Below are positions 1 to 64,000 of a DNA stretch of 64,000 bases, piece by piece. The position numbers were made by a program, and so were the translations under genes. Every line of letters starts with the position of its first letter. The first letter of the stretch is position 1. The notes under the pieces were generated by a model. The model searched no databases. It saw only the letters and a list, made by a program, of their open reading frames with translations, and had not been told where the DNA came from. The DNA comes from Caenorhabditis elegans (Eukaryota > Nematoda > Chromadorea > Rhabditida > Rhabditidae), in assembly GCF_000002985.6 (NCBI RefSeq), contig NC_003280.10, positions 1,364,001-1,428,000 on the forward strand, read 5' to 3'.

Positions 1-40
1 AAAATTAATGAACATGTTAAAAGCTACATACATTTCTTCA

Positions 41-678
41 GTTAACCATTTTCCTGTATCTCTTTCGGTTGCTGAGTTACGTTGTGTTTATGCACTCAGA
101 CACTGTTAAAATTTCACATCATGCTATTACACATTCTGGCCTGTAATTCAAAGTTCAGTTGTCTAATCAAAAAACAGTCAACTGACAAAACATCTGGTTT
201 TTAATTTTGAACATTTTTCTAATGTGAGTAATGCAAAATTGTGTATTCTTACATAATTATGTATGCTCAATTACACAAGATGAGTTTGCGAAAAAATGGT
301 GAGCATAATTTTAAAGAAACAATTAAAAACTTATATGAAAATAATTTTATTTCTTAATCAATTAAAACTTCTCTCTACGTATCCGCATTGTGTATCCGTG
401 AAGAAATCTGAAAGAGTGAAATTTTACAATTTATGTTGTTTTTGTCTCAAATTGAACATAAGTCTGCAAGAATACACCATTTGACATTATTCGCAGTAAA
501 CCAAATGTGCCAAATAGTGCGACAAATGTTTTGTCAGTTGACAGCATTTTTATTAGACAACTGAAATTTGAGCTACAGGCTTGAGTTTGGAATAGTATGA
601 AATGAAATTTTAACAGCGTCTGAGTATATAAACACAACGTAGCTCAGAAACCAGAAGAGATACAGGAAAATGGTTAAC
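41..678. repeat. Foldback (palindromic) element
   Basis: Two diverged inverted arms, about 41-205 and 517-678, both ending in GTTAACCATTTTCCTGTATCTC or its complement, surround an AT-rich centre. The structure is that of a non-autonomous foldback element. No transposase frame is visible, and the short open frames inside it are on both strands and look incidental. Confidence 0.75.
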
Positions 679-1440
679 ACCAGAATTGCAATATTTAATT
701 TTTTCTAACTTTTAAGTTTCTTGAGTAAACACCGTTCAAAGTTGAAAATAACTTTTCTAATTGTAAGTTTTTTTTGGGATTATGAACAGAGCGCCATCAA
801 TAGGCGACAAACCAGATTGTATGAAAAAATCAAATAGCTGTTTAATATCTTGATAAATCAGAGCAAATTAATACCTAAACTTAAAAAAAAACTTGAAAAA
901 TTCAAAAAAAAAAAGTTTTTCTTCAGCCATCGTGAGAGCTTGTTTTTAAGGTGTCCAATATGGCTGATATTGATAAGAAAAAATATTTTTGCTTGTAGAT
1001 ATAGTGTTTGAAAGTGAAATACTTTAGTAGCTATATGTTTGAATCAGTTAGCCATAACTGTGTGTCATCAAAACAAAAAGGAGACGATATGTAGTCGTAA
1101 AACTATGAACAAGTGTGGGTGTTTACAACCTCACTCTGGGAAGAAATATTTGAATTCTGCAATTAGTTTATTGTTGTTTTACAACCATTTCAATCACAAA
1201 TTGGCAATTTTTGAAATCGGAGTATTTTTGTGAGAACGGTCCACAGCTTAATTTAAACCTATTTCACTACAAATTAATACTCTCCTATTGGATCCCAAAA
1301 TAAAACCGTGCAAGCCACTTTTAGTGCTTAACACAATACGAAATGCTGTGTGAATTATTTCTTATTCAAAATATCTGACCAGAAATAGTACTTAATAAGA
1401 ATTCCAATGAAAAAATGAATAAAATTATAAAATTTTCTGA
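679..1440. other. AT-rich intergenic, no gene seen
   Basis: No open frame with splice sites or recognisable protein similarity. Only homopolymer-rich sequence is visible. Confidence 0.6.
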
Positions 1441-1441
1441 A

Positions 1442-1580
1442 AAGGTAGTATTTAAGCAACAAAAGTAGTATTTTAGCAATAGTAGTATTCTAGCAATTTG
1501 GTAGTATTCTAGCAAAGGTAGTATTCTAGCAATAGTAGTATTCAAGCAAAAGTAGTATTAACACAAGGTAGTATTTCAGT
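1442..1580 (+). repeat. GTAGTATT(C/T)TAGCAA minisatellite
   Basis: About eight imperfect tandem copies of a 15-20 bp unit with core GTAGTATT followed by TAGCAA or AAGCAA. Unit length varies, so this is a degenerate minisatellite rather than a coding repeat. Confidence 0.8.
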
Positions 1581-1925
1581 ATTTGCCAAGATTTTGCAAA
1601 ATTTGAGACAATTTTATTTAAAAGCTCCAAAACCGTCTGATAATGTATTTTTCACTTCGAAAGACAAAATAAAAGAATTTGACCGCAGCTGGGGGTCGAA
1701 CCCCGGACCAATTGCGTACCAGTCACTCCTCTTACCGACTGCGCCAAAAATTCAATTTTTTTTTCAATTTTTTGAAAATTTCAAAAAATCGATTTTTGTG
1801 AAAAAAACCCAATTCTACGCTATTTTTTACCCCAAAATCTTTAATTTTCTTAATTCTGTGCATTTTGTCGTAAGATTCGGTGTTCACGTAATCTCGAAGC
1901 TATAGTAACCCGGGAAATTTGAAAT
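1575..1925 (+). repeat. Left arm of 330-bp inverted repeat
   Basis: This segment is repeated in reverse at 3170-3505 with only scattered differences. It contains a tRNA-like block (1681-1746), a FEN-like AT stretch, and at 1858-1914 the dispersed TGCATTTTGTCGTAAG...CTACAGTAACCC repeat. The same long open frame appears on opposite strands in the two arms, as expected from duplication rather than coding. Confidence 0.8.
1681..1746 (-). repeat. tRNA-like sequence, copy 1
   Basis: Read on the minus strand it shows an A-box-like TGGCGCAGTCGGTAAGAG and a B-box-like GGTTCGACCCC about 30 nt apart, the spacing of a pol III internal promoter. No 7-bp acceptor stem directly flanks these boxes, so it does not look like a working tRNA. 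It is best read as a tRNA-derived repeat module (SINE-like). Confidence 0.6.
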
Positions 1926-2124
1926 TATCGCTAAGAAATTTATAAAATCGATTTTTTTTCCTACTGTATTTTCTGGTGTGTTTTATTTTTTTACTCTGAA
2001 AACAGGTTTTTGTTTTTTACAAAATTCCAAAATTTTCAAAATTTCGCGGAATTTCAGACATAGAATGGCTCAAAAACCGCTTACATGTGTATTTTTCACT
2101 TCGAATGACTAAATAAAAAAATTT

Positions 2125-2190
2125 AACCCCACGTGGATGTCGAACCCGAGACCTGTTGCGTACCAGTCAACCCTCTAACCGACTGCGCCA
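2125..2190 (-). repeat. tRNA-like sequence, copy 2 (diverged)
   Basis: Same module as copy 1 with a changed 3' part (ACGTGG instead of GCAGCTGG) and GGTTAGAGG in the A-box region. It is the most diverged of the minus-strand copies. Confidence 0.5.
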
Positions 2191-2396
2191 AAAATCCAAT
2201 TTTTCAAAAATTTTCCTTTTTCTAAACTTACTTTTTTCTAATATATTATGCAGTGTTCATCACAAAAATCGAGTCAATTTTTGTTTTTTACCATGAAAAA
2301 CCGAAAAAATTGTAGAATTTAAGAAAATTTTATTTAAAAGCTCCAAAACCGTCTAATTATGTATTTTTCACTTTAAAAGACAAAATAAAAGAATTT

Positions 2397-2462
2397 GACC
2401 GCAGCTGGGGGTCGAACCCGGGACCTGTTGCGTACCAGTCATCTCCCTTACCGACTGAGCCA
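2397..2462 (-). repeat. tRNA-like sequence, copy 3
   Basis: B box reads GGTTCGACCCC after CCC, giving a better T-stem than copy 1; the A box reads TGGCTCAGTCGG, closer to tRNA consensus than the other copies. Confidence 0.55.
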
Positions 2463-3169
2463 AAAATTCACTTTTTCGAAAAAATTTCAAAAATTTGTTT
2501 TTGTTGCTCACATCGACTTGTATACCATATTTTTACCTAATATTACCTATAGTGCATTTTGACGTAGGATTTGGTGCTTGCGTATTTTCGAAGCTACAGT
2601 AACCCAGAAATTTTAAAACTAACATTAAATGCTTAACAAAAACGGTTTTTGGGGTAAAATTACAAGGAGAATTCGAATTTTGTACTTAAAAAACATGAAA
2701 ACCAGTTTTTTCCGGACAAATTTGAATTTTTATGAGAAAACGTCAAAAAATGAAAGTTTCATGCTCCGATGACTATTCAAAAATGGAAAAAAAATAGAAA
2801 GAAGCAGAAAAAATTTCTATTCAAATATTCTGATTCATGTACACTTGAGAAAATTTCGAGAAAACAAGGAAACAAGTGTCGGGAGGGGAGACTAATTTGA
2901 AGAGGGAGCACATATGAATGTGGAGGACTCTTTTCAATTTTTATTCTCGGAATTCTCATTCCGATAAAAACATCAAAAATTAAGATTGACTCACGTCATT
3001 TCAACTGTTAAATTGGGAATTCATGAGTCTACCAGCCTACAAACAACGAAAAATTTGAAAATTCAAAAAACCCACACGATAGACCTGATTTTATTAATTT
3101 TTTATTAAGAAATTCGAATTCCTGGTGCATTTTTACCCTGAAAACGTTTTTTTCAGGGTTCTTAGCGAT

Positions 3170-3505
3170 AATTTCAAATTTCCCGGGTTACTGTAGCTTC
3201 GAGATTACGTGAACACCGAATCTTACGACAAAATGCTCAGAATTAAGAAAATTAAAGATTCTGGGGTAAAAAATAGCGTAGAATTGGATTTTTTCCACAA
3301 AAATCGATTTTTTGAAATTTTCAAAAAATTGAAAAAAAAAATTGAATTTTTGGCGCAGTCGGTAAGAGGAGTGACTGGTACGCAATTGGTCCGGGGTTCG
3401 ACCCCCAGCTGCGGTCAAATTCTTTTATTTTGTCTTTCGAAGTAAAAAATACATTATCAGACGGTTTTGGAGCTTTTAAATAAAATTGTCTTAAATTTTG
3501 CAAAA
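3170..3505 (-). repeat. Right arm of 330-bp inverted repeat
   Basis: Reverse complement of 1575-1925, about 1.25 kb apart. Carries tRNA-like copy 4 on the plus strand. Confidence 0.8.
3351..3416 (+). repeat. tRNA-like sequence, copy 4
   Basis: Plus-strand counterpart of copy 1, nearly identical, inside the right inverted arm. Both A and B boxes are intact. Confidence 0.6.
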
Positions 3506-3635
3506 TCTTTTCGGTTTTTCATAGTAAAAAACAAAAATTGACTCGATTTTTGTGATGAAAACGGCATAAAATACTGGAAAATAGTTATTACGACCAAAAA
3601 TCGATTTTTTGAAATTTTCAAAAAAATTGAATTTT

Positions 3636-3700
3636 TGGCGCAGTCGGTAAGAGAGATGACTGGTACGCAGTAGGTCCGTGGTTCGACCCCAGCTGGGACC
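3636..3700 (+). repeat. tRNA-like sequence, copy 5
   Basis: A box intact; the B box has lost one C (GGTTCGACCCCAG), shortening the module by one base. Confidence 0.55.
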
Positions 3701-3946
3701 AAATTTCTTTTATGTAATCTTTCGAATTGGAAAATACATATGTAGACTGTACTTGAGCCCTTAAATGTCTAAAATTCCACGAAACTTTGAGAAGAGTTCT
3801 TCAATTTTGTTAAAAAAATGCCGGTTTTCAGACTAAAAAACAAAAAAACTAGATTTTTTTAAAATGAAAACTGCATAAAATGGCAGCAAATAGCCATTAC
3901 AGTAAAAAATCGGTTTTTTTTTAAATTTTTCAAAAAATTGGATTTT

Positions 3947-4012
3947 TGGCGCAGTCGGTAAGAGGGTTGATTGGTACGCAATTGGTCCGGGGTTCGACCC
4001 CCCGTTATGGTC
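3947..4012 (+). repeat. tRNA-like sequence, copy 6
   Basis: A box and B box intact, with a different 3' flank (CGTTATGGTC). The copies at 3351, 3636 and 3947 are spaced by roughly 300 bp, which suggests tandem duplication of a longer unit. Confidence 0.55.
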
Positions 4013-4179
4013 AAACTTTTTTGTTTCCAGTTTCATTATTTGCAATCGTTGTATGAGTTGGAAAATCTTCAAATTCGCTGCAAAAACCTTTAACAAAGTT
4101 GTGCCAATTCAAATAATTCATTCATCATATCAGAGTTCAATATATAGCACAAAAAATTGGCTCCTAAAAATCTCAAAAA

Positions 4180-4560
4180 ATCAATAATCGAGGAGATGGT
4201 GATGACGTGGCAATAAAATCAAAAAAATGATACACGTTGACAAAAAACTGGTTGGGGGATGGCGATAAAAAAGGATGAAACAAACGAATTGGTGGACATT
4301 TGGGGGCGGGGCCGCCGAGACCACGCCCCACTTTGGAGAGGGAGGTTTCGGGGATCAAAAACTACGGGAAGCCAATAAATTTTTGATGGGGTTTTTGAGA
4401 GAGAGAGAGACGGCGATGTTGTTGGGGTGTGGTGGTAGAAAAATATATAGAAATATGGGTAAAAATAGAAGAACAAATAGATATTATTTTAGGAGACTGG
4501 TGCGTGGGTTCCGTATTTACATGAAATAGTGCAGTGTCACTGGGGGGGGGGGGAAATCGA
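4180..4560. other. Purine-rich intergenic stretch, no gene seen
   Basis: Contains (GA)n, G-rich runs and a 10-G run at 4542-4551. Open frames occur on both strands but have no splice context or similarity that I recognise. Confidence 0.4.
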
Positions 4561-4784
4561 TTTTTCAAAGAAAAAATCAAAAATGTTCGAATTTTCAACA
4601 ATAAAATACCGGTTTGTTCGAAACAAAAAAATCAAAACTTTTCGATTTTTTGGCGTTTTTAAAATTTTTCTTGTTTTTTGTAGAAAATCGAAAATTTCAG
4701 ATTTTTCGGCACTGCTTAAGATGCCAGAACATGGTGATTACAGAAAAAATCGATTTTTGGAAAATTTTCAAAATCTTGAACTTT

Positions 4785-4850
4785 TGGCGCAGTCGGTAAG
4801 AGGTATGACTGGTACGCAATAGGTCCGGGATTCGACACCCAGCTGTGGTC
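4785..4850 (+). repeat. tRNA-like sequence, copy 7
   Basis: A box intact; B box mutated to GATTCGACACC. Flanked by the same GATTTTT...TTTTCAAAA context as the other plus-strand copies. Confidence 0.5.
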
Positions 4851-5045
4851 AAACTTTTTTGTTTCAAATTTCATCGATTTTCAGATAATTCGTTTTCTGA
4901 AAAAATCGATAATTTTCGATTTTTTAGCGGTTTTTTCTCAGAAAAAATCGTAATTTTCGGTTTTTTTTGTAAGACTGGGTGTGGGACGGAAAAATAGGAT
5001 AAAAAATAAAATAAAATCGATAAAAATAACAGAATTAATCGATAA

Positions 5046-10985
<5,940 letters not shown>

Positions 10986-11070
10986 TTTCTGGAAAAAAAA
11001 ATGGGTGAAACTCTTTTAAAAATGAAGAAAAATCAATTAAAAATAGAGAAAAATACGAAAAAATTAGAGA

Positions 11071-11430
11071 ATTTGGGTCTGCTAGACTACAAACTACAAA
11101 CTTCGATTTAGCAGATCAAATTGAAAAATTGTCTGCTAGACTACAAACTACAGAAAAATAGTTAGCAGACCCACCGAATTTCCAAAAATTTTGGTCTGCT
11201 AAACTACAAACTACAAAAAATAGTTAGCAGACCCACCGATTTTCTAAAAATGTGGGTCTGCTAGACTACAAACTACAAAAACCTAATTAGCAGACTTAAT
11301 GAATTTCTAAAAAAATTTGGTCTGCTAGGCTACAAACTACAAAAAAATGATTAGCAGACCAAACGAATTTCTAAAATTTTTGGTCTGCTAGACTACAAAC
11401 TACAACAGCATAATTAGCAGACCGTTTTTT
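11071..11430 (-). repeat. Foldback repeat array, inverted orientation
   Basis: Six or seven units reading GGTCTGCTAGACTACAAACTACA ... TTAGCAGACC, the reverse orientation to the arrays at 6-10 kb. Located upstream of the PTB gene start. Further singles are at ~12101-12145 and 12310-12352. Confidence 0.85.
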
Positions 11431-11434
11431 TTCT

Positions 11435-13130
11435 TCGATTAACGTCATTTTTTTACGAAAAAAGTGATTTTTGGCTTGCTTCGGATTGGATTTACTATAT
11501 TTTGTGCAATAATATTTTTTTTTTGGTAGCAAATATATAGTTTTGGAAGGCTACAAACTACAAAATTCGATTTAGCAGATCCAAATAGAAGAATTCAAAT
11601 CAATAGAAATAGCCGCGGTAATTTAAAAATTTCGAGAAGAAAAATACACAGAACACCTGTCAGACGGACTACAAAAGAAAAAGCAGACCCAAATCGATAT
11701 TTTCTCGAATTTCTTGGGTGCCAGTGTGTGTGTTGCTGAACAAGCAGTGGAGTCATAAGGATGGGAAAAAGAAGCAGTTGTTCATTTCAATGTCTCCTCA
11801 CTTTTCATTCTCCCGTGCTTTCGCTTTCTCATTGTCATTATCAACACTGAGAGAGGAGAGGATTGTGTAATGATTTGTTGGCAAAGTGCCAGTTAACAAA
11901 TACTTTATCCATCCATTCACTTCAATACTTTACATTTTCGATTTCGAAAAACCAGACGCGAAACGCCGTTTTAATTGTCGAAAAGTGAGAATTTATGAGT
12001 CATTTCCGCTGAACAGAAGGAAATTGGCAGAAAATTGAAGTTTTTTTGCTGAAAAAATGGTAAAAAACCGTTAAAATTGATTATTGTAAACTATTTTCCG
12101 TTTGGTCTGCTAGTCTACAAACTACAAAATTCGATTTAGCAGACCAATGGTGTAGCAAGTGTGAAAAATAAAAAAATAACGGAAAAACGGAATTTTGAAT
12201 CGATTTTTTGAATTCTGATCGAGAATTTTGAAAATACAGCACTTTCAGTCAAAATTTTAGAAAAAAATCCAGAGAAAAAACAGAGAAACACACGAAATCC
12301 GGCCAGCTTGGGTCTGCTAGGCTACAAACTACAAAACGAAATTAGCAGACCATCATCGAGAAAGTTAGCAAGTGAACATAGTGATTTTTCGCTAGAAAAT
12401 TCTAAAAAAAAAGCGCATCGCACTAAAATAGAGCAAAAAATTAGCTTTTATGACAATTTTGAACTGAAAAATCGATTTTTAAAGCTAAAAAACGAAGAAA
12501 AATAGGAAAATAGATTCCTCGAAACAATTTTAAGCTGAAAAATCAATAAATGGAATAAAATTTTCAATGTTTCTCTTTTTTTTCAATCAGTTAAACGAAA
12601 AAATCGGCGGCAGAAGTTCAAGAAATCATATTTTCGTCAACTTTTTTAAATCTCTTTTCCAAATTGTCAATTTATTGGTGCCGACGCTTTGTCATTCTCT
12701 CACAACAACTGCCGCCAGTGTCTCGACTGAAAAATACACTTCTTCATGCTCTTTTTCTATCATTTTTATTAGGGTTTTAACGATTTTGAACTGAAAACGG
12801 GGAAACAAACGTTAAAAATCTGAAAATTGGTGCGGAAAATGAACAATTGTTGCATAAATAATGAGAAAAACAGTAGAAAATTGCGAAAAATGAAGAAAAA
12901 TGCGCCGAAAATTAAAAAAAGACCGCAGAAAAATAAATAAATAAAAATAAAATTTAAATTAAGAAAACTGGCGGCGAACAAGATTTACGATAAACAACGC
13001 GCGCGCCCGTTATTTCGGAGCATCGTAAATATGTTTTTTTGGATTTAATTGTTAACTAATTGTTGAACTTTTGTGGATTTCGTATTAATTATAATTAATA
13101 TTTAAAGAAAATACATTAGAAAAAAACAAT
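11435..13130. other. Upstream region of the PTB gene
   Basis: No exon recognised. 11740-11900 is less AT-rich with CT-rich patches and could hold promoter or upstream exon sequence. At 12975-13030 an ATTTACGAT/ATCGTAAAT inverted pair flanks a CGCGCGCG core. Confidence 0.4.
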
Positions 13131-13133
13131 TAT

Positions 13134-14359
13134 TTAGAAGTTCACTAAATTTCGGTTAGTGTTGCAGATGTGGTAGCCGACTGGAATCCTGGATACTGGC
13201 TGGATCGCTGCATTTTCTGGAAATCAAATTTTTAGCAATTTTAATCTTTTTAAAAACTCACAAAAGGAGTTTAAGAAGACAATAAAGTGGTGAAGTCTAT
13301 CGAGCAGGTCGTGGAGATACTGAAAAATAATAAAATTTTTCCGAAAAAGTAGGAGGCCGTGAAAAATGAAAACTCGTCCACTTTAAAGGTCTCGAATTTT
13401 CATTGAAAAATTTGAATTCCCCGCTATTTTTCACCTCTTCTAGGCTTTTGGTGGACCCCTAGCTCAAAATTAAAATTTTTTTTGGGTTACTGTAGCCTCG
13501 AAAGTACGCGAACACCGCGCATCTTACGACAAAATGCACAGATTTTTAAAATGACTCGGCCGAGCTCGGAAAAAAGGGTTTATAGGGTGAAAAATCATGC
13601 TGAATTCGAATTTCGAATTGAAAAATGTTAAACATTTGAAATTTCAAGTAATTTCGACCTACCATATTTAATTTCATAATACTCATTTGTTGGTGACATT
13701 GTAATTTCATAGGATGTAATATTATCCTTGTTATATAGGTTTATCACTCCAAAAAGCATATCACTCGATCTATTGGAGCATTTATACGGGGAGTTTCGCA
13801 TCTGAAAGTTGTATTTTTTAGTCTAACAGACTACAAACTACAAACTACAAACTACAAACTACACACTACAAACTACAAACTATTTGTAATAAGTCAAACA
13901 AAAAATTCAGAACAACCTTTTTCTAGACAACAAACTATAAGTTAGCAAAACCTTATGAATTCTGTGGGCTAGCTACAAGTGTCATAGCTTGCAGTTTAGC
14001 AGACCCAACTACAAATTACAAAATCAGATAATTTGTAGTTTGTAGTTTGTAGTCTATCAGTCCCCCCAACTCACCCTAAAAGCCACTGTTTCATTCATAA
14101 TTGAGTACCCATCCCGGTCATTCCTAACTTGAATAATATCCCCGACAGCGTATAAATAACATCTATTCAAACTATTCGAGTGAACTAAAATACAATCCGC
14201 CACGATAACACATCTTGTGATACAAGATTTCCATGTCAAATTCAAGAAAGTTTTTGAGACATAACTTGTCGAATTAACCGGTGATCCACGTACCGATACA
14301 AATACTGATAGGATGGTAATTGGGAAAAGAAACAGGATTAGAAAGGTCTGAGAGCTCAT
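13134..14359 (-). CDS. Short PAN_3 (CW) domain secreted protein, truncated
   Basis: Exons 14359-14075, 13801-13663 and 13216-13134 join in phase to 168 aa. An N-terminal hydrophobic stretch (FLILFLFPITILSVF) reads as a signal peptide. Residues ~20-95 form a PAN_3 domain with VSVRGSP, TWKSCITRC, CYLYAVGD, VRNDRDGY and FR at the same places as in its neighbours. Exon 2 matches the linker of the paralogues (SDMLFGVINLYNKDNI, YYEIKY). In the paralogues a short exon ending CGxWLxPxPTC and a second PAN_3 domain follow; here the third exon is a decayed remnant and the frame stops after 28 codons. Either a shortened gene or an early pseudogene. Confidence 0.6.
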
Positions 14360-14566
14360 TGACTTTCGTTAGAGAGTCTTAATTTTTAATAATTCTAGAA
14401 AAAAAATTATTAATCCATTAATGTTTCCGCTTGACTGATTTTGATATATTTATGACTTTTTAAAGTCTGAGATTGTTTGATGATTGAGGTTGGAAGAAAG
14501 GTTCAATAGTTTAGGCACACCCCATTCAAAATACAAACTACATACCTTCATTACCGATATCTATAC

Positions 14567-14931
14567 CAGGGGTGTGCGGCAAATCTCAAAATTTGCCGAG
14601 CTCGGCAAATTCGGCAAATTCGCCGAGCTCGGCAAACGGCAAATTCGGCAAATTCGGCAAATTTGCCGTGCTTAACAAACTCGGAAAATTTTGATAATTT
14701 TTGATGTTTTTTGGAACACCAAAACTACCGAATTCTTAACACACATCTGGTTTCTGAATAAGTTCCGTGTAGTATGTCTGCTTAATCATAAACTAACTCA
14801 ATTTTGTGTCGTTTTACTAAATTTTTGGCGAAAAAATCAATAATTGTAGTCAAAATTGTACTGTAAAATTTTTGACGTGTGCGGCAAATTTTGAAATTTG
14901 CCGTGCTCGGCAAATTTGCCGCACACCCCTG
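14567..14931. mobile_element. hAT-like non-autonomous element 1 (365 bp)
   Basis: Ends CAGGGGTGTGCGG ... CCGCACACCCCTG are perfect inverted repeats. The element is flanked by a perfect 8-bp direct repeat, ATCTATAC (14559-14566 and 14932-14939). CAGGG termini and 8-bp duplications are hallmarks of the hAT superfamily. The interior is mostly short repeats of CGGCAAATT; no transposase. Confidence 0.9.
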
Positions 14932-14959
14932 ATCTATACATCACTTATGGGGTTATTCA

Positions 14960-15087
14960 ATTAATTTTGCTAAATGTATTTTGATACATTATGACCTCAG
15001 AACTGTAATTAAAATACATGTTTAATGTATTTTAAAACAGTTGTTATGTCATAAATGTAGTATCAAAATACATTTAGCAAAATTAAT
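14960..15087. mobile_element. 128-bp palindromic MITE
   Basis: Arms of about 40 bp, ATTAATTTTGCTAAATGTATTTTGATA and its complement, separated by a short loop. It sits at the 3' edge of the first-exon remnant of the broken PAN_3 gene and has replaced the end of that exon. Confidence 0.75.
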
Positions 15088-15172
15088 TTTCTTACCTCCT
15101 GATCATTTCTAACCTGAATAATATCTCCCACTGCATACAAATAACATACATTCAAATTATTGGAATATGATA

Positions 15173-16144
15173 TCACGGCGTGTAAATTGGGACATCTGGC
15201 CTAGCGAAAAGTGAAAAGTGAGAATCCTAGGCCATGGCCGCTGCAAAGCGCGCGAAATTTGAATTTAAATTTTTAATATCATTGAAATTCGATGAATGAG
15301 ACATTATAATGGATAAAACTACAAAAATATATACAAAATTGTTTTTAAAATGAATAAATCACATATAACAACGATTATTTTCCTAAATAAAAGTGGAAAT
15401 TCGATTTATTAGGCAATTATTAGGAAAATGCGTCAAAAGTGGCACATTTTTGAACTTTTTTCAAAAACTAGTTCCACAAATTTTCTGAAATTTCACCAGA
15501 TTACTCAGTAGACTACTTTAATCAAATTGTGTGCAAAAAATTCATACCCACCGTCACAAGTTCCTATTGAATTTTTCTATTTTAGCTCCGAAAACCACTA
15601 AAATTCGACAAAAATGGCACATTTTTGAACTTTTTTCAAAAACTAGGCCCACAAATTTTCTGAAATTTCACCAGATTACTCAGTAGACTACTTTAATCAA
15701 ATTATGTGCATAAAAATCATACCCACCGTCACAAGTTCACATTGAATTTTTCAATTTTAGCTCGGAAATTCACAAAAAATCAGTGAAATTGGCACCAATT
15801 TTAAATTTTTTCAAAAACTAGATTCACAAAGGTTTTGAAACTTCACCAATTGACTAAATGAAGGTTTTTGAACAATTTAAGTACATAAAATGTATACCGA
15901 CTATCACAAGTTTACACTTAAAATTGCTGTTCATTAATGCAGCTTCAAACTGCCTTGTAAAACCTTGTAAAACGAAGATAAATAAGCTTAGCAGCCAAAT
16001 TAAAAATGTTTATTCGTTCAAAAATTTTAACCATAGGAGGCGGTGGTCTAGCCGGCGCAGCTCTCGCGGCCACGTCTCTTTCGCCGGGCCGTGTTGTTTT
16101 TCAAGCTTTTTTCTAGGCCAGAGGTACCAATTTACACGCCGTGA
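15173..16144. mobile_element. 972-bp terminal-inverted-repeat element with internal repeats
   Basis: Ends TCACGGCGTGTAAATTGG ... CCAATTTACACGCCGTGA are inverted repeats of ~30 bp with a few changes, extending to CTAGGCC. Inside, three ~175-bp direct repeats (about 15430-15950) share CAAAAACTAG, CACAAATTTTCTGAAATTTCACC and ATACCCACCGTCACAAGTT. A GC-rich end module contains CTAGGCCATGGCCG-like sequence. No clear target duplication and no transposase. Confidence 0.75.
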
Positions 16145-16198
16145 CCGATTGATTTTTCATATGATGATTCACTGATAGCTTGACGGGTGTATAGGCTC

Positions 16199-16739
16199 CA
16201 GGGGTGTGCGGATAACCGATTTTTTCGGCTAACGAATAAATTGGCTAATGCCGATTTTTTGAAAACCGGCTAACGGATAATTCGGCTAACGGCTAATTTC
16301 AAAATTTTCGGCTAACGGCTAATTCGGCTAAAATCAATCGGTCAAATCGGCTAATTTTCGGCTAATTCGGCTAATTCGGATAAAATTCATCTGGTCAAGC
16401 TTTTTTCGTTCTTTCTATTAATTCAGGTTTTGGGTTAATTTTTTCATTGTTATTGAGCAAATTCAGTGATGAACGACTGTTGAAATAGGAAAAAATCATA
16501 CAATTTCACAAAATTTTGTTTTCCAAAAAAATGTTTTAGTGGAAATAGCCGAAATAGCCGATCAAAATCGGCTAACGGATAACTTCGGATTAGCCGAACT
16601 GTCAAAAAGTCGGCAGACGGCTAACTCGGCTAATTGGTACAAAATTCGGCTAACGGATAATTCGGCTAATATTAGCGGAGTTAGCCGAATTAGCCGATCG
16701 GCGAATTCGGCTAAATCGGCTATTATCCGCACACCCCTG
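16199..16739. mobile_element. hAT-like non-autonomous element 2 (541 bp)
   Basis: Ends CAGGGGTGTGCGG ... CCGCACACCCCTG, identical to element 1, flanked by a perfect 8-bp duplication ATAGGCTC (16191-16198 and 16740-16747). The interior is different: short repeats of CGGCTAACGG and CGGCTAATT. It splits a PAN_3 coding exon. Confidence 0.92.
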
Positions 16740-17051
16740 ATAGGCTCTCCACGTACTGCTATCATCACTGATTTTGCAACGGATACTAGGAACGTTAAAA
16801 ATTATTTGTTTGATGCTTCTGGACTTTTTGAAATATTCGAAATGAAGAGATCTGTCAGCCTTGACGTTTTAATGGCTTTTCAGATCTGCAGCCTTTTTGA
16901 AAGTTTTTCGGTCTTAAATGTTGTTGTAGTTTGTAGTGTTCAAAAAACTTTGTTTCTTTATTAACACAAACATATTAACACACATACATTTAAGGGTTCA
17001 AACTGCACTCGCACCACAACTCGGTGAACTTCTCTGCCCTGAAAGTCATAC

Positions 17052-17699
17052 CTAATGAATTTTATTCATATAACAGCAAAAAACTGACGCCGTAGTTCCC
17101 CAGAGCCCGTCACTTTGACATGCGAGAAATTCAGTAATCGATTGATTATTCAGCGTATCGAACGCTTTCGACTCTCCCGAAGTGGTGATATACTGAAAAG
17201 TGAACATTCTAGGAGGGATAGCCGACGAGAAAAATACGCTCACGTGTAAAGAGAGCTGGCCACAAGTTGCGGGGTCAGCGACCTCACATTTTGGAGTGCC
17301 CCGAATACAGGGAGAGTCGTTAGACACAGGCATTGTTCGAAATGAATACGTTATTCTTTGGTCTTTCTGACTCAGAAATTTGGCTGTCGGGTACGAACTA
17401 CAGTCTCCAGGGACCTGAAATAATGTACTCATTTTTTTGCCATTTTCACATTGACTAAAACTACAAAAATCCGCAGATTTTGAGCTTCATATGTGGGTAA
17501 ACTGTGTTAAATCACAAATCATTAGAAATGTGTCAACTAGAGTGGCAAGACTACAAAGCACGTTTATTTGTAGTTTGTAGTCTAGCAAACTAGAACTTAC
17601 CGGAGTTGACTCTGGCAAGTTTGCAAGACACTTTGACTCGGTAATAGTCACGAAACAACAGGAAATCAATACAATAGCCAATAAAACTAAGTTCTTCAT
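17052..17699 (-). CDS. Small secreted Cys-rich protein, unrecognised
   Basis: Two exons, 17699-17601 and 17414-17052, join in phase to 153 aa. Residues 1-22 (MKNLVLLAIVLISCCFVTIT) are a clear signal peptide. The mature part has about nine cysteines (KCL, DCSS, PCIRG, KCE, TCG, ACQ, FCC) and no membrane segment, so an extracellular disulphide-bonded protein is likely. I do not recognise the family. It lies between the broken PAN_3 gene and an intact one on the same strand, so it may belong to the same kind of secreted repertoire. A foldback repeat occupies its intron. Confidence 0.7.
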
Positions 17700-17719
17700 G
17701 ATTTCCTCTTGAAATTTGT

Positions 17720-18440
17720 CGATTTCGGTGAAGAAATGAATTATGTGTTGGCTTTTAAGCACTGTGTTGTTGGCAAAATTAGCATAATTTGCATGAAAAT
17801 TAATAATCAATGAGAAATTAGCATACCTTCATATGTTAATTTAGTTTGCAAGGTCTTAACAGTGTCGGAGTACTGTAGGAATATTATAGTGTAGAAAAGT
17901 GTAGAAATTACTGGCTTTGTAGTTTCTACAAATCTACAAATTTTGGTATGGATTTCATACTTGAAAAATTCTAAAAAATTTTTAACTTAAAAAACAAGTT
18001 TCTAGAGAACTTAAAAAGCAACTGAATATTTTCTGGAAAACAAATGATAGAATTGAATATTTGGAAATGTTTGATGAACTTTTGAAAAAATAAATTCGAG
18101 AAATTTCAGGAATTTCTTGGAAAATTCCAAGAATTTTTGTGAGGGTACGGAATAATAATCCAATAAATTCCCAGAAAATTTGCAAAACTTTTGAAAAGTT
18201 TTGGAATCTACTAAAAATAATGACAACTTTCTGGAAATTTCCAAAAAGTTCAGAAAATTTTCGAAGTTCATTCGAAATTCTTGTTTTTTCTAACCAATAT
18301 AGTTTTAATACGTCCCTGAAACTTCGGGGAACCTAGAAAAACTTTTTTGATAACTAAAAATTCGGCACCATTTCCGGGGTTGTCCTTGGGTTTATAAAAT
18401 AATTGTCAACTGAAAAATTGTTTACTATTGATTTTTTGGT
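17720..18440. other. Intergenic, no gene seen
   Basis: AT-rich; contains overlapping GAAAATTCC/GGAATTTTC-like short palindromic stretches around 18000-18290 but no supported exon. Confidence 0.45.
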
Positions 18441-18454
18441 TTTAAAAATTACAG

Positions 18455-19140
18455 TATTCAACTGGATTGAATATTGACAGATATATCAAATGCCAAAGTC
18501 CCCGTCGATGCGCCATGTCCCAAAACGAAATGCCTGGTATTAATTATTATAGCATCAAGTACGGTATGTAAACATTATTTAGAAAAGTTTTGAAAATATC
18601 ACATTGAAAATTGAATTTCTATAAATTTTAATGTCAAAATTTGAACTCAGCACGTCATTTTACCCCTTCCAGCATTTTTCTGCGCAGTTTGAACAATCTG
18701 TGCATTTTGTCGTAAAGTGTTTGGCGTTTGCGTACTTTCGAAGCTACCGTAACCCTGAAAATGTCAAATTTGAGCTAGGGACTCAGGAAAAAATGTGCAA
18801 GGGGTGAAAACTAACGGAGAATTCGAATTTTTAATTTAAAATTTCTAGAAATCAGTTTTTTTGCAAGAAAATCTACATTTTTTAGAATACACTTTCACGG
18901 ATGGCTGTGGAAATTGGCTAAATCCAACTCCGACTTGCCAGGTAATTTCCAGTTGAATTTTGAATTTTTTTTCATAGAAAAAATTAAAAAAAAATTTTTT
19001 TTTTATAATTATCAACTGACAAATTGGTTACTAGTGATTTTCCTTTTTTTTTTTTAATTACTGAATTTTAAATATTGACAGATATATTGAGAGTCAGAGT
19101 CCCTGTCGATGCACCATGTCCAAAAACTACCCAAATCTCA
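18455..19140 (+). pseudogene. PAN_3 gene fragments (decayed, plus strand)
   Basis: Plus-strand 18518-18563 reads GINYYSIKY followed by a GT donor, and 18886-18941 reads YTFTDGCGNWLNPTPTCQ followed by a donor: these equal exons 2 (end) and 3 of the intact gene at 19235-21380 but in the opposite orientation. Two related blocks (18470-18525 and 19073-19130) share VPVDAPCPKT in one frame. No first exon or second domain is nearby, so these are relics of an inverted partial duplication. Confidence 0.65.
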
Positions 19141-19234
19141 AATATCGTTTGTTTTATCGCAAATTCATCAACCGACAAAATATAAATTACAAAATTTTTT
19201 TCCGAAATTCAAAAATATATTCGAATTAATTCAT

Positions 19235-21380
19235 TCACCAAGGGTAGAAAATTAGAGAAACTGTAGAACCAGTTGTACTTCCTTGAAATTGCATATAATT
19301 AATTTTCGAATCCGGGTTCTGAAAAAAAAAACATGTTTCTACATACATTGCTAGCTAACCAAATACAAAATCACATAATTTTCTGCAAACTTACGTAAGT
19401 TTGTCCAGTATACAACGAGGAAATGTTAAACTGGCATGAGATTCTATCCAGAACATACTGAAAATATCGATTTTCTCGTTGAAAAACTAAGTTTCATAAA
19501 ATTTCGACTCAAAATTCAGATTCCACGTAAATTTTTACACTATATCCCATTATCTGTGCATTTCTGCATTTTGTCGTGAGGTGTTTGGTGTCTGCGTACC
19601 TTCGGAGCTACAGTAACCCGGAAACTTTCAAAATTGAGCTAGAGACCCCATTAAAAAGCCTATAAAGGTAGTTTTTCACGCTGAATCTGAAAAAGATACT
19701 GAAATTTTTTAAAAATCTCACCTTAACCCCCATATACAAAAAACTATTGCCAACTGGCATTTGTGCTTCCCGATAAGTCCATCCAGTTGTATTCCCATAT
19801 TCAACAACCTTACAGGTAGGGAAAATCTTAATATAAACCATGAAACACGTAGGATTTGAATAACAATAAAATAGACAATCATTCCATGACGTCACTATTA
19901 GTGACGTGGATTCATTGGCAGAGGGTAGAGCTGAGAAACTGAACATTGTTTTATTGCAGTTCTGAAATTTTTGCTATGAAAAAAAAATTCAAAATTCAAC
20001 TGGAAATTACCTGACAAGTTGGAGTTGGATTCAGCCAATTGTTACAGCCATCCGTGAAAGTGTATTCTGAAAATATCTGGATTCTCTTGCAAAAAACTGA
20101 TTTCTAGAAATTTTAAACAAAAAAATCGAATTCTCCGTCAGTTTTTACCCCTTGCACATTTTTCCCGAGCCCCTAGCTCAAATTTGAGATTTTCAGGATT
20201 ACGGTAGCTTCGAAAGTACGCAAACACCGAACACCTTACGACAAAATGCACAGATTTTTAAAATTGCGTAGAAAAATGCTGGAAAGTGTAAAATAACGTG
20301 CTGAATTCGAATTTTGACATTAAAATCTGTAGAAATCTCATTTTCAATGTAATATTTCCGATACTTTTCAAAATAATGTTTACTTACCGTAATTTATGCT
20401 ATAATAACTAATACCAGCTATTTCGGATACTTGAATTTCATACGATTCTATATTATTTTTGTTATATTCGTTTGTTATCCCCAACAACATATCCTCAGCT
20501 CTGTCCGCACATTTGGCAGGAGAATTCAGTATCTGGAAATGAAATTTTTGGTCTGCCAGACTACAAACTACAAACAACAAACTATAAACTACAAACTATA
20601 AGCTACAAGCTACAAACTAAAAACTACAAACTGCACATTCCAAACTACAAACTACAAATTACAAACTGAAACTTACAATCCGAAACCTCAACCTACAAAG
20701 TGTGAGTACAAAACTACAAAAGTACAAACTGCGAACTGCAAACTACAAACTACGGCTTACAAACTACAAATTATAAACTACAAACTGCAAACTACAAACT
20801 GCAAACTACAAACTACAATAATGTTAAAAAAGAAAATATAAGCAAGAAGTTCCAGCGTGCAATGGCTGCCAGCAGGCGGGTTCTCGGTTAAAATTTTTTT
20901 CAACTTTAGTTTTTAATAGTTTGTAGTTTGTAGTTTGTAGTCTAGCGGACCTATTTTTAAAATATACTTTTTGGGCTCTATTTTTCACAAAACAAATATC
21001 AACTTTTTGTGTAAATTAATATTGGTATGCTAGGCATAAATTGATTTTCATTGGTTTTAGACCGTTTTTCTTTTTCTTTTTTTTTCAAAATTTTTGTATA
21101 CCTTAAAAGAAACCGACTCATTACCACTAGAAAATATATCCTGATCATTTCTAACTAGAATAATATCCCCAACAGCGTATAACAAACAATAACCAGAACT
21201 ATTCGAATAAGAAAGTATACAATTATCACTAGATGCACATTTAGAGGTACATGTAGTATAATTTAGACCTGTGTACAGCTGTGTCGGGTAGCTGGTGGAC
21301 TTTTCAGGAGCTCCACGGACTATTATCATTTTGGAGCTGGATATTGAAATTTGGAGAAGTACTAGTAAGAGGACACACAT
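19235..21380 (-). CDS. Secreted protein with two PAN_3 (CW) domains
   Basis: Six exons (21380-21102, 20532-20388, 20066-20011, 19961-19722, 19457-19395, 19318-19235) join in phase to 288 aa. Signal peptide MCVLLLVLLQISISSS. First PAN_3 domain: MIIVRGAP, STSYP, CTSKCASSDNCILSYS, CLLYAVGD, LVRNDQD, SVSFK. Linker with ILNSPAKCADRAEDMLLGI and CNNWLNPTPTC. Second domain: TMFSF, SWNDCLFYCYSNPTCFM, EYGNTTGW, FLYMGVK. A short Ser/Thr-rich tail follows. PAN_3/CW is a nematode-expanded, disulphide-stabilised extracellular fold; ligands are largely unknown. No lectin domain is attached. Intron 3 contains the dispersed GTACGCAAACACC repeat. Confidence 0.85.
20560..20950. repeat. CTACAAA-rich simple repeat
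   Basis: About 250 bp of ACTACAAACT-type degenerate tandem sequence, seemingly grown out of the ACTACAAACTACA arm of the foldback family, followed by an inverted TAGTTTGTAGTTTGTAGTCTAGC at ~20920-20945. Confidence 0.75.
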
Positions 21381-22870
21381 TTTGGTGTGTGGAAAACTGG
21401 AAAAAATGGAAATTTTTCTGGGGAGACAAATGTGAAAAGTAGTTGTCAGGGGAACTTGTCTGCTTTTTTTTTGTCGTGAAATTTTTAATTTTTCCAGTGA
21501 TTTATATGTCTTGGTTTTTTTCTTGAGCATGATGTTTGTTATTTTGAAACAAGTTAAATTTTAATTGTAGGTTATAGTTTGTAGTTTGTAGTTTTTAGTT
21601 TATTTATTTGATTTATTTGAATATTTGAGATTATTTCACGATTTTTTAGGGGTGTATACAACTCGACGAGCTCTTTTCAACGTGTATTTTGAAAAAATTC
21701 TACGACTCTTTTAAGCTATAGAAGTGGGCTCTTTAGTGTGAAATCGAAAATTGCATGTTCCCCCTTTTTTTTGGTGTGCAAATTAGTGATTTTTGATGGT
21801 TTTTCGGCCATAAGTCGGTCAGTTTGGCATTTTTTTGGGTAAATTTTTCGAAAAACGTATTTTTCAGGAAATTTAGTCTTCAAAAATATAATTTTTTTTA
21901 CAAAAAAGTCAAAAATAACTTCAGAAATCGCAAATTTCATGATTTTCTCAAAAAAAATGACGTTTTTGCTGGAAAAATAAAAATTTTTCCACTACCGAAT
22001 GGGATTTTATGTTAAATTCGTAATTAGTACATAAAGACCGAATGGATGACCATAAATAAACTTAGGTTCAATTTATGAAAAATAATGTTTGTGGTGAAGA
22101 TAATGTTTATAGTCTGAAAAAAAGTATAGTATCAAATTTTTACGACCTTGTTTTTCAAATTGAAAATTTGAAAATTATGACACTTTTTTTGGTTTTAATT
22201 TATTTTTAACCTCAAAAATTTAGAAATATTTATGTTGCTTTGAAAAAGCCTTGTAGTTTGTAGTCTGACACACCGAATAATATTTAAAAAAATGTTTTTT
22301 TTCCAATTTTTGAAGCCGAAAAATTGTTTTAAAAAATCAAAAAATTGGGTCTGCTAAATATGCTTGTGTAGTTTGTAGTCTGGCCGACCCAAAGTCTAGT
22401 ATGCTTAAAAACTGCCATTTTTCTTGATTTTGACACATTTTCCAGTCTCAAAATGTGCATTTTCTGAAGTTTCCGGTACAATTTTCCAGGTTTCTGTTCC
22501 ATTTTCAAAAGTCGAATAATCCCATCTTAAGCACAACTTTCCCCAAATTTTCTGATGCAACTTCATGCCTATTTCCATAATTCTTTATAGTTTTCTGTGA
22601 CATGTTATCACTAAAATTTTTTGATTTCTTTTTATTGGTGCACTATCGGCATTTTTGTTGCATACCCGCGGGGTGTTCTATGAACATTTTCGGAAAAAAG
22701 TGAAAACGCTGATTTTGTCACCTTTTGGGTGATTATGTGATAAGGAAAATTCATAAGGATCATATATTTTGAGTATTAGGTTTTGAAATTTTGAAAAAAA
22801 ATTCCAAAAAGTTTTTTTTTCAGAATTTTTTTTTCCCAAAAATTCAATTTTTTCTAATTTTTTTTTTCCA
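21381..22870. other. Intergenic, no gene seen
   Basis: Upstream region between divergently transcribed PAN_3 and transporter genes. One foldback unit at ~22348-22390. Otherwise AT-rich with short incidental open frames on both strands. Confidence 0.5.
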
Positions 22871-22887
22871 GATTTTCCACTTAAATT

Positions 22888-25800
22888 ATGACTGAAAGCT
22901 CGTCTGAAATCCCCCAGAAGCACACAATTGGCCTAATTACTGCAATTTCTTATACTGTCGGAGATATTGTTGGCTCAGGTAAATCTTTTTTTTTGAAATT
23001 TTAATAGGCTTAGGCTTAGGCTTAGGCTTAGGCTAGTCTGGAAGACCCATTTTTTGAAAATGTTGTGAAAAAAATTTGAAAAAAAAATCTTTTAAACTAC
23101 AATTAATAGAAAAAATAAAAATTTTTCAAAAATTCCAAAAAATTAAAAAAAACGGTCTGCTATTACTTTCTTGTAGTTTGTAAAAATTTGGAGCTGCTGT
23201 GTTGGAGCTGCTGAAAAAATAATTTTAAAATCAAAAAAAAAAAATTTCCGAAAATTGAAAAATTTCAAACTTTCAAGTTGGGTCTGCCAAATTTTTTCTG
23301 TAGTTTGTAGTCTAGCAAACATATCTGCTAGACTACAAACTACAAAAAACATTAGGTCTGCTATATCAAGTATGTAGTTTGTAGTCTAACCTTCCATTTT
23401 CCAGGCATCTTCATCTCCCCGACATCCATTTTAAATCACGCGGGGTCAGTTGGTTTATCACTTTGCCTATGGGCTCTTTGTGCATGTATATCACTTTTTG
23501 GAGCACTTTCATATGTGGAATTGGGTACCTCAATACGAAAATCGGGTTGTGATTTCGCATATTTATCGCATTTCGGGTGGTGAGTTTTTTTGGATATTAA
23601 ATTGAAAATTATTTTGAAAAATTAAGTTTAAAAGATTTTTAACTAATTTTTGAATACCTAATTATAATAATTAAAAAAAAACTCAAGATCAAATTTCCAG
23701 TATTTTGACACTATTCCCAAGCTCCTAGCTCAATTTTCTAAATTTTTTCAGAAGTACGCAAACATTAAACACCCTACGACAAAATGCACAGATCCTTGTA
23801 ATTTGCGAGAAAAAATGTGTAGAACTCAAATTTACACTTGACTTTACCCAAAATTCAGAAAAAAATTTTATAATTTTTTTCAGAAAATTTATGTCTTTTA
23901 GGCTAAAAAAACTACGATTTTTGAAAAGTTTCACACCAATTTTCCTAACTTTTATCACCCAAAACGTGACCAAAATTGCAATAATTTCACAGTTCTTCCA
24001 CACTAAAAATGCCACTAAAAGTCATAGAACACATTTTTCAGTGATAACAAAAAATGCTAGTTTGGTCGGCTAAAAAAACTACATAGAATTACGGGAATTT
24101 GTCATGAAATTTCGTCAGAAAAAATTGGAAATTTGTGGAATTCGGGGAATATTTTTGGCGGAATTTAGGAAAATAAAAGAGAAAATTGGAAATAAAAATT
24201 GAAATTTAAGAAGAAAATTTGGTAAAAATGTTGAAAGAAAAAAATTTTGGAATTAATTTCAGAACACTTTTTTATCTACAAATTCTAAAATTAAACTGGA
24301 TCTAAGTTCAGAAAATCCAGATTTTCCAAAAAATATTTTCAGGAGACCCCTTGCTTCATCATTCATGTGGGTATCCACATGTCTTTCCTATCCAGCAGTT
24401 CTTGCAATTCAGGCAATTTCTTTTGGAGAATATATTGTTACAGGTAACATAAAAATTAATAATTATTGTTTTAGCCTTAAAAAAAAATTTAAAAAAATAA
24501 ATTGGAATTTTCAAGAAAAAAAAACAAAAATTTTGAAAAAAAAAAAGTTTTTTTCGAAATTTTTGAATTTTCTTTTCAAGTATACAGTTTCCTACTTTAT
24601 TTTAAAAATATCGTTTTTTAAACATTTGATTATCAAATTTTTTCAAGGCCTCGACAGTTGGATAACTATAGATGAAAATTGGAGGTTTATGACATATCGG
24701 TTGGTGGGATTTTCCATGCTATGTAAGTTTTTTTGAATAAATTTTAAAATTTCAAATTCAAAAGAAATTCACAAAAAAAAATTAATTTTAAAAACTATTG
24801 GAACCTTCTAGAAATTCGGTAAAATCTTTTTGAAAAACAAGAAAAAATATACAACTTTGGTCTGCTAGATCAGAAGTGTAGTTTGTAGTCTGGCAGACCC
24901 ATTGAAAAAATATCGATTTTTCTAAATTTTCAGTCATTGTAACAGTTATGAATAACAATAAGAATTGAAAAATAACATTTTTAACTGAAAAATTTCAACA
25001 AAATGTTTTTGAAATTTTATTCGAAAAAATGAAATTGGTGAAAAAAATTTCAAAAAATTACACATTTTCTTAGACTTCTTAAAAGTTTTCTAAACTGTAA
25101 GGTATGCTAGACTACAAAAACTACAAAAACTACAAAACCTACCCATTTCCAGGGCCCCTAATGCTCCTGAACTTCTTCTCCCTAAAAAAAGTGGCCGGAG
25201 CCTTCCAAATCGTTGCAACTGCCATCAAATTAATAGTCGCCTCAATTATCATAATCACGGGTCTCTATCACATAATATTCAAGCAACAAACTCAAAATTT
25301 CAAAAATTCATTTACCGGGTCGGACTGGAATCCGGGAAATCTTGTGCTCGGCGTCTATTCCGGGCTCTTTGCGTATAATGGATGGGATGTGCTCAATTTT
25401 GGAGCCGAGGAGATTGAGAATCCAAGAAGGTGAGTATAGCCTGAACCTAAGCCTAGGCTTAATCCTAGACTACAAAAACTACAATTATTTTCAGAACCCT
25501 CCCAATTGCTGCAATCAGTGGAATTGCGATTTCAGCGACAGTCTTTATCCTCATGAATGTTTCATATTTCTCAGTTTTATCAGTGGAAGATTTCAAAAAT
25601 TCACCGGCGGTTGCGGTGGTAAGAACATTTTTTATCGTTGGTCTGCTAAATATTTTTTTGTAGTTTGTAGTCTGGCAGTCCATTTTGTACGAATTTTCTA
25701 AAGGTTTTTAGTAGAAATAATGCAAATTTAGACAAATTTGCATACTAAATTTTAAAAAAATGTTTGGAAATTTCTAAAAACAGCTTAAAAACAGCTTTTT

Positions 25801-27567
25801 CCAGCAAAAAAAAATAAATATGGGTCTGCCAGACTACAAACTACAATTTCGGTTTAGCAGACCCAAATTGGGTACATTTTTTGCGCTCAAAAAAAAAATT
25901 TCAAAATCAAGTATACCTTAAACCTACTCCAAAAATTAACTTTTTTCTGAAAAAAAAATCTACAATTTTTCCAGACATTCGCCGAGCGAACCCTTGGAGA
26001 TTTCCACTATGCAATTCCATTTTTAATTTCACTTTTATTAATCGGAAGTATGAATACCACCATTTTTGCATGCAGTAGGTATATGTACTCCGGTGCCCAG
26101 CAATCCGTTATGCCTACTCCGTTGAGAGGAATTCATCACAGAACCAGAAGCCCACGGCTAGCGGTTTTTGCAGAGGTAATGGCAAAATTTGAGTGAGAAA
26201 TTTGAATTCAGCGGGAAAAATTACGTGTACCCCGAAAAAATTAATAAAAATCCATTAAAAGACAAAAAAATGGACCTATTTAAGCCCTTAATTGAAATTG
26301 TAGTTTGTAGTCTGACATACCCATTTTTTGAAATTTAAACTATAAATTTGAAATTATTGCAATTTTTCACCCTATGCACCTTTTTTCTAGCGAATTTGAG
26401 CACTTTCTGCATTTTGTCGTGTGGTGTTTGGTGTTTGCGTACTTTTGGCGCTACAGTAACCCGGAAATTTTCAAAATCAAGCTAGACACTTTAAAATAGA
26501 TGCTCCAAAAGTAAAAAATCACGTAGATTCTGATTTTTACAACGAAAATTCCAAAATTTCCCGGCTAAATCCTGTAAACTACAAAAATCTATAAAAATGA
26601 GATTTTTAGAGGTAAAAGTTTTATTTTAAATAAAATAAATAATCAAATTAAAGATCCCATCAATTTTACACCTATCAATATCTTTTTCTAAAGATTTTTT
26701 GACAGTTTCTGCATTTTGTCGTGAGGTGTTTGGTGTTTGCGTACTTTCGGCGCTACAGTAACCCGGAAATTTTCAAAATCAAGCTAGAAACATTGAAACA
26801 CATGCACCAGAAGTGAAAAATTACGTAGATTCCGAATTTCGCAATAAAAATGCTCTAGTTGCTAACCTAACCCTACTATTTTCCAGATTCTCATTGCAAT
26901 CTGTCTCAGCTTCATCGGTAACCTTGACCAACTGATCAGCTATATGTCTTTTGCCTTGTGGTCTCAAAGGACGTGTACACAAGTCGGATTTATCTATTTC
27001 AAGCTACGCGGCACCTTGAAGACGCAGGACAGCTTCCAAGTACCCATTTTTGTACCAGTTGTGTTTTTGGGAATATGTATTGCGTTGCTGGTTATTCCAA
27101 TTACTCAGGTAAGAACGATTTTTTGAAAGTTTTGATGCCAAAAATCGATTTTCCTATAGTTTGTTGCCTCTAGAACGTTAAAAAGTAATATTTTGGGTTA
27201 CGGTAGCGCCGAAAGTACGCAAACACCAAACACCTCACGACAAAATGCACAAAAGGCTTTTTAAGGGTAATTTAGCCTCCTGAATCCAAATTTCTCACTA
27301 AAAACCTTCAAAAATCAATAAAAATTTCAGAATTACCACGTAGCAATCTACGGAGTCAGTATGACCATTGGCGGAGCAATCATCTATTTAATATTCATTT
27401 TCCCGAATACTTTACCCATTTTTTTGCACAAAATCAATAATTCTATAGTGAAATTTGCACAAATTATATTTAATTGTGTAATTGAGCCATACGAGGATTC
27501 AACTGTTGAGGAATTTGAAGAATTTGAGGAAATCAACGATTATTCCAAGAAATTTCATCGATTTTAA
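22888..27567 (+). CDS. LAT-type amino acid transporter (SLC7 light-chain family)
   Basis: Nine exons (22888-22978, 23405-23579, 24343-24443, 24648-24722, 25153-25429, 25495-25618, 25975-26175, 26887-27108, 27331-27567) join in phase to 500 aa. The family signature [17 protein letters not shown] opens TM1; other landmarks are [36 protein letters not shown] and [13 protein letters not shown]. About twelve membrane segments, ending in an acidic tail with repeated EFEE. These proteins exchange large neutral or cationic amino acids across the plasma membrane. The loop between TM3 and TM4 ([18 protein letters not shown]) has no Cys, the residue that links vertebrate light chains to a 4F2hc-type heavy chain. 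A TTTTTCCAG acceptor 16 nt before the ATG suits trans-splicing. AATAAA at ~27616. Likely one of the aat-type genes; I cannot say which. Confidence 0.92.
23004..23035 (+). repeat. Interstitial telomere repeat (TTAGGC)n
   Basis: Five head-to-tail copies of the nematode telomere hexamer TTAGGC in intron 1 of the transporter gene, directly before a foldback-type TAGTCTGG. Too short to be a telomere relic of size. Confidence 0.85.
26400..26770 (+). repeat. Two copies of the GTACGC dispersed repeat in tandem
   Basis: 26405-26463 and 26707-26765 share CTGCATTTTGTCGTG.GGTGTTTGGTGTTTGCGTACTTT and GCTACAGTAACCCGG, extending to CAAAATCAAGCTAGA. Both lie in one transporter intron. Other copies of this family: 1858-1914, 2550-2605, 3183-3240, 13485-13545, 18700-18755, 19562-19620, 20195-20255, 23735-23793 and 27194-27250. 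Confidence 0.8.
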
Positions 27568-28400
27568 GTTGTTTTTGTGGTGAATGTTGCAAAAAAAAGT
27601 GCTAAGTGTCATATAATAAAGTGATCTCTAAGTTGATTTTATGTTTTTATAACTTCTGTTCTAGTTGTCAAAACTGTGGCCTAGTCAAAAAATATGACAA
27701 GGGGGTTTCTCATCTTTTCTTTCTGAAGATTTTCAATTTGTTATCCATAAGTGAACAAGTCTCCTGAAATGCCCAAGGGCTACCTAAAAACCATGAATTC
27801 CATTGACTTAGATGAACTGTACCAATCAATTTTTATGTGCCATGCTCCAGAATGTTGCTGACGCGTTTTGTGTGTATTTTTCTATATAATTTTTTGATAT
27901 CTTATAGGCAAGCATACAGTCTTCCAAATTCAACATATAAGAGTAAATCATATGCATGTGAATATTTCAAATACATATTACACGTTTTTATCAACAATTT
28001 TATTTTCTGGTTTCATCAAGCCGAAAAATAACAAATCATCCCATTTGCAGCATTTTTTTGGTCACACCTGAAAATAACAGCATTTTCAACAAAAAAAATA
28101 ATCAAATAAGATCCTACTCTATTGATGCCAAAAATATATTATCTGGGGGCCAATTTTCAACAAAAAAACTTGAGCAAAGGGAGGGGGAGAGGGGCAAGCA
28201 CCAAAACAAAAAATTGAAAACTAGCATTGTACTGTACTGTCGGCAATGTGCAGGTCACACACCTAAGACTGGTCAATCGATTCTGATCGACGTCGAGGTG
28301 AGTCCAATCGACACAGGTACACCCAGCTTCGACATACTTCGACGTCGATCAGAATCGATTTACCAGAGTATTCTAAATAACCATGACATTCTTTGATTCT
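27568..28400. other. Transporter 3' UTR and intergenic
   Basis: Holds the transporter poly(A) signal near 27616 and the inverted repeat at 28269-28366; no other gene seen. Confidence 0.5.
28269..28366. repeat. Inverted repeat with 22-bp perfect arms
   Basis: AATCGATTCTGATCGACGTC(GA) at 28275-28296 is repeated as its exact complement at 28339-28360; allowing one mismatch the arms extend to 28 bp (CTGGT/ACCAG ends). Loop of 42 nt. GC content and precision stand out from the surroundings. Confidence 0.85.
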
Positions 28401-30105
28401 AAAAGAATTGCAACCAATTCATGTTTCCGTATTTTGCCAAAATTAATATTTTTTAAGACCGACCTTATAACACGCGACGACTCAGCTTTGTCTAGGAGTC
28501 CATGTGATTTTAAAATTATCTATTTTATAGGATGAATACTTTGCAGATTGCTGGGTGATCTAAAAATGTGTTTCATTGAATTTCCCTAACTCAACAATGG
28601 CCTATCTTACAATATCGTGTCCATCGAAAAATGAGCTGAAGTTTAATGAACATGTGGAGTTTTCCGGGGTGTACTGAAAGAAATGTTATATTTTCTTGCT
28701 AATGAAAGTAATGAGTATTTTTTTATAACAATCAAATGATTGAAATTATCTAAAATTCAAATGGGAAAATATTAATTTAAAATAGCGTACAAGGGAAATG
28801 GTAGCTGAGATCAGTGGCTACAAGAAGCAATTTTAAAAATCTGCGATGGTGGCTCACGGAGCTGGAAATCGACGTCTGAAAAAGTAGTACTTTTTCTGTT
28901 GAAAAGCTCATTTTTCAAGTATAAAAAACGAAGCTGTTCACCATTCGGCCATTCAAGCGGCGTTTGCAGTGCAAAACTTTCATGTAGGCTATTTTACATT
29001 TGAAAATTGAGCTTTTCAACAGAAAAAGTACTACTTTTTCAGACGTCGATTTCCAGCTCCGTGAGCCACCATCACAGATTTTTAAAATTGATTCTTGTAG
29101 CCACTGATCTCAGCTACCATCTAACGTTTATTTCTCATCAATAGCCCGCGCAGTTTTAACGCCATTCTCTTGTAAGAAGTGACATATTGGAACAAACCTT
29201 CACACCAGCCACCCAAAATGACAAATCGATACTACCTTCACGGCGATTTCTTAGTAAATATTGGGCATAACCATATTCAACTATCAGGCATGAATTATAA
29301 TTATCGAGATTATCGAAAACCACCATGAAACATTCTATTCGAGAACTGCACTCAAAAAGGCATTGATTCCAAGAGGTGAACATTGTTTGCGTGATATAAT
29401 CAAACGAACCACCATCACGCACAAAACTGAACATCGTGCTGGTGCAGACCTGTTTAAAACATTGAAACATAGCATACTATCGTACTATTATACCGAACAC
29501 TGTGGTTTTGGCTCAAACCAATTCCCACATGCATCCATGCTATCATCATAAGTGTATTTGATTTTGTAGAACTCGGGAGTTGTCTCGATTTCATAGCTCA
29601 TAATGTGATCCTTACCATAAGGAGTTACAGTGCCATCCAGTAAGCCTGTTGCTTCGATTGTGCAATTCTCAACGTTAGTTTGAATCTGAAAATTTAACAG
29701 TTTATTTCTTTTTCAAGTAACAAAATCGCTTGAATCTTTGATTTTTTGAAATCAAAAAACCCATGACTTGGCAGAGTTAGAAATTAGTTTAAAATTGTAC
29801 AACGTTTACCTTGAAAGCAACCCTCTCCTCTCTACTCGAGTATCCGATCTCATCATTTCTCACGCGAATCACATCTCCAACCGAAAACAAATAACATAGC
29901 GACTTTGCATCGCCGTAGGCAAGAATACACGTGGATAGCACTTCGTGGCACACAATGTCCAATCTAATCCTCCTTCTTCAGGAAGACCATAGCTTGTACC
30001 GCCTTGAGGTGCACCTCTTACAGCAACCATCCGTGTCTCAGCAATGGAAAACTTGTAAAGTTGGGAGAAAAAGAAAAAAGAGAACAGCGAACTAGTCACC
30101 GTCAT
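28400..30105 (-). pseudogene. PAN_3 x2 + C-type lectin pseudogene
   Basis: Exon 1 (30105-29810), exon 2 (29685-29494) and exon 3 (29449-29198) align exon for exon with the intact gene at 31004-34038; exon 2 is the same 192 nt. Exon 1 begins with a signal peptide and MVAVRGAP but is shifted by one missing base just after CATKC (around 29940), so the rest of PAN_3 domain 1 (LFSVGDVIRVRNDE) is out of frame. After exon 3 a palindromic element (28797-29121) interrupts the gene, and only worn traces of the following exons remain at 28470-28510 and 28610-28680. No complete lectin domain is left. Confidence 0.82.
28797..29121. mobile_element. 325-bp palindromic element
   Basis: Arms 28797-28913 and 29003-29121 are near-perfect complements (ATGGTAGCTGAGATCAGTGG ends; AAAAAGTAGTACTTTTTCTG inside) around a 90-nt loop. 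Inserted in the 3' part of the lectin pseudogene. Confidence 0.85.
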
Positions 30106-30431
30106 TTCGAGAAGTGGCGTCTGGTAGAAGTAGGGATGGGCGGTTCGTTACGAGACCGTAACCATGGAACCAGTGACACTTTGTTAATGGGATTCTGGTG
30201 TGAAATGTGGAAATTTTCGTGTTACTTCCTGTTTTCACTAGGAAAAAGTGTCACATACAAGACAGTAGCCATGGAGCCATTGGCACATTGTGTTGGGTTT
30301 CATTGTGAAGTGTGTACATTCAGGAGCATTTTCCTGACATTAAAACGTGTCAGAATTTTTACAAGTTTTGAGCGAAAGATTGGATCCAGCTTTACTTTAC
30401 AGGCTCGATTGATATAGATTGCCGTTAACAC

Positions 30432-30575
30432 TCGGCAGTTCGCTACTCCTGGGGCGCGTACATTTTGCGCCTGGCTCGCGATAATAAGGGAGCGCGAAGA
30501 GAGTGCGCCGGGCGTTCGAGACATTATTACTAGCGCGCTCCGTCCGCGCGCCAGGAGTAGCAAACTGCCGAGCAA
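30432..30575. repeat. GC-rich inverted repeat
   Basis: CTCGGCAGTTCGCTACTCCTGG at 30430-30453 and CCAGGAGTAGCAAACTGCCGAG at 30551-30573 are inverted arms around a GCGCGC-rich core, in otherwise AT-rich sequence. Probably a compact foldback element. 30576-31003 downstream shows no gene. Confidence 0.8.
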
Positions 30576-31003
30576 TACTTCCTCGGGACAAATCAGAGAA
30601 AAAAAAACACAACAATGTATACTTCCTTCCCCCAGACCTAATTTCCGTAATTTTTGAGATATCATCATGAAAATTGAGGAGGCTAGATTTTTCAGCAATT
30701 ACACATTTTTTCCTTACACAAGTTTTTGGAAAGTACCAAACTCCCAACTTAGAGTTGGTGCTAGAGAAGTTGGTCGCATTGCGGTTTTTGTGGTTTTTTC
30801 AACACCCCTCACGTTCAGGCATCCGAAGCCCGATCGCTTCTATTTCCAGAGCAACAATTGAAAAAAAAATTCAATCAGCCAAAAAACACCTAATAAGATT
30901 GTTTTATTATGATTAACTACTCCCAAAAAAGTCCTAGAATAGTGACAAGAATAATTATTTACATTAGACATTGTCTCGTTCAAACCAAATATCCGACGGT
31001 TCC

Positions 31004-34000
31004 TCAAGAGGCAAAATGGCAGACCAGCCCGTAATTGCTTGGTTCATCACAACTGAAAATAAAAAAACTTATTGAACGAAACTATAAAACAAACAATATC
31101 TCACACTGAACCGAGAAAACGTTCTGCTTCGTTCTTGCCGCCAATAACAAGAAGTGAGCAATCACTAAATGAACAAGTATTATTGAGAGAACGTTGAAAA
31201 TAGATACATACTGTTCATTAAACGGGTTATCATGATTCCAAATTACGGGCGAGTCGTCAAGCCTAAGCTGTGGTTGCAGCCAGAAATATTGTTTCTAAAC
31301 CAACAAAATTTTGGAAAAAATCGATATGTGGACTCACAGTTGTATTATCTCGCACGTATCCAACATCCACTGTTCTTTGTAGGGGTTTAATCGCATAGAA
31401 AACATCATAACCACCCGCGCCGGGAATCGGCATCAGTCCATCTGCCCCAAATGCTACACAGATTGCAGTTGAGTACGATTGAGGATGTTTGATAGGCCAG
31501 GGCATCCGAATGAACTGAAACAAGTTGAATGAAATTACCTATTTCTCACTAACCTTAAAACATCCGGGAAGTCCTGTGTACAAATGTGCATCCGCATCCT
31601 TACAGCTTTGTCTAGGAATCCAAGTAACCGCAGTACCATTGTATTGATATGATGAGTATGGTGTGGATGTCAGAGTGTGCTGAAATAATAATAATTATTA
31701 TAGACTTTATGACTCTAGATAACTCTTACAACATAACGTCCATCGGAAAGAGAGCTGAAGTTTGAAGAACATGTGTAGCTGGCCGGAGTATACTGAAAAT
31801 TAATAACACATTAGTGTTGTGTGGTTCTGTGCACCACACAATATGTTTTATCTATAGTTTGATCTCTCTCTCTCTCTGACTGCCAGTATAGGGGTGGCGA
31901 TAGGTCGCAACACGACGACCAGCTCCAACTTTGAGCAACTTTTGTAGCGACCTCGAAAGAAAACTTGAGTAAGGGGGTCATGCTAATGTAATTTTCACCT
32001 TCAAAATTAGATTGTTGTTGAATCTGCAGTAAAATAGACAGGCCGGCCTGTTGCGACCTATCGCCACCACTAGTAGGAGGTGATTGTAAATTAGAGTGAT
32101 TCTAGTCTCAATGCCTATCCACTGTGCGGGTGCTCTTGTAATCCCTTTTCTATATACATACCTTTAAACCACCTGCAAACGTTGTTGGTGCATCAGAGTA
32201 CTCAAATTGATCGACACCTCCATAGTTGTAAACTTTGCACTTGTTACTCCCCAAGTCCACAGCGGCCATAAAACAATCAGGCCGAGAGCTACACTCGAAC
32301 AGGCACATACTCCAGGAGACAAACTCAATTTGCTCAGCGACAGTTCCAGTGGGCTCTTGTTTCAAGAACGAACTGAACATGGTGCTTGTGCAGACCTGGA
32401 AATTGGAAATTGAAGTTATATCCTAATCCCCTAGTGTACCGAGCATTGAGGCTTCGGCTCGAACCAATTTCCACATTTATCCATGTTACTGTCATAAGTG
32501 TACGCGATTGTGTAGAACTCGGGAGTTGTTTTAATTTCATAGCTGTCAATGTGTTCTTTGTTATAAGGAGTTACTATTCCATCCAACAAGCCCGATGCCA
32601 TGTAAGTACAGCTATCAGCGCTGGATTGTACCTGGGAAAAATGTAGGTGTGCTAAATAGACTTGTGTCCTATTTGTCAAAGCCGCAGTGCTTGCGAAAAC
32701 CTCACTAGAGAACCGCCAGAAGGTGCCTATCGGACTTGCATATGAGACCTATGTCATTCGATAGCCCATGTCTTAAAGCGGTTACTCGTGAATTTTTAGC
32801 GGCAAAACTCCAGAACCAAGCTCCCGGCGGGCTCTCAAAGATCCTGAAAATAGCACTGTAACAAAGCATTGGAGGGCCAATTTTCCAATTTCACTTTGGT
32901 AGCTTATATCTCAGCGGATAAATTTTTTACAGAAAAGTCATCAACTGATAAGTTGTTGATATTGTTGTAAAGAACAAGTTTGTAGTTGAAAGTTTTTTAC
33001 CAAAACATTTTAGTTTGAGATAAAACCGCGTGAAGTGCGGCAACTGCTGTTGTTATTTTTATGCTGCTATTCCGTTTCTAATGCTTTTCTCTCAAACAAA
33101 AGTTTTTTGGTGAAAAACTTTCAACTACAAACTTGTTTTTTACAACAATATCAACAACTTTTTAGTTGATGACTTTTCTGTAAAAAATTTATCCGCGGAG
33201 ATATGAGCTACCAAAGTGAAATTAGAAAATTGGCCCTCCAATGCTTTGTTACAGTGCTATTTTAGGATGTTTGAGAGCTCGCCGTAAGCTTGGTTCTAAA
33301 GTTTTGCCGCTAAAAATTCACGAGTAACCGTTTTAAGACATGCACTATCGAATGGCATAGGTCTCATATGCAAGTCCGATGGGCACCTTCTGACGGTTCC
33401 CTAGTCAGGCCTGGTATCGTTTTGAAAACGCTGTCGGAAAATGCTCATATTCCAAATGTCTGATTGGTTGAATAATTACTAGCTTACGACGCAGGCTATT
33501 TGTTTAACTACAATAATTACAAATGAGTATTACAAATAAGTATTAAAATTACAAATACAAAAGTCGGTGCATATAAAAATTGTTTTATTGAAGCACTCAA
33601 TTGATATCCTGCACAACTTTAACCTAAATCCGCTGATTATGTGAAAATGATTAGGGAATGTCTGCTAAAGTTTTACTCAAGAAATGGGTATATCAGTCAA
33701 TGGCCTATATAACTAGTACTGCTTTAAATAACACAAAACCCAACCTTAAAAGCGACCTTCTCCTCCTTGTCATTCGCATACCCTTCTTGATCATTCTTCA
33801 CTTGAATCACATCTCCAACAGCGTACAGAACACATACCTCTGTACTAGAATATGCGAGAATGCACGTAGACGATTCAAGACACTTTTGCGCACAGTCTCG
33901 CCAATCAGCTATCCCAACTTGAGATGTACCATAGCTAGTGCTGGGGACAGGTGAACCTTTCACTGCGACCATATAGGTTTCAGAAGTTGTGAGCTTCCAA

Positions 34001-34038
34001 AGTTCGATGAAAAGTAAAAAGGAGAGTAGACTCGTCAT
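31004..34038 (-). CDS. Secreted PAN_3 x2 + C-type lectin domain protein
   Basis: Nine exons (34038-33745, 32631-32440, 32395-32162, 31792-31730, 31679-31554, 31514-31338, 31294-31212, 31164-31105, 31052-31004) join in phase to 425 aa. Signal peptide LLSFLLFIELWKLTTS; PAN_3 domain 1 (MVAVKGSP, CAQKCLESSTCILAYS, CVLYAVGD, VKNDQEGY, VAFK); linker ending CGNWFEPKPQC; PAN_3 domain 2 (TMFSS, SWSMCLFECSSRPDCFM). After a Ser/Thr/Tyr linker comes a C-type lectin-like domain, residues ~285-425: SCKDADAHL, FWLQPQL, DDSPVIWNHDNPFNEHDCSL and a last VCDEPSNYGLVC. The EPN/WND-type calcium site is not clear, so sugar binding is doubtful. The same domain order occurs in several nematode clec proteins, many linked to gut and defence responses; that link is inference here. 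Confidence 0.88.
31889..32072. repeat. Inverted repeat GTGGCGATAGGTCGCAA
   Basis: GGGTGGCGATAGGTCGCAA (~31893-31911) and TTGCGACCTATCGCCACC (~32050-32067) are inverted ends of a ~180-bp element in intron 3 of the lectin gene. No clear target duplication. Confidence 0.7.
32690..33412. mobile_element. ~720-bp palindromic element in intron 1
   Basis: Arms ~32695-33010 and 33090-33410 are inverted copies at roughly nine in ten positions (GGTTACTCGTGAATTTTTAG, GGAGGGCCAATTTT, TCAACTACAAACTTGTT). The 80-nt centre (GCGGCAACTGCTG) differs. The element lies entirely within the intron. Confidence 0.85.
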
Positions 34039-34070
34039 TTTGAAGAGTGAGGAGAGCTTGTGGACATGGA

Positions 34071-34104
34071 GATGGGCGGTTCACTACTGGACAGTAACCA
34101 TGGA
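34071..34104 (-). promoter_or_regulatory. Conserved upstream box of the lectin gene pair
   Basis: GATGGGCGGTTC, about five bases, then GTAACCATGGA lies ~35 nt upstream of the start codon here and again at 30135-30169, ~30 nt upstream of the pseudogene start. Conservation upstream of both paralogues suggests either a promoter element or simply duplicated 5' flank. Confidence 0.4.
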
Positions 34105-34230
34105 TCCCGTGAGATTTTTTATGGGATTTTTCGTGTACTTGTTCATGTTTTTGTTTGTACTTCAAATAGGAGAACAAATGAAAATGCTACTTAAAACATG
34201 AAGAATGACTTGAAAAATTTTGTATCTCTA

Positions 34231-34402
34231 TCTGCTCACGTGGTCTCAGAAAGTCTCATCGCGGTTTGATCTACAAAAAATTCGGGAATTTCTTTCCCAG
34301 AAAAAGTGTGACGTCAGCACACTCTTAACCATGCGAAATGAGATGAGATGTCTGTGTTTCTTCTCCCGCATTTTTTGTAGATCAAAGCGAAATGGGACTT
34401 TA
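34231..34402. repeat. Foldback repeat with CTACAAAAAATGCGGG arms, copy 1
   Basis: GTTTGATCTACAAAAAATTCGGGAA ... TGTGACGTCAGCAC ... CCCGCATTTTTTGTAGATCAAA. Further copies at 37318-37450 and 46048-46190. The centre carries a CRE-like TGACGTCA. Confidence 0.8.
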
Positions 34403-34706
34403 ACCTGTGGTCTATAAGCCCAGGCTGCTATGCAGTCAGATTTACCTCTGAAGCCCGGACATTTTGATTCCAGGACGGACCCTAGCAGATGCTAAGAACT
34501 AATACTTTACCGGATACCAAACGACTATTTATAGTTGTACAACCTTAAGACATACTAAAAGTTTGAGTAATTCTACGTAAATCCAAATTTTGAAGGCACC
34601 TGCCATTTTGGAGAGACCCCTCGTGTAGTCATAAATCTGAGAGACGTTTATAGGTCTGTTTGTAGTTCTGTTGAACTAAAGTACATACATCCTAAAGCGG
34701 TAACCC

Positions 34707-34735
34707 TTAGCGATATCTAGTAACGAAACTTTTGT
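34707..34735 (+). promoter_or_regulatory. Shared upstream box of two PAN_3 genes
   Basis: TAGCGATATCTAGTAACGAAACTTTTGT occurs 26 nt before the ATG at 34761, and with a 2-bp insertion at 36340-36370, 35 nt before the ATG at 36405. Position and conservation suggest a core promoter or 5' UTR element. Confidence 0.45.
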
Positions 34736-34760
34736 CAAACTTTTGAACATTTTATAAAAT

Positions 34761-36030
34761 ATGACATCGTGGCTCTTTCTCTTTCTAATCTACCCCATTA
34801 ATTCCATAATGGTGTCTGTACGTGGCGCCCCTGAAACATCAACGAGCTACCCGACGGGAATAATCAATGATTTGACATGGGACGAGTGTGTCGAACAGTG
34901 TATAACAACGGAAAATTGTATACTAGCATACTCTAATAGCCTGGATGTGTGTTATTTATACGCTGTTGGAGATGTTATTGAGGTTAGAAACGATCAGAAT
35001 GGGTATTCAGATCTGAAGGATACGGTGTCTTTCAAGGTAAGTTGAAATGGCACGAGGAAATTGGAAAAGGGTCTGCTAGAATAAAACTCACAGTTAAAGG
35101 TTCTACTGGCATTAGTGAATTGATCCAGCTATCGTTTATAGGTTGTCTGGATGATGCCGATTATATAACCAGCTTTCAATAGTAGTTCTCCATCGTCCCC
35201 ATACTTCTGCTAGACTATATAATACTCACAAACTCTAGTTTCAGATGCTGAAATGGCCTGAACAATGTGCAAAACGATCTGTGAATATGTTGGTTGGAAT
35301 TATTAACCCTTATAAAAAGAATAATATAACATCCTATACAATAGCAATTTCTCCGGAGACTGGGAACTATCAAATTAAATATGGTAAGGTACCAAACTGT
35401 ATAGGGGTCCTTGGCTTGTGTCGAATAAAAATTCAGCTACCTTTCAGTATACACCTTAACCGACGGCTGTGGCGATTGGCTGAAGCCTGTGCCAACTTGC
35501 CAGGTAACCTAACTTCTAATCGCCTACACTTTACCCTATTCCTCCCCAGAACTGCCCTGTCACCATGTTCAGCTTCATCGCTATGCCGGAAACACGAACT
35601 GTAATAGCCCCGCCAAACATTAAATCATGGACGGACTGCATGTTCGCATGCTATTTGAATACAAATTGTATGGCGGCTTTTATGACGGGATATCCTAATT
35701 GTCGAAATGTCATGTATGGGAATGTTACCTCGTGGATCAAACTTCTTGCAAAGCTTCCTAAAAGCAAATCACTCTTGAACTATATAGCGGTGAAGGTGAG
35801 GCTATAGAAAGATTGTAGTTTGTATAACTATTATATTTCAGTACGTTTACGACAAAGTATCATGTTTGAAAAACTTTGCGTCGTTGTTTACTTCATCTAC
35901 ATTAGTAAGTCCACCTTTGAACCTTTGTAGTTCAAAAGAGTCATTACAGTATACCCAATCAACTGATCAATACTCTTCATATCAGACAACGACCTTATCT
36001 GATAACAAAACAACTATTCAGTATTTTTGA
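34761..36030 (+). CDS. Secreted protein with two PAN_3 (CW) domains
   Basis: Six exons (34761-35036, 35245-35383, 35448-35503, 35550-35795, 35842-35904, 35950-36030) join in phase to 286 aa. Signal peptide MTSWLFLFLIYPINS; PAN_3 domain 1 (MVSVRGAP, STSYP, TWDECVEQCITTENCILAYS, CYLYAVGD, VRNDQNGY); linker to CGDWLKPVPTC; PAN_3 domain 2 (TMFSF, SWTDCMFACYLNTNCMAAF, MYGNVTSW). The last exon uses the acceptor at 35949, giving the tail YTQSTDQYSSYQTTTL, which matches the YSSYQ tail of the lectin gene; the acceptor at 35930 would give a shorter end. AATAAA at ~36069. Close paralogue of the next gene; exon lengths 139 and 56 are identical in both and in the minus-strand paralogue. Confidence 0.85.
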
Positions 36031-36404
36031 TTTAAAGAAACTCGGCTTTGTGCTCTCCATTAATTGTAAATAAACTAGAACTGTTATATAAATTTTGATA
36101 GTTAGTAGTTAGTAGTCAGTATTAAATCGTATAGGGTTCCCTTAATAGCCCCTTAAACCAACTCGCCGTTAGAACTGATGACCGAGCCCAGGCAAATGAA
36201 TATACTGTTACTTTACAAGCTCTGTCATGAATTACCTGATAGCTACATGAAAACTTACAGCTACGTGCAGATTTCGTGCCTGTGCACACCTCTGGCACAC
36301 ATCATACTACATCCGTCCAAAAACTAATTCAGCTACCCCTAGCGACATCTCTAGTAACGAAACTTTTGTTCAGGCCGTATAGTTGACAAATTTTCCAAAC
36401 AAAC
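36031..36404. other. Intergenic between PAN_3 paralogues
   Basis: 3' end signals of the upstream gene near 36069 and the shared upstream box at 36340-36370; nothing else seen. Confidence 0.5.
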
Positions 36405-37655
36405 ATGTGGCTCCTTTTTCTTATTTGTTATGTACTTGTTAATTCCATAATGGTATCTGTACGTGGTGCACCTGAAATATCAACGAGCTACTCGACTGAA
36501 ATAATCAACAGTTTGACATGGGACGAGTGTGTCAAACAATGCTTGTCAACGGAAATCTGTATAATGGCATATTCGAATAGCTTAAATATATGTTATCTAT
36601 ACGCTGTTGGAGATGTTATTGAGGTTAGACACGATCAGAATGGATATTCAGAATTAAGGGATACGGTTTCTTTTAAGGTGAGCTCTGGTTTGTAGTCACC
36701 AGGGGGACCGGCCTATTAACTACCTAAAAACTGAGTTCCAGATGCTAACGTGGCCCGAACAATGCACAAAGCGATCTGTAGATATGTTGCTCGGAATTAT
36801 AAATCCATATAACACAAAGAACATAAAGACGTACGAAATTAAGCTTACTCCGGAAAATGGCAACTATGAAATTGAATACGGTTAGGCCTATATCTTCTTG
36901 GGGAACCACTGTATTTTGTTTCAGTGTACTCCATCACCAGTAACTGTAAAGATTGGTTGAAGCCTACGCCTACGTGTCAGGTACCTAACTTGCCATCTGT
37001 AAACTCTAAAAAGAACACCTTTTCAGGACTGCCCTGTCACCATGTTCAGCTTCACCGGTATGTTTTTCGCGTACCAAGGCTCTACATTTACACCGATTGT
37101 CTCGAGTAAAGAGTCATGGAGGGAGTGTTTGTTCACGTGCTACTTGAATAAAAACTGTATGGCGGCTTCGGTGAATGTCGACGGTTACTGTAACAGCTGG
37201 GACTATGGAATTCTTACTTCGTGGGATGCCACGCCTGCGAGTCTTCCGGTCCTTGGAACGAGGCTGCCGTATTTGGCATTGAAGGTGAGTGGGGATTACA
37301 CGTGGTGTCAGGCTGTCTCAATACAGTTTGATCTACAAAAAATGCGGGATTTTTTTCCAGAAAAATTGTGACGTCAGCACGCTCTTACCCATGCAAAATC
37401 AGATGAGATGTCTGCGGCTAACCTCCCGCTTTTTTCGAAGATCAAAACGAAATGGGTTTTTTTTCTGACTCCACGTGGGATTAGGCGTAGGCTTCGGCTT
37501 ATGATTAGGTTAAGGATTAGGCTAGGCTTAGTCTTAGGCCAGGCCCAACAGGTTTTCGTAATTTTTGACATTTTCAGTATGTTCAAGACAGTGCCACGTG
37601 TTCACGAAACTTTAAATCGCTTTATGATGGATCCTTATTTGTAAGTTCTAATTAA
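36405..37655 (+). CDS. Secreted protein with two PAN_3 (CW) domains
   Basis: Exons 36405-36677, 36742-36880, 36925-36980, 37027-37284 and 37578 onwards join in phase. Signal peptide MWLLFLICYVLVNS; PAN_3 domain 1 (MVSVRGAP, TWDECVKQCLSTEICIMAYS, CYLYAVGD, VRHDQNGY); CKDWLKPTPTC; PAN_3 domain 2 (TMFSFTGM, SWRECLFTCYLNKNCMAAS). The exon at 37578 (YVQDSATCSRNFKSLYDGS) equals the 21-codon exon of its paralogues. The 3' end is uncertain: reading through gives VSSN and a stop at 37655 (267 aa), while splicing at 37641 to a short last exon is possible. The intron before it holds a foldback repeat and a GGCTTA-rich patch (37480-37545). Confidence 0.8.
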
Positions 37656-37827
37656 ATTAGGTAAATCGCTAAGATAATTCGAAATGATGGGCTTATTTTC
37701 GGTTTTTTTCTGTTATTAAATATAATTCTATAGAAATAAATAACCAACGTGTTGGATTTATTCACCTTTCGTTACTATTTATTGGTAGTAGAATTTATTA
37801 TTTAGAATTATTCTCGAAATTAACAAA

Positions 37828-38105
37828 ATGAGCTTGCTGGTCCAATATGACGAATTGCTCGGACTCTGTGATGGTTAGTTTCGGGCGTGTACGCTGTAAA
37901 TTCTATAACAAACAAAAAATCATGAATTTCAGGCCAAATCCAGAGAAAATTGAACAATATTGTGTTGTGTTCGATCGGCAAAATGAACGAAAAGATGGGT
38001 CTTCGGCGTCGAGTCATGGTGCAATCGGTGGTCGAAAAAGTGATCAAATATGAGAACGGCGGGCACGAGCAGATGGATGAAGAACAAATGGAATTGAAAT
38101 TCTAA
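37828..38105 (+). CDS. Small 72-aa protein, unrecognised
   Basis: Two exons, 37828-37873 and 37933-38105, join in phase to 72 aa starting MSLLVQYDELLGL. It is rich in charged residues and Val/Ile/Leu with a heptad-like pattern (VMVQSVVEKVIKYEN), so probably alpha-helical, possibly coiled coil; there is no signal peptide or membrane segment. An AATAAA follows at ~38112. Heads a run of same-strand compact housekeeping-type genes. Supported by clean GT/AG sites and phase, not by homology. Confidence 0.65.
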
Positions 38106-38570
38106 TTTTATGAATAAATAGATTTTATGTTGAATTATTGAATATTTCTGGCTGAAAACCCGGAATTCAGACCGATTTTTCGACTGGAACTGGGTTTTTT
38201 GGTAGCATTTAGCTCTGAAAATTTATAATTTAACTTTTTTTCACACAAATTCCGTAAAAAACCTCGATTTTCAACTAAAAATTGAGATTTTGAAGCGAAA
38301 ATCCTTTTTATTAATAAAAAATTATTCTGCACGAGATATGCGCCGACACTAACGCAAAACGCGCCAGCAGCCACCCTTGGCGCATTATTTGTTCGGTGAA
38401 TTTTTTCTTTTATTTTCTATTTATTATTTTCTTATTTTTAACGAAAAAATGTAAAAATTTACAATTTTTGTTCTTAAAATCACTCACAAAAGTTAATTTG
38501 AACTCGAATTTTGATTTAAATTACGTTTTTCTCGAAGAAAAACACAATTTTCCACCAAATATCATTCCAG

Positions 38571-39077
38571 ATGTCCTCCACCAAGTCAATCCCAGCTGAT
38601 GTGATCGCCAAATTGCAGAAATTCGACGAGCTCATCACAAAATTAGAGGATGCAGTTGAGGAAGTCGATGTTGGAGTTGAAAAGCATTTTGAGGTGCGCT
38701 TTTTTCCTCAAAATCCGATTTTAATCGATAATTCCTTAATTTTTCAGCGATCCGCTCACGAAATGGCCCTTGTCGACACGATGAGCATGTTCCTAATGGA
38801 CAGTTTAATGTGGGCAGTTCAAGCGACAAAAGGTGGCGGCGCCGATAAAAATGACGATTTATTGATCGATTTGGTAAGATTTTTCTGAAAATCTGGTTAA
38901 AAACTGCTTATTTCTGATTTTCAGGCCCGCACAAAGCGAATGACTGCCGATATGAAGGAGATAAATTTGCGGCAAGATGCGCCACGGATCAACAAGCAGG
39001 CCGCCGCGAATTTCGTAAGAAACGCTCTCTGGGAGCAGCCGGAGCAGGGAGAATCGTCGAAAAAAGCTGCCAAATAG
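38571..39077 (+). CDS. C1D / Rrp47 (exosome cofactor) homologue
   Basis: Three exons (38571-38693, 38748-38873, 38925-39077) join in phase to 133 aa, close to the usual ~140. The ATG directly follows TTCCAG, a trans-splice site. The Sas10/C1D region shows VDTMSMFLMDSLMWAVQATKG and the diagnostic C-terminal AAANFVRNALWE, matching human C1D. C1D/Rrp47 binds structured RNA and holds the nuclear exosome nuclease Rrp6 (EXOSC10) for 3' maturation of rRNA and small RNAs. The C-terminal basic tail (SSKKAAK) is short. The next gene starts 247 nt after its stop and has its own acceptor at 39320 after a T-rich stretch, which suits an operon. Confidence 0.88.
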
Positions 39078-39324
39078 ATAATTTATTCAAAATTGTTGAA
39101 TTTTACCTTGTTTTCCTGTATTTTTTGTTGAATTTTCCTCATTTTTTCGCGAAATTCTACAAAATTCGCGATAAAATCTCCATTCCCTTGAAAAAATGCA
39201 AGTGCGCCCCATCGCAATATTTATTTTACTTGTCGTGCTGGATTCCGTTTTCCCATCGGATTTGCATATATTTTCACGTTAAAGTTCCTGCAAAAACTTC
39301 AAAACTCGGCTATTGTTCAGGTTA

Positions 39325-39604
39325 ATGCTCTCCGAGCTCATTATTGCCGGAACTCTGGTCATCAACGCGTTTGCTGTCCTCAATTTTAATTTGTAAGTGA
39401 AAAAAAAGAAAATCTTGCTCTAAAAGCTCAATTTTCAGGAAAAAGAGCCCAGAAAACGCATTCGGAGTCGTCGAAACCCACCAGACCGATTCGCTTGGCG
39501 ATAAAGTCCGCAATTTCCTGATTTCCCTTCAATACTTTCGAATTTTCGTGGCAATTTGGAATATTTTCATCATTTTCTTGATGCTCGTGTTCTTCTCACA
39601 CTAA
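39325..39604 (+). CDS. SMIM7 homologue (small integral membrane protein 7)
   Basis: Two exons (39325-39392, 39439-39604) join in phase to 77 aa, near the human length of 75. N-terminal membrane segment LIIAGTLVINAFAVLNFNLK, a hydrophilic loop with LGDKVRNFLISLQYFRIFVA, and a C-terminal segment IWNIFIIFLMLVFFSH; the order and the YFRIF(V/I)AxWNIF motif match SMIM7. Its function is not established. The stop is only 6 nt before the cogc-4 start, so the two frames most likely share an mRNA. Confidence 0.85.
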
Positions 39605-39610
39605 AAATCG

Positions 39611-42600
39611 ATGCCTGAACCAATACTACACTCAAAATTCCTGTCGGGATTGCCGGCGGGGCGGAAAAATGGCGTGCGGCACGGCGAAAAACCCGAAAAA
39701 GTCGGCGAAAAGCAGTTCGATTTTACTAGAAAAATTCGCGAGCTCCGGTTAGAGCTGGAAATCAAAAAACGAGAGGAAGAACGCATCGAGAAGGATATTG
39801 CAATCATTTTGGAGGAGAACACAATCGACGGTGGCGAGCAAAATCGTTCGTTCGGTTTAGCAGTCACTCGGCTCAATAATCACATGCTCGTCGTCGAGAA
39901 CTCCGCGAAACAGTTGACCAGTGCTCTTAAGAACATTTCCGTACTGGCAGATACTATAAGTGGACGGGTTTCTGCTTTAGACGTCGCTAAGACACGAGTT
40001 GTCGGGTGTCTGCAGTTGGCTGGGGATATGAGAGATTTGGGTTTGTAGTTTGTAGTTTGTAGTCTGGCAGACCACCCATAAAACTTGGGTTTTCAGGAGT
40101 TTGCGCGGAAGGAATTGACGACGCAATTCGCTCTGAAGACTTTGAAACAGCTTCCCAACATATTCATCGCTTCTTAACACTCGATCAGGCTGTATTTCAG
40201 ATTCGAGAGTTCAAGCAGAAAGGTTTTTTCGCCTTTAATAGCTAATTTTACGTCAAATCCTGCCCATTTTCCAGACGCCACTGACTCAATTCGCCACAGC
40301 TACGAAGTGCTCTCATCGGCGAAAGAACGCTTGTCGAAAATTCTGAAATCCCGTCTAACAGAGTCTGTTCAAAAGGGAGACGTCGCAGAAATGCAGCGAT
40401 TTATTAAAATGTTCCCGTTGATTCATGAACCCGACGAGGGATTACAGAGATATTCGGTTTTCTTGAATCAGAAAATCGATAAACTGGCCGAGGATAATTT
40501 GGCGGTAAGAAATCGGCTATTTTTGTAGGAAATATTCTTTAAAAAAGAGGAAAAAATACCAAAATTGATCAAAAAATTGGGTCTGCTAATTATTTTTTGT
40601 AGTTTGTAGTCTAGCAGACCATATTTCTTCAAAACCCCATAGGTCTGCTAAATCGAAACTTTTAGTTTGTAGTCTAGCAGACCGAATTTCGACAAAACCC
40701 CATTGGTCTGCTAAATCGAAATTTGTAGTTTGTAGTCTAGCAGACCAAAGTTCGACAAAACCCCATGGGTCTGCTAAATCGAAACTTGTAGTTTGTAGTC
40801 TAGCAGACCATATTTCTTCAAAACCCCATTGGTCTGCTAAATCGAAACTTGTAGTTTGTAGTCTAGCAGACCAAATTTCTTCAAAACCCCATAGGTCTGC
40901 TAAATCGAAGCTTGTAGTTTGTAGTCTAGCAGACCAAATTTCTTCAAAATCTTATTGGTTTGCTAAATCGAAAAGTGTAGTTTGTAGTCTAGCAGACCGA
41001 ATTTCTTCAAAACCCAATGGGTCTGCTAAATCGAAACTTGTAGTTTGTAGTCTAGCAGACCAACTTTCGCCAAAACCTCATGGGTCTGCTAAATATTTTA
41101 TGTAGTTTGTAGTCTAGCAGACCGAATTTCTTCGAAATCCTATTGGTCTGCTAAATCGAAACCTGTAGTTTGTAGTCTAGCAGACCAATACATTTTTTTT
41201 CTTCAATTATCCATCAAACAACGGCGAGAAAAATTTCAAAATTTACCCAAAATTAGTGTTTAGCGCACTAATTTTTCAGGAAAATTACGAAAATTGCCAC
41301 TTCTGCTAGATTTTTGCTGCAAATTTGCAGCCATTGGTCTGCGAAATGCGCTTTGTAGTTTGTAGCCTAGCAGACCAAACTCATTTTTCTTCGATTTTCA
41401 GCAAGAAATCTACGAAAAAATATCAAAAACTATTGATTTTGCTCTTAAATTTGCTATTAAAACCTGTTTTTAATTAAAATTGTGGAAAAAATCCCCGATA
41501 TTGGTCTGCTAAATCGAAATTCGTAGTTTGTAGTCTAGCAGACCAAAATTTTCGTTTTAAAAAATGATTTCCAGATAATGAAAGCCGGTGGAACCGATGA
41601 CAATCGTCGAAATGTCCTCTACGCTGACACTTTGTTCATGTTCTTTGAAGGAGTCGCCGAGATTATTGAATCGAATCTTCCAGTACTTGAACACTCGTAC
41701 GGCCTGGAAAAGTTGCTGGATTTCATGTTTATTTTGCAGGTAAATTCATCAAAAAATTTAAAATTCAAATAATTAAAAATCAAATTTAATTTAAAATTTT
41801 AATAATTTCCAGGCAAGAATTGACGAGTTTTTCCGACGCCTTCATGAAGAATTCGACACCCGACGCCGACTTTCCCACTTCAATCGCCTTGTCGATGACG
41901 TCATTCATCAGAAAAAAGCAGCGGAAGCCGTCGAGGATGCTCCAGATCCGATGGAAATCGATGCGATAGCTTCTGAGATTTGTATGATGAATACGTCGGC
42001 GGAAATGTATTGGAGATTTGTTTCTAGAAGAATTGGGAAGAATGAAGTGATTAGAAGTCCTTCTGGAGACGGCGATGATGAGGAAAACGAGGAAGCTCGG
42101 CAAGAACGACACAGGCTTAGGAAGGAAGCTAAAGAGCAGAAAATGGATCAGCTGTTAAATAGAAGCCGTGTTGGGACGAAAATGCAGGAATTAATTGGCA
42201 ATTATTGTCTTTTGGAGCATTTTTATATGTTAAAATCGGTACAGAAGGCTATAAAATCCGATGTGAAAGAGGATGCTGGTGGCTTGACGAGGTGCGGAGA
42301 CAAAAAATATCGAAAAAGGCCCCTAAAACAAGAAAAAATATGTTAAAACCGCCAGATTTAGCTGAAATTTGAAATTTTTAACTTTGTTAACTTGCAGCAG
42401 TATTTATTGAATTTTATGCTAATTTAGGTACATTTAAATACAACAAATACCCAAAATTCAGCAAAATTAACATAAAAATCTTATAAACTACCAAAATCAC
42501 ATGTGATTAAAGGTAATAATCAATGAAATGGAGCTGAAATTAGCTAAAATCTTGCATTTTGCCATCTTGCTTATTCAATTATCGCTATTTACTGCGTATT

Positions 42601-44971
42601 CCAGTCGATAAATACCAAAAATACTGAAAAAAAAGCAGTATTTATTGCATTTTTATGGTAATTTAGGTACATTTAAATACAAGAACTACCCTAAATTCTC
42701 CTAAATTTACATAAAAATCTTATAATTTGAATGTTTAAAAAGCGAAAAGTTGACGATTTTTTTTAAATATAAAAAAAGGATATTTAAAAAAAATAGAGAA
42801 ATTTTTAATTTTTTCCCGAAAAAAACGGAAAAACCGGCATAATTTATACTCAAATTGTCTAAAAAATGAAGATTTAACAAATTTAAATCGAAATTTTACG
42901 ATTTTTTATGAAAATTGGAGAAAAAACTTATTTTAATTAAGATAAATATGATAAATTCTTCAAAAAATATATTCCTAAAAAATATTTTTTAAAATCGACA
43001 TAATTTACACACACAAACCAGCAAGCAAAATTGAAATTTCACAACGAAAATTTACAGAAAAAAACGAATTTCTGCCAATTTTAAGCCTAAAAATCCATAT
43101 TTCCAGCTCAATCGTCGACGATGTGGTGTTCATCATTCGAAAATCGATCCGCCGAGCTGCAGGATCCGGCAATGTTGATAGTGTCTGTGCCACCATTAAC
43201 AACGCCACTGCACTCATCGATACAGTCGTCCACGGGCATTTACGCCAGAGCATCCAGCAGGGATACGTCACCTCATCCAATTTCGCATCTGAAGCATTCA
43301 CGGCTTATCAGCAAGGAAAACCAGTGAAGGAGGCGGCGGATGCTCAGAAGGAGCAATTTTTGCTCGCTCTGAACAATTCTGCGAAGCTCTCCGAGCTGTT
43401 GATTGAGCTTCAGAAGGGATTGATCACGGAATGGGCTGGAGTCAAGCGGCCTGATGTTGAGAAGAATAAGCTCGAGCATTCGACGACGCAAATTGAGGAG
43501 TCGGCGAAGAAATTGGCCAGTTTGGCGAAGCATGGGGTGGAGGAGCTGTTTAAGAGTGCATTTAAGAATAAGATTAAGCAAGGGTAGGTTTTGGACTACA
43601 AACTACAAGATTTTTGAACAAAAAATGCCGAAAAAAGCAAGGAAATCAGCCGGAAGCATCTAAAAATCAGAGTTTTTGTGAAAATTAGAAGAAAAAAGAT
43701 CCCAATAATGGAAATATGATAATTTAAGCGGAAATTTCGGATTTTTTTTCCTAAAAAAATCGAAAAACCAGCATAAATTATACACAAAATTGAGTTTTTT
43801 TTTTTAATTTAAATATTTTAAAACGAAATTTTACGATTTTTGAATGAAAATTAGAAGAAAATTAATTTTAATGAGAGAAATATGACGGTTTCTTCAAAAA
43901 TTGAGAAATTTTTAATTTTTTTTCGCAAAAAATCGAAAAATCTAGTTAAAAGTATCTTTAAATTGAAAATTACGATTTTTTCATTGAAAATTTTCATTTA
44001 AAAATTGAAAATTGAAAATTTTGAACTGAATTTCAAAATTTCAGCGCCGATCCATACCAAGAAATCGATCGCCAAATGACAATGCAAGACGTCGAGTACT
44101 ATGAAGCTCACGACCCATTCATGGAGCAATTCCTGGCACAAATCGACCGGCTTCTCGTTGAAAATGAGCCCCTACTGTTTGCGGACAACTATCAGACGCT
44201 TCTCCTGCTCACTTCTTCAGAAATTGCTCGGCAAATTGAGCAATCTCTGGCAAAATGTCAATTCAACAGATATGGAGCACTTCAATTGGATCGAGAATAT
44301 CGCCAGATTTGTGCTTATTTGACAAATGTGGCTGGATGGTCGGCGCGGGAGAAAGTTGGACGGCTGGGACAGGTAAAATAAAGAAAAATGAATTATTTTG
44401 GGTCTGCTAGGCTACAAACTACACGAAATATTTAGCAGACCCGCTCTAGAAATTCCAAAAAAGTTGAGAAAAATTGGAAAAAAATGGCAATTTTCTCTTG
44501 GGTCTGCTAGACTACAAACTACAAAAGCCTATTTAGCAGACCCACGCCAACTTCTGATGGGTCTGCTAGACTACAAACTACAAAAGCCTATTTAGCAGAC
44601 CCACGCCAACTTCTGATGGGTCTGCTAGGCTACAAACTACAAAAAATATTTAGCAGACCCAACTAATGTCTTATAAATTTGGGCCTGCTAGACTACAAAC
44701 TACAAAAGCCTATTTAGCAGACCCACGCCAATTTCTGATGGGTCTGCTAGACTACAAACTACACGAAATATTTAGCAGACCCAACTTCCAATTTTTCCAG
44801 ATCGTCTCCCTCCTCAACGTGGAAACTATCGACGAAGCAATGGAGGTTTGGCATAATTCAAAAGCGATGACGTCATCGGCGACAATTCGAACTCTTACTC
44901 TACCAGAAGTCAGAAAAGTTCTCGCGTTACGAGCCGACTTCCCAACTGTCGCTATTAAATCTATCGAATAA
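39611..44971 (+). CDS. cogc-4: Conserved oligomeric Golgi complex subunit 4
   Basis: Eight exons (39611-40040, 40097-40222, 40275-40504, 41575-41739, 41813-42291, 43107-43583, 44045-44372, 44801-44971) join in phase to 801 aa, against 785 in human COG4. The N-terminal third is coiled coil (RKIRELRLELEIKKREEERIEK). Landmarks shared with COG4: FIKMFPLI..PDEGL, LYADTLFMFFEG, MQELIGNYCLLEHFYM, VDDVVFIIRKSIRRA, YEAHDPFMEQFL and the C-terminal TLPEVRKVLALRADF. COG4 belongs to lobe A of the COG tether, which acts in retrograde intra-Golgi vesicle docking and glycosyltransferase recycling. Three introns are inflated by repeats (40505-41574, 42292-43106, 44373-44800) while the others are under 75 nt. 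Confidence 0.96.
40577..41195 (+). repeat. Foldback repeat array in a cogc-4 intron, ~10 units
   Basis: Ten units of ~60 bp: GGTCTGCTAAATCGAAACT, TGTAGTTTGTAGTCTAGCAGACC, spacer AAATTTCTTCAAAACCCCAT. Two more singles at ~41336-41380 and 41502-41543. The spacer is conserved with the unit, so the tandem unit is unit plus spacer. Confidence 0.88.
42390..42735 (+). repeat. Pair of ~90-bp direct repeats in a cogc-4 intron
   Basis: 42398-42488 and 42636-42728 share GCAGTATTTATTG, TAATTTAGGTACATTTAAATACAA and ACATAAAAATCTTATAA. Confidence 0.75.
44398..44783 (-). repeat. Foldback repeat array in a cogc-4 intron, 6 units
   Basis: GGGTCTGCTAGACTACAAACTACA(A/C)...TTTAGCAGACCC with spacer ACGCCAACTTCTGAT. 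It is inverted relative to the array in the earlier intron of the same gene. Confidence 0.88.
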
Positions 44972-45183
44972 TTGTCGATTAATTAAATTATTCTCTTAAA
45001 ATTTCCAATTTTATTGATTTTTTTGTATAGGAATATGTAAATTTATTAATTGAATTGTATGGGTTTCTTCTCAATTGGATTGTGATTTCTATTTTTAAAA
45101 AAATTATTCTAAAACTCGAAATTCTGATATTTTATTTTTATTTCCGTTTGTTCAATTTTCAATGTTGCATATCTGATGTTTTA

Positions 45184-47456
45184 TCAAAGTCTTGGCAGGC
45201 GATTGTTCTTGAATTGGCAGTTTGACGGGTCGTATCTGAAAGTTTTCTCTGGTCTGCTAAATCGTGTTGTGTAGTTTGTAGTGTCTGGCAGACCAAAGAA
45301 CTCACACTTCCTGGAACTTCTGCTTCAACTGCATTTCGTGCTCCTCTCCGCGCACCTCAATCACCATCTTGACACGTTGACTCGACATGTCGTTTCTCAT
45401 GAATGCACGTTCCTTTAAATTTTATGGTTTTTTGCTTTAAAATGACGGAAAAAAAGTTTGAAAGTCAGAAATATCACCAGTTTTCAGTGTATTTCTGAGA
45501 ATTTCAGATAATTTTTACCATTTTGAAGCCTGTGAAAGCCTACCAAATACAAATCCCGAACATTTCCACTCAGTTCGCCCACCAGGCCAGTCAATTTCGA
45601 CAGACCACCAGGCTTATCAGGAATGATAACCGACAGACGAATTACACGATGATCATACGCGAGACCTGAAGATCAGAGGTTACTGTAGGCCTATTGTAGA
45701 CCTACGCCTACCTCTCTCAATGCATCTACCCAGCGATGTACTATCGATATTTCCACCAGAGAGAATTGATACGACTGTTTTTCCCTTCAAATGATTCAGC
45801 TTTCCCGATAGAATTGCTCCGATTCCGATTGCTCCGGCGCCTTCGCAGACCACCTGGAATTCAAGAGGGTTACTGTAGAAGTATGGGATCTAGGTGTACC
45901 TTCTCATTCTCGATTAGGCGGAGAATTGCCACAGCGATGTCGTTTTCAGGCACACTAATCACTCGATCCACTTTTCCTGCAATATGTGTAGTTTGTAGTT
46001 TGTAGCAGGGTTTGGCGGTAGTTGCACGTGGTGCCAGGCTGTCCTATTACGGTTTGATCTACAAAAAATGCGATAATTTTTCGCCCAAAAATGTGACGTC
46101 AGCACTTTCTTAACCATACGAAATCAGTTGCGAACTCTGTGTCTCTTCTCACGCATTTTTTGTAGGTCTACGTAGATCAAACCGAAATGGGACACTCTGA
46201 CACCACGTGTAGTTGCCGTTTTCGGCGAATCGGCAAATCGTCGGTTTGCCGAAATATGTATATTTCGCCAGTTGTGGAATATGTCGTTTGCCGAAAAAAT
46301 ATCGTTTTCCGACCACCGCTGGTTTGTAGTTTGTAGTCTACCACATACCGATCATCGACGCAAAAGCATTCACTCCTGCATTGGGTACTGCTAATCCGTC
46401 AGCTAGTGTTGGACGAGTCGGCGTGTACACAGGGTGTCCTGCTTGGAGAGATTTCTGGAAAAAAATGTAGTTTGTAGTTTATAGTTTGTAGTTGATCATC
46501 ATCATCCTTACCACAATAGCCTGACAAGTCTCACTAACAACACCGATCACTTCGGTAGTTGGAGACAAAGCCTTGACAGCTGTGGCGACACCTGCAACCA
46601 GCCCACCACCACCAACCGGCACCAAAATCGCGTCAGGCATCTGGATTTGCTCCAGAATCTCGATTCCAGTGGTGCCGGCGCCGGCGAGAATGTCATAATG
46701 ATCGTAGCCGTTGATATAGGTTCCGTTGCTATCGTGAGCCATCCGAAGAGCGATTTCTCGGCTCTCGGCGATGTCTTCGCCCTGAACCAGAATGTTGGCT
46801 CCCAGGTCCTGGCATCGATTGATTTTCATCAATGGAGCAATCTTGGGCATCACCACGTTCACCTGAAAGTAGAGATTTTGGGTGTCTGCTAATTAAATTT
46901 TGTAGTTTGTAGTCACCTCTACACCCAACTGTTTCCCATGAAGAGAAAGTGCCAGCGCATGATTTCCAGCAGAAGCCGCGTAAACCCCGGCTTTCTTCTT
47001 CTCCTCCGGCAAATTCTGTAGAGCATATCGGGCTCCGCGCTCCTTGAAGCTTCCAGTGTCCTACAAAAAAGTGCTCAAGGCAACAGGCACGAAGACCTAC
47101 ACAGTACCTGATTGACCTCCATCTTCAGATAGATGTTCATATCGAACAATTTCGACAAACATCTGGATTTCCGGCAATCGGTACGAACGATTCCATTCTA
47201 AAACGGAAGAATTTTCACTGAAACCGGGATTCATCCCAAACCTGAATCCGATGATGAGCCATCGAAATATCGCCGAATTGCAGGATTTTCGGGTTTTCCG
47301 GGTCACAAAAGACATCCTTCAGAGGCACGGATGCCACGTGGCGGCGGTGAGCTAGAGAATCTGAAAGATGGCTGTGAAATCCACGTGGAAAAGGCTATCG
47401 GCTGGAAATTGAAACTCACAGAAAATCGACTTTCGAAGCAACGTGCTTTGAAGCAT
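45184..47456 (-). CDS. PLP-dependent serine/threonine dehydratase with ACT domain
   Basis: Eleven exons (47456-47420, 47360-47242, 47197-47108, 47060-46917, 46862-46512, 46454-46349, 45976-45900, 45853-45712, 45665-45544, 45412-45306, 45235-45184) join in phase to 448 aa. Fold-type II PLP enzyme: Schiff-base Lys88 in TGSFKERGA, cofactor Asn115 in SAGNHA, phosphate-binding glycine loop VGGGGLVAGV at ~213-222. Residues ~356-430 form an ACT regulatory domain (HRVIRLSVIIPDKPGGLSKL). It should deaminate threonine or serine to 2-oxobutyrate or pyruvate; the ACT domain suggests allosteric control, as in the catabolic TdcB/IlvA group, and is absent in animal serine racemase. The N-terminus (MLQSTLLRKSIF) is basic and hydrophobic and could be a weak mitochondrial signal. 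Ending at 45298 without the last exon is an alternative. Confidence 0.93.
46048..46190. repeat. Foldback repeat with CTACAAAAAATGCG arms, copy 3
   Basis: GTTTGATCTACAAAAAATGCG ... TGTGACGTCAGCAC ... CGCATTTTTTGTAGGTCTACG in a dehydratase intron, followed at 46200-46310 by TTTGCCG/CGGCAAA short repeats. Copy 2 is at 37318-37450. Confidence 0.78.
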
Positions 47457-47561
47457 GTTTGAAATGAGAATTGAATTTTTTTAAAATAAAATTTAAATTT
47501 CCACGGGATTTTTTTTTCAAGTTTTCCGTGACAAATTGCAAAAATTGCAATATTTTGCTTT

Positions 47562-48318
47562 GGGTCTGCTAGACTACAAACTACAAGTATCGATTTAGCA
47601 GACCCAACAGTTTTTTTTTCTAAATTTGGGTCTGCTAGACTACAAACTACACGAAATATTTAGCAGACCCAAGCAGTTTCTGATAAATTTTGGTCTGCTA
47701 GACTACAAACTACAAGTTTCGATTTATCAGACCCATGGGGGGTTTGAAGAAATTTGGGTCTGCTAGACTACAAACTACAAGATAATATTTAGCATACCCA
47801 ACCAGTTTCGGATAAATTTGGGTCTGCTAGACTACAAACTACAAGTATCGATTTAGCAGACCCAACAGTTTTTTTTTTTAATTTGGGTCTGCTAGACTAC
47901 AAACTACATGATAATATTTATCAGACCCAAGCAGTTTCTGATGAATTTTGGTCTGCTAGACTACAAACTACAAGACAATATTTAGCATACCCAACCAGTT
48001 TCGGATAAATTTGGGTCTGCTAGACTACAAACTACAAGATAATATTTAGCATACCCAACCAGTTTCGGATAAATTTGGGTCTGCTAGACTACAAACTACA
48101 AGATAATATTTAGCATACCCAACCAGTTTCGGATAAATTTGGGTCTGCTAGACTACAAACTACAAGATAATATTTAGCAGACCCAAGCAGTTTCTGATGA
48201 ATTTTGGTCTGCTAGACTACAAACTACAAGTTTCGATTTAGCAGACCCATGGGGTTTTGAAAAAATTTGGTCTGCTTGACTACAAACTACAAAGTAATAT
48301 TTAGCAGACCAACGTATT
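47562..48318 (-). repeat. Foldback repeat array between divergent genes, ~13 units
   Basis: Units GGGTCTGCTAGACTACAAACTACAAG then ATAATATTTAGCA(G/T)ACCCAA, spacer CCAGTTTCGGATAAATTT. Four consecutive units carry AGCATACCC, a stem mismatch, so a mutated unit was amplified. The array fills most of the space between the dehydratase and the downstream plus-strand genes and so sits in or near two promoters. Confidence 0.9.
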
Positions 48319-48430
48319 TTTCTTCATTTTTAACGGTTTTTTCTCGAATTTTCGCATTTTTCACCAGTTTTTTCTTCATTTTTACTTAAAAATTCTCGCA
48401 TATTTCAGGCACAGCGTCGTCGACGTGTCA

Positions 48431-48655
48431 ATGTCCGGTAACCCAAGTTGGTGGCCATATCGTCTGCCGATCGAAGAAGCTCTCAAAAAGTCTGTAGTTC
48501 TTGTCGTCGGCGTCGTCGTCGGCGCCAATGTTATTGAGCATTTCTGGAAGCCTATGGAAACATACGAAACCGAATTGGATCACGGAAAATTGGAACTTTT
48601 GCAGAAATATAAGCGCATTCATGATGAAAGAAGTGGCACGAGAAATGGAAATTAA
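48431..48655 (+). CDS. 74-aa membrane microprotein, UQCC6/Brawnin-like candidate
   Basis: Single-exon frame of 74 aa beginning MSGNPSWWPYRLP. An acceptor (TTTCAG at 48409) lies 21 nt upstream. One membrane segment, ALKKSVVLVVGVVVGANVIE, is followed by FWKP and a charged helix ELDHGKLELLQKYKRIHDER. The layout (short N-terminus, LKxxxxxLxxxxxGAxV segment, a Pro soon after, then a charged helix with EL...L.ER) resembles UQCC6/Brawnin, a mitochondrial inner-membrane microprotein needed for complex III assembly. The match is short and unproven. Its last 35 nt overlap the start of the ALKBH1-type frame, and its stop lies 2 nt before that gene's first splice donor. Confidence 0.6.
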   Translation: MSGNPSWWPYRLPIEEALKKSVVLVVGVVVGANVIEHFWKPMETYETELDHGKLELLQKYKRIHDERSGTRNGN

Positions 48656-51600
48656 AGGTTTTTTTTTTTTTTTTGGAAAATCGATAAATCAATAAATTAT
48701 CGATTTTTTGTTAATAAAACAATTGAAATCCAAAAAAAAAAATGAATTAAAATTTTTTATCGATTTTCCAAAAACCGAAAAATAAGAATTTATCGATTTT
48801 CTGAAATTTGTTAAAATTTTAAATTTATCGATTTTCTGAAATTTGTTAAAATTTTAAATTTATCGATGGTAATTAAAAAAAAAAATTTTAAAGCCGAAAA
48901 ATCTAAAATTATTGATTTTTTGAAAATCGAAAAATTTAATTTCATAGATTTTTTGAGAATTGCTGAACATGTATATTTATCGATTTTTCTTTGAAAATTA
49001 AAAAAAAAATTACGGCACTGAAATTTTGAAATCTGAAAAAAAAGTAGTTTTCGAAATTTTGAAAAATACCAATTTTCTATTATTTCGGATTCAAAAAAAT
49101 ATTTTTTTTAAAAAATTAATAATTAAATTGAGTTTTTTTTTTGATTTTTCGATTTTTAAAGTCAAACTTGTAGTTTGTAGTCTGGCAGACCCAAAAAACC
49201 CGCTATTTTTTCAGAAAAATGTTGATTTTTAAAATTTCATAGTTAAAAATCAGAAAACGAAAAAATAACGACTTTTAAAATTTTTTCGATATTATGAAAA
49301 AAAAAGAATAAAACAATTTTACCGATTTTTTGAAAATTGAAAAATTGAATTTATTGGTTTTTTTTTGAAAATCCAAAAAATAGTTTAAATTTTGAAAATT
49401 GTTTGTTATGAAAAAAACGAATTTTTTTGAATATTTTGGAAAAAAAAGAAGAAAAAACTAATTATCGATTTTTTGAAAATCGAAATTTTCAATTTATTTT
49501 AAAACTTTTTTTCAGTGACGAAATGCGGAAATTTTTGCTTAAAAAACGCCAGAAAAAATACAATTTTTTAGCTAAATTGTAGTTTGTAGTCTGGCAGACC
49601 CAAAAAAAAATCGTTATTTTTTTCCAGAAAAAGAAATCGATCAATACGCGGGATCCTCCGGGGAAGACTCTGACGACGGATCCAATTTATTCAAAGCTGT
49701 TTTCAAAAAATATAAGAAACGAAAGCCTCCACCGGACGTTTCTGACGTTATTGGTAAGGAAAATTGGCTTAAAAAATGTAATTTTTTGCATATTTCAGAC
49801 GTCAAAAGCTCTTCGCTGCTCCAATCAAAATTAGTATTTAGTACGGATGAGATCACATCAGAGACGACATCGCTTGCTGAGAGATTAGGTAGAAATATTG
49901 GGTCTCGCAGCGAAAAATAATAGAAAATCTAATGACTGTCCTTTTTTTTTTGGGCAAAAAAAAAGATCAATTTTGAGTCCTCTAGCTTTAAGACTAACCA
50001 TTGTTTTTAACAAAATTAAACAACTTTTTATTTTTGCCCAATTTTTTTTCAGGCCTTTTTTTTGGGCAAAAAAATAATTTTTCTAAAAACGTTCGAAACC
50101 ATATTAAATTGAAAAAGGACAATTTTTTAAGGTTCAGAAAGCAAATTTGAATCCTCTAGCTTTAAAAATAACCATTTTAAAGGAATTTCAAAATTGTGAT
50201 TTTTGCCACTTTTTTGCCTTTTTTGGGTTACCGGTTGCCGAAATTTCGAAAAATGACGATTTTCCTAACTTTGAATGGCGAAATTTTTGAAATTATTTGA
50301 ATGCCGGCTGCTAAAAATTTTGAGTTTCTCCAAAATTTTTAGGTTGCCGGTTGCCAAAAAAACTCGAAAATAACCGATTTTTGCGAATTTCAATTGCTGA
50401 AAATTTGAATTTCTATTTTTTGCGAATTTTCAGGTCTAATTGCTCCATCCGAGTGGCGTGTCTATTGGTTTCCCGATCGTATTGGCCTATATCTCCTGCC
50501 AAGCCTTTTACGGAAGGAAAAATCGACAATGTGGATGAAACGAGCGTTCAAGTACGCCGAACCACCGAATATCACGAATTTGACGCTTCACGGAAAGGAT
50601 GTGCTCACGTTAGTGTTGGTCTGCTCTGGACAACAAACTACAACTTTTGATTTAGCAGACCCATGGGGTTTTGAAGAAAATTGGTCTGCTAGACTACAAA
50701 CTACAACTTTTGATTTAGCAGACCCATGGGGTTTTGAAGAAAATTGGTCTGCTAGACTACATACTACAACTTTTGATTTAGCAGACCCATGGTGTTTTGA
50801 AGAAAATTGGTCTGCTAGACTACAAACTACAACTTTTGATTTAGCAGACCCATGGGGTTTTGAAGAAAATTGGTCTGCTAGACTACATACTACAACTTTT
50901 GATTTAGCAGACCCATGGTGTTTTGAAGAAAATTGGTCTGCTAGACTACAAACTACAACTTTTGATTTAGCAGACCCATGGTGTTTTGAAGAAAATTGGT
51001 CTGCTAGACTACAAACTACAACTTTTGATTTAGCAGACCCATGGGGTTTTGAAGAAAATTGGTCTGCTGGACTACAAACTACAACTTTTTTTCCAAAAAT
51101 CTGAAGAAAAGTCAATTTTTCTATGTTTTTTTTTTTGAAGAAAAAAGCTAAAAAATATTTTTAAAAACAAGATTTTTTTCAGAAAATCACAAAAAAAAAA
51201 CCCCCCGAAAATTGTTGTTTTCTAGTGTTTTTTTAACAAAAAATTTCCAATTTTCAGAAAAATAAAGTACAAATATGAAAATTTTCCAAAAAATCGGAAT
51301 TTCAATGTTTTTTTAGAAAAAAGTTGGAAAAATCAAAAAAAAAATTGAATTGTAGATTTTTTGTGTTTTTTTAGAGAAAAAAATGGAAAAAAAACTTATC
51401 AAATTTATTAATTTTTTTTGTCAATTTAAATTGTTTTTATTAATTTAAACAAATTGGGTCTGCTAGTAGACTACAAACTACACATTTTCTATTAATAACT
51501 GGAACAATTTTCGATTTTCAAAAAATCCCAGGAAAAACGATAATTATCGATTTTTGTCTATCTTTGAAAAAAAAATCGGAAACATTTTTTTCTGAAAAAT

Positions 51601-54600
51601 TGAAATTTAAAAAAATAGAAAAAATGGCTGAAAAACTCAATTTTCAAAGCAATAAATCAAAAAAAATTGTAGATTTTTAGTTTTTTTTAAAGAAAAAAAT
51701 CCATTTTAAACGATTTTTATATTTTTTCAACAACAAAAAAATTTTGGTCTGCTAGACTACAAACTACACAGTTTTTTCCCGAAAAATTTTTTCGAAGAAA
51801 AAGCTTTAACAAATGTCGCAAAACGAATTTTTTTTCTGCGTTTTTCAAAAAGACCGTTTTAAATATTAATAAAAATCTGATAAATACCAAAAAAAAAATT
51901 GATTTTGGTGTTTTTTTTAAGAAAAAAACCATTTTAATCGATTTCTATATATTTTCAGAAAAAAAATTTTGGTCTGCGCTAGACTACAAACTACACTACA
52001 TATTTAGCATTTCAGAGATCCTACACTCCTAACAAAAGGGCTCCGCTGGACAACACTCGGTGTTGAATATGACTGGAATTCAAAAGAATATCCACCGAAT
52101 GGACGGCCCGTGCCAGAGGAACTTTATCAATTGGGAAATGTTCGTTTACTTATTATACGACGGCAACACAAAATTCTGAGAATGCGTACTGCGCAACATA
52201 TTTGACGAGCAAATAATATCTCAAACTACAGTAATCCCTGAAATGACTACTGTAGCGTTTGTGTGTCGATTTACGAGTAATAATCCAGTCCGTAAATCGA
52301 CACAAGCGCTACAGTAATCATTTCAAAGATTACTGTAGTTTGAGATATTTTTTGCTGCGCGTCAAATATGTTGTGCAGTACGCATTTTTAGAGTTTTGTG
52401 TTATATGTGTAATACTGATGACTACCTAAAAATCCAAAAAAAAAAAAACAATTTTCAGCTTATCAGTCGATCTCTGAAATTGGGCGACATGAAGCCGGAC
52501 GCCACAATTCTCAATTATTATCCACCGAAATCAGCACTGTCGCCACACGTTGATAAGTGAGGTTTTTCAAAAAAAAATTTGAAAAAAAAAGTTATTTTTA
52601 TTTTTTTAATTAAAAAGAAGAACTTGAGCTGGTTTTTTTCTGAGAAAAAAATTATGAAAATGAAGCTAAAACAACTAAAAAAGACGTTTTTTAATGGAAA
52701 TTGAAATTTTCGAAATTAAATTTTATAGACAATAAGTTTTTTTGTTGAAGTTTCTAAAATAAAAACACAAATTAGTACTGATTTTGAATTTTAAATTATT
52801 TCGTAAAATTAACATTTAAAAAATTATGAAAATATTCAAAGTTTGAACTAATTTTTCAGAGAGATTTCGAAAATTTCATGTTTCTGAATTATACCTAACG
52901 AAAAAATTTAAATATTCGCATTAAAAATCCATTTTTCATAATTTTTGAAACTACACAAATATTCTCAATTATAAAAAAATAAATTTGTTTTTAAATTTAA
53001 ATACAACTAAAATAACGAAAAAAAATCGAAAAAAAATCTTGAAAAATTTGAAAAAATAAATGTTTTTCTACAAAAAAAAAAAGTTTTGTGATTTTTTCGT
53101 TTATATTTGAAAAAAAAATTGAAAATTTGAAAAAAAAAACACCCTAAATTGTCAAAATTTTAAATTAATCGCTGATCGATAAATTTAAAATTTTCGATTT
53201 TCGAAAATTCCTCTGAAAAAAATTAATTTTTAAACAGTTTTAAAATTAATTTAAAATCAATAAAACTACGAAATTATAATTATTTAAAAAACAATTATAT
53301 TTCGAAAATTTTCGAATTTTTTGAAAATTAATTTTTTTGAAGAATTTCGAAAATAGAGCTGAAATAGCAAAAACATTTTAAAAAGTTTTTAAAAATTTAA
53401 TTTCTCAAAAAAAAAAGCTTCTAATTTCGAATACTATATTATTTTGTTTAAAAAATTTTTTTGGTCGGTTAAAAAATAAAAAGGTTTAAAAAAATTTTTC
53501 AATTTTTTAAAATGAAATTTTTCCAAAAATAGACCTAAAATAACGATAAAATTTCAGAAATTCTTCTGAAAAAAAATTTTTAACGTTTTGAAAATGATTA
53601 CTACGAAATTCGTAAAAAAACTTTTTTTTTCTATTTCAGAAAAATTTTAAAATAAAAATAACAACAAAAACTCCTGAAAAAAAAATTCAAAAAAGATTGG
53701 AAGTTTAGGAAAATTTTAATTTTTGGTCAAAAAGTTGCCTTCAGAAATTTTAATTATTTATTTTCCGAATTTCAAAAATTCGATCCAATTATCGTTTTTT
53801 TTTCGAACAAATTTTGCAAAATAAAAAATAAATTTAAGAATAATTGATTAATTTTAACAAAAATTTTAAAAAAAAATCCAATTTTCTATAAAAATGGGAA
53901 AATCTTCATTTTGTTTCGATTTTTATTCAGAAAAAAATAAAAATCAATTTTTCAAAATGAAAATTCCCGGCAATTTGCCGATTTGCCGATTTGCCGAAAG
54001 TCGAGAAATCAATTTGCCGAACGGCAGATGTTATTTTTTTGAAAGTTGTAAAATTATGTAAATACGAAAAACATTTATTAAAGTTGAAAAAAAATTGAAC
54101 TGAAGAATTTGGTTAACAACAAAAACATTGAAAATTTAATAGGAAATTTCTTTTTTTTTTGTTGAAATTTCCATAATTAAAAAAATTAGTACTAAATTTG
54201 AATACTATATTATTTTTAAAAAAGTACGGTTTAAAAAATATAAAAAAATATTCGAATTTTGGACTAATTTTACGGAGAAAGTTAGAAAATTTCATTACAG
54301 AGAACTTTTTTATATTCATTTTTAGAAATTAAAAAAAATTATGGAAAAAAAAATTTAATTTTTAATTAAAAATTACTTTTTTTTTTTTTTAATAGAGCTA
54401 AAACTAGAAAATTCTGAAATTTTTTTTTGAAAAACAAGAACAATGATATCGTAAAAGCTCCTAAAAATCCAAAAAAAAAATTGGAAATTTAGAAAAATTT
54501 CAATTTTTGGTAGAATTGTGAAATTGTTTCAAAAAAAAATTATTTTAAAATGTGTTAAAAATTTTTCAAACTAAATTCAGAATTTTCCAAATCCGAACGT

Positions 54601-56065
54601 TCAGCGGCCCCACTAATCTCAATTAAAATTAAATTACGAAAATTTTCAGATTATTTAAAAATTCTACAAAAAATACGTTTTTTTTTGTGAAAATAAAATT
54701 TTTTCAATTTTTCAATTTCTGGTCAAAAAGTTGCCTTCAGAAATTTTTTTTTTTGGAATTTGGAAAAAATTGCTAAATTTCAATTTTTCAAAATTAAGAA
54801 TAATCGATTAATTTTAACAAAAATTAAAAAAAAAATTACATTTTCTATAAAAATGGGAAAACCTTTACTTTTTCCGATTGTTCACTGCAACATTCTCCTC
54901 AGGAGGGACGAGGAAAAGTGGTTTCTAGGCCATGGCCGAGGGGCCGACAAGTTTCAGCGGCAATTTATCTTGCTTTGTTTTCCGCCTGTTTTCTTTTGTT
55001 TTTCACTGATTTTTTTCGTTTTTTCTTAATAAAACTGATAAATAAATATTTTTTGCAGATGCTAAAACAATTTCCAAGTAAAAAAATTATGTATTCAGTG
55101 GGCAAGCAGCGGTGAAAGTGGTCAATGCAATATGATGGATTACGGGAATACAAAACCTAAACTTTTTCTGAAACATGATACATATGATGCTTAGATGCTG
55201 AAATTACCTGATTTTCATAACGAGACCGCTGAAAAAGTTTTGAGATTTTCATAATTCAACTTTTTGTGCCAAAATCTCGACTTTTTCACAAAAAAAGTTG
55301 AATTTTGAAAACCTCAAAACTTTTTCAGCGGTCTCGTTATGAAAATCAGGTAGCTTCAGCATCTAACCATCATATGTATCATGTTTCAGAAAAAGTTTAG
55401 GTTTTGTATTCCCGTAATCCATCATATTACATTAACCACTTTCACCGCTGCTTGCCCACAGAATACATAATTTTTTTACTTGGAAATTGTTTTAGCATCT
55501 GCAAAAAGTATTTATTTATCAGTTTTATTAAGAAAAAACGAAAAAAATCAGTGAAAAACGAAAGAAAACAGGCGGAAAACAAAGCAAGATAAATGGCCGC
55601 TGAAACTTGTCGGCCCCTCGGCCATGGCCTAGAAACCACTTTTCCTCGTCCCTCGTGAGGAAAAAGTTGCAATGTGTTATTCAGAAAAAATATGAAAATT
55701 AATTTTTCAAATTCTTTTTTTTTTCCAGATCCGAACGTTCAGCGGCCCCGCTAATCTCAATGTCTCTCGGCCAAACAGCAATCTATCTATCCGGTACAAT
55801 CGACCTCTCCTCGGAGCCCCCAATCCCAATTTGGCTCCGTAATGGAGATTTTCTTATAATGCACGGAGATCAACGTCTCGTGTACCATGCAATTCCGTGT
55901 ATCGGCTCAATTCCGAAGCGACGTGGCAATCGTGGATCTATGATGGATGAGGATCAGGAGCATTTTGAGCCGCCACGTGGCAATGATGATGTGGATCAAT
56001 CGATTATTGATTATTTGAATTCTAGTAGAGTTAATTTTACGATTCGGCAGGTTAATCCGAATTAG
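48621..56065 (+). CDS. ALKBH1-type 2-oxoglutarate/Fe(II) dioxygenase
   Basis: Seven exons (48621-48657, 49628-49753, 49799-49888, 50434-50608, 52016-52139, 52459-52556, 55729-56065) join in phase to 328 aa. The N-terminus FKAVFKKYKKRKPPPDVSDVID matches ALKBH1. Core: LRWTTLGVEYDWNSKEYP, LNYYPPKSALSPHVD. Fe ligands are His214, Asp216 (HVD) and His270; 2-oxoglutarate Arg is Arg317 or Arg323 in RVNFTIRQV. ALKBH1 enzymes demethylate or oxidise tRNA (m1A, m5C) and have been tied to mitochondrial translation and DNA 6mA; which applies here cannot be read from sequence. The start lies in the frame of the upstream microprotein; a second ATG is at 48645. Introns 1, 4 and 6 are long (0.97, 1.4 and 3.2 kb) and full of repeats. 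Confidence 0.9.
49935..50220 (-). repeat. Dispersed copy of the 301-bp repeat
   Basis: On the minus strand this carries the same order of blocks as the tandem array at 60 kb: TGGCAAAAATCAC, AAAATGGTTATTTTTAAAGC, TAGAGGATTCAAATTTG, AATTGTCCTTTTTCAATTTAATATGGTTTCGAACG and AAAAGGACAGTCATTAGA. In intron 3 of the ALKBH1-type gene. Confidence 0.8.
50617..51085 (-). repeat. Foldback array with exact 60-bp period, 8 units
   Basis: Eight units of GGTCTGCTAGACTACAAACTACAAC, TTTTGATTTAGCAGACCCATGG, GGTTTTGAAGAAAATT; differences are few (CATACTAC, GGTG). Because 60 is a multiple of 3 both strands are open across the array. It begins 8 nt after the exon 4 donor of the ALKBH1-type gene. Confidence 0.92.
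52170..52405. mobile_element. ~235-bp palindromic element
   Basis: GAATGCGTACTGCGCAACATATTTGACG ... ATCTCAAACTACAGTAAT and their complements form long arms with CGATTTACG/CGTAAATCG at the centre. Inside intron 5 of the ALKBH1-type gene. Confidence 0.85.
53727..53965 (+). repeat. Intron segment, copy 1 (empty site)
   Basis: GGTCAAAAAGTTGCCTTCAGAAATTTT through TTTTCTATAAAAATGGGAAAA to TTATTCAGAAAAAA and CAATTTTTCAAA recurs at 54717-55722, where a palindrome is inserted. Here the corresponding site (53918-53926) is uninterrupted. Confidence 0.75.
54585..54622 (+). pseudogene. Relic copy of the last exon's start
   Basis: ATCCGAACGTTCAGCGGCCC followed by CACTAATCTCAA repeats the first ~33 nt of the exon at 55729 with one change. 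The acceptor AG is mutated to AA (TTTTCCAA), so it should not be spliced. Homology stops after this; nothing coding follows. Confidence 0.85.
54880..55676. mobile_element. 797-bp palindromic element in last intron
   Basis: Near-perfect inverted arms of ~380 bp meet near 55277; outer ends are CACTGCAAC.TTCTCCTC and complement. The same 65-aa frame appears on both strands for that reason. Arms contain TTTCTAGGCCATGGCCGAGG, a module also seen in the element at 15173-16144. It interrupts copy 2 of a duplicated intron segment. Confidence 0.92.
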
Positions 56066-56482
56066 TAGGCTCCACTTTTTTGTTTTTTTTTTTGGAAATA
56101 TATATTCTATTGTTGTTATATTTTTAATATTGCATAGTTAAAAAATTGAAAAATCCATAAAATTTCGATTTATAACATTAAAAATCAATAAATATTGATT
56201 TTTAAATTTTAAATTTATCGATTTTCCAAAAAATCGATAAATTGGAATTTTCAATTAAAATTTTTTTTTTAATTTCAAAACAAAAAAAACTTAATAAAAT
56301 TCGATTTTTCAAAAAAAAAAAAAGACATTTTCAGTCAAAAATCGATAAATTCAAGAAAATTTCAACAAAAAAAAATCGATAGTTTTTCAGAATATTCAAA
56401 TATTTCAGCAATTTTAAAACATTTTTATCTTAAAAATTATAGATTTTTATTCAAATAATGCTAGCACACAAATATCAAATTT

Positions 56483-59400
56483 TCACGGATGAGCCCATAT
56501 TGATGACGTGGTACGGTCCTGATCCAGGTACAGGCTGCTCCGTCGGGAGCCTGGGAAGACGTTATTGACGTGGCACGTTGCGAGACCTGAAAATTTGCGA
56601 AATTTTGAATGTAGTTTGTAGTATGGCAGGCTGAAAATGTTCATTACTGTAGCAGCTATCTTGAAAATAAATTCAGTTGAATTTTCCAGAAATAGTGCGA
56701 ATTTGGCAATGTTTCCTTGAAAAACCATGAAAAATGAGTTAGGTATGCTAAATAAATTGTGTAGTTTGTAGTCTAGCAGACCTAAAAGTTAGGTTTTTGA
56801 AAACGTTAGAAAAACGGCAAATCTTATGAAATATTATTCAAATTTGAAAAAAAAACCCGGCGCAAAAGTCTAGAAAATTCAAATTTCTTGAAAAATTGCA
56901 AAAATAAAATTTTTGTAGTTTGTAGTCTAGCATGTCTAAAAATTCGTGTTTAAAAAACTATGCCTTTTTCAATTTTCCTAAAAAAACACCAAAAAATCGA
57001 TAATTTTCAGATTTTTCTATTTTCCCAAAAAAAAAATTACGGAAAAATCGATTTTTTTTACTCCAATTTTAATGTAGTTTGTAGTCTACCTTGAACACTT
57101 AGCGGATCCAAAATTCGACCTGGTGGTGCTCCTAAATCCATTTTCATCCGTGTCTCCTTCCAACGATTTGTCAAAAAATAGATGACCGTCCCGACGAGCA
57201 GCACGAATGTCAGAATACAGGCGGCAATTACAGTAACCGCCACGTACACAGGAACACGTGGAATCGAATATATCGATTTTTCGGCGGCTTTATCGGAGAA
57301 ATTCGCGAAATTGGACACGTCATCTGTAAAAGATTAAGAAGTTCGAAAAAATGTTGGAGTTTTTTTTTGCAAAATTTTAAAAATCATGTTAAGAAGACAT
57401 TTTTTTAAAGATTTTTGCAATATTTTCGCAAATAAATATGCCCATTCCTATGTCTATGCCTATGCCTATGCCTATGCCTATGCCTATGCCTATGCCTATG
57501 CCTATGCCTATGCCTATGCCTATGCCTAAACCTAAGCCTATGCTTGAGCCTATGATCTATGCCTATGCCTAAACCTAAGCCTATGCCTATGCCTATGCCT
57601 ATGCCTATGCCTATGACCTATGCCTAAGCCTATGCCTATGCCTAAGCCTATGCCTAAGCCTATACCTATGCCTATGCCTAAGCATATGCCTATGCCAAAG
57701 CATATTCCTATGCCTAGGCCCATACCTATGCCTATCCCTATGCCTAAGCCTATGCCTATGCCTATGCCTAAGCCTAAGCCTATGCCTATGCCTATGCCTA
57801 TGCCTATGCCTAAGCCTATGCCTAAGCCTAAGCCTATGCCTATGCCTATGCCTCAGCCTAAGCCTGTGTCTATGCCTATGCCTATGCCTATGCCTAAGCC
57901 TATGCCTAAGCCTAAGCCTATGCCTATGCCTATGCCTCAGCCTAAGCCTGTGCCTATGCCTATGCCTATGCCCAAGACTATGCCTATGCCCATACCTATG
58001 CCTAAACCTAAGCCTAAGCCTATGCCTATGCCTATATAAAAATTAACAAAAAAATCGCCCACCTTTAAAAACCCTCTGCTGAGCGGAAATTGCCACGTCA
58101 GCAGCTGTCACCAGTTTGACAGGGATTACTGTAGTTGTGGTGGGCGGGGCCTGTGAGGTGTATGTCTCCAGGGATAAAGCCAGCTTCTGCGGCTTCAGAT
58201 AATCGTCGAGCAGAAGATTTTCCAGATTTTTCGGATTTTTCTCCCCTTTTTCAGAATTTCCCAAAATTTTGCGGCGGAATGACGTGGCAAACACGGCTTC
58301 TTGCAACCGATGACGTAGCTCGGACATTGAAGAATCCACGATTTCTTGGAGAAGCTCATCGAGCACTACGGTGTCGATCTGGAACAAACTACAAACTACA
58401 AAAATTCAATTTTTTGGAGTTTTTTTTTGAATTCCCAAAAAAAAGTTTTTTTTAAATTTTGTGTAGATTTTTCAAAAAATTCGTGCCAATTTTTGAACTC
58501 TCCACAAAATTTCCGAAATTTTGACCCCCATATCGACCATATTCGGTCAAAAACTCAAAGTTTTAGGTTTTTGAGGCGCGTTGCGGTCGCGTCGCGGCTC
58601 AAACTGCGAGAATGTTCAAATTTAAGCTAGAAACTTCTAGTTTTTGGGGTCCTTACTGATTTTTTGCAGGGATTTAAATTTTGTCGATGACAATTTACGG
58701 TTTACAAGTTTTTCGTGATTTTCAGGCAAAAAAAGGTTTTTTAAAAAGAATTTTTCAGGAAAAATGGGAAAAAAATACATTCAGAACCACTTTTTGTACG
58801 GATTTTCGAACTCATTACAGAATTTCCAAAGTTTTGACACCCATATCGGCTTTTTCGCGTTTTCAAGTTTTTCGCAATTTTCAGGCGAAAAAATTTGAGG
58901 CAAAACACTTTTTTTTAATATTTCAAAAAACATGTAGTTTGTAGTCTAGCAGACCCATGAAATGATGAAATGGTCTGCTAGACTACAAACTACAAAATGA
59001 TATTTAGCAGACCCAACAGTTTCTGATAAATTTGGGTCTGCTAGACTACAAACTACAGAATGATATTTAGCAGACCCGATCAATTTTTGATAAATTTGGG
59101 TCTGCTAGACTACAAACTACAAAATGATATTTAGCAGACCCAACAGTTTCTGATAAATTTGGGTCTGCTAGACTACAAACTACAAAATGATATTTAGCAG
59201 ACCCAACAGTTTCTGATAAATTTGGGTCTGCTAGACTACAAACTACAGAATGATATTTAGCAGACCCGATCAATTTTTGATAAATTTGGGTCTGCTAGAC
59301 TACAAACTACAAAATGATATTTAGCAGACCCAATCAATTTTTGATAAATTTGGGTCTGCTAGACTACAAACTACAAAATGATATTTAGCAGACCCAATCA

Positions 59401-59668
59401 ATTTTTGATAAATTTGGGTCTGCTAGACTACAAACTACAAAATGATATTTAGCAGACCCAACCAATTTTTTATAATTTGGGTCTGCTAGACTACAAACTA
59501 CAAAACGATATTTAGCAGACCCAATCAATTTTTGATAAATTTGGGTCTGCTAGACTACAAACTACAAAAAAATCTTGCAGACCAAAGACTACAGACTACA
59601 AAATTAACCTGGGCTCCAATTCCAAAATTGAATAAAATAGCGGAACAAATAATAATAACACTACGCAT
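56483..59668 (-). CDS. Type I single-pass membrane protein, unrecognised
   Basis: Four exons (59668-59609, 58378-58063, 57323-57090, 56586-56483) join in phase to 237 aa. Residues 1-20 (MRSVIIICSAILFNFGIGAQ) are a signal peptide and form exon 1 exactly. An ectodomain of ~135 residues has acidic helical sequence and a Thr/Pro stretch (APPTTTTVIPV) that could be O-glycosylated. One membrane segment, VYVAVTVIAACILTFVLLVG, then a basic stop-transfer (NRWKETRMKM) and a ~65-residue cytoplasmic tail. No Cys pairs, EGF or Ig motifs. I do not recognise the family. The reading frame in exon 4 (GLATCHVNNVFPG...) was set by phase. Confidence 0.75.
57438..58036 (+). repeat. GCCTAT/GCCTAA hexamer array (600 bp)
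   Basis: About 100 tandem hexamers, GCCTAT mixed with GCCTAA, in an intron of the type I membrane protein gene. GCCTAA is the complement of the nematode telomere unit TTAGGC. Higher-order blocks repeat (for example ~57786-57870 and 57890-57950). The open frame of Met-Pro/Lys-Pro through it follows from the period. Confidence 0.92.
58490..58680 (+). repeat. Left arm of inverted repeat pair
   Basis: CCACAAAATTTCCGAAATTTTGACCCCCATATCGACCATATTCGGTCAAAAACTC through GCGCGTTGCGGTCGCGTCGCGGCTCAAACTGC to CTGATTTTTTGCAGGGATTT is repeated in reverse at 61475-61665. A weaker direct copy follows at ~58795-58890. Confidence 0.82.
58933..59585 (-). repeat. Foldback repeat array, ~11 units of 60 bp
   Basis: GGGTCTGCTAGACTACAAACTACA(A/G)AATGATATTTAGCAGACCC with spacer ATCAATTTTTGATAAATTT or AACAGTTTCTGATAAATTT. 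The two spacer types occur in alternating blocks (units 2-3 repeat as 5-6), evidence for duplication of multi-unit segments. In intron 1 of the type I membrane protein gene. Confidence 0.92.
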
Positions 59669-59989
59669 GATTATAAATTATTAATGAAAACTACAATTTC
59701 ATCAGAAAATAGTACTACCAAGAAAGGGGCGGAGCCTAACAAGACATCTGTACTTTGAAGAAACCATCTGTCCCTTATGCCGGACAAAAAACTGGGTGGG
59801 AAATATAATGTTTATTCAGAAGACCCCCCTTTTTTCACGCAACACCGACATATGATATAGGTGGGGATTCGCAGCAGGTTGTCACATATTTGTTTGTACA
59901 ACTGATTGATTTTGGGTGTATTTGGATATGGGTAGGCAGGTGGTATTTCGCCTGCCTGCGTACTAATTCGCAAATGCCATACACCTGAT

Positions 59990-61370
59990 ATGCCAAAAAA
60001 AAAGTGGCAAAAATGGCAGAAAAATGGCAAAAATTCACAATTTTGAAATTCCTTTAAAATGGTTATTTTTAAAGCTAGAGGACTCAAATTTGATCTCCGA
60101 AACCTAAAAAATTTTCCTTTTTCAATTTAATATGGTTTCGAACGTTTTAAGAAAAATTATTTTTTTGTCAAAAAAAAGGACAGTCATTAGATGGCTGAAA
60201 AAAAATTGGGCAAAAAAAAAGTTGCCGAATTTTGTTGAAAACGGGTGGTTTATGTACGCTGAGTTTAGAAAATCTAGGTTTAACCCATCAAAAACTATTC
60301 AAAAGTGGCAAAAATGGCAGAAAAATGGCAAAAATTCATAATTTTCAAACTGCTCTAAAATGGTTATTTTTAAAGCTAGAGGACTCAAATTTGATCTCCG
60401 AAACCTAAAAAATTTTCCTTTTTCAATTTAATATGGTTTCGAACGTTTTAAGAAAAATTATTTTTTTGTCAAAAAAAAGGACAGTCATTAGATGGCTGAA
60501 AAAAAATTGGGCAAAAAAAAAGTTGCCGAATTTTGTTGAAAACGGGTGGTTTATGTACGCTGAGTTTAGAAAATCTAGGTTTAACCCATCAAAAACTATT
60601 CAAAAGTGGCAAAAATGGCAGAAAAATGGCAAAAATTCATAATTTTCAAACTGCTCTAAAATGGTTATTTTTAAAGCTAGAGGACTCAAATTTGATCTCC
60701 GAAACCTAAAAAATTGTCCTTTTTCAATTTAATATGGTTTCGAACGTTTTAAGAACAATTATTTTTTTGTCAAAAAAAAGGACAGTCATTAGATGGCTGA
60801 AAAAAAATTGGGCAAAAAAAAAGTTGCCGAATTTTGTTGAAAACGGGTGGTTTATGTACGCTGAGTTTAGAAAATCTAGGTTTAACCCATCAAAAACTAT
60901 TCAAAAGTGGCAAAAATGGCAAAAAATGGCAAAAATTCATAATTTTCAAACTGCTCTAAAATGGTTATTTTTAAAGCTAGAGGACTCAAATTTGATCTCC
61001 GAAACCTAAAAAATTGTCCTTTTTCAATTTAATATGGTTTCGAACGTTTTAAGAACAATTATTTTTTTGTCAAAAAAAAGGACAGTCATTAGATGGCTGA
61101 AAAATGAAAATGGGCAAAAATAAAAAGTCGCCTAAATTTGTTGAAAACGGGTAATTCATGTAAGCTGAATTTAGAAAATTTAGGTTTAACCCATCAAAAA
61201 CTATTCAAAAGTGGCAAAAATGGCAAAAAAGTGGCAAAAATTCACAATTTTGAAACTCCTCTAAAATGGTTATTTTTAAAGCTAGACGGCTCAAAATTGA
61301 TCTCTAAACCCTAAAAAATTGCCCTGTTTCAATTTAATATGGTTTCGAACATTTTTAGAAAAAATATTTT
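59990..61370 (+). repeat. ~301-bp tandem repeat, 4-5 copies
   Basis: Copies start at about 60056, 60357, 60658 and 60959, with partial or diverged copies at both ends. Each contains AAAATGGTTATTTTTAAAGC, CGAAACCTAAAAAATT, GGTTTCGAACGTTTTAAGAA, AAAGGACAGTCATTAGATGG and repeated TGGCAAAAA. The middle copies are almost identical. An in-frame 69-codon open frame recurs in each, but there is no splice or start context to support it as a gene. Confidence 0.9.
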
Positions 61371-61474
61371 TTTTTACCCAAAAAAAATGACGTTTGATTT
61401 TCGTCAGGACTGAAATTTTTTCGCCTTAAAGTCCGGAAAACTTAGAAAACCGTGAATTTTTATCGCCAAAATCG

Positions 61475-61665
61475 AAATCCCTGCAAAAAATCAGTGAGAA
61501 CCTCGAAAACTTGAAGTTTCTAGCTCAAATTTGAACATTCTTGCAGTTTGAGCCGCGACGCGACCGCAACGCGCCTCAAAAAGCTAAAACTTCGAGTTTT
61601 TGACCGAATATGGTCGATATGGGGGTCAAAATTTCGGAAATTTTGTGGAGAATTCAAAAATTCAC
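61475..61665 (-). repeat. Right arm of inverted repeat pair
   Basis: Reverse complement of 58490-58680. The two arms enclose ~2.8 kb holding the foldback array, the first exon of the membrane protein gene and the 301-bp array. Confidence 0.82.
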
Positions 61666-61881
61666 ACAAAAAATGTTTCTGAATTATAGTTTTCAATTTT
61701 TCCAAAAAAATATACGAAAAATTCAAAAAACTTGACTTTTAATAGTATTTATGAATTAAAAAAAAATCGAATAACAAAAAAAAACGTTGAAAAACAATTG
61801 TAGTGGGGGCGTAACAGTAACAAAAAAACAACAAGAACAACAAAATAAAAATCGAATTGTAGTTTGTAGTCTAGCAGACCA

Positions 61882-63361
61882 CTACTGCTTCTTCAACTGA
61901 ACATCCGAAACGATTCCCTGACCCAAAATTTGAATATTCTCCAGAATTTCATCCCGATTGAGACGGAGCGTCGAGTCGGATACTGATTTGTGGAGTGAGC
62001 AGCGGGAGATCTGGAAAACGAAAAATCGATTTTTCAAAATTTTTCTGAAAATTGGCTGAAAAAATTCAATTTTACGAAAAATTGAAATTTCTTCAATTTT
62101 TTTTTCCGAAAAAAAAACGGACCTTCGCCGGAACCTCATCCTCCTGTGGTTTGAACATTACACCAATATGGTGACCACCGTACTTGTTGTAGAAGAACAT
62201 GGCAACCTGGAAAAAATTAATAATTTTTTCAGAGCTGAAATTTATTCCATTTTGTGGGCGGGGCTGACTAGTCCCGCCCACTTTTCTTACGAAAAAACGT
62301 TTTTTTTCTCATTTTTCAGATTTTTTTTTGGAATTTCCGGAAATTTTCTAAATATTTTTTGTAAAAAATTAAAATATCCATTTTGTGGGCGGGGCTTACT
62401 AGTCCCGCCCATTTTTTTGTACGAAAAAAAAAACAAATTTTTCTCTTTTTTTTTTCCGAATTTCCGGAAATTTTCTAAATATTTTTTGTAAAAAATTAAA
62501 ATATCCATTTTGTGGGCGGGGCTTGTGGGTGTCCCGCCCACTTTTTGTTCACAAGAAACAAATTTTTCTTATTTTTCAGATTTTTTGTTTCGAATTTCCG
62601 GAAATTTTCAAATTTTTTTCTCGAAAAATTAAAACATCATTTTGTGGGCGGGGCTTACTAGTCCCGCCCAGTTTTTTTCAGAAAAAAAATTCTAGCTTTC
62701 AGAAATTTATTTTTTGAATTTCTGGAAATTTTCTAAATATTTTTTGTAAAAAATTAAAATATCCATTTTGTGGGCGGGGCTTACTAGTCCCGCCCTTTTT
62801 TTTTACAAAATTTTTTTTCCAGAATTTTTTTTTCGGAATTTTCTGGACTTTTCTAATAATTTTTTTGAAATATTATTTTGTGGGCGGGGCTTATGTGGTG
62901 CCCCGCCCACTTTTTTCAGAAATCTTTTTTTTTCTCATTTTTTAGAATTTTTGGACTTTTCTAGATATTTTTTCGAAAAATTAAAAACATCCATTTTGTG
63001 GGCGGGGCTTGTGTGGTGCCCCGCCCACTGACTTTTTTTTTAATTTCTCGAGTTTTTTTGATTTTTATTACAATTTGTAGCATACTTCAAACAAAAAAAT
63101 TCTCCAAAATTTTCCAGCCATTTTGTGGGCGGAGCTTGTTCTCCACAGTTTTAGGATTAAAAGTACCTGCTGAAAACTATTATTCAGCTGATAAACGAGC
63201 TCATCAACCGGATCCAACTCGACAACTGGAATCTTTTGCCGGAATTTCGATGTTTCGGCCGGCGGTTTTCTTTCCATTAGAGCCTTCTTTCGGACCACAG
63301 CACACGGTTCAAGATTAATAATTGCGTCGTATGGAGAGAGGTTTTCAGTCAGGAGGGATGT
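61882..63361 (-). CDS. nol-6: NOL6/Nrap, C-terminal part (gene runs off the window)
   Basis: Three last exons, 63361-63167, 62206-62123 and 62010-61882, are all whole codons and give 135 C-terminal residues. They match the NOL6 C-terminus: SPYDAIINLEPCAVVRKKA, then LDPVDELVYQLNNSFQQVAMFFYNKYGGHHIGVMFKP and EILENIQILGQGIVSDVQ (human LALFFYDQHGGEVIGVLWKP and ILEDFAVLGEGLVQTV). NOL6/Nrap is a nucleolar component of the small-subunit processome (UTP-C/UTP22 module) needed for 18S rRNA maturation. No further upstream exon is visible in 63362-64000, so the preceding exon lies outside. The middle intron is filled by GGGCGGGGC hairpin repeats. Confidence 0.9.
62248..63140 (+). repeat. GTGGGCGGGGC foldback tandem repeat in nol-6 intron
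   Basis: Eight units at ~62248, 62380, 62508, 62640, 62766, 62875, 62992 and 63120, spacing 110-132 bp. Each reads TTTTGTGGGCGGGGCTTACT then AGTCCCGCCCA, a GGGCGGG/CCCGCCC hairpin, separated by T-rich spacer with TTCCGGAAATTTTCTAAATA. GC-rich islands in a T-rich intron. Confidence 0.9.
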
Positions 63362-64000
63362 CTGAAAATTGGAATTTTCAGCGAAAAATTATGATTTTTT
63401 TCGAAAACACGGAAATTCGAAATTTTTTTTAAATTTCAAAGTTTTTTATATCTGAAAATCAAAAATTCTCGTTTTTCAGATTTCTCGATGAATTATGACG
63501 ATTTTTCCTTTAAAAAAAATCGAATTTTTGGAATTTTTTTTTTCTTCTAAAATTTTCAATTTTCTAAATAAAAGATTTTTTTCGGGCAAAAAATTTTTTA
63601 TTAGGTCTCCAAATAAGTTCAGGGTCAAAAATCATAACTTTTTTCGCCTTTTATCGATTTCTTTGAAATTCTGGGAATTTATGTTATCAACCATGATCTT
63701 TCATTTTAAAATGGTCTAAAAATATTTTGACCACCCCAAGTGTCCTAACTCGGAGCCAATTTTTTCAGGCATTTTTCAGATCTCGGTTCTGTTCAGCTTT
63801 CAATTGATGTTTGTGTGCGGATTTTTCTTTGTTTAGAATACATTTTTAGAAAACGACAAAAGTTTGGAAAAAAATCCGTCCAAAAAATTTTTTTTGGTTG
63901 ATCGTCCAAAAATCTTCGAAAAAATTTTTGTCGAAAATTCTAGATTTTTTCTACAAAAATGATGTAACCAAGTGTAAACTATTTTTTACACATAAAATTC
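63362..64000. other. Intron sequence of nol-6, no exon seen
   Basis: AT-rich with runs of T and A. No frame matches NOL6 or carries matching splice sites. Confidence 0.5.

Follow-up and report, generated by a model that had tools for sequence, protein, structure and literature searches.

Two-protein transcripts that include a BRAWNIN-family member (in Drosophila) and a small protein that overlaps a conserved gene (in Caenorhabditis elegans) have already been reported. In C. elegans, the small protein azyx-1 is described as overlapping the 5' portion of the conserved gene zyx-1, with a scanning model for its translation (PMC10575671). In Drosophila, sloth1 and sloth2 are described as homologues of human SMIM4 (UQCC5) and C12orf73/BRAWNIN (UQCC6) and are encoded by consecutive ORFs with 5 bases between them (PMC9681215). 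The vertebrate BRAWNIN report states that this protein is not conserved in nematodes (PMC7066179). The C. elegans homologue of the AlkB-type dioxygenase ALKBH1 has been named Y51H7C.5 (PMC7957426). A search of open-licence PubMed Central articles found no literature that pairs ALKBH1 with BRAWNIN/UQCC6/C12orf73.

The locus described here lies in a stretch of 64,000 nucleotides of C. elegans (NC_003280.10, positions 1,364,001 to 1,428,000; hereafter the window, to which all coordinates refer), where a 74-aa microprotein ORF stands 5' of an ALKBH1 gene on the forward strand. Comparison with azyx-1/zyx-1 reveals the same animal, a small protein at the 5' end of a conserved partner gene, and a possible scanning model. 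However, azyx-1 is backed by mass-spectrometry peptides and functional work as reported (PMC10575671), whereas translation of the microprotein and its overlap with ALKBH1 are predicted, and a shared start codon is about as good a model. The likeness to sloth1-sloth2 lies in a single-pass mitochondrial microprotein of the BRAWNIN family in a two-protein gene, although membership of the worm protein in this family is putative. The partner differs, being another complex III assembly factor in the fly (PMC9681215) and ALKBH1 in the worm.

The microprotein and its similarity to UQCC6

The ATG at 48431 starts an ORF of 74 codons (48431–48655) with its stop codon at 48653–48655, and translation confirms the initial annotation in this respect. 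The codon log-odds score of this ORF is 0.223 per codon, which ranks second among the 55 ATG ORFs of 60–90 aa in the window and is close to that of ALKBH1 exon 2 (0.231 per codon). Its G+C content is 44%, compared with 27% and 19.5% in the AT-rich flanks (48311–48409 and 48658–49627, respectively). Under a first-order random model with the ORF's own composition, 698 of 20,000 sequences were open over 73 codons, and 11 of 20,000 were both open and as high in codon score as the microprotein. Sequences drawn with intron composition were open in 109 of 20,000 cases. Based on this codon score and on openness relative to the random models, the 74-aa ORF is very likely a real gene. Its 5' flank contains a splice-acceptor-like sequence (atatttcag, 48400–48408) that would place the exon start at 48409, 22 bases 5' of the ATG, and the 48408/48409 junction is probably an SL1 trans-splice site. 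On the 3' side, two AATAAA motifs at 48691 and 48713 (together spanning 48691–48718) are located 36 and 58 bases beyond the stop codon, and either could terminate a microprotein-only mRNA.

The microprotein has a single hydrophobic segment, with a maximum 17-residue hydropathy of 2.09. Vertebrate UQCC6/BRAWNIN is similar in size (71 aa) and likewise has one N-terminal hydrophobic segment (PMC7066179). For sequence comparison, a human UQCC6 sequence of 71 aa served as the query; it matches the Pfam model DUF4516 (PF14990) at 1.6e-22. Local alignment between the microprotein and this sequence has a score of 49 and contains 17 identities over 56 aligned residues. This score was reached by seven of 20,000 shuffles that preserved three segments (Gumbel P 1.5e-4) and by none of 306 control ORFs, 96 of which have a hydrophobic segment. 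The same pair gave an E-value of 4.3e-5 in a single-pair phmmer comparison, and 23.5% identity over 34 residues with an E-value of 0.018 in BLASTP (word size 2). When the two halves were considered separately, the N-terminal half had a P of 0.005, and the C-terminal half was not significant (P 0.18). Judged by the shuffles and the control ORFs, the similarity to the human sequence exceeds that expected from composition.

Unlike the human query, the microprotein has no match to PF14990 up to an E-value of 10. A genome search with this model did not pick the microprotein ORF; its sole place in the genome (G000:C2:6110535) was dropped with 15.3 bits against a cut-off of 27 (E 1.98). The genome search with the human sequence was empty, an outcome that carries no weight. 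The UQCC6-like identity suggested by the initial annotation is thus moderately supported by the alignment score, shuffles, and controls, with the missing Pfam match on the other side. We consider it rather likely, with considerable room for doubt, that the microprotein is an ortholog of UQCC6, and its mitochondrial function is putative. If true, a worm UQCC6 would run counter to the reported lack of BRAWNIN conservation in nematodes (PMC7066179). Among other candidate relatives, UQCC5/SMIM4 was rejected: its score was 22, and 44% of 3000 shuffles as well as 131 of the 306 control ORFs scored at least as high. No relatives were found in the bacterial/archaeal genome contigs or the viral contigs scanned; the lone match among the former (L003) shares LPIEEALKKS with the microprotein and was set aside, its 635-aa frame reading as bacterial acyl-CoA synthetase-like.

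The ALKBH1 gene and its first coding exon

Six exons on the forward strand join without an internal stop codon between 49628 and 56065, namely exon 2 (49628–49753), exon 3 (49799–49888), exon 4 (50434–50608), exon 5 (52016–52139), exon 6 (52459–52556), and exon 7 with the stop codon (55729–56065). When these are preceded by the first exon proposed in the initial annotation (MMKEVAREMEIK plus G, 48621–48657, with donor AAG/GTTTTT), the product is 328 aa. Residues 27–325 of this product align with residues 16–346 of human ALKBH1 (6ie2; E 3.5e-33), and the product matches Pfam PF13532 (2OG-FeII_Oxy_2) at 1.8e-40, so the claim that the joined exon is in phase with ALKBH1 sequence holds. Among 21 sequences compared, the five best matches are all ALKBH1 (E 3.5e-33 to 1.3e-30) and the next is an AlkB (1.3e-12); the closest solved relative is therefore ALKBH1 rather than another AlkB. 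The HVD in exon 6 and a later H, which we take to be the iron-binding residues, align with the human protein, as does the end RVNFTIRQV. By homology, the six-exon gene encodes an ALKBH1 homologue, which we infer to be Y51H7C.5. The worm enzyme itself is without oddity, and its 5' end alone is in question.

The frame of exon 2 runs upstream to a stop codon at 49573 without an in-frame ATG. All ATG-to-GT first exons that keep phase with exon 2 were enumerated between 47300 and 49590. Among the 16 fitting combinations, nine are located in the microprotein exon, seven lie upstream (47331–48206), and none is found in the gap 48658–49590 in frame with the acceptor at 49628. Because exon 2 lacks an ATG and the gap lacks an ATG-GT first exon, the first coding exon of ALKBH1 is most likely the exon of the microprotein. 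It is therefore likely that the two genes belong to a shared transcription unit. The initial annotation had named an ALKBH1 first exon elsewhere as evidence against its model; the gap contains none, but seven of the 16 combinations do lie upstream.

Phase is kept by five donors in the microprotein exon, at 48437, 48446, 48461, 48632, and 48657. Donor strength was assessed with a matrix derived from 200 kb of this genome in four settings (82, 69, 54, and 44 acceptors); the trained motif is worm-like but diluted, and the bit scores quoted are those of the third setting (54 acceptors). The scores are 4.41 bits for 48657, 4.4 for 48446, 4.3 for 48437, 3.45 for 48461, and 2.4 for 48632. Donor 48657 outscores 48437 by 0.2 to 1.0 bits in every setting, a comparison that did not include 48446. 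About 20% of the 2962 GT dinucleotides in the window match the scores of 48437 (CCG/GTAACC) and 48446 (CAA/GTTGGT), and 19% match that of 48657. The matrix gives no choice among these three donors. As for the other ALKBH1 donors, those of exons 2, 4, and 6 beat 48657 in all four settings, that of exon 5 does so in three with one tie, and that of exon 3 in one of the four. Three other trainings were set aside. A matrix from 38 acceptors, with an unclear motif, placed 48657 above 48437 and 48446 far above both (5.56 bits); a second training kept 7 acceptors in one setting, which placed 48437 above 48657, and none in the other three; and a further four-setting matrix was diluted and gave no donor scores. 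Fusion of the microprotein to ALKBH1 through donor 48632 (GAA/GTGGCA) would be in phase, but was rejected given that this donor is the weakest of the five.

Models for two proteins from one 5' exon

Our tentative preference, held at somewhat less than even confidence, is that both proteins start at the same ATG (48431), with a donor located just after it. The pre-mRNA would be SL1 trans-spliced at 48408/48409. If its 5' end were left unspliced and cleaved after the AATAAA at 48691 or 48713, the transcript would produce the 74-aa UQCC6-like membrane microprotein. If donor 48437 (ATGTCCG/gtaacc) were instead joined to 49628, the segment 48431–48437 would be the first coding segment of an ALKBH1 that starts with MSEKEIDQYAG.... 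With the alternative donor 48446 and the same ATG, ALKBH1 would start with MSGNPKKEIDQYAG... (predicted N-terminus, MSGNPKKEIDQY...). The choice of protein would be set by splicing versus early polyadenylation, and leaky scanning would not be needed.

Several observations are in favor of this shared start. The scores of donors 48437 and 48446 are close to that of 48657, and the +1 frame from 48528, which would be in the ALKBH1 frame if donor 48657 were used, has a codon score of 0.034 per codon, whereas the microprotein has 0.22 and exon 2 has 0.23. In addition, a shared start would place 16 residues before the region aligned with human ALKBH1, compared with 15 in the human protein; this number is derived from the alignment of residue 27 of the 328-aa product with human residue 16, the shared-start product being 10 residues shorter. 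Such a match in N-terminal length provides weak support. On the other hand, the exon from acceptor to donor would be merely 29 bases long, both donors are weak (with 48437 below 48657 in all four settings), and the codons of 48621–48656 score as coding-like.

The model of the initial annotation, in which a single spliced mRNA contains the entire microprotein ORF together with ALKBH1 in the +1 frame through donor 48657, is somewhat unlikely by our estimate. ALKBH1 would start at ATG 48621 or 48624 (or at 48528 or 48645) after leaky scanning past 48431, which has a weak context: its −3 base is T, compared with A at 48624 and G at 48645. The reading frames and phase fit this model. ATG 48621 and 48624 are both in the +1 frame, a GT directly follows base 48657, and the join from 48657 to 49628 keeps phase. 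However, 48621 is not the first ATG of this frame, as 48528 lies upstream in frame without a stop codon between them (and another is found at 48645), and the proposed splice at 48658 competes with four other phase-compatible donors in the same exon. Also consistent with the model are the score of donor 48657, which is at least as good as those of the alternatives, the 12 codons of 48621–48656 (0.15 per codon, coding-like but too short to weigh), and the azyx-1/zyx-1 precedent in the same species as described (PMC10575671).

The overlap itself was compared with expectation by fixing the amino acids of the microprotein and redrawing synonymous codons 200,000 times under each of two schemes (genome codon usage, or a shuffle of the ORF's own codons). 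From 48621 onward, the +1 frame stays open to its end in 100% of the draws. The last open run contains an ATG no later than 48621 in 81% of the draws with genome codon usage and in 100% with shuffling, and the frame is open from 48528 in 31% and 87%, respectively. The ATGATG at 48621 arises from the codons for His-Asp-Glu (CAT GAT GAA). Thus, in this synonymous-draw test, the second frame is not open beyond what the microprotein sequence forces. Because the codons of the microprotein largely dictate that the second frame is open, the frame overlap does not exceed chance expectation. The longer +1 frame (48528–48657), which is in the ALKBH1 frame if donor 48657 is used, lacks a coding signal, with scores near zero in two computations (0.034 and −0.035 per codon).

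The order of start codons poses another difficulty for overlapping frames. The ATGs at 48431, 48528, and 48554 are all 5' of 48621, and a scanning ribosome would meet 48528, in the ALKBH1 frame, before 48621. The initial annotation offered leaky scanning or reinitiation as a means of coupling expression. Leaky scanning alone would serve, but reinitiation is unlikely because ATG 48621 precedes the microprotein stop codon by 32 bases and backward movement would be required. With regard to one mRNA for two proteins, the shared transcription unit is likely, but the frame overlap is not established because a shared start that uses another donor accounts for ALKBH1 about equally well.

A first exon upstream of 48409 or outside the examined region, with no part played by the microprotein exon, is very unlikely. 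The seven upstream combinations (47331–48206) are compatible with it, and sequence before 47300 was beyond the range of the enumeration. However, four of the seven start inside a tandem array (47559–48310), and the other three share one ATG, 47331, just before this array.

Alternative trans-splicing, in which an internal acceptor at 48604 takes the spliced leader and ATG 48621 becomes the first on a separate ALKBH1 mRNA, would remove the scanning problem and is highly unlikely in our view. An acceptor-like sequence (cttttgcag, 48596–48604) is present 16 bases 5' of ATG 48621, but it is a candidate by appearance, and worm acceptors rarely have a G before the CAG. Moreover, donor 48657 would still be required. 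Finally, an ordinary operon with ALKBH1 as the downstream gene and its own spliced-leader site in the gap 48658–49627 is scarcely plausible: acceptor-like TTTCAG sequences occur at 49209–49214 and 49510–49515, but no ATG-GT first exon in the gap fits, and looser rules that allow GC donors and other acceptors give five poor candidates, of which four depend on a non-consensus GC donor and the fifth combines a weak GT donor (2.62 bits) with a different acceptor.

The full proposal is doubtful. Here, a single mRNA would encode a BRAWNIN/UQCC6 of nematodes and ALKBH1, the mitochondrial tRNA dioxygenase, in overlapping frames, and complex III assembly would be coupled to decoding by the mitochondrial methionine tRNA. 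If the overlapping-frame reading were true, the phenotypes of worm ALKBH1 knockdown would in part reflect loss of the microprotein. If the transcript is shared, a probable complex III assembly factor could be lost as well when worm ALKBH1 is targeted by RNAi or deletion, and the worm result of a study by Wagner et al., which reportedly concerns C. elegans, could then be confounded.

Repeats and neighboring frames

The segment that holds the acceptor of ALKBH1 exon 7 and the first bases of that exon (55721–55761) is duplicated in the preceding intron at 54583–54623. The duplicate is 41 bases long and 95% identical, with CAA in the intronic copy in place of CAG at the real acceptor. Between the two copies lies a long hairpin (54883–55674) with 392-base arms that are 95% complementary and an 8-base spacer, which is probably a foldback transposon. 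A 63/64-base unit (GGTCTGCTAGACTACAAACTACAA...) forms two tandem arrays, one directly upstream of the microprotein (47559–48310) and the other at the start of ALKBH1 intron 4 (50616–51089). Open frames on the opposite strand at 46729–47124 are divergent from the microprotein, and the one at 46893–47060 (TGSFKERGA..., ASAGNHALA) resembles a serine/threonine dehydratase or racemase in its motifs.
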